Shown piece after piece: positions 1 to 24,792 of a DNA stretch of 24,792 nucleotides. The notes beneath the pieces are model-generated. The model made no database searches, was not told where the DNA came from, and worked only from the letters and a program-made list of their open reading frames with translations. Position 1 is the stretch's first letter. Every line of letters starts with the position of its first letter. Source of the DNA: a virus; the IMG/VR virus record IMGVR_UViG_3300045253_000056, positions 1 through 24,792 of that record. One strand, written 5' to 3'. The position numbers were made by a program, and so were the translations under genes.

Positions 1-1
1 G

Positions 2-277
2 ATCAAGCGCCGCAACCGGCTCGAGGTGTCGAAGCGCCGCGCGGCCGAAGAGCGCGACGCGATCCACTTCCTGCTCAGCGGCCACGACGCGCATCTCGAG
101 AAGGGCTGCATCCACGACGAGCCCTGCTCGCGCGAGTACGACGCGATGCCGTACCCGGAGGCTGCGCCGACGCCCGAGCAGGACTACGTTGGCACCGGCA
201 TCGGCTTCCTCTATGGCCTGGGCGGCGACAAGCACGCCTGGCAGCTGGCCGGCTGGAACGTGCGGAGGGCGGCATGA
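2..277 (+). CDS. hypothetical protein, 5' end cut by window edge
   Basis: The reading frame is open from the left edge of the window to a TGA at 275-277, so the true start is probably outside. A GTG at 26 would give an 83-residue protein, but the codons before it also read as plausible coding sequence. The visible part is hydrophilic with two cysteines and two histidines in its first half (residues about 20-35 from the GTG) and a Gly-rich C-terminal third. I do not recognise the family. Its stop overlaps the ATG of the next gene (ATGA), as expected for a member of this early operon. Confidence 0.6.
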   Translation: MKRRNRLEVSKRRAAEERDAIHFLLSGHDAHLEKGCIHDEPCSREYDAMPYPEAAPTPEQDYVGTGIGFLYGLGGDKHAWQLAGWNVRRAA

Positions 278-405
278 ACCGCGGCTTCGCCTACGCCGTC
301 GGCTACGCGATCGGGATTGGACTCGCCCTGCTCTGTCTGGCGTCGGTCCTGTTCCTGGTCGTGGCTCTGCTCCGCGCGACCATCAGATCGTTGGGTGCGG
401 CATGA
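274..405 (+). CDS. small single-span membrane protein (43 aa)
   Basis: ATG at 274 overlaps the upstream stop by four bases and is preceded by GGAGG at a good distance. The product has a short polar N-terminus and one long hydrophobic stretch of Gly, Ala, Leu, Val and Ile covering about residues 8-33, then an Arg-containing tail. It is predicted to be a single transmembrane helix. No family is recognised. Two more tiny membrane peptides of this kind occur in the same operon at 1926 and 2401. Its own stop overlaps the next ATG, which supports its being a real gene. Confidence 0.55.
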   Translation: MNRGFAYAVGYAIGIGLALLCLASVLFLVVALLRATIRSLGAA

Positions 406-587
406 CCGACCTCCAGAAGCTCTACCTGAAGGCGCGCACCGAGCTCCGCTGCGGCCACCGAGGCGCCATCGACGAAGTGGCGCGCATCACGAGCATCGAC
501 CCCGGCAGCGTCGCCCGAGCCTTGGCGCGCGCCAAGCGTGAAGACGAACGGTCGGAGAAGCGCAAAGCGAAAGAGGTGAAGGCGTGA
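402..587 (+). CDS. small basic protein with helix-turn-helix-like segment
   Basis: This 61-residue protein starts at an ATG overlapping the previous stop. Residues about 20-45 (AIDEVARITSIDPGSVARAL) have the spacing of hydrophobic positions seen in helix-turn-helix DNA-binding segments: helix, short turn containing Asp-Pro-Gly, then a second helix. The C-terminus is a highly charged Lys/Arg/Glu tail. A DNA-binding role is inference from this pattern only; no family was recognised. It is one candidate for a small regulator of this operon. It overlaps the next gene by GTGA. Confidence 0.55.
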   Translation: MTDLQKLYLKARTELRCGHRGAIDEVARITSIDPGSVARALARAKREDERSEKRKAKEVKA

Positions 588-1366
588 GCATCATCGAGGA
601 CAGGCTCGTCTACCTCGAGCCCTTGGTTCTGGAATTAGGCGGCCATGAACCGCCAAACAACGGGCTCGTCCATGCCTGCGTGATGGAGGCCGTCGCTTAC
701 ATCGCCGGTGAGCCTTGGTCAGATAAAACCGAGTGTGCGTCGCCCGTCATCGGTGCGTTCCTGCGTACCTGGAACGACTCGCTTTCGGACGACGACCGTC
801 AGATGTTGAAGCCGCTGATCCCGCGGCTCGTCGGAACGAAGGCGTCTAAGCGCGCCGAGGAGAAGCGCGCCTGGATGGCGACGGATTGGCTTGCTCGTGA
901 GTGTGCGCCAGCGTTCCTGCGCCTTGCGGGTCTGACCGAGCACGCCGAGGCGTTGGAATCGCTCGCTGCGCTTACGACGGACGGCAGAACAGCGAAGGCA
1001 CAACAGACCCTAGAGGCCGCAAGGTCGGCCGCATGGTCGGCCGCAAGGTCGGCCGCAGAGTCGGCCGCATGGTCGGCCGCAAGGTCGGCCGCAGAGTCGG
1101 CCGCAGAGTCGGCCGCAGAGTCGGCCGCAAGGTCGGCCGCAGAGTCGGCCGCAAGGTCGGCCGCAGAGTCGGCCGCAAGGTCGGCCGCAAGGTCGGCCGC
1201 AAGGTCGGCCGCATGGTCGGCCGCATGGTCGGCCGCAAGGTCGGCCGCAGAGTCGGCCGCAAGGTCGGCCGCATGGTCGGCCGCATGGTCGGCCCTTGAA
1301 CCGACAGTCAAGCAGCTCCAGGCATCGGCCTTGCTTCTCGTCGAGCGAATGATCGAGGTGAAGTGA
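584..1366 (+). CDS. conserved phage protein with C-terminal (Ala-x-Ser-Ala)n repeat
   Basis: The 260-residue product has two parts. Residues 1-140 form an ordinary globular-looking domain with a segment rich in Trp, Pro and Asp (ASPVIGAFLRTWNDSLSDDD) followed by LKPLIPRLVGTK. I recall this pattern from uncharacterised phage and bacterial proteins, function unknown. Residues about 146-237 are a pure repeat of four residues, Ala-x-Ser-Ala, where x is only Arg, Glu or Trp. A short tail of about 23 residues follows. The repeat should be largely alpha-helical. GTG start at 584 overlaps the previous stop. The similarity to Ala-rich phage proteins is from memory and a profile search would settle it. 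Confidence 0.8.
   Translation: MSIIEDRLVYLEPLVLELGGHEPPNNGLVHACVMEAVAYIAGEPWSDKTECASPVIGAFLRTWNDSLSDDDRQMLKPLIPRLVGTKASKRAEEKRAWMATDWLARECAPAFLRLAGLTEHAEALESLAALTTDGRTAKAQQTLEAARSAAWSAARSAAESAAWSAARSAAESAAESAAESAARSAAESAARSAAESAARSAARSAARSAAWSAAWSAARSAAESAARSAAWSAAWSALEPTVKQLQASALLLVERMIEVK
1019..1294 (+). repeat. 23 tandem copies of a 12-bp unit, in-frame
   Basis: The unit is GCA-NNN-TCG-GCC, where NNN is only AGG, TGG or GAG. Twenty-three contiguous units fit exactly. Read as amino acids the variable position runs R W R E W R E E E R E R E R R R W W R E R W W. Every other base of every unit is identical, with no synonymous change. Because the unit length is a multiple of three, all six reading frames stay open across it, which creates long spurious ORFs. 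Confidence 0.97.
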
Positions 1367-1929
1367 TGAGGCTCGTCTCTCAGACCAAGAAGACGCCCGA
1401 GGTCGAGCGCGCCGCGTCGAAGGACGCAGTGCGGCCGGTACTCAGCCACGTCTACTTGAACGCGGAGAACGGGACGCTCGAGGCGACCGACTCTTACCGC
1501 GCCGTCGTCATCCCCGTCGAGGTCGAAGACGGCGACACGTCCGCACTGATCCCGGCCGAGGCGCTGAAGGCGCAGCGCAAGGCATCGAAGACGGCGCCGG
1601 CATCCCTGAGCGTCAACGGCGACGTCAGCCTGTCGACGCCCGATGGCGAGCAGTCATGGAAGACGGGCGAAGGTCAGTTCCCGAACCTGCAGCAGCTCGG
1701 GCCGGCGGAGGTTTCGACGTTCCGCATCGGGCTCAATCCGGTGCTGCTCGCCGAGACCGCGAAAGCGCTCGGTAACGGTGAGCACGTCACGCTCGAGTTC
1801 ACGCTTCAGCCCGGCAAGGTCGAGGGCGACGACACCGGAACGTACCCCCATCCGCTGCGGCCCATCCGCCTGACGGTGCCCAACGGTGGCGAGTCCTACG
1901 GGATCTTGATGCCGATCCGGATTCCATGA
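1366..1929 (+). CDS. short DNA sliding-clamp-like (DnaN-like) protein
   Basis: This 187-residue protein resembles parts of the DNA polymerase III beta clamp. Near the N-terminus it has the clamp signature around VRPVLSHVYLNAENGTLEATDSYR (here residues about 23-46), then Ala-rich IPAEALKAQRKA, a segment matching FPNLQQLGP, and it ends in YGILMPIRI, like the VMPMR C-terminus of bacterial clamps. Bacterial clamps are about 370 residues with three domains, so this is about half length. It probably raises polymerase processivity in phage replication; ring formation would need more subunits than the usual dimer. ATG at 1366 follows a GAGG; GTG at 1363 is an alternative start. Confidence 0.72.
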   Translation: MRLVSQTKKTPEVERAASKDAVRPVLSHVYLNAENGTLEATDSYRAVVIPVEVEDGDTSALIPAEALKAQRKASKTAPASLSVNGDVSLSTPDGEQSWKTGEGQFPNLQQLGPAEVSTFRIGLNPVLLAETAKALGNGEHVTLEFTLQPGKVEGDDTGTYPHPLRPIRLTVPNGGESYGILMPIRIP

Positions 1930-2045
1930 AGCGCGGGCTGCTCCTCATCGCCTGGGGCGTCACGCGGCTGATCAGCCTGGCGCTCTGGTGCTTCTTCCTG
2001 CCGATCGCTGAGATCAACGTCTGGCTGCGGGAGCAGCTGCGATGA
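1926..2045 (+). CDS. small single-span membrane protein (39 aa)
   Basis: ATG at 1926 overlaps the clamp-like gene by ATGA, and its own TGA overlaps the ATG of the next gene. The product begins Lys-Arg, then has a hydrophobic segment at about residues 5-29 rich in Leu, Ile, Ala, Trp and Phe, and a short charged C-terminus. One transmembrane helix with the N-terminus inside is the simple prediction. No family is recognised and there is no clear ribosome binding site, so translation may be coupled to the upstream gene. Confidence 0.5.
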   Translation: MKRGLLLIAWGVTRLISLALWCFFLPIAEINVWLREQLR

Positions 2046-2404
2046 GCGGCGAGACGCACGCCACCGCTGCCGACTTCTTCGCCGCCGAGGAGCAGCGCGG
2101 CGCCGGCCGTCGCCTCGACGAGCGGGCCACGAAGATCGCGCGTCTGGCGCAGGAGCGCGGCGCCGACAAGCTCCGGGCGCTGTTCGGCGTCCTGCCCGAG
2201 CACGATGAGGAGGGCAACCTCTTGGCCCCGCCGCGACACGTCTGGGACGTGCTGATCCGCGGCGCCGACTTCGGCGAGCCCGGCGGTCGCGGGAAGCCCG
2301 TCCGCCTCAAGGCCGGATGCCCGCCGATTCGCGACGCCGAGCACCAGCGCAAGCACCGGCTACGGACGATCGCTCGAGCGAGCCGCCGGAGGAATCGGTC
2401 GTGA
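2042..2404 (+). CDS. hypothetical protein (120 aa)
   Basis: This is a charged, helix-prone protein. The N-terminal half is rich in Ala, Glu and Arg (residues 10-50), the middle has the segment PPRHVWDVLIRGADFG, and the C-terminus is very basic, which would suit nucleic-acid contact but does not prove it. I do not recognise a family. It overlaps neighbours by ATGA at the start and GTGA at the end, so it is firmly part of the early operon. Confidence 0.65.
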   Translation: MSGETHATAADFFAAEEQRGAGRRLDERATKIARLAQERGADKLRALFGVLPEHDEEGNLLAPPRHVWDVLIRGADFGEPGGRGKPVRLKAGCPPIRDAEHQRKHRLRTIARASRRRNRS

Positions 2405-2484
2405 CCGTGCCTGCCTTTTTCCTCGCCGCCGGCGTGCTCTGGCTTCCGCTGCTGGTCTGGCTGCTCTCGCGGGTCGTGCGATGA
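2401..2484 (+). CDS. very small membrane peptide (27 aa), tentative
   Basis: GTG at 2401 overlaps the previous stop and its TGA overlaps the next ATG, exactly filling the gap between two genes. The peptide is almost entirely hydrophobic (Val, Phe, Leu, Ala, Trp) up to a terminal SRVVR. This is the third tiny membrane-type peptide in the operon. Support comes only from the exact fit to overlaps and the hydrophobic composition; a non-coding spacer remains possible. Confidence 0.4.
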   Translation: MTVPAFFLAAGVLWLPLLVWLLSRVVR

Positions 2485-2723
2485 GCCGCAAGCGCGCCGA
2501 AGGCCGCTACACCGTGAGCGGCCCGCTCGAGGACGACCACGCCGTGCCGAACGTCGGCGCCGGCGTCTCGTGCGCCCAGACGTTCGCCAACCACCGTCGC
2601 CACGACGAGGGCGAGTTCACCTACTACGTGCGCGGCCTGCTCGGCGAGTGCTTCGCCTGGGTCACGAAGCGCAAGAACGGCGTCATCGACACGACCGTGC
2701 TCGCCAAGAGGAAGCCGAAGTGA
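2481..2723 (+). CDS. hypothetical protein (80 aa)
   Basis: ATG at 2481. The protein is small and mixed in charge, with Cys at about residues 31 and 57, an aromatic segment (EFTYYVRGLL) and a basic C-terminus. The alternation of residues in the second half suggests beta strands. No family is recognised. Overlaps with both neighbours support it as a genuine gene in the operon. Confidence 0.6.
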   Translation: MSRKRAEGRYTVSGPLEDDHAVPNVGAGVSCAQTFANHRRHDEGEFTYYVRGLLGECFAWVTKRKNGVIDTTVLAKRKPK

Positions 2724-2806
2724 TCGCCTGCGGATGCTCCAAGGGCGCCATGAAGCCCGGATGCCCGCGGCACGACCCGGCGCTTAGGAAGGAGCAGCAG
2801 AAGTGA
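2720..2806 (+). CDS. tiny Cys-rich peptide (28 aa), possible zinc binding
   Basis: GTG at 2720 overlaps the upstream stop and its TGA overlaps the GTG of the next gene. The peptide holds Cys-Gly-Cys near residue 5 and Cys-Pro-Arg-His near residue 15, a C-x-C...C-x2-H arrangement that could coordinate one metal ion. Two other tiny Cys-rich ORFs occur at 5441 and 10867. The size makes it easy to miss and the call is tentative. An AGGAAGGAG stretch near its 3' end serves as the ribosome binding site for the next gene. Confidence 0.42.
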   Translation: MIACGCSKGAMKPGCPRHDPALRKEQQK

Positions 2807-3111
2807 GCGATCAGCACCCCAGCTCTGAGCGCTTTCACGAGATCCTCTGCGAGATCGGTGAGTTGCACGATCGCAAGCAGAAGGACTACGGTCGGGCCGG
2901 CGATCCATTCGCCAATGTGCGCGCCTCCGAGGAGTGGGGCGTGGATGCCTGGGTCGGCTCGATGGTGCGTGCCAGCGACAAGGTGCGCCGGCTCCAGTCG
3001 CTGATCGCCAACGGTCAGCTCGAAAACGAATCGGCCGAGGACTCGCTACGCGACCTCGCCGTGTACGCCGTGATCGCGCTCGTGCTGTTCGAGCAGCGCG
3101 CCACCGCCTAA
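2803..3111 (+). CDS. Nmad1 / MazG-like all-alpha nucleotide-pyrophosphohydrolase-type protein
   Basis: The 102-residue protein has the pattern of the nucleotide-modification-associated domain 1 family (formerly DUF1599): FHEILCEIGELHDRKQKDYG, then DPFANVRASEEWG, then VRASDKVRRLQSL and a C-terminal EDSLRDLAVYAVIALVL helix. Acidic residues in the first and third helices (Glu13, Glu17, Asp21-like, then Glu-Asp before the last helix) could bind metal. Members occur in phages beside DNA-modification or nucleotide-pool genes and are thought to act on nucleotides; the substrate here is unknown. GTG at 2803 has a strong AGGAAGGAG upstream. The match is from recalled family patterns. Confidence 0.72.
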   Translation: MSDQHPSSERFHEILCEIGELHDRKQKDYGRAGDPFANVRASEEWGVDAWVGSMVRASDKVRRLQSLIANGQLENESAEDSLRDLAVYAVIALVLFEQRATA

Positions 3112-3128
3112 GCCCTCCGAAGGAGAAC

Positions 3129-3956
3129 ATGACCCAGCCCGCCCAGGCCAAGCGAGGCGCGCGCGGCGTGCGCGTCTACTCGTGGCCGCCGCAACCGCCG
3201 CACGACCTCGAGGTCGTCAGCGTGACGAGCGTCCTGTCGAACGGGCTGCCGAAGCCGTTCCTCGCGCCGTGGAGCGCGAAGATGGTCGCCGAGTTCGCTG
3301 TCGAGAAGCGCACCGCGTGGCTCGAGCTCGCCGACGACGACCCGCGCGCCGCGATCGACCTGCTCAAGCGGGCGCCGTACCGGACGACATCCACGAAGGC
3401 GGACATGGGCACGATCGCCCACGCCGCGATCGAGGCGTACCTGGACGGGAAGGCGCTGACGAAGACGCAGCTCGAGGGGAAGCTGCGCGAGGCGAAGGTG
3501 CCGGAGAAGTCCTGGCGTGCGACGTCGGGCTACATCTCAGGTGCTATGGAGTTTTTGCACAACCACGAGCCTGAGGTGCTGCACAGCGAGGCGACCGTCT
3601 ACTCGCGGACGCACAGCTACGCCGGCACGACGGATCTCGTCGCGCGGCTCCGCGTCGGCGGCTCGCAGAAGGTCTGCGTCGTCGACTTCAAGACGGCGAA
3701 GTCGGTCTACGACGAGAACGGCCTCCAGCTTTGCGCCTACGCCCGCGCCGACTTCGTCGGTCTCGGCGACGGCAGTGAGGTAGCGCTCGCCAACGTGCCG
3801 ATCGAGGACGGCCTGATCGTGCGCCTCACCCCGTCGGGCTCGTACGAGCTGGCGCACTTCGCTCTAACCGACGACCTGTTCGACGTCTTCCTCGCCGTCC
3901 AGCGCGTCGCGCTTGGCAAGGAGACCATCGCCGCCGCCCGGCGGCCGACGTTCTGA
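3129..3956 (+). CDS. RecB/Cas4-type PD-(D/E)XK exonuclease
   Basis: The 275-residue product carries the motif set of RecB-family nucleases in order: GTIAH with His98, GTTDLVA with Asp169, VVDFKTAK with Asp186 and Lys188, and QLCAYA with Gln200 and Tyr204. These are the metal-binding and catalytic positions of Cas4 and phage recombination exonucleases. It most likely degrades DNA ends for phage recombination together with an annealing or single-strand-binding partner, perhaps the next gene. No Cys cluster for an Fe-S centre is visible, unlike many Cas4 proteins. ATG at 3129 is chosen because AAGGAG lies just upstream at a proper distance; a longer frame extends upstream but overlaps the previous gene. 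Confidence 0.85.
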   Translation: MTQPAQAKRGARGVRVYSWPPQPPHDLEVVSVTSVLSNGLPKPFLAPWSAKMVAEFAVEKRTAWLELADDDPRAAIDLLKRAPYRTTSTKADMGTIAHAAIEAYLDGKALTKTQLEGKLREAKVPEKSWRATSGYISGAMEFLHNHEPEVLHSEATVYSRTHSYAGTTDLVARLRVGGSQKVCVVDFKTAKSVYDENGLQLCAYARADFVGLGDGSEVALANVPIEDGLIVRLTPSGSYELAHFALTDDLFDVFLAVQRVALGKETIAAARRPTF

Positions 3957-4048
3957 GCACCACCTGGACAGACGAACGCCGCGAGGCGTACTGGCGCGAG
4001 ATGCAGACGCTCCGCGCCCAGCACCAAGCACAGGAGGACAGAAGCGAC

Positions 4049-4384
4049 GTGAGCTTCTTCGACGAATACACCGAGATCCGCGGCAACTTCATCGGGGCCG
4101 ACGAGAAGCAGGTCCTGATCGACGAAGGCATCCCCTTCCAGATCACTGCGATCCAGTTCGACGAGGAGAACAAGTTCGGCCCGCGGTACGTGGCGGGCGT
4201 GCTCGTCCCCGACCCGGCGAACGGTGAGGAAGAGGAGCGGCTGATCTCGTTCCCCAAGGGCACTGTCGATTCGCGCGACCGGATGCTGGCGCAGATGACC
4301 GACTACCTGGCGCGCGACGACGCCCAGCCGGTGCTCGTCAAGCTCGAGAAGGCCGGCAAGGCGATCCTGATCCGGCAGGCGTAG
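4049..4384 (+). CDS. hypothetical protein, possible OB-fold single-strand DNA-binding type
   Basis: From GTG 4049 the product is 111 residues, beginning with Ser-Phe-Phe-Asp-Glu-Tyr. It contains alternating hydrophobic residues typical of beta strands, an RYVAGVLVPDP strand pair, LISFPKGTVDSRDRML and a final VLVKLEKAGKAILI. The size, strand pattern and position between a RecB-type nuclease and polymerase genes would suit an OB-fold DNA-binding protein, but this is inference. AGGAGG lies at 4032-4037. The frame is also open upstream through ATG 4001 to a CTG at 3953 that would overlap the previous stop, so a longer N-terminus is possible. Confidence 0.6.
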   Translation: MSFFDEYTEIRGNFIGADEKQVLIDEGIPFQITAIQFDEENKFGPRYVAGVLVPDPANGEEEERLISFPKGTVDSRDRMLAQMTDYLARDDAQPVLVKLEKAGKAILIRQA

Positions 4385-4389
4385 GACGG

Positions 4390-4596
4390 ATGCGACGGGC
4401 GGGCGACAGCGTGTTCCACGATGGCCGCTGGCGCTCGCCCGAAGGCATCGAGAGCCGACGCACCGCCGACCGCCTGCGCCATCAGCGGCAGGTTCGGATG
4501 AGCGCGGGCGGCTTGCAGTTCCACGTCGGCTACGCGCCGACGGTCGCGGACGCTGAGCGCATCCGCCAGCAGATCAAGGAGGAAGCGCCGAAGTGA
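4390..4596 (+). CDS. hypothetical protein (68 aa)
   Basis: ATG at 4390 lies six bases after the previous stop, with GTAGGA just upstream. The protein is Arg-rich with a Trp pair early on (DGRWRSPEG) and a C-terminal helical stretch of Ala, Glu, Arg and Lys. I do not recognise it. It overlaps the next gene by GTGA and has no unusual features beyond high basic charge. Confidence 0.55.
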   Translation: MRRAGDSVFHDGRWRSPEGIESRRTADRLRHQRQVRMSAGGLQFHVGYAPTVADAERIRQQIKEEAPK

Positions 4597-4829
4597 GCCT
4601 CTACGGATCGCGTGACGCGAAGCGCTTGGCGACAGCCCGGCGCGCGCAGTTCGCGCTCAAGACTGCGCTCGAGCGCATCGACTACATGGAGGGCGTGCGC
4701 AAGGAGCTCGAGGCTCTGGAGCGCGGCGACATCGTCGTCAAGTCCAAGGGCAGCCACCAAGCCGACGCCGCGAACACGCTCAAGGAGCTCGCGCCGGCAG
4801 TCGAGCCGAACGCTGACGGGACGGCCTGA
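4593..4829 (+). CDS. hypothetical helical protein (78 aa)
   Basis: GTG at 4593 has GGAGG upstream inside the previous gene. Residues 10-45 are strongly helix-forming with heptad-like hydrophobic spacing, followed by a Lys/Ser-rich linker and a Pro-rich end. No family is recognised. It sits directly before the DEDD exonuclease, whose GTG is the base immediately after this gene's stop. Confidence 0.6.
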   Translation: MSLYGSRDAKRLATARRAQFALKTALERIDYMEGVRKELEALERGDIVVKSKGSHQADAANTLKELAPAVEPNADGTA

Positions 4830-5444
4830 GTGGACGTCGTCCTGCACAAGCGTCGCGTCCTTGACTTCGACGTCGAGTGCCGTCCGCTCGCCTGGTACGG
4901 CGGCGACTTCGTCACGAAGCAGCCGACCGCGATCGCCTGGAAGTTCGTAGGCGAGCGGGGAGCCGTCGAGGTCGCCTGGATCGGCGGCAGCGATCGGAGC
5001 TCGCGCGTGCTCGACGAGGAGCGGCTGATGCTGCTCGCGTTCGTCGACGCCTACGAGCAGGCCGACGTCGTCACGGGCCACTTCATTCGCGGATTCGACT
5101 TGCCGCTGCTCAATGGCGCGCTCGACCGTCTCGGCCTCCCAGTCCTCGGTCCGAAGTGGACGGAGGACACGAAGGGCGACTACATCAGCGCCGGCGGCAT
5201 CTCGAAGTCGATGGAAAACCTCGGCGCGATGTACGAACTGAAGCACCCGAAGGTCGGCATGAATACCGGCCTCTGGGGCGCAGCGAACATGCTGCTGCCG
5301 CACGGCATCGAGGCGACGAAGAAGCGCGTCATCGGTGACGTCAAGGAGCACGTCGAGCTCCGTGCCGAGATGCTGCGCCGCGGCGTCCTGGGCCCGGGCA
5401 AGGAGTGGAGCGGAGGCGCGCGGGTCGAGAGCTATGCGCCGTGA
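4830..5444 (+). CDS. DnaQ-like (DEDD) 3'-5' exonuclease
   Basis: The 204-residue protein has the three exonuclease motifs of the RNase H-like DEDD superfamily: motif I LDFDVEC with Asp14 and Glu16, motif II TGHFIRGFDLP with Asp90, and motif III GDVKEHVEL with Asp170 and His174. The arrangement resembles stand-alone proofreading or B-family exonuclease domains. It could edit for the phage polymerase or trim DNA ends. The phage also encodes a family A polymerase with its own exonuclease motifs (8530), so this is a second exonuclease of the same fold. GTG 4830 directly follows the previous TGA. Confidence 0.78.
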   Translation: MDVVLHKRRVLDFDVECRPLAWYGGDFVTKQPTAIAWKFVGERGAVEVAWIGGSDRSSRVLDEERLMLLAFVDAYEQADVVTGHFIRGFDLPLLNGALDRLGLPVLGPKWTEDTKGDYISAGGISKSMENLGAMYELKHPKVGMNTGLWGAANMLLPHGIEATKKRVIGDVKEHVELRAEMLRRGVLGPGKEWSGGARVESYAP

Positions 5445-5584
5445 CCGGGCAGCTCATCCGTGCCGGGCGAGCGCTGATCCGGTTGCGGCCTGGCGTCCGG
5501 CTCGTCGAGCCGCCGCGCTGCGCGTACTGCGCGAAGACGGCGCCTGAGTGTCGGTGCGGACAGCCAGCGAGGAGGAAGTCGTGA
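5441..5584 (+). CDS. small Cys-rich putative zinc-binding protein (47 aa)
   Basis: GTG at 5441 overlaps the exonuclease stop and TGA at 5582-5584 overlaps the GTG of the primase gene, so it bridges them exactly. The N-terminal half is basic and the C-terminal half has Cys27, Cys30, Cys37 and Cys39 (C-x2-C-x6-C-x-C), followed by a basic tail. This is a plausible metal-binding knuckle. No family is recognised. The exact overlap at both ends is the main support. Confidence 0.55.
   Translation: MTGQLIRAGRALIRLRPGVRLVEPPRCAYCAKTAPECRCGQPARRKS
5570..5575 (+). promoter_or_regulatory. ribosome binding site that decides the primase start
   Basis: AGGAGG is five bases upstream of GTG 5581. The upstream in-frame GTG at 5548 has no such site and would overlap the small Cys-rich gene more deeply, so 5581 is preferred. 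Confidence 0.6.
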
Positions 5585-7191
5585 TCGAAGCGGCGTACCA
5601 GCTCGCCGCACGCGGCGTGGCCGTCTTCCCCGTCGGCCCGGACAAGGCGCCGAGGACGGCCAACGGCTTCAAGGACGCGACGACCGACGCCGAGACGATC
5701 CAGGCGTGGGACTGGGACGCCGGGATCGGCGCCGCGATCCCCGAGGGCGCTGTCGTCATCGACGTCGATCCGCGGAACGGCGGCACCGACACGCTGAAGC
5801 TCCTGGCCGACTCCGGCCGAAAGCTGCCGCGGACGCGTACCGCACGGACACGGTCCGGCGGCTTCCACTACTGGCTGCGCGTGCCAGAGGGCGTCACGCT
5901 GCGCTCGAGCCTCGGGCCAGGCATCGACGTCAAGCGCGCCGGCAAGGGCTACGTAGTGGTCCCGCCGAGTCCGGGCTACGTCTGGCTGCCGGGCGGTTCC
6001 GAGTGGGCAGAGGCGCCGGAGTGGCTGCTCGAGGAACTGCGCGTCGAGGAGCGCGAGGGCGGCGCGGCCGAGGCGAGCGAGGCTAAGTTCTTCGCGCCGT
6101 TCGAGCGCGGGACGGCTTACGGCCTGCGAGCACTGGACGCCGAGCTCGGGCGCCTTGCCGCGGCGCAGGAGGGCGGACGGAACGAGGCGCTCAACCGGGC
6201 AGCGTTCTCCCTCGGGCAACTGGCCGCCGGCGGCGAGCTCAATGCCGAGCACGCCCAAGCCGAGCTACTTCGCGTCGCCGGACTCATAGGGCTCGGCTGG
6301 CACGAGAGCCACGCGACCCTCGACTCCGGCTGGCCCGCTGGCGAGCAGGAGCCGCGGCAGGCACCGGCTAAGGATTCTGACTTCGGGGGCGGCGGGCATG
6401 TCGAAGCGCCGAAGGGCGAGCCTGACGTCCTGAGTGGCGCCGCCCCCGATACCGAGCGCGACCTCTGGGTCGACTGGGAGATCGACGAGCCGCCGCTGCC
6501 ATTCTTCATTCACCCCGTTCTGCCGAAGAACGCCTACGTCCTCGTCTACGGGCCAACCGAGGCATCGAAGTCGATGGTCTGGGTCGCGCTCTGCGCCGAG
6601 GCGTCCCAGCGCGGCCAGCGCTGCTCGGTCTACTCGCTCGAGAACCCGCCGAGCACCGATCGTGACCGGCTGCGCCGCCTGCGGCCGAGCCGCTCGAACT
6701 TCCGGCTGACGAATGAGCCGATCGACCTGAACGACGCGCGCCAGCTCCATGAGCTCGTCGAGCGCGAACGCGACTGGGGCGACGGCCACTCGAGCGACGT
6801 CGTCGTCATCGACACTTACAGCCACGCCTTCAACAGCCGCAGCGAGGACGGGAACGCCAAGGCGATCGAGTTCGCCCGGCGCATCCGGCATCTGATGCAC
6901 GAGGTCGGCTGCTCGGTCGTGCTGCTCGACCACACCGGCTACGCGCAGACCGACGAGCCGCGCGACGCCAGCGCCAAGCGCCAGGCGGTCGACGTCGCGA
7001 TCCTGATGCAGAAGGTCGGCGAGTGGAAGCCGGGCCAGCCTGCTGGCTTCGCGATGACGAACAAGAAGGCCGCCCGGTTCGCCAATCCGTTCCACCTGAA
7101 CGGCGAGATCCGGGACGTACTGCACGGCGACCAGCGCGGCCTCGAGCTCGCGTGGATCGGCGCCGAACGCCCATCGTGGCCTGACGAGTGA
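5581..7191 (+). CDS. bifunctional primase-polymerase with RepA-like AAA helicase domain
   Basis: The 536-residue protein joins two domains. Residues about 1-155 match the Prim-Pol family: FPVGPDKAP near the N-terminus, the catalytic VVIDVDP (Asp61, Asp63), RSGGFHYW (His96) and PGIDVKRAGKGYVVVPPS (Asp116). Residues about 300-520 form a RecA-like ATPase of the AAA_25/RepA type, with a Walker A-like GPTEASKS (Lys330, Ser331; the usual Gly before Lys is Ser), Walker B VVVIDTYSH (Asp411) and a downstream VVLLDHTGY. It is expected to unwind DNA and make primers at the phage fork. A variable linker rich in Glu and Ala lies between the domains. It overlaps the next gene by GTGA. Confidence 0.88.
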   Translation: MIEAAYQLAARGVAVFPVGPDKAPRTANGFKDATTDAETIQAWDWDAGIGAAIPEGAVVIDVDPRNGGTDTLKLLADSGRKLPRTRTARTRSGGFHYWLRVPEGVTLRSSLGPGIDVKRAGKGYVVVPPSPGYVWLPGGSEWAEAPEWLLEELRVEEREGGAAEASEAKFFAPFERGTAYGLRALDAELGRLAAAQEGGRNEALNRAAFSLGQLAAGGELNAEHAQAELLRVAGLIGLGWHESHATLDSGWPAGEQEPRQAPAKDSDFGGGGHVEAPKGEPDVLSGAAPDTERDLWVDWEIDEPPLPFFIHPVLPKNAYVLVYGPTEASKSMVWVALCAEASQRGQRCSVYSLENPPSTDRDRLRRLRPSRSNFRLTNEPIDLNDARQLHELVERERDWGDGHSSDVVVIDTYSHAFNSRSEDGNAKAIEFARRIRHLMHEVGCSVVLLDHTGYAQTDEPRDASAKRQAVDVAILMQKVGEWKPGQPAGFAMTNKKAARFANPFHLNGEIRDVLHGDQRGLELAWIGAERPSWPDE

Positions 7192-7529
7192 GCCGCTTGA
7201 CAGCCGAGGCCGAGCGCCGAGGCATCAGGGCACCGACGCCGGCGACGCTGCGGCGGTACGGGCTGACCGCCGACAAGTGGCTGCGGCTACTCAAGACCCA
7301 GGGCTGGTGCTGCCCGATCTGCCGGCGCGGCTCGGGCGTCATCTGGAACACCGACCACGAGCACGTCAGCGGCTGGAAGGCGCTGCCGCCGAAGGAGCGC
7401 GCCAAGTTCGTTCGCGGCGTGCTCTGCGCCGGCTGCAACTACCAGGCCGTCGACTCGCGCATGAGCGCCGCCACGTCGCAGCGCGTCACCGACTACCTGC
7501 GGGCCTACGAGAAGCGGAGGGACGCTTGA
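7188..7529 (+). CDS. recombination endonuclease VII
   Basis: The 113-residue protein has the endonuclease VII zinc-binding and catalytic arrangement: CCPIC (Cys42, Cys45), WNTDHEH (Asp56, His57, His59) and LCAGCN (Cys80, Cys83, Asn84). An N-terminal helix with the pattern YGLTADKW is typical of actinophage members. The enzyme resolves Holliday junctions and other branched DNA before packaging. It is shorter than T4 endonuclease VII (157 residues) and lacks most of its C-terminal dimerisation region, as is usual in such phages. GTG start overlaps the primase stop; its own stop overlaps a TTG start. Confidence 0.88.
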   Translation: MSRLTAEAERRGIRAPTPATLRRYGLTADKWLRLLKTQGWCCPICRRGSGVIWNTDHEHVSGWKALPPKERAKFVRGVLCAGCNYQAVDSRMSAATSQRVTDYLRAYEKRRDA

Positions 7530-8533
7530 GCTTCTTCTACCTCGACGACCAGCTCACGATCTGGCGCGGCCCCGCGCTGGAGACGCTGCGCTCGTTCCGA
7601 GATGAGTCGTTCGACTGCGTCGTCACGAGTCCGCCGTATTGGGGGCTGCGCGACTATGGAGTCGACGGGCAGCTGGGGCTTGAGGACGACCCCGAGGACT
7701 ACATCGCAGCGCTCGTCGCCATTTTCCACGAGATCAAGCGCGTGCTCACTAGCACGGGTACGGTTTGGCTCAATCTCGGCGACTCGTACGCGCGTAGTCC
7801 GCGCAAGGGAGCAAGTGGCACGCCGACCGGGCGCAACGGTCGCGGCGAGAAGTACGCCGGAGCGCTGCGCGGTGCTGGGGGCTTGCCCCCGAAGAACCTG
7901 CTCATGCTCCCGGCGCGCGTGGCCATCGCGCTCCAAGCCGATGGCTGGACTCTGCGGTCAGACGTTATCTGGCACAAGCCGAACGCCATGCCGGACCCCG
8001 GCGGTAAGTACCGGCCTGCTTGCTCCCACGAGCACCTGTTCCTGCTCGTCAAGTCAGACCGCTACTTCTATGACTACGCGGCGGTCAAAGAGCCAGCGAA
8101 GTGGGAGCGCTGGGGAGATCAGACGATACGGAAGCCTCAGCCGGGTCGCGCTTCGTGGATCAAGCCGAAGTCGAAGCAGGAACTCGTCGGCGAGACAAGG
8201 CCGCCAGGACGAGGCGACACCTACTCAGGCTTCAACGAGCGCTATGCGGGCGACTCGCCCGTCGACCGTAAGACGCGTCTGCGTCGTGATGTCTGGAGCG
8301 TCCCGACGGCGAGCTTTCCGGGCGCTCACTTCGCGGTATTCCCTCCGAGGCTCATCGAGCCGTGCATCCTCGCCGGCTGTCCTGAGGGCGGCGTCGTACT
8401 CGACCCCTTCTTCGGTGCAGGCACGACAGCACTAGCCGCGCTGAGCAACGGTCGTCGGTGCGTCGGGGTCGAGCTCTCGGAGGACTACTGCCAGATGGCG
8501 CTCGATCGCGTGCGTCCTCAAGCCACCGCGTGA
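7526..8533 (+). CDS. DNA methyltransferase, N4-cytosine/N6-adenine type, beta class
   Basis: From TTG 7526 the protein is 335 residues. Motif IV is TSPPYW (residues 34-39) and the S-adenosylmethionine motif I is DPFFGAGTT (residues 293-301). Motif IV before motif I defines the beta class. SPPY favours N4-cytosine over N6-adenine but does not decide it. No restriction partner is visible, so it is probably an orphan enzyme protecting phage DNA or marking it. TTG is chosen because GGAGG lies just upstream and it overlaps the endonuclease VII stop as TTGA. The middle (residues 90-250) is the presumed target-recognition region. Confidence 0.9.
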   Translation: MSFFYLDDQLTIWRGPALETLRSFRDESFDCVVTSPPYWGLRDYGVDGQLGLEDDPEDYIAALVAIFHEIKRVLTSTGTVWLNLGDSYARSPRKGASGTPTGRNGRGEKYAGALRGAGGLPPKNLLMLPARVAIALQADGWTLRSDVIWHKPNAMPDPGGKYRPACSHEHLFLLVKSDRYFYDYAAVKEPAKWERWGDQTIRKPQPGRASWIKPKSKQELVGETRPPGRGDTYSGFNERYAGDSPVDRKTRLRRDVWSVPTASFPGAHFAVFPPRLIEPCILAGCPEGGVVLDPFFGAGTTALAALSNGRRCVGVELSEDYCQMALDRVRPQATA

Positions 8534-10452
8534 GCGACTTCACCGTCCTCGACGTCGAGACCACGGGCAGCGACCCCTGGCGCGACCATCTCGTCTGCGT
8601 CGGCATCGGCGAGCACGTCTACGACGCCGAGCAGGGCCGCCAGCGCGCGCGGATGCTGATGGCGCGGCCGGGCGTCACGCTCGTCGCGCACACGAATTAC
8701 GACCTCCGCTGGCTGATGCTCGACGGTGCACGGCTCGCTGAGGGCGTCGAGTACCACGACACGAAGGTCATGGCGTGGATGCTCGACGGCACGCAGGAGC
8801 TCCGGCTAGACGCGCTGGCCGAGCGCTATCTCGGCTACACGCCGCCGAAGCTCATCCGCAAGGTCGGTGGGCGAATCATGTTCCAGGCGAGCGCCGGCCT
8901 CGTGCCGATCGAGGAGGCGCCGTGGGACGAGATCATCGCCTACAACCTGAGCGATATCACGACGACCGCCGAGTTGTACGAGCAGCTGCGCGCGCAACTC
9001 GAGCGGCAGGGCCTCTGGGAGCACTTCGTCTCCGAAGAGGCGCCGTTCTCGCGGCTGCTCGTCGAGATGGAGGCCGCCGGCACGCCGTTCGATCGTGAGC
9101 GCGCCAGTGCGATGCAGGAGAGCGTCGACGGCGAGCACGCCAAGCTCCGCGCGCGGCTCGTCGATGCGACCGGCTGGGACGAGTTCAACCCAGGCTCGGG
9201 CGACCAGGTCGCGCGCTTCCTCTATGAGGACGTCTGGACGACCGAGACGCGCTTCGCCATCCCGCGACTCGCCGGCATGAAGCCGGAGGAGAAGGCAGCC
9301 GCCGTCGATCGCGTCTCCCCGCCCGGCGTCAAGGTCGAGCGGATAGGGCGCGACTACGCCTACGGGACGCGCGTGCTCGACGGCCGCGGGCTCAAGGCGC
9401 CGGCGCACGACAAGCGCAAGGCGCCGGACTCGAGGCCGACGGTCAGCACGAAGAAGCTCGCCGTCCTGCACGGCGACGATCCCTGGGTCGCCGACTTCAT
9501 CGTTTGGAAGCGCCTTGACAAGCTCGGCGGCTACCTGCGGTCGTGGCTCGAGCGCGAGCACGACGGGCGGTTGCATGGCCGCTTCGACCAGTCCGGCACG
9601 ATCACCGGCCGCCTGGCAGGCCGCGAGCCGAATCTCCAGCAGGTCAGCTCGACGAGCGACGTGCGCGACTTATTCCGTGGCGAGCTCGTCGTCGGCGACT
9701 ACGCCGGCCTGGAGGTCAGGCTCAGTGCCCACTTCTCCGGCGACCCGGTGATGCTCGAGGTCTTCCGCACCGGCCGCGATCTGTACGGCGTCTTGGCGGC
9801 CGAGGCGTGGGGTGGGCCCGGCGATAAGACGAACGACGGACGCGGGCTGATGAAAATCCTGGCCCTCGCTTCTCAGTACGGCGCCCAGGGCGAGAAGCTC
9901 GCCGAGGTGCTCGCCTTCGCCGGGATGCGCGGCTACACGGCGCGGAAGGCTGACGCGCTGCTCGGCGACCTCGAGAACACGCTGCCGCGGCTCTTCGAGT
10001 GGCGGCAGGAGGTCATTGCCGCCGCCCGCGTCCGCGGCTTCGTGACGACGCTCGCCGGTCGCCGGCGGGACTTGCCGGACATCAAGAGCGCGACCTGGCA
10101 CCTGATGGCGAAGGCCGAGCGCCAGGCCGTCAACAGCCTCGTCCAGGGCAGCGCAGCTGATGTCGTGCGCCGCGCGATGCTCCGGTGCCGCGAGGCCGTC
10201 GCGCCGAGCGTGGCGCGGATCGTGCTCCAGGTGCACGACGAGATCCTCTGGGAGCGCGGCTCGGAGTGGACGCCGGAGATCTTCGACGTCCTACGCGGCA
10301 TCTGCGAGACGGGCCACGGTTTCGATCTCGACGTGCCGCTCATCTTCGACGCCAAGGTCGCCGAGAGCTGGGCGGCGAAGGGCGGCTCCGGCGGTCAGGT
10401 CAAGGCCGGCGAGTACGAGCACGTCGCGTCTGCGGTCGCGGCCGTTGCTTGA
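8530..10452 (+). CDS. polA: DNA polymerase I (family A) with 3'-5' exonuclease domain
   Basis: The 640-residue protein has an exonuclease domain with LDVETTG (Asp8, Glu10), HTNYDLRW (Asn56, Asp58) and YNLSD (Tyr138, Asp142). The polymerase domain has motif A VVGDYAGLEVR (catalytic Asp390), motif B with Arg438, Lys442 and Tyr450 in RGLMKILALASQYG, and motif C VLQVHDEI (Asp570). No 5' nuclease domain is present, as in T7 and most phage PolA. The residue equivalent to E. coli Phe762 is Leu446. It should replicate the phage genome with the primase-helicase just upstream. GTG at 8530 overlaps the methyltransferase stop. Its TGA lies inside the -35 box of the next promoter. Confidence 0.93.
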   Translation: MSDFTVLDVETTGSDPWRDHLVCVGIGEHVYDAEQGRQRARMLMARPGVTLVAHTNYDLRWLMLDGARLAEGVEYHDTKVMAWMLDGTQELRLDALAERYLGYTPPKLIRKVGGRIMFQASAGLVPIEEAPWDEIIAYNLSDITTTAELYEQLRAQLERQGLWEHFVSEEAPFSRLLVEMEAAGTPFDRERASAMQESVDGEHAKLRARLVDATGWDEFNPGSGDQVARFLYEDVWTTETRFAIPRLAGMKPEEKAAAVDRVSPPGVKVERIGRDYAYGTRVLDGRGLKAPAHDKRKAPDSRPTVSTKKLAVLHGDDPWVADFIVWKRLDKLGGYLRSWLEREHDGRLHGRFDQSGTITGRLAGREPNLQQVSSTSDVRDLFRGELVVGDYAGLEVRLSAHFSGDPVMLEVFRTGRDLYGVLAAEAWGGPGDKTNDGRGLMKILALASQYGAQGEKLAEVLAFAGMRGYTARKADALLGDLENTLPRLFEWRQEVIAAARVRGFVTTLAGRRRDLPDIKSATWHLMAKAERQAVNSLVQGSAADVVRRAMLRCREAVAPSVARIVLQVHDEILWERGSEWTPEIFDVLRGICETGHGFDLDVPLIFDAKVAESWAAKGGSGGQVKAGEYEHVASAVAAVA

Positions 10453-10485
10453 CGGATCGGGAGATTTCGTCTAGATTTCTAGACA
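10449..10485 (+). promoter_or_regulatory. promoter P1 (TTGACG - 17 bp - TAGATT)
   Basis: The -35 box TTGACG at 10449-10454 overlaps the polA stop; 17 bases later TAGATT at 10472-10477 serves as -10. The region is clearly AT-richer than its surroundings. It aligns without gaps over 37 bases with promoter P2 at 13486, sharing GCTTGAC, TTCGTCTA and TTCTAGACA. Transcription would begin near 10484, just before a GGAGG site at 10489-10493. Confidence 0.65.
10469..10484 (+). promoter_or_regulatory. 7-bp inverted repeat over the P1 -10 box, possible operator
   Basis: GTCTAGA and TCTAGAC are perfect reverse complements separated by TT, and the palindrome covers the -10 box. A dimeric repressor could bind here. 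P2 keeps the right half (TCTAGAC) and the outer GTCTA of the left half, so an altered copy is present there too. The operator role is inference. Confidence 0.45.
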
Positions 10486-10499
10486 GATGGAGGCAATAC

Positions 10500-10877
10500 T
10501 TGAAATGGTTCCGGCGCAGGACCGAGCCGACTCCGGCGTTCCGCAAGGAGCGCGACGACTGGCTCGAGTGGCTACGGCTGAGCGGATTCAGCGCACTCAC
10601 GATCAAGGGCTATCGCTTGACGACTGACAAGAATGGAGGCGCTCGCGTGATGGATCGTCACGACGGAGAAATCTCGAATACTCATGACACCACTGCCGCG
10701 CAGACGTACTATTCGATGTTCGGGGCCAGTTCTCCCCAGGGGAAATGGGATCGCGCGGCTGGCCCCGATTCACTTGCCGAGGCGATGGAGTGGTGGGCCG
10801 ACCGCCAAGACGAGGCCGCCATCGAGACGTGGCAGGCATCACGTCTGGAAAGCGAGGTCGAACACGATGCCGTCTGA
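10500..10877 (+). CDS. hypothetical protein behind promoter P1 (125 aa)
   Basis: TTG at 10500 has GGAGG six bases upstream and lies just downstream of the P1 start point. The third-position GC bias fits this frame better than the overlapping ATG frame at 10487. The N-terminus has the segment WLEWLRLSGFSALTIKGYR, which resembles the core-binding helices of tyrosine recombinases, but nothing like the catalytic domain follows. The second half is Trp- and Ala-rich. The frame is also open back to TTG 10449, and GTG 10647 or ATG 10650 with GGAGG at 10635 could start a shorter protein. Function unknown. Confidence 0.5.
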   Translation: MKWFRRRTEPTPAFRKERDDWLEWLRLSGFSALTIKGYRLTTDKNGGARVMDRHDGEISNTHDTTAAQTYYSMFGASSPQGKWDRAAGPDSLAEAMEWWADRQDEAAIETWQASRLESEVEHDAV

Positions 10878-11013
10878 TCGCTCTGCCGCTACTCCGTCTC
10901 CGCAGGAGTGTAAGTGCGGCTGGCCGAAGCAGCCGTGCCTGCGGAAGGCGTTGGAGAACGGTCCTCCGTTCCCGCCTGAGCCGTGCGAGCCGAAGGAGAC
11001 GCCCAATGCCTAA
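10867..11013 (+). CDS. small Cys- and Pro-rich peptide (48 aa)
   Basis: ATG at 10867 lies within the end of the previous gene. The peptide contains Cys-Lys-Cys-Gly-Trp-Pro, then a third Cys seven residues on, and a fourth near the C-terminus within PPEPCEPKE. The paired cysteines suggest metal binding or a redox pair, with no family recognised. GAAGGAG near its 3' end is the ribosome binding site of the next gene, and the two overlap by eight bases. Confidence 0.45.
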   Translation: MPSDRSAATPSPQECKCGWPKQPCLRKALENGPPFPPEPCEPKETPNA

Positions 11014-11143
11014 GCACAAGATCACCGTCTCGCTGGCCGAGGCTGAGAGGGCGCTGCGGGCGAAGGCTGCTGTCACAACGAACCCCGCCTACCAGCGGCA
11101 CCTGTTGAAGTTCCTGCGGCTCTTGGATTGGGCGCGGTCGTGA
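11006..11143 (+). CDS. small basic helical protein (45 aa)
   Basis: ATG at 11006 has GAAGGAG about seven bases upstream. The product is rich in Lys, Arg, Ala and Leu and is probably mostly helical, with a final hydrophobic segment HLLKFLRLLDWA. No family is recognised. Its TGA overlaps the GTG of the methyltransferase remnant. Confidence 0.5.
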   Translation: MPKHKITVSLAEAERALRAKAAVTTNPAYQRHLLKFLRLLDWARS

Positions 11144-11431
11144 GCATCGCCGAGAATCGGTTCAACAACGGCCTCCGCTACCGGGACGCCGAGCATCCGA
11201 ACAATACGCAGTTCACGCCGAGCTACGTTCTCGATCTGGTGCGCGAGGATTTGGGCGGCCTGATTTGCCTTGATCCCTGCACTACCCCAGACAATCCCGT
11301 AGGCGCGGCCCGCTTCTACACCGTCGAAGATGACGGCCTAAGCCAGCCGTGGGGACCGCGAAGACCCGAAGCTACGCGATCTCTCACCGATGGGAGGAGG
11401 GCCGAACCCGTGGAAGGACAAGGCGAGATGA
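11140..11431 (+). pseudogene. remnant of a phage Dam-type N6-adenine methyltransferase
   Basis: From GTG 11140 the first 73 residues resemble the N-terminal part of phage Dam-like methyltransferases: TQFTPSYVLDLV, ICLDPCTTPDN and FYTVEDDGLSQPW. In intact proteins DGL..W is followed shortly by the catalytic NPPY or DPPY motif. Here it is missing in every frame. After about 11350 a different frame (codons beginning at 11342) gives a natural-looking C-terminal end with PNPWKDKAR and a TGA at 11429 that overlaps the next ATG as ATGA. The simplest reading is an internal deletion that joined start and end out of frame. The original frame runs on by chance into the next gene. Confidence 0.55.
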
Positions 11432-11787
11432 AGTCTGCCGCGAACGAGTGTCCGAAGTATGGCGGTGCGATCTGCAAGGACGAGGCCGGAGCGCTCTGCG
11501 AGTGCTATCCCGGCACAAAGTCGAAGCAGGACGCTCGCTCTGCCGCGCAGATTCCGCGCCGCTGCCGATGGTTCGGACATCGGTGGGGACGCACCGAGTG
11601 GAGTGGTGACCACTGGCACGCGAGCGGCTGGAAGGAGCGGCACACCCACACGGGCGTCCGCGAGTGCTACCGCTGCGGCACCGAGGAGACGGTCGAGTGG
11701 TTCGACTCACGCATGGCGTGGGCCGAGCATCGTCGCGAGCTTGAAGATGACCGGCTAGAGGCCGTCATCCGAAGGGCGACGAGATGA
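11428..11787 (+). CDS. hypothetical protein with paired Cys/His motifs (119 aa)
   Basis: ATG at 11428 follows AAGGACAAGGCGAG and overlaps the stop of the shifted upstream frame. The protein has Cys residues early (Cys8, Cys16, Cys24, Cys26), then CRWFGHRWG and a later ECYRCGTEE, so it may bind one or two metal ions. The C-terminus is a charged helix. I recall small phage proteins with FGH-W and C-x2-C motifs but cannot assign function. The frame is open upstream into the methyltransferase remnant, so a fusion protein is possible if the upstream GTG is used. Confidence 0.6.
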   Translation: MKSAANECPKYGGAICKDEAGALCECYPGTKSKQDARSAAQIPRRCRWFGHRWGRTEWSGDHWHASGWKERHTHTGVRECYRCGTEETVEWFDSRMAWAEHRRELEDDRLEAVIRRATR

Positions 11788-11891
11788 CTGCCGCTACTGT
11801 AGAGCCTGAGTTCTCCTCCCCGTGGGAGGAAGAAGAAGCCGAGGCCGAGGCGACTGAGTTATGGGCGCGATTGACCGAGGGGGACGAGTGA
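11784..11891 (+). CDS. very small acidic peptide (35 aa), tentative
   Basis: ATG at 11784 and TGA at 11889 overlap both neighbours in the ATGA/GTGA style. The peptide is dominated by Glu, Ala and Thr with two Trp. No family is recognised. The overlaps are the main support. A strongly acidic peptide beside DNA genes could be a DNA mimic, but nothing beyond composition indicates this. Confidence 0.4.
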   Translation: MTAATVEPEFSSPWEEEEAEAEATELWARLTEGDE

Positions 11892-11986
11892 GTCCGGGCG
11901 AGGAGCTCTTCTGGAAGACCGTCGCGGCCTTGAGGTTGCCTGAGCTTCTTCACTGGCTCAACGGAAAGATGTCCCGCCGCTCGTAG
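11888..11986 (+). CDS. very small peptide (32 aa), tentative
   Basis: GTG at 11888 overlaps the previous stop, has GAGGGGGACGA upstream, and ends at TAG 11984-11986, the last codon before the terminator. The peptide is amphipathic (ELFWKTVAALRLPELLHWL) and ends with a short basic stretch. It is probably one helix. No family is recognised. Confidence 0.4.
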   Translation: MSPGEELFWKTVAALRLPELLHWLNGKMSRRS

Positions 11987-12015
11987 GCGCGCTCCCGCAC
12001 AACTCACGCACGACG

Positions 12016-12039
12016 AAGCCCGGCTCAACGGCCGGGCTT
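12016..12039 (+). terminator. intrinsic terminator at the end of the plus-strand operon
   Basis: AAGCCCGGC (12016-12024) pairs with GCCGGGCTT (12031-12039) around a TCAACG loop, and TCGTTTG follows. The 9-bp GC-rich stem after the last small ORF and before the integrase promoter fits a transcription terminator. Confidence 0.8.
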
Positions 12040-12098
12040 TCGTTTGCGCTCGAGGCGCCCGTGTTGCACGTGCTTATGTTGCCTTGCCGGTTAGGGGG
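12040..12098. other. candidate phage attachment site region (speculative)
   Basis: Serine integrases usually have attP, about 50 bp, right beside their gene. This short non-coding stretch between the terminator and the integrase promoter contains the palindrome GCACGTGC (12066-12073) and a repeated GTTGC on either side of it. That is the only untaken space next to the integrase start. No comparison with a host junction is possible here. Confidence 0.2.
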
Positions 12099-12127
12099 TT
12101 GACAAGCGCGCGTGTATCCATCAGACT
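12099..12127 (+). promoter_or_regulatory. integrase promoter (TTGACA - 17 bp - CAGACT), probably leaderless
   Basis: A perfect -35 TTGACA (12099-12104) is followed 17 bases later by CAGACT, which matches the -10 consensus in three positions. The integrase ATG at 12134 is seven bases beyond the -10, where transcription would be expected to start, and there is no ribosome binding site. The -35 is strong evidence; the -10 is weak. Confidence 0.55.
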
Positions 12128-12133
12128 GCGCCC

Positions 12134-13489
12134 ATGCCGACCAACCTACCGCTCGACGGCTACATCCGCGTCTCTCGAGTCGCTGGCCGCTCGGGCGAGT
12201 CGTTCATCTCGCCGGACGTGCAGCGCGAGACGATCGCGCGCCTGGCGGCGATCCACGGCCTCGAGGTCGGCGAGATCGTCGAGGAGCTGGACACGTCAGG
12301 CAAGATACCGATCGACCGCCGCGAGCTCGGGCGTCTCGTCCGCAAAGCCGAGGCTGGTGAGTCAGGCGGCCTGCTCGTCTGGAAGGTCAGCCGGTTCAGC
12401 CGCAGCCTGCTCGACGGCGTGACCGTCGCTGAGCGGGTGCGGGACGCCGGCGGCCGCATCATCGGCGAGGATCTCGACTCGAGCGCCCCGATGGGGCGTG
12501 CCATCCTCGGCTTCCTGCTTGGCTGGGCGGAGGAAGAGCTCGACGCTCGCCGCATCGGCTGGCGGACGGCGCAGGAGCGCGCGGCGGCGCGCGGCGCCTA
12601 CATCGGCCGGACGCCCGTCGGCTATGTGCGCGGCGAGAACCAGCGCCTCGAGCCTGATCCTGTCGCCGGTCCCGCGATCACCGCGCTCTTCACGATGCGT
12701 GCCTCCGGCTCGACGCTGGCCGAGTGCGCCGCCGAGCTGGCGCGCGTCACCGGCAAGGAATGGAGCCGCGCAGCCGTGAGCAAGCTCTTTCACAACCCCG
12801 CCTACCTCGGCCGCATCGCCATCGGCGACATCTACCAGGACGACACGCACGAGGCGCTGACCGACGAACGGACGTGGACGCTGGCGCAGCGCACCGGGCG
12901 CAGGCAGCCGCGCGACGGCAGCCTGGCGGCCCAGGGCGTCCTGGCGGGCTTCATCCGCTGCGCCGGCTGCGGCTTCGTGTGCAGCGTCACCGCGAGCGGG
13001 TCGAAGGAGAAGCGCGTCGCGTCGTACAGCTGCGCCGGGCGGCGCGTCGCGGGCGTCTGCCCAGCGCCTGCGTCGGCGGCGGTCTACAAGGTCGACGGGC
13101 TCGTGCTGCCGCGCCTCGAGGCGTATAAGGCGAGCCACGAGCGGACGTTCAGCGACTACCTGGCCGCCGTCGATCTCTCTGCGGCCGCCTACGAGGGCGC
13201 CGTCCAAGAGCTCGACGCCTTCCTCGAGGCCGCACTCGTCTCCGAGCTCGGAAGGGAGCGCTACGCGCGCGAGGTTGCGCGGCGACGCGAGGCCGTCGAG
13301 GCCGCGCGCGCCATCTACGAGGCGGACCATGTTCGCGGCTCGGCGCTTCTGGGCACTGACGAGACGACCGGCCTCGAGCACGACCGCGCTGTCGCCCGGA
13401 CGCTGCTCGAGAGCGTGACGCTGAGCAAGTCGACGCAGGGGCGGTGGCAGCCGATCGAGGAGCGCGTCGATCTTGTGTGGCGGGCTTGA
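12134..13489 (+). CDS. int: large serine recombinase (phage integrase)
   Basis: The 451-residue protein begins with the resolvase catalytic domain: GYIRVSR with nucleophile Ser14, then DTSGK, LLVWKVSRFSR and the E-helix segment AILGFLLGWAEEELDARRIGW. The recombinase domain follows (about residues 150-260, RTPVGYVRG, NPAYLGR). A zinc ribbon has Cys276, Cys279, Cys300 and Cys309. A helical coiled-coil region is at about 330-420. This is the layout of serine integrases such as Bxb1 and TP901-1, at the short end of their length range. It would integrate the phage into the host chromosome without accessory factors, and excise it with a directionality factor not identified here. Its TGA lies in the -35 box of promoter P2. 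Confidence 0.95.
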   Translation: MPTNLPLDGYIRVSRVAGRSGESFISPDVQRETIARLAAIHGLEVGEIVEELDTSGKIPIDRRELGRLVRKAEAGESGGLLVWKVSRFSRSLLDGVTVAERVRDAGGRIIGEDLDSSAPMGRAILGFLLGWAEEELDARRIGWRTAQERAAARGAYIGRTPVGYVRGENQRLEPDPVAGPAITALFTMRASGSTLAECAAELARVTGKEWSRAAVSKLFHNPAYLGRIAIGDIYQDDTHEALTDERTWTLAQRTGRRQPRDGSLAAQGVLAGFIRCAGCGFVCSVTASGSKEKRVASYSCAGRRVAGVCPAPASAAVYKVDGLVLPRLEAYKASHERTFSDYLAAVDLSAAAYEGAVQELDAFLEAALVSELGRERYAREVARRREAVEAARAIYEADHVRGSALLGTDETTGLEHDRAVARTLLESVTLSKSTQGRWQPIEERVDLVWRA

Positions 13490-13521
13490 CAAGAGGCTCC
13501 AGTTCGTCTATTCTTCTAGAC
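13486..13521 (+). promoter_or_regulatory. promoter P2 (TTGACA - 17 bp - TATTCT), leaderless
   Basis: TTGACA (13486-13491) overlaps the integrase stop. Exactly 17 bases later is TATTCT (13509-13514), followed by TCTAGAC and directly by the ATG at 13522. The expected start point is at or next to the A of the ATG. It aligns gap-free with P1 at 10449, including TTCGTCTA and TTCTAGACA. Confidence 0.75.
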
Positions 13522-13725
13522 ATGGAGATCAAGCAGACCCTCATCCGCATCCTTCTGCTCTGCACCTGCATCGCCGCCGTGCTGGCTTCCAGCCCGGCCG
13601 CTGGCGCCGACTACCGGCCGCCGATCTGCTACCTGGGCCACGCAGGCCCAAGTCGGGGGAGCCACTCCTCCTGCGTCTGGCCGGCGTCGTCATCGGTCCC
13701 CCGGATGGGACGGACAGCGTCGTAA
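13522..13725 (+). CDS. small secreted protein with signal peptide (67 aa)
   Basis: ATG at 13522 lies at the expected transcription start of P2, with no ribosome binding site. The N-terminus is a classical signal peptide: a Lys4/Arg9 n-region, hydrophobic residues 6-22, then SSPAAGA before a probable cleavage after Ala29. The mature peptide would be about 38 residues with two cysteines (Cys36, Cys51) that could form one disulfide, and it ends basic. No family is recognised. It has its own promoter and terminator between the integrase and the late genes, the usual place for lysogenic-conversion genes, so expression in the lysogen is plausible. Toxin, exclusion or signalling roles are all open. 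Confidence 0.6.
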   Translation: MEIKQTLIRILLLCTCIAAVLASSPAAGADYRPPICYLGHAGPSRGSHSSCVWPASSSVPRMGRTAS

Positions 13726-13733
13726 ACCCGGCA

Positions 13734-13767
13734 CGAATGAGGCCCCCAGCGATGGGGGCCTCATTCG
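13734..13767. terminator. bidirectional terminator, perfect 14-bp stem
   Basis: CGAATGAGGCCCCC (13734-13747) is the exact reverse complement of GGGGGCCTCATTCG (13754-13767), with AGCGAT as loop. It lies between the convergent small secreted gene (plus) and the beta-helix gene (minus) and can stop both transcripts. There is no long T run, as is common in GC-rich genomes. Confidence 0.9.
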
Positions 13768-13788
13768 TTGAGCCAGGTCGCAGAGCTG

Positions 13789-15054
13789 CTAGGGCGCTGG
13801 CTGCACGTCCTGGTAGGCGATGCTGTGCGCGGTGTCCCACGGGCCTGCCTGGATGCGCGCGTTCTTGTTCGTCGCGCTGGCGCGGCCGTAGGCGACCGTG
13901 ACGCCAGGAGCTCGAGCGATCGAGAGCACGCAGCCGCCCTGGAGGTTGTTGCACTCGATGTACGGGATCGCGAGCGACGCGCTCGGCATCTTGCTTCCCC
14001 ACATCTGGATCCCGTTGCCGCCCGTCTGCGACGTCGCGACCTCGGTCTCGTTGATGCACTTCAGGTACAGCGTGTCGTTCGTCGCGGCGCCAGTGTCGTT
14101 GCCATACTCGACGCAGGCGCCGACGGGGATGTCGTGAGCGTAGAAGGCAAACCGATTGTTCGTGAACGCAGCCGACGAAGGCCCGTCCCAAAGGTTGGCT
14201 CCATGAAGACCAGTTCCCTTCTCCGAGTGCGGGTCGTAAGCAGTGTGAAGCCCCACATTGCTGATCTCTCCCTGTAGGTCGTCGTGGTCGGTCGGGTTCG
14301 TCCCCGACGCGATCACCTGCAACCCGGTGTCTCCGCACGTGTCGATCTTGAAGCCGTACCAGAGGACGTGCTGCGTCCCGAAGATGCGGAGACACATGCC
14401 GCCGGACGCGCCGGTAGTGATCGAGCCGCCGAAGATGTTGAGGTTCGCGGCGTTGTTCAGCTCGACCGCCTCGGTGTCGCTCGAGCCGGTGAACGCGATG
14501 GTGACGCCGGTCAGGTCGATCTCCGCGGTGGACGCGGGCCGGTTCGTGATGACCAGCGGTGTGCTCGACGAGCTCGAGACGGTGAAGGCCGCGGTGGCCT
14601 TGACCAGGTCGCCAGGCTGCAGGCTTGAGAGCGCGGACTTGAGCGCTGCCGCGGTCGTGACGTTGACCGTCCGCGTCGGGGTGAACGCCGGCCGCGTCTG
14701 CGAGTAGCTGATCGCCTGGTCGTACGTCAGAGGCGGCGGCGCCGAGGTCGTGGTCGGAGGAGCGGTGGTCGTGCCTGCGGTCGTGGTGACGGTCGTGGTC
14801 ACCGTGACGGGATCAGGCGCGGTGGCGACAGCGCAGGCGCTGAGCGTGCTGACCTCACCACCGACGGTCGCGACGCCAACGCCGTCCATCGCGGACGTGT
14901 GGGTGGCGGCCGTGCTCGACGTAGTCGTGCAGTTGGTCACCGTCGCATTCTCAGGCGCCGTTGCCCGAGACACGCCGACGGCAAGGGCGAGGCCGAGGAC
15001 GGCCACGACCAAGAAGGGCGCCAGGCGCCCGCGTAGAAGCTTCTTGCTAGGCAT
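13789..15054 (-). CDS. secreted right-handed beta-helix protein with Thr-rich linker
   Basis: The 421-residue product has Lys/Arg residues then a hydrophobic segment (about residues 12-31) that is a signal peptide or membrane anchor. Residues about 80-108 are a Thr/Pro/Ser-rich linker. The rest looks like a parallel beta helix: short repeating strands with Asn, Gly, Val and Ile (for example AVELNNAANLNIFGGSITTG), with several Cys pairs. Such folds occur in pectate lyases and phage depolymerases. A signal peptide is unexpected for a virion tail spike, because it would send the protein out of the host cell. It is the last gene of the late operon. The catalytic activity cannot be assigned. Confidence 0.7.
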   Translation of the reverse strand: MPSKKLLRGRLAPFLVVAVLGLALAVGVSRATAPENATVTNCTTTSSTAATHTSAMDGVGVATVGGEVSTLSACAVATAPDPVTVTTTVTTTAGTTTAPPTTTSAPPPLTYDQAISYSQTRPAFTPTRTVNVTTAAALKSALSSLQPGDLVKATAAFTVSSSSSTPLVITNRPASTAEIDLTGVTIAFTGSSDTEAVELNNAANLNIFGGSITTGASGGMCLRIFGTQHVLWYGFKIDTCGDTGLQVIASGTNPTDHDDLQGEISNVGLHTAYDPHSEKGTGLHGANLWDGPSSAAFTNNRFAFYAHDIPVGACVEYGNDTGAATNDTLYLKCINETEVATSQTGGNGIQMWGSKMPSASLAIPYIECNNLQGGCVLSIARAPGVTVAYGRASATNKNARIQAGPWDTAHSIAYQDVQPAP

Positions 15055-15081
15055 GGGGAGGTCTGATCTCCTTGTGTCGGG

Positions 15082-15103
15082 GCGGGCCGTTCACGCGGCC
15101 CGC
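15082..15103. other. 8-bp stem-loop between holin and beta-helix genes
   Basis: GCGGGCCG (15082-15089) pairs with CGGCCCGC (15096-15103) around a six-base loop. It follows the holin stop on the minus strand and precedes the beta-helix gene. It could attenuate or end late transcription, but there is no T run, so the role is uncertain. Confidence 0.45.
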
Positions 15104-15107
15104 TTCT

Positions 15108-15311
15108 CTATTCGGAGGGCTGCGAGGCCAGGAACTTGTTCGCCTGGACGAGCGCGAACTTTCCAGCTGCGAGCGCGGCCGCGGTGCCGGCGATCTTGAG
15201 GCCGCTCAGGTCACCGACGCCGGAGACGATCGCGACGGCCAGGAAGGCCTCGCCGGCGGTGACACCGACACGCTCCGTGAAGTCGACCAGCTTGTGCTTG
15301 TTGAGTTTCAT
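15108..15311 (-). CDS. putative holin (67 aa)
   Basis: The ATG (complement of 15309-15311) has GGAGG eight bases upstream. The product has a charged N-terminus (about residues 1-14), then a hydrophobic, Gly/Ala-rich region (residues about 18-57) that can form two short transmembrane helices around a Gly-Asp turn, and a polar end. The size and pattern GEAFLAVAIVSG...AGTAAALAAGKFA resemble r1t-type holins of Gram-positive phages, which open the membrane for the lysins. It is adjacent to two membrane proteins and two peptidoglycan hydrolases, which supports a lysis role. Confidence 0.72.
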   Translation of the reverse strand: MKLNKHKLVDFTERVGVTAGEAFLAVAIVSGVGDLSGLKIAGTAAALAAGKFALVQANKFLASQPSE

Positions 15312-15790
15312 CTCGTCCTCCTGGGAGAGCGTGGGTCGCCGACCGAGCTGGTCGAGACCTGTTCGCGGCACGAGCGCTTCAGCCGGTTGATCGTCGCCTC
15401 GAACTTGTGGAGCTGACGCCTCTCGACGGGCGTCCGGGGATTCGGAGGGAACAGCGGCCGGAACACCTGGTCGAACGAGTCGTATGTCCGGATGCAGGAC
15501 GACAGGCGGTTCGTCTGGATGTCGCTGACCCTGTTGCCGTTGGCCACGTACGAGTACACGCCGATCGAGCACGAGATGACGAACAGGATGGCCGTCATGA
15601 CGACCAGCGTCCGGAGCACCCGGACCGTCCCGCCGGGCTTATGTAGGACGGGCCCGCCCTGGCCTCCCGCGCCGCCGACCCCGCCAGTGACTTCACCGCG
15701 TCCGCCGCTGCCACCACGTCCGCCAGATCCTCCGAACGTGCCGTGCGCGTCCTCGCCGGGACGACCCGGCTGACCTTTACTTGGGTCCAT
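15308..15790 (-). CDS. membrane protein with Gly-rich N-terminus (160 aa)
   Basis: Residues 1-53 are a low-complexity Gly/Arg/Pro stretch with GGSGG and GGAGG blocks. One strong transmembrane segment follows at about residues 57-82 (LVVMTAILFVISCSIGVYSYV). The C-terminal part has Cys75, Cys99 and Cys141 and a helical region. The last residues are basic. No family is recognised. Its stop overlaps the holin start as ATGA and its start lies inside the end of the upstream coiled-coil membrane gene, so it belongs to the lysis cassette. It could regulate or localise lysis. Confidence 0.65.
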   Translation of the reverse strand: MDPSKGQPGRPGEDAHGTFGGSGGRGGSGGRGEVTGGVGGAGGQGGPVLHKPGGTVRVLRTLVVMTAILFVISCSIGVYSYVANGNRVSDIQTNRLSSCIRTYDSFDQVFRPLFPPNPRTPVERRQLHKFEATINRLKRSCREQVSTSSVGDPRSPRRTR

Positions 15791-16181
15791 CCTGGCCCTC
15801 CAGTTCGGTGATGCGCTTCCGCATCTTCGTGTTGTCGCGCCGCAGCGCCACGTTCTCCTCCGACACCCGGTGGAGCTGTTCGCGCATCTCGGTGATCGTC
15901 TTGCCCTGCTCGTCGAGCAACGCGGTCAGACGGCCGTTCTCGAGCGAGAGGCTCGTGTTCCTCTTCTCGAGCAACTCAATCTGCCCTTGCAGCTTGGCGA
16001 CCGTCGCGTTCAGCTCGCTGATCCGGTTGGTCGCCCACTCCCGGATCGAGCGTGACTCTTCCCAAAGCTGAGAAGCCTCCGAGGTGGCGATCTTGCCCGA
16101 GGCACGCCGGGCGACGCCGAAGTAGGCGATCAAGGGACCTCCGATCAGGGCGGCCAGCGGTAGCAGCACGCTGATGTTCAT
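15777..16181 (-). CDS. membrane-anchored coiled-coil protein of the lysis cassette (134 aa)
   Basis: Residues 3-24 form an N-terminal transmembrane segment. From about residue 35 to 130 the sequence is a long coiled coil with regular Leu, Ile and Val spacing and many Glu, Arg and Lys. This layout resembles inner-membrane spanins or XhlA-like proteins. Spanins are expected in phages of hosts with an outer membrane, so if the host is monoderm a holin-accessory role is more likely. The ATG overlaps the stop of the lysozyme-like gene. Confidence 0.65.
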   Translation of the reverse strand: MNISVLLPLAALIGGPLIAYFGVARRASGKIATSEASQLWEESRSIREWATNRISELNATVAKLQGQIELLEKRNTSLSLENGRLTALLDEQGKTITEMREQLHRVSEENVALRRDNTKMRKRITELEGQDGPK

Positions 16182-16774
16182 GTCAGGTCGGCCCGTGCCT
16201 TCGCGATCTTCGCCTGGAGCGCCGCGTTGGCGGTGTTGGCCGCGCTCAGCGCGCTCTGGCAGGCGGCCAGGTCTGAGCGCTGGGTTGCGATCAGCGCCTC
16301 GTCGGAAATGACCTCGGCCTGCGCGGTCGCGAGATCTGCATGTGCGGCCGCCAAGCTGGCCGCGGTGGCGGTGAGCGCGGCCTGCGCCGTGCTGAGCTTG
16401 CGGCGGAGCGCGAGGCCCGCCAGGGCGACGGCTGCGGCCTCGAGGTGCGCCTTGTAGGCGCCGTTCCCCCAGGTCGACCAGGGCACGAAGTTCGAGCCCT
16501 TCGAGCTGATGCGCGCGGCCTCCTTGGTCGCCAGGACGGCGTCGAACGCCATCGCGTCGGTGACCTCGGGGTGAGCCTTGTCGTTGATCTGCCAGAGGCC
16601 GCGGTCGGTGCTCAGGACGGTGACGCCGTCGGCGCCGAGGTTGTGGTGCACGGCGTCGGGATTCCGGCCGCTCTCGGCACACACGATCGCGATGCCCTCC
16701 TGCTGATCCGTGCCAGCGTTGAAACCGGCATCGTCGACCAGGCCGGCCAGGTCGATGAAGGAGACCTGCGTCAT
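16178..16774 (-). CDS. lysozyme-like transglycosylase (endolysin component) with helical tail
   Basis: The first 115 residues look like a soluble lytic transglycosylase/lysozyme domain: catalytic-type CAESGRNP with Glu34, STDRGLWQIN at residues 56-64, then ARISSKGSNFVPWSTW and WGNGAY. Residues about 118-198 are Ala-rich and helical, a probable coiled coil that replaces the usual cell-wall-binding domain. There is no signal peptide, so export would rely on the holin. It cleaves the glycan strands of peptidoglycan and follows the CHAP gene with one base of overlap. It could also be a virion-associated lysin, given its place after tail genes. Confidence 0.82.
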   Translation of the reverse strand: MTQVSFIDLAGLVDDAGFNAGTDQQEGIAIVCAESGRNPDAVHHNLGADGVTVLSTDRGLWQINDKAHPEVTDAMAFDAVLATKEAARISSKGSNFVPWSTWGNGAYKAHLEAAAVALAGLALRRKLSTAQAALTATAASLAAAHADLATAQAEVISDEALIATQRSDLAACQSALSAANTANAALQAKIAKARADLT

Positions 16775-17373
16775 CAGAGCGCCTCGACGAACGCCTGGAC
16801 GTAGCTGATCGGGCGGGTCTCGTTGGCGACCTCGCCGCCGTTCGACCAGTCCGCGGGGCCGGTGTTGCCGCCGACTGCCTCGAGGTTGTCTCCGACGACG
16901 CGCCTGACGAACTCGACGTGGTCGGCCGTACCGTCGTGGTTCCAGTCGTAACAGGCCAGGACAGGATGACCCGCGGCCAGCGCTCGGTTGACCGAGGCAG
17001 CGGCGACCCTGCGGAGGCCGTTCTTGTGTGCGCGCGCGTCGGCGACGATCGACGGGACGTAGGCGTACTTGAATGGCCGGCCGGTGTGCGACAGGATGTA
17101 CGAGACGAAGATGGCGCACCAGGGCACGCCGTTCTCGCCGTACCACCTGCCGAAGATCGTGATGTTGCTCCCTGCCGGGTGCTCCTTCAGGCCGACGAAG
17201 TGCGAGGCCAGCGCGAGCGCGCGGGCGCTGACCGCCTTCGGCTTCGGGTGCCGGACCCTGACGCGAATCCTGAGCATGCGGATGTGCGCCCGTGCCACAG
17301 CGCGAGCCAGTCTGGGGTGCTTCTTGAGGTAGGCGGTCAGTGCCTTCCCCCGGAGGATGCGGAACTTCGCCAT
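16774..17373 (-). CDS. CHAP-type peptidoglycan hydrolase (endolysin)
   Basis: The 199-residue protein has a basic N-terminal region (residues 1-46), then a CHAP domain. VPWCAIFVSYIL holds catalytic Cys86 and TADHVEFV holds His152; Asn170 in GGNTG is the likely third residue. Just before His152 is a DWNHDGTAD loop whose spacing matches EF-hand-like calcium-binding loops seen in related enzymes. CHAP domains cut the peptide part of peptidoglycan as amidases or endopeptidases. It starts the lysis cassette: AAGGAG lies upstream of the ATG and a large hairpin lies between it and the tail genes. Confidence 0.88.
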   Translation of the reverse strand: MAKFRILRGKALTAYLKKHPRLARAVARAHIRMLRIRVRVRHPKPKAVSARALALASHFVGLKEHPAGSNITIFGRWYGENGVPWCAIFVSYILSHTGRPFKYAYVPSIVADARAHKNGLRRVAAASVNRALAAGHPVLACYDWNHDGTADHVEFVRRVVGDNLEAVGGNTGPADWSNGGEVANETRPISYVQAFVEAL

Positions 17374-17395
17374 GACGGCTCCTTGAGCTAGGTGG

Positions 17396-17467
17396 GCGGC
17401 GCAGGCGCGCGGGCGGGATGAGCACCAAGCTCGCGCCGCGCCTTACGGTGCTTTCGGCCTGCGCCGC
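17396..17467. other. nested inverted repeats between tail and lysis genes
   Basis: GCGGCGCAGGC (17396-17406) pairs perfectly with GCCTGCGCCGC (17457-17467), and inside the loop AGCACC (17421-17426) pairs with GGTGCT (17447-17452). The element fills the spacer after the last tail gene and before the CHAP gene. It may be a terminator, a processing site or an attenuator; there is no T run. Confidence 0.55.
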
Positions 17468-17475
17468 TTAGGCGA

Positions 17476-18105
17476 TCAGACGATCTCGACGAACGCGTGG
17501 GCCAGCGTCACGTCGCAGGTCGCGGTCGCGGTCGGGTTGATGACCGTCAGTGCGAGCAGCTGCGCGATGGTCGTGTCGACGGCCGTCGTGTTCGATCCCT
17601 CGTAGGACGCATTGCGCTCGGCCGCGGCGGCGCCGGCAAGCGTGGTCGTCGTGCCGTTGCCAGTAACGAACGCCGCAGCGCCGAACACGCCCGCTGAGAC
17701 GAACGCGATAGCCCCGTTCATCTGCACCCACTGGCTGCCGGTGGCCCCCAGGTTGGCGATGGTGATGTCCATGCGCCAGGGCTCGCGGAAGGCGCCGGCG
17801 CCCACGACGAGGGCGCCCGTGATGCTCGTATCGAGCAGAGTCGTCGCCCCGAGCTTGACCTTGAATCGCGGGACGTCGCGGGCCGCCGCCGAGTTGTTGG
17901 TCCAGTCGCCGCGCGCGGTCAGCCGGAGTATGCGGTTCGTCGACATCGCGCCGGCGCCGATGGTGATCTCGCCGTTCAGCAGGTCGGTCTCGACGACCGA
18001 GTTGAGCACCTGCTTCGACGTCGTCTTGCGGTAGTGCGCCCTGGCGACCTCGTTGAGGTAGCCGACGTCGACGAGCTCGCCGGGCGCTACGGGGATTCCG
18101 GTCAT
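17476..18105 (-). CDS. virion protein, probable tail-associated (209 aa)
   Basis: The N-terminal 45 residues resemble the start of phage tail fibre-type proteins (PVAPGELVDVGYLNEVA). The remainder is rich in Gly, Ala, Thr and alternating hydrophobics, suggesting a beta-sandwich C-terminal domain. It directly follows the minor tail protein on the minus strand and precedes the lysis cassette, the usual place of the most distal tail component. A receptor-binding role is plausible but not shown by any motif. Confidence 0.6.
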   Translation of the reverse strand: MTGIPVAPGELVDVGYLNEVARAHYRKTTSKQVLNSVVETDLLNGEITIGAGAMSTNRILRLTARGDWTNNSAAARDVPRFKVKLGATTLLDTSITGALVVGAGAFREPWRMDITIANLGATGSQWVQMNGAIAFVSAGVFGAAAFVTGNGTTTTLAGAAAAERNASYEGSNTTAVDTTIAQLLALTVINPTATATCDVTLAHAFVEIV

Positions 18106-20022
18106 CTAGTAGCCTGCTCTCGTTGTGGTTCCGGCCTCGCTCGAGCCGGCCGTGCCAGCCAGCCAGTAGTTCCAGGCCGGGGCGGGGGACAGGCGCCAGA
18201 CGCACTTGGCGTCAGGCCCAGGACCCCAGTCGATATTGATGCCCTCGATGAAGTAGTCCTCGGTCAGCGCGGCGCCGCCGCCTGGCGGGGTGCGGACGAG
18301 CGTGATCCGGTCGTTGAGCTCGCGCGACAAGATCTGGAGCCACGTCGGGGAGTCGGTGCCGGGGACCAGCGTCAGCGACTCGACGACTTCGTAGCTGTCC
18401 TTCTTGAGGCTCAGCTGCCACTGCGCGTAAGCCAGGGCGCTCGGGTCGTCGACGTGCTGCGTCGTGTAGTCCTTGCTACGGGTCAGCCTCAGCGCCCGCG
18501 AGGGCTCATCGACCGCCTCTTGGAGCGCGCCGCCGGTGCGCGTGGCTCGAGCGTCGTTGACGATCGCCGTCCGGCGCGTGGTCAGCGAGTCGTAGAGGAT
18601 GCGCCCGCCCGCCGTGTTGTGCGTGTCGCAGAAGGTCGCCTTCGACGTCGAGAGCGGCCTGGAGCGCCGGTCGCGGAAGCAGGCGTAGCCGCGGCCGTCG
18701 AAGTAGAAGAATCCAGGCTCGGTGATCTCCGCGTCACGGATCAGCTGGAGGGGCGAGGTGCTGACGTCGGCAGCCTGGGCGATCGACTGCATCGTCGCGT
18801 TTCCCGCGTCGATGTCCCGCCACCCCGCCGGCCACTGCGGGACGAGGCCGATGCCGACCCCCGAGACGTCGCCCGTGCCGAGCACGTCGTTGATCCGGGC
18901 GCCGGTCAGTTCCTGGGTGAAAGCGATGCCGGGAGAAGTCACGACGGCCGACGGCGGGGCTTGAAGGCGCGCGGCGTAGATCGCGGCAATGTTCGCGGGC
19001 GACAGGATCGACTCGAATACGGCGTACTCGTCCAGGCCGCCGTTGAACAGGCCGCCGGCGCGGAATGCGCCCGTCGTCCAGTTGCTCATCGAGACGGTGC
19101 CCTTGTAGACCCCGTTGATGTACAGGGAGGCCGCGTTCGCGTGCGCGTCAAGCGTGACGGCCCAGTGGACCCATTGACTCAGCCCAGGCCAGGCTCCCGC
19201 CCACGTCTGCGTGTTGGCGCCGCTGTTCGTGGTGATCAGCACGTCGACGGCGTTGGCGTTGGAGAGCCAGACACTCATGCTCGTGCCGTTGGGGTCGAAC
19301 AGGTTGTTGACGTTGCCGATGGCCGACCTGTTGGCCCACCCCATGACGGTGTACTTCGTGTTCGCGCCGTAGAAGAGGTTGTAAGCCGCGGCCTTGCACC
19401 CCGTCGTGAACACGCTGTTGTTCATCGACGCGGAGCGGCTGGCCGGATCGCCGATCGGCGCCGGAGACTGGTTCAGCGTCCACGAGGCGTCGAACGTCCC
19501 CGTGTGACCGTTGCCGCTCGCGTCGTGGGCGACCGTGCCCGAGGGCTCGTCGAACTTCCAGTACAGCGCGGGGCTGTAGAAGTTGACGGCGTCGGCGTAG
19601 TCGTACGCGAATGTCCGGCTGAAGACGCGGCCGTTGTTGAGGATCTCGAAGCCGTCGTTGCAGGGGACGAGGACGGAGGCGGCCGCCGCGTCGTTCTCGA
19701 TCCGCACCCAGCCGTTCTGGATGTCGATCCAGCCGTAGAACACGGCGTAGGGCGTGCCGTCCAGGGTGGCGATCACGCGGCAGGGCTGCATCGTCTGGAC
19801 GTTCGGGTAGAACGCGCCGGCCGTGTTGTTCGGGTCGTACTTCCGCGTCGTGTCGAGCAGCGTCCCCTGGCAGGTGCCGGTCTGCGCCTGGTCGTCCTCG
19901 GACTGACGGCCACGAGCCACGGACAGAGTCTCGAGGTCGGCCGCCAGGTCGGTGAACGTCGGGGAGGCCAAGAGCGGCGTCGAGCCGAAGCCGACCTCGA
20001 ACGTGAACGTCGGGAGACTCAC
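18106..20022 (-). CDS. minor tail protein with inserted LamG-like lectin domain (638 aa)
   Basis: The GTG (complement of 20020-20022) overlaps the tape measure stop. Residues 1-140 match the start of siphovirus minor tail proteins (SVARGRQSEDD, GTLLDTTRKYDPNN). Residues about 145-355 form a concanavalin A/LamG-like domain: PALYWKFDEPSG, then NGHTG, YTVMGWANR, WVHWAVTLD, LYINGVYKG and the closing LSPANIAAIYAAR. The C-terminal 280 residues return to tail-protein sequence with the pattern LQLIRDAEITEPGFFYFDGRG. The lectin domain probably binds cell-surface carbohydrate, giving adsorption or host-range control at the tail tip. Confidence 0.85.
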   Translation of the reverse strand: MSLPTFTFEVGFGSTPLLASPTFTDLAADLETLSVARGRQSEDDQAQTGTCQGTLLDTTRKYDPNNTAGAFYPNVQTMQPCRVIATLDGTPYAVFYGWIDIQNGWVRIENDAAAASVLVPCNDGFEILNNGRVFSRTFAYDYADAVNFYSPALYWKFDEPSGTVAHDASGNGHTGTFDASWTLNQSPAPIGDPASRSASMNNSVFTTGCKAAAYNLFYGANTKYTVMGWANRSAIGNVNNLFDPNGTSMSVWLSNANAVDVLITTNSGANTQTWAGAWPGLSQWVHWAVTLDAHANAASLYINGVYKGTVSMSNWTTGAFRAGGLFNGGLDEYAVFESILSPANIAAIYAARLQAPPSAVVTSPGIAFTQELTGARINDVLGTGDVSGVGIGLVPQWPAGWRDIDAGNATMQSIAQAADVSTSPLQLIRDAEITEPGFFYFDGRGYACFRDRRSRPLSTSKATFCDTHNTAGGRILYDSLTTRRTAIVNDARATRTGGALQEAVDEPSRALRLTRSKDYTTQHVDDPSALAYAQWQLSLKKDSYEVVESLTLVPGTDSPTWLQILSRELNDRITLVRTPPGGGAALTEDYFIEGINIDWGPGPDAKCVWRLSPAPAWNYWLAGTAGSSEAGTTTRAGY

Positions 20023-22016
20023 GCGAGCCCGAAGGACAGGCCGCGGCTCTTGAGCTGCTGGAGCTCGCGGCCGATCTTGATCGCCACGTCCCGCTCGTTG
20101 CCCACGACGCCGGACACGTTGACCGTGATGCCGCCGCCCATGCCGCCCCCGCCCGAGAGCGGGATGACCGCCTCGGGCCCGCTCTCGCCGATCAGCGCGA
20201 GCGTGGGCGAGTTGACGATCCCGCCGGCGGCCAGCTTCGGGATGTGGAACGGGTTTGACCAGTCGATCGAGAAGCCGTCGGGCACGCCGTGCCACGTCTT
20301 GATATGAATGCCGGTCGGCAGCTTGATCGCGTCGATGATCCCGATGACGGCGTTGATCGGCGCCTTGAAGGCATCCGCGATCGCGCTGCCCACACCGCTG
20401 AGCGCACTAACCAGCGGCTTCTTCAGGTTCGAGAAGGCGGTCGTGATCTTGCCGGGGATGCCCGAGATGAATGACCAGGCGTCGCTGAACGGGCCGGTGA
20501 TCAGGTTCTTGATCGCCCAGTCCTTCGCGCCGTTGAACCAAGTGCCGATCTTGCCGAACGCGGTCTTGATGTTGCCGGGCACGTTGTTGATCACGCTCCA
20601 GGCGTCGTTGAACGGCGCGATGATCCAGTCCTTCACCTTCTTGAACGTGTTCTTGAACCAGTCGATCACCGAGTTGAACACGCTGGTGATCTTGTCGCGG
20701 ATGCCGAAGGCGTTCGTGCCGAAGGCGGCGATGAACAGGCCGAACGGCCCAGTCAGTACGCCGAGGATCAGCGGCCAGTTCGTCTTGAGCCACGTCACGA
20801 CGGTCTGGAAGGCGGCCGGCGCCTTGTTCGTGAAGAAGTCCACGATGCCCTGCGTCGCCTTGGTGACGTCAGCCCAGACGCCGAGGATGATGTCGCGGAA
20901 CGTCTGGGAGTGCTTCCAGAGCTCGACGAAGATGACGATCAGGGCGGCGATCGCGAGGATGACAAGTCCGACCGGGTTGGCGGTCATCGCAGCGTTCCAA
21001 AGGAGCTGCGCCGCGGCTGCGATCTTGGTGTAGGCGGCATAGGCCAGGATGCCGACCAGCAGCGGGGAGAGCACCGCGAGGACGAGCTTGACGGCGGTCG
21101 CATGCTTCACGAGGAACTCGGAGAAGCCCGCCAGGACCATGCTGACCTTAGTCAGGACCGGAATGAGCGCGTTTCCGATGTTGATCTCGAGCAGCTGGAA
21201 CTCGGCGCCCATCTTCTCCTTGGCGCCCTGCGCCGTCTTGGAGAAGGCGTCGGCCTGCCCGCCGAGCTTGTCGTTGACCAGCCCGATGACCTTGTCGGCC
21301 TGCGCCTGCTTGTCGGTGTGCTGCGCGACCGCCTTGGCAGAGGCATACGTCAGCTGCGCCTGGTTCAGCAGCGCCGTCTCCTGCTGCTTCTGCTGCTCGG
21401 TCATCTTCGAGGCGACCGGGAACTGCGCCTTGATGGCGTCGGTCTGCTCCTTGTACTTCTGGCTGGCGATCGTCTGCGCCGTCGTGACGGTGCTGACGGT
21501 GATGCCGAGCTGGCGTGCGGCGCGCGAGCTGCCGGCCATGGCCGACGTGAGGATCTGGGAGGCGTCGGTCAGGCTGATGCCCTTGAACCGGGCCAGGTCC
21601 TGCGCCGTGCTGAGGAGGTCGATCGACTTGTGAGCGTCGCCGGTCGCGACGACGAGCTTGGCGAGCGACGCCTTGACGTCCTCGGACTTGAAGCCGAGGC
21701 CTGCCGACGACTGCTCGGCGTCGTCGATCGCGCCCTTGTAGTGGTTGACGTCGAGACCGGCCGACTTGAAGGCGGTGGCCAGCTTCGCCTGCGCGACCTG
21801 GTTTTCCTCGGCAGCGTCGAACGACTTGTGGAGGCCGACCACGAGGCCGGCGACGGCGATCGCCGCCGGGACGGCAGCCTTCTGGATGCCGTTGCGGAAG
21901 CCTCCCGCGGTCGTAGCGGCCATCTCCTCAGAGGCCGCCTTACCCTTCTCAAGGCCGGCGATGAGCGGCTTGGTGTCCGCGACGAGCTCGAGTACGGCGG
22001 TGCCGAGTGACTCCAT
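20019..22016 (-). CDS. tape measure protein (665 aa)
   Basis: It is the longest gene of the late region and immediately follows the tail assembly chaperones, as in most siphoviruses. The N-terminal part is helical with Ala/Lys-rich repeats. Hydrophobic membrane-like segments lie near residues 46-63 and 310-372. Trp-rich repeats (WFKNTFKKVKDWI, WFNGAKDWAIKNL) fill the later part, and the end has IGESGPEAVIPL, a common C-terminal motif of tape measures. It sets tail length and helps DNA entry. At 665 residues, and by the rough rule of 0.15 nm per residue, the tail would be about 100 nm. Its ATG overlaps the upstream stop by one base. Confidence 0.92.
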   Translation of the reverse strand: MESLGTAVLELVADTKPLIAGLEKGKAASEEMAATTAGGFRNGIQKAAVPAAIAVAGLVVGLHKSFDAAEENQVAQAKLATAFKSAGLDVNHYKGAIDDAEQSSAGLGFKSEDVKASLAKLVVATGDAHKSIDLLSTAQDLARFKGISLTDASQILTSAMAGSSRAARQLGITVSTVTTAQTIASQKYKEQTDAIKAQFPVASKMTEQQKQQETALLNQAQLTYASAKAVAQHTDKQAQADKVIGLVNDKLGGQADAFSKTAQGAKEKMGAEFQLLEINIGNALIPVLTKVSMVLAGFSEFLVKHATAVKLVLAVLSPLLVGILAYAAYTKIAAAAQLLWNAAMTANPVGLVILAIAALIVIFVELWKHSQTFRDIILGVWADVTKATQGIVDFFTNKAPAAFQTVVTWLKTNWPLILGVLTGPFGLFIAAFGTNAFGIRDKITSVFNSVIDWFKNTFKKVKDWIIAPFNDAWSVINNVPGNIKTAFGKIGTWFNGAKDWAIKNLITGPFSDAWSFISGIPGKITTAFSNLKKPLVSALSGVGSAIADAFKAPINAVIGIIDAIKLPTGIHIKTWHGVPDGFSIDWSNPFHIPKLAAGGIVNSPTLALIGESGPEAVIPLSGGGGMGGGITVNVSGVVGNERDVAIKIGRELQQLKSRGLSFGLA

Positions 22017-22683
22017 TACGCTCCTGTGACGTCCTTGAGGCCGATCGCTGCGAGATCAGCGCGGGTCGGCTTGCGCGCGGGCTCCTCGAGCCCTGCGGCC
22101 TTCGAGAGCTGCGTGATGTGGTTCTGCTGGTCCTTCGGCTCGAGGTGGGGATGGACGGCGGCCATCCGAGCCTTCAGTTCCTCTTCAGCGGCAAGCCTGG
22201 GCATCTGCGCCCAGCACGCCTCTACGATGGGTCGGGGGAGTCGGAGCCACTGCTCGGGTCCGCCTCCGTAGAATCGGGCGAGCCGGGCGAGCTGCTCGTC
22301 AGCTGAGACATGACGTCCGCTCCCAGCGTTGCCTGGCTGGCCAGACCGGCTCCTACGAAAAAACGCACCGCCAGGCTCCGCTTCGCGACAGCGCTGAGCT
22401 GCTCGACGGCGGTGGCAGGTGCGTCAGGGATGAACACTTGGGCGAGCTGGTTCGCCAACTTGACCAGCAGCTTGTCCTGCGTGGCCGTGCGCTTCTCCAT
22501 CTCCCAGAGCTCGTCGTGCTGCGTGTACAGGCGGCTGAGCCGGGACAGCTCGAGCGTGCCGATCTCCTCGGGGACCAGGAGCGGGTAGGTCTCGTCATGC
22601 TCGCCCTCGTCGTCGGCCCAGCGGATACGCGCGAGCGGCCTGTCCGGGGCGAGCGTGTTGAGGTCAAGAATCTCAGGTGCCAT
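22016..22683 (-). CDS. tail assembly chaperone, frameshifted long form (gpGT-like)
   Basis: The first 109 residues are shared with the short form. A -1 shift at the TTTTTTC site (complement of 22357-22363) then opens a frame of 113 codons without stops. It encodes a typical T domain: LARLARFYGGGPEQWLRL, PRPIVEACWAQMP and a charged helical end, stopping at TAA one base into the tape measure start. The fusion is 222 residues. The T frame has no convincing start of its own before Met-Pro-Arg at 22204, which would cut off the conserved WLRLPRP segment. The ratio of long to short form sets correct tail assembly in lambda-like phages. Confidence 0.87.
22222..22683 (-). CDS. tail assembly chaperone, short form (gpG-like)
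   Basis: The ATG (complement of 22681-22683) has GGAGGAG upstream. The 153-residue product has an acidic N-terminus (PDRPLARIRWADDEGEHDET), a helical middle and a low-complexity Ser/Pro/Asp end. It lies between the major tail protein and the tape measure. After residue 109 the messenger has TTTTTTC, so a fraction of ribosomes should shift to make the long form. The Ser/Asp-rich tail after the slip site is the non-shifted end. It is expected to chaperone tape measure and tube assembly without entering the virion. Confidence 0.85.
   Translation of the reverse strand: MAPEILDLNTLAPDRPLARIRWADDEGEHDETYPLLVPEEIGTLELSRLSRLYTQHDELWEMEKRTATQDKLLVKLANQLAQVFIPDAPATAVEQLSAVAKRSLAVRFFVGAGLASQATLGADVMSQLTSSSPGSPDSTEADPSSGSDSPDPS
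22357..22363 (-). promoter_or_regulatory. -1 ribosomal frameshift slippery heptamer TTTTTTC
   Basis: On the minus strand the zero frame reads CGT-TTT-TTC-GTA. T-TTT-TTC fits X-XXY-YYZ exactly, and both tRNAs re-pair after slipping back one base. A run of six T is striking in DNA this GC-rich. The shifted frame is open and encodes the conserved chaperone T domain. Confidence 0.92.
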
Positions 22684-22861
22684 CTGTGTCTCCTCCTTCG
22701 GGGACTTGGATGCCGATGTCGGCGAGGCGCTCCAGGAAGGCGGCACGGCGCATGGCGTCGCGCGCCGCCTTCCGGTGCTGAGACGACAGGCGCTTGTGGT
22801 CGCGTGCCGTCTCGCGGAGTGACTCGACCGCCTGTGCAAGCGCTGTGGCGGGGTTGGTCAT
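22673..22861 (-). CDS. small helical protein between tail tube and chaperone genes (62 aa)
   Basis: The ATG is the complement of 22859-22861. The product is almost wholly helical and rich in Ala, Arg, Leu and Glu, ending in a Gly/Asp-rich tail; the basic middle (HKRLSSQHRKAARDAMRR) stands out. It ends 11 bases inside the chaperone gene, giving an overlap. No family is recognised. Its GGAGG-containing 3' end supplies the chaperone's ribosome binding site. Confidence 0.6.
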   Translation of the reverse strand: MTNPATALAQAVESLRETARDHKRLSSQHRKAARDAMRRAAFLERLADIGIQVPEGGDTDGT

Positions 22862-22875
22862 GTTGTCGTCAGCCT

Positions 22876-23436
22876 TTAGCTGATCTGCTCTTCCCAGGTC
22901 CCGTAGCCGTTGGCCGGGTCCTCGATCGAGTCGAACTTGAGGGACAGCGCCGCGGGGACGCCCTCCCCGGCATAGGTCGGAGCCGCCGTGCCGTCCTCGA
23001 TCGCGATCGGCAGGAAGTACTGGGCGGCGAACGTCTCGTTGATCGGGCTGAGGCCGCGGGCGAGCAGCGCCACCTGCGACACGATCGCGCCCTGCTGGAG
23101 GGGGATCGACTTCGCGTTGCCCGAGGTCGTGACGGTCGCCGTGTTCAGCGCGTACGCGTACTGCTCGGCGGTCAGGTCGATGAGGTCGAACTCGACCGAG
23201 ATGAACTCCTCGGTCCGCCACGCCTTCCTGTGTCCGGTGCCGCCCGCCGGGCGCCACTTGACGATCGTCTCGTTGTGCGTGACCACGACGCCCTTGGTGC
23301 CGTAGTTCTTTGGGCCGCTCGTGCCGAGCTTGACCCACGCGCCCGACGGGGCCGCGTTGACCGCCGGCTTGGCCGTGCCCGTCGGGGCGACCCAGACGGT
23401 CAGCGGCGCGGCGATGACTTCGTACGGAGCTGCCAT
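22876..23436 (-). CDS. major tail protein (tail tube)
   Basis: The 186-residue protein has the features of siphovirus major tail proteins: VWVAPTGTAKP near the N-terminus, WVKLGTSGPKNYG, VVVTHNETIVKWRPAGG, FISVEFDLIDLTAEQYAYALN and an end with LSLKFDSIEDP. The strand pattern fits the tail-tube beta-sandwich fold. Its position two genes before the tape measure and just before the chaperones supports this strongly. It would polymerise as hexameric rings around the tape measure. Confidence 0.85.
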   Translation of the reverse strand: MAAPYEVIAAPLTVWVAPTGTAKPAVNAAPSGAWVKLGTSGPKNYGTKGVVVTHNETIVKWRPAGGTGHRKAWRTEEFISVEFDLIDLTAEQYAYALNTATVTTSGNAKSIPLQQGAIVSQVALLARGLSPINETFAAQYFLPIAIEDGTAAPTYAGEGVPAALSLKFDSIEDPANGYGTWEEQIS

Positions 23437-23439
23437 CTG

Positions 23440-23742
23440 TTACTCCTTCTCTTCGGCCGGCGCCTCGGCGCTCGGCTCGGGATTGACGTGCTGCAGGATC
23501 GGGCCGTTGGCGTTCTCCTCGACCGTCTGCTCAGGCTCCTCGGACGGAGCCGCCAGGGGCTCGTCGGTGAGCTCGAGACCCACGCTCGGGTTCGCCGCCA
23601 GCTCACGCGCCAGCGCTTCCGGCAGCTCAGCTACCTGACCTGCCTCGATGACCACCTCGCCTACTTCTAGGCGGGCGGGTGGACCCGGCATCCCCACGAA
23701 CTTGACGCGGAGCATGCCGTCCTTGGTCGTGGCCTTTGCCAT
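23440..23742 (-). CDS. small tail-region protein with acidic C-terminus (100 aa)
   Basis: The ATG has GGGAGGG just upstream on the minus strand. Residues 8-60 look like a small beta domain (LRVKFVGMPG, LEVGEVVIEAGQVAELPEALA), a pattern I recall from short proteins near tail genes of actinophages. Residues 61-100 are disordered and acidic, with many Glu, Pro and Ala. Function unknown, possibly a connector or tail-tube accessory protein. It lies three bases downstream-side from the major tail gene start. Confidence 0.65.
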   Translation of the reverse strand: MAKATTKDGMLRVKFVGMPGPPARLEVGEVVIEAGQVAELPEALARELAANPSVGLELTDEPLAAPSEEPEQTVEENANGPILQHVNPEPSAEAPAEEKE

Positions 23743-23756
23743 GACCCTCCCTTGTG

Positions 23757-24152
23757 TCAGAGCGCGACCGCTTCGGCCGCTTCTTTTGGACGCTCCGCCG
23801 CGGCTCTCGCCTGGCCTTGTGTCTTGATCGCATGGCAGTTGTGACAGCGCACTTCGCACTTGTCGATCTCTGCCTGGATACGCTCGCGTGAGGCGCCAAT
23901 CAGAAGGCGCGACACGCCAGCGGACTTCGTATTCGGGTCTCTGTGGTCGAAGGCGAGAGCCGCAGGGTGCTCGCTGTACCCGCAGTCAGCGCAGCCGGCG
24001 TCGACCTTGATCTGGTCGACCCAAGCGCGCAGTCTTCGTCTGCGTCTCGCAACAGCTTCGCGTTGGGCTACCCGGCAGCGCAGGCCGCTTCTGGTTCCGA
24101 TGCTCCGATCTACGGACATCGGCACGCCGTGGCAGGCGCACGGAGGATTCAC
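23757..24152 (-). CDS. HNH endonuclease, probable homing-type insertion
   Basis: The GTG at 24152 overlaps the stop of the tail terminator gene. The 131-residue protein has an HNH core: CADCG (Cys54, Cys57), LAFDHRDP (Asp69, His70) and VRCHNCHAI (Cys103, Cys106, His107). Before it is an N-terminal CACHG...RC element (Cys5, Cys7, His8, Cys26) and a run of Arg at 36-40, likely DNA contacts. Free-standing HNH genes between structural genes are commonly homing endonucleases. The frame extends upstream, but this start fits the local overlap style. A packaging HNH is less likely because terminase is not adjacent. Confidence 0.85.
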   Translation of the reverse strand: MNPPCACHGVPMSVDRSIGTRSGLRCRVAQREAVARRRRRLRAWVDQIKVDAGCADCGYSEHPAALAFDHRDPNTKSAGVSRLLIGASRERIQAEIDKCEVRCHNCHAIKTQGQARAAAERPKEAAEAVAL

Positions 24153-24565
24153 AGAGCGGTTATTTCTGCCGCGAGCACCTGGAAGGTGCCGACACATACG
24201 GGCCAAGTGGTCTGAGGATCGTGACCGCTTGTCCCGTCCGCGACGCAGTTCGCCCAATGGAGCAGCACCTGATTCACGACAGTCGTGCCCATGTTCTTGA
24301 GCGCCACGTACACGGCGTCGAAGAGGTCCGACGCGGCCTTCTCATTGACGCCGTAACAGTCCACATCGATGCGCTTATCCCCGAATTGATTTGGCGAGCC
24401 GATCGCGCCGCCGCCAGCCCGGCGCAGGATCACGCAGGTCGGGGTCGCGTTCGCCTCGACGACGCTGCGCGGCAGCGAGCCCGCGTACACGTTCGTCGTG
24501 ATGGCGCTCACGCCGGCGTCGGCCAGCAGGAAGGTGCGGAGTGCGCCGACTACGTCTACGCCCAT
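24149..24565 (-). CDS. tail terminator / head-tail connector-type protein (138 aa)
   Basis: The pattern VGALRTFLLADAGVSAI, VYAGSLPRSV, TPTCVILRRAGGG and a central IDVDCYGVNEKAASDLFDAVY resembles the family of tail terminator proteins (lambda gpU / DUF3168-like). Its place between a gp10-like connector and the major tail protein fits the usual neck order, interrupted here by the HNH gene. It would cap the finished tail tube. The family match is from recalled patterns. It overlaps the upstream gene by ten bases. Confidence 0.72.
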   Translation of the reverse strand: MGVDVVGALRTFLLADAGVSAITTNVYAGSLPRSVVEANATPTCVILRRAGGGAIGSPNQFGDKRIDVDCYGVNEKAASDLFDAVYVALKNMGTTVVNQVLLHWANCVADGTSGHDPQTTWPVCVGTFQVLAAEITAL

Positions 24566-24792
24566 CTCATCAGTCCCTTCAGGACGGGCCGCAGGTCCCG
24601 GAAGTGGCGGTCGGCCGCCGGCCGGAGCCAGGGCGTCTGCCGCTCGAGGAAGAGGCCGTAGAAGCCCTCTTTCCGCAGCGAGCTACCGAAGCGGCCGCGG
24701 ATCGTGCCCTCCGGCGTAACCTTGGCGGGCTCGGAGAAGGTGTTCTGCTCCAGGCTGCCGGTCCGGTTGTGCCACCAGTCGCTCGACCGGGC
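24556..24792 (-). CDS. HK97 gp10-like connector protein, 5' end outside window
   Basis: Reading the minus strand from the right edge gives 78 residues to a TAG at 24558-24556, with the N-terminus outside. The visible part has RTGSLEQN, a central GRFGSSLRKEGFYGLFLE and a Pro-containing C-terminus (TPWLRPAADRHF). This matches the layout of HK97 gp10-family neck proteins, where an N-R-T-G-x-L segment is followed by a FLE-G or FLE-Q segment and a PAL-like end. It lies just upstream of the tail terminator, as expected. Confidence 0.7.
   Translation of the reverse strand, partial: ARSSDWWHNRTGSLEQNTFSEPAKVTPEGTIRGRFGSSLRKEGFYGLFLERQTPWLRPAADRHFRDLRPVLKGLMRWA

Follow-up and report, generated by a model that had tools for sequence, protein, structure and literature searches.

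A putative coding minisatellite for a variable-length helical arm in a class of phage proteins

The virus record analysed here, a stretch of 24,792 bases taken at its full length and referred to as the window, contains one locus at which a 12-base unit is repeated in tandem with variation at a single codon. The questions raised by this locus are what kind of protein such a perfect repeat encodes, how the repeat is kept uniform and what the protein might gain from it.

The array and its gene in the window

Cut into 12-mers, positions 1019-1294 yield 23 units of the form GCA-x-TCG-GCC, namely GCAAGGTCGGCC ten times, GCAGAGTCGGCC seven times and GCATGGTCGGCC six times, with AGG (Arg) as x codon in 10 units, GAG (Glu) in 7 and TGG (Trp) in 6. 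Outside the x codon one nine-base string is kept throughout with zero substitutions, synonymous ones included. According to Tandem Repeats Finder the window has no other array, this one being placed at 1015-1294 with a period of 12, 23.3 copies, 0% indels and a score of 420. The 23 repeats with three codons at x given in the preliminary description are thus exact.

The array is located on the plus strand in an open reading frame at 584-1366, which starts with GTG, encodes a protein of 260 amino acids and is used in the same frame in relatives; in this frame the array is read as Ser-Ala-Ala-x. The protein is composed of a conserved head (residues 1 to about 143, positions 584-1012), the array (23 x 12 bp, Ala-x-Ser-Ala in the register of the 12-mer count, predicted to make up most of the two helices described below) and a closing helix (residues 238-260, LEPTVKQLQASALLLVERMIEVK, positions 1295-1363). 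Head and closing helix are both evident from alignments; invariant residues of the head include H21, C32, E35, D47, C51, N64, D65, D101 and W102, and the closing helix is kept in relatives with a different array. A comparison with Pfam gave no family up to E 1, and the PADLOC defence models gave no match up to E 0.01. The protein matches PHROG 3416 (function unknown) with an E of 5.4e-15, residues 1-214 aligning to 1-210 of 248. This score may come partly from the array, because proteins with other heads match PHROG 3416 too.

Directly after the array gene, at 1363-1929, a short beta-clamp-like protein of 188 amino acids is encoded, with a weak Pfam match to DNA_pol3_beta_2 (E 1.3e-4, below the cut-off of that family) and a match to PHROG 947, processivity factor. 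A PD-(D/E)XK exonuclease, a primase-polymerase and a family A DNA polymerase follow further downstream. Since a large serine recombinase (PF00239, PF07508) is found at 12134-13489, the phage is probably temperate. The neighbourhood of the array gene differs between close relatives, and L369, L370 and L371 match the window at DNA level in the array gene alone. Among the neighbours of related genes in other phages, 11 of the 20 tested match PHROG families; the functions assigned are exonuclease, RecT or Erf annealing protein, integrase, primase/helicase, replication initiation, SbcC and methyltransferase.

The structure of the window protein was modelled by AlphaFold2 with 20 aligned sequences. 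Head and closing helix reach pLDDT values mostly above 90 (95-96 for the closing helix), and the array is modelled as two helices, 133-192 and 199-257, whose least confident stretch is the tip (pLDDT 53-58). The array is predicted to form an antiparallel helical hairpin, a reading based on the secondary structure, on the shortness of the loop and on the high confidence reached at both ends. The helical nature of the array proposed in the preliminary description agrees with this model, but the single helix with x along one slowly turning face is replaced by two helices packed as a hairpin. Modelling of a protein with the same kind of array on an Imm5_like head gave the same plan, with helices 110-157 and 167-233 at lower confidence and parts below 50. 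In this model, the tolerance of any whole number of units would be accounted for by a hairpin of period-4 helices. A four-residue unit with three Ser/Ala positions corresponds neither to a heptad coiled coil nor to a single alpha-helix domain. A PDB structure search with the window model gave no match at E <= 0.001, and a PDB sequence search gave no relative up to E 1; the best VIA-align Z of 6.4 over 71 residues may reflect a mere common helical arrangement. Low-E matches in a viral structure library are all unnamed or uncharacterised phage proteins.

Unit swap and turnover among relatives

With the window protein as query, 18 viral loci were matched. In the closest of them, L004 and L005, the head is 80% identical and the closing helix is kept, but the array unit is [Asp/Ala]-Ala-Ala-[Trp/Arg/Gly] with x = NGG. 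Between the window and L369, which is the same contig as L004, DNA identity is 79.6% for 657-983 and 79.3% for 1280-1366; the array that separates these two stretches is replaced. A head-only alignment, chosen independently of x, retained 80 of the 322 relatives found; by a simple rule 60 of them carry [D/A]AAx arrays, 5 SAAx arrays and 15 others, many of the latter being alanine-rich or cut off. In a head tree of 89 rows, which is built on few columns and has a bootstrap that has not settled, there are 11 changes of the SAAx label, six or more of them across well-supported branches, and the window stands among three D/A-type relatives (support 99/80). Such a unit swap between close relatives goes beyond the preliminary description.

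Further head relatives (L423, L440, L424, L432, L382 and L471) possess other alanine-rich arrays with Tyr/Asp/Asn, Gly/Trp/Glu or Val/Asp, some of which are not of period four. In a sample of the class Actinomycetes a head match was found in 59 of 394 genomes. Five of the 20 loci listed were looked at: L449 and L453 have arrays, L454 leaves its contig in alanine-rich sequence, and L458 and L462 are chromosomal head relatives without an array. The latter two, as well as the Streptomyces plasmid pFRL5 (L472:3004-3543), encode the first half of the head (ACVMEYVSVLAGEPWSD...) and no array. These half-head proteins of bacteria may represent the host's counterpart to the phage head.

Differences in the number of units were found between genomes that are otherwise nearly the same. 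L188 has upstream DNA identical to that of L250, L262 and L269 and an array differing by one unit; L162 and L163 differ by two units, again with identical upstream DNA; and L411 and L417 differ by 108 bp between flanks of 99.2-99.9% identity. Two copies in one Speluncibacter genome, 98.3% identical in their upstream DNA, contain 17 and 22 SAAx units in a different order. A second head type ('EAIPVGAD') occurs in two groups of Xanthomonas phages, XapPhi1-6 on the one hand and KPhi1, BsXeu269p/3 and phiXaf18 on the other. From one group to the other, heads are 87% identical and arrays unlike in sequence and length; members of a group have arrays that are identical or almost identical. With gp79 of mycobacteriophage Bobby as query, 157 records were obtained (148 Mycobacterium and 9 Gordonia phages), 15 of which were compared for their arrays. 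Llama and Ochi17 are identical at all 3,267 aligned bases save for one array gap of 144 bp, exactly 12 units. Mutaforma13 and Avani, with heads 96.1% identical, differ by 192 bp or 16 units, and Superphikiman and Courthouse have the same array. The variation of length and charge pattern between isolates that had been considered possible for the array is therefore seen in relatives, cultured phages among them, and may apply to the window as well.

All of these changes (12, 24, 108, 144 and 192 bp) are multiples of three; the frame switching of a phase-variable contingency locus is not seen. In Ardmore gp46 (L485:1501-2151) the reading frame is lost inside the array, and the usual C terminus is encoded further on in a different frame. 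This break is due to a different change, not to the number of units; either it is a natural disruption and the phage can do without the complete protein, or the record contains an error.

The order of x was compared with expectation in 66 arrays with uninterrupted runs of at least 8 units, and repeated words in 43 arrays with at least 12. Identical neighbouring units show no excess (z 0.14), whereas repeated words of x are in excess (pairs z 7.2, triplets z 6.0), a combination that points to duplication of blocks. Slippage of single units as the sole mode of growth is disfavoured because identical neighbours are not in excess, although single-unit changes occur, as in L188. For the window, the order of x is indistinguishable from a shuffle.

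Arrays of this kind defeat assembly. The array gene extends past the contig end in 21 of the 80 head relatives, whereas in all 80 loci more than 400 bp precede the matched head (nearest L409, 421 bp). The records of XapPhi1 and XapPhi2 (L362, L363) are titled complete, yet end inside the array gene; L022 (MT835534) also ends within it. A repeat produced by collapse or chimera during assembly would be in line with the gene stopping at so many contig ends and in two Xanthomonas phage records titled complete. However, arrays of the same type are present in the genomes of cultured phages and named isolates, where the flanks are unbroken; they recur in many independent contigs, and near-identical contigs agree at most array positions, so that an artefact is hardly credible. 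As arrays break short-read assemblies, the copy number of 23 may be inexact, though the array is real, and array lengths are under-reported in metagenomes.

Residue choice at x, carrier heads and possible roles

In total 415 SAA arrays of at least five units were collected. A mixed array was defined by at least two of the three classes aromatic, acidic and basic, with 70% of x within them, a choice that makes the result on the alphabet partly circular. By this rule 185 arrays passed, 168 of them distinct, and 159 remained after nine antisense or unrelated ones had been dropped by hand. A single nine-base constant string is used within 113 of the 159 arrays, and 35 different strings occur overall; with at least three Arg, 100 of 107 arrays use only one Arg codon. 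The recent expansion or homogenisation proposed before is borne out by this uniformity inside arrays and diversity among them. The DNA repeat itself might be the functional element, as a recombination or binding site with the protein incidental, and perfect repetition inside arrays together with rapid turnover would suit it. Against this, codon flavours alter x yet keep its chemistry and the flanking protein is conserved, which leaves such a reading very improbable; a function at the DNA level was rejected in view of the 35 synonymous strings encoding the same residues.

G-ending x in the 159 arrays comprise Trp (625), Glu (619) and Arg (607), followed by Gly (38), Lys (24) and Ala (15). C-ending x are mainly Tyr, Arg and Asp, and T-ending x mainly Asp, Tyr, Ala and Arg. 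All three classes are present in 125 of the 159 arrays, and 34 are without one class. The scans differed by the ending of x, the viral and bacterial ones being G-ending and the others separate, so that third-base counts are not frequencies. By pattern, 9 A-ending, 88 C/T-ending and, in viral contigs, at least 119 G-ending stretches were found, numbers which are not strict rates as the pattern widths differ and many of the 88 are other satellites. The near-absence of A-ending arrays is expected if an aromatic residue is needed. A-ending codons dominate at x in two arrays, L245, where Tyr is present, and L154, in whose minus-strand frame the unit is [Ser/Trp]-Ala-Ala-[Glu/Lys], with the aromatic residue shifted to the Ser position. 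The simple reading of these sequences is that selection would maintain the choice of aromatic, acidic and basic side chains at x, within an array that is homogenised and inherits its third base. A charge balance per array was considered and rejected, as the variance is 18.2 against about 9.7 expected with a mean difference near zero; net charge varies more than independent draws predict.

This alphabet, which is a further addition to the preliminary description, bears on the main rival to a contact-making arm, a passive spacer. The hairpin would then serve the head as a stalk or stabiliser, with a length that drifts by repeat instability, and x would need only be soluble and compatible with a helix (i to i+4 salt bridges, some aromatics). 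Salt bridges in helices join residues spaced by four, precisely the distance between successive x, and the random-looking order, the freely varying length and the occurrence of the arm on different heads all fit. However, about 30% aromatic x (mean 0.29 in 66 arrays) exceeds what solubility requires, a change of the third base leaves an aromatic residue in place (Tyr for Trp), and L154 has Trp at its Ser position, so that a passive spacer appears rather unlikely. Alternatively, the composition of aromatic, Arg and acidic residues, and not their order, might make the protein assemble with itself into a condensate or scaffold produced by the phage. Contacts between aromatic residues and Arg are typical of stickers, and the nearly equal totals of Trp, Glu and Arg in G-ending arrays and the little order agree with this, but the array is predicted to be helical, not disordered, and such self-assembly seems distinctly improbable.

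Judged from their sequences, SAAx arrays resembling that of the window are carried by at least three kinds of heads with no detected homology, Imm5_like included, another point not contained in the preliminary description, which was partly supported overall and largely right on evolution. Grouping of 145 heads gave 86 of the window type merged with 'EAIPVGAD', 44 of the Imm5_like type, 4 of a third kind and 11 singletons. Common ancestry of the window and 'EAIPVGAD' heads is not supported, their merging being due to BLAST chaining (profile comparison probability 0.1%); the comparison of the window head with the Imm5_like group likewise gave a probability of 0.1% and homology is unsupported. 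Among the proteins tried, L078 alone passed the cut-off of Imm5_like (PF21805; 51.6 bits, cut-off 25), with L100 and L061 below it and no match for the window protein. A phage collection searched with the Imm5_like-type piece gave no match. A five-unit G-ending pattern was matched by 76 stretches in the genomes of bacterial and archaeal species; real arrays among these include those of Brevibacterium (L334) and of the Speluncibacter genome mentioned above. SAAx arrays were also seen in archaeal bins, L349 (Nitrososphaeraceae archaeon MAG) and L326 (Methanoperedens MAG); these contigs could be archaeal viruses or binning errors.

Taken together, the array protein is best regarded as a phage accessory protein, often encoded near early DNA-metabolism genes, with an arm that would make adjustable contacts. 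The array would be a coding minisatellite for this arm, in which two antiparallel alanine-rich helices leave the conserved head and return via the conserved closing helix. Unequal recombination or misannealing would add or remove blocks of whole 12-bp units in frame, a period-4 hairpin could fold at any unit number, and selection would allow only aromatic, acidic or basic side chains at x and Ser/Ala elsewhere, hardly fixing the order. The array, its turnover, its alphabet and its occurrence among differing neighbour genes are observed, and the hairpin is a prediction. The arm may thus be a quickly adjustable multivalent contact surface for a changing partner, which we infer to be most likely a factor of the host or of a rival element; the binding surface suggested in the preliminary description is in this sense plausible. 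This putative contact role is favoured, at a probability somewhat short of even. It is supported by whole-unit changes between near-identical genomes, the swap of units between conserved flanks, the alphabet kept across codon flavours, the hairpin predicted on two heads, the block duplication, the DNA-metabolism genes among the neighbours and the gene-limited DNA match of L369-L371. Against it stand the lack of a visible ordered code (the random-looking order in the window, the charge variance), the 34 arrays short of a class, the partly circular selection of arrays, the low confidence at the tip, the frame break in Ardmore and the negative PADLOC comparison. A bolder version, which seems unlikely, is a portable and evolvable recognition module: a putative hairpin with a three-class alphabet on a Ser-Ala-Ala frame, grafted onto unrelated heads and rewritten by recombination faster than the genome, each array setting a contact with host or rival.

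What appeared as one repeat thus belongs to a recurrent class of phage proteins with conserved heads, in which an arm is rebuilt by whole units between near-identical phages. The frozen third base together with the maintained aromatic, acidic and basic choice suggests selection on side-chain chemistry inside a minisatellite. Cultured examples are the mycobacteriophages Che8, Llama and Ochi17 on M. smegmatis mc2 155, and since Llama and Ochi17 differ solely by 12 array units in the 3.4 kb compared, an effect of array length is directly testable.

Comparison with known systems

A search of the open-licence literature, including repeat strings such as SAAWSAA, found no relevant paper on these arrays. 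The closest known proteins are those of PHROG 3416 and mycobacteriophage products annotated as 'hypothetical protein', such as Che8 gp57, Llama gp59, Ochi17 gp57, Avani gp62 and Bobby gp79. The window protein matches the PHROG 3416 profile and has an alanine-rich tandem array followed by a closing helix. The mycobacteriophage proteins have a related head, at the corresponding position an array that is SAAx or comparably rich in alanine, and a closing helix; unit numbers differ between isolates. Their heads are, however, only distantly similar (Bobby 32.9% over 69 residues, E 0.02), their closing region differs, and Gly and Lys are frequent at x in addition to Trp and Glu.

The Imm5_like (PF21805) array proteins, for example L078, resemble the window protein in unit, alphabet and predicted hairpin but differ in the head, for which profile comparison gave no homology. 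The passages of PMC3482391 in which 'Imm5' occurs mostly concern Imm50-Imm59.

Single alpha-helix domains and Alacoil-type antiparallel coiled coils (PMC5347031, PMC3037368) have in common with the array long helices, Ala-rich packing and helix-spaced charges; the array differs from them by its strict period of four in place of heptads, the aromatic third class and the fast turnover of units.

As to the generation of diversity, coding minisatellites and contingency loci consist of short tandem repeats, and diversity-generating retroelements use a reverse transcriptase, a template repeat and adenine-directed change, whole-unit gain or loss not being known as their pattern. Like coding minisatellites and contingency loci, the array consists of tandem units that are homogenised and vary in number from one genome to another that is nearly identical. 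It differs from these systems in that the 12-bp unit holds the frame, so that there is no on/off switch, in that x is confined to three chemical classes, and in its recurrence on different heads.
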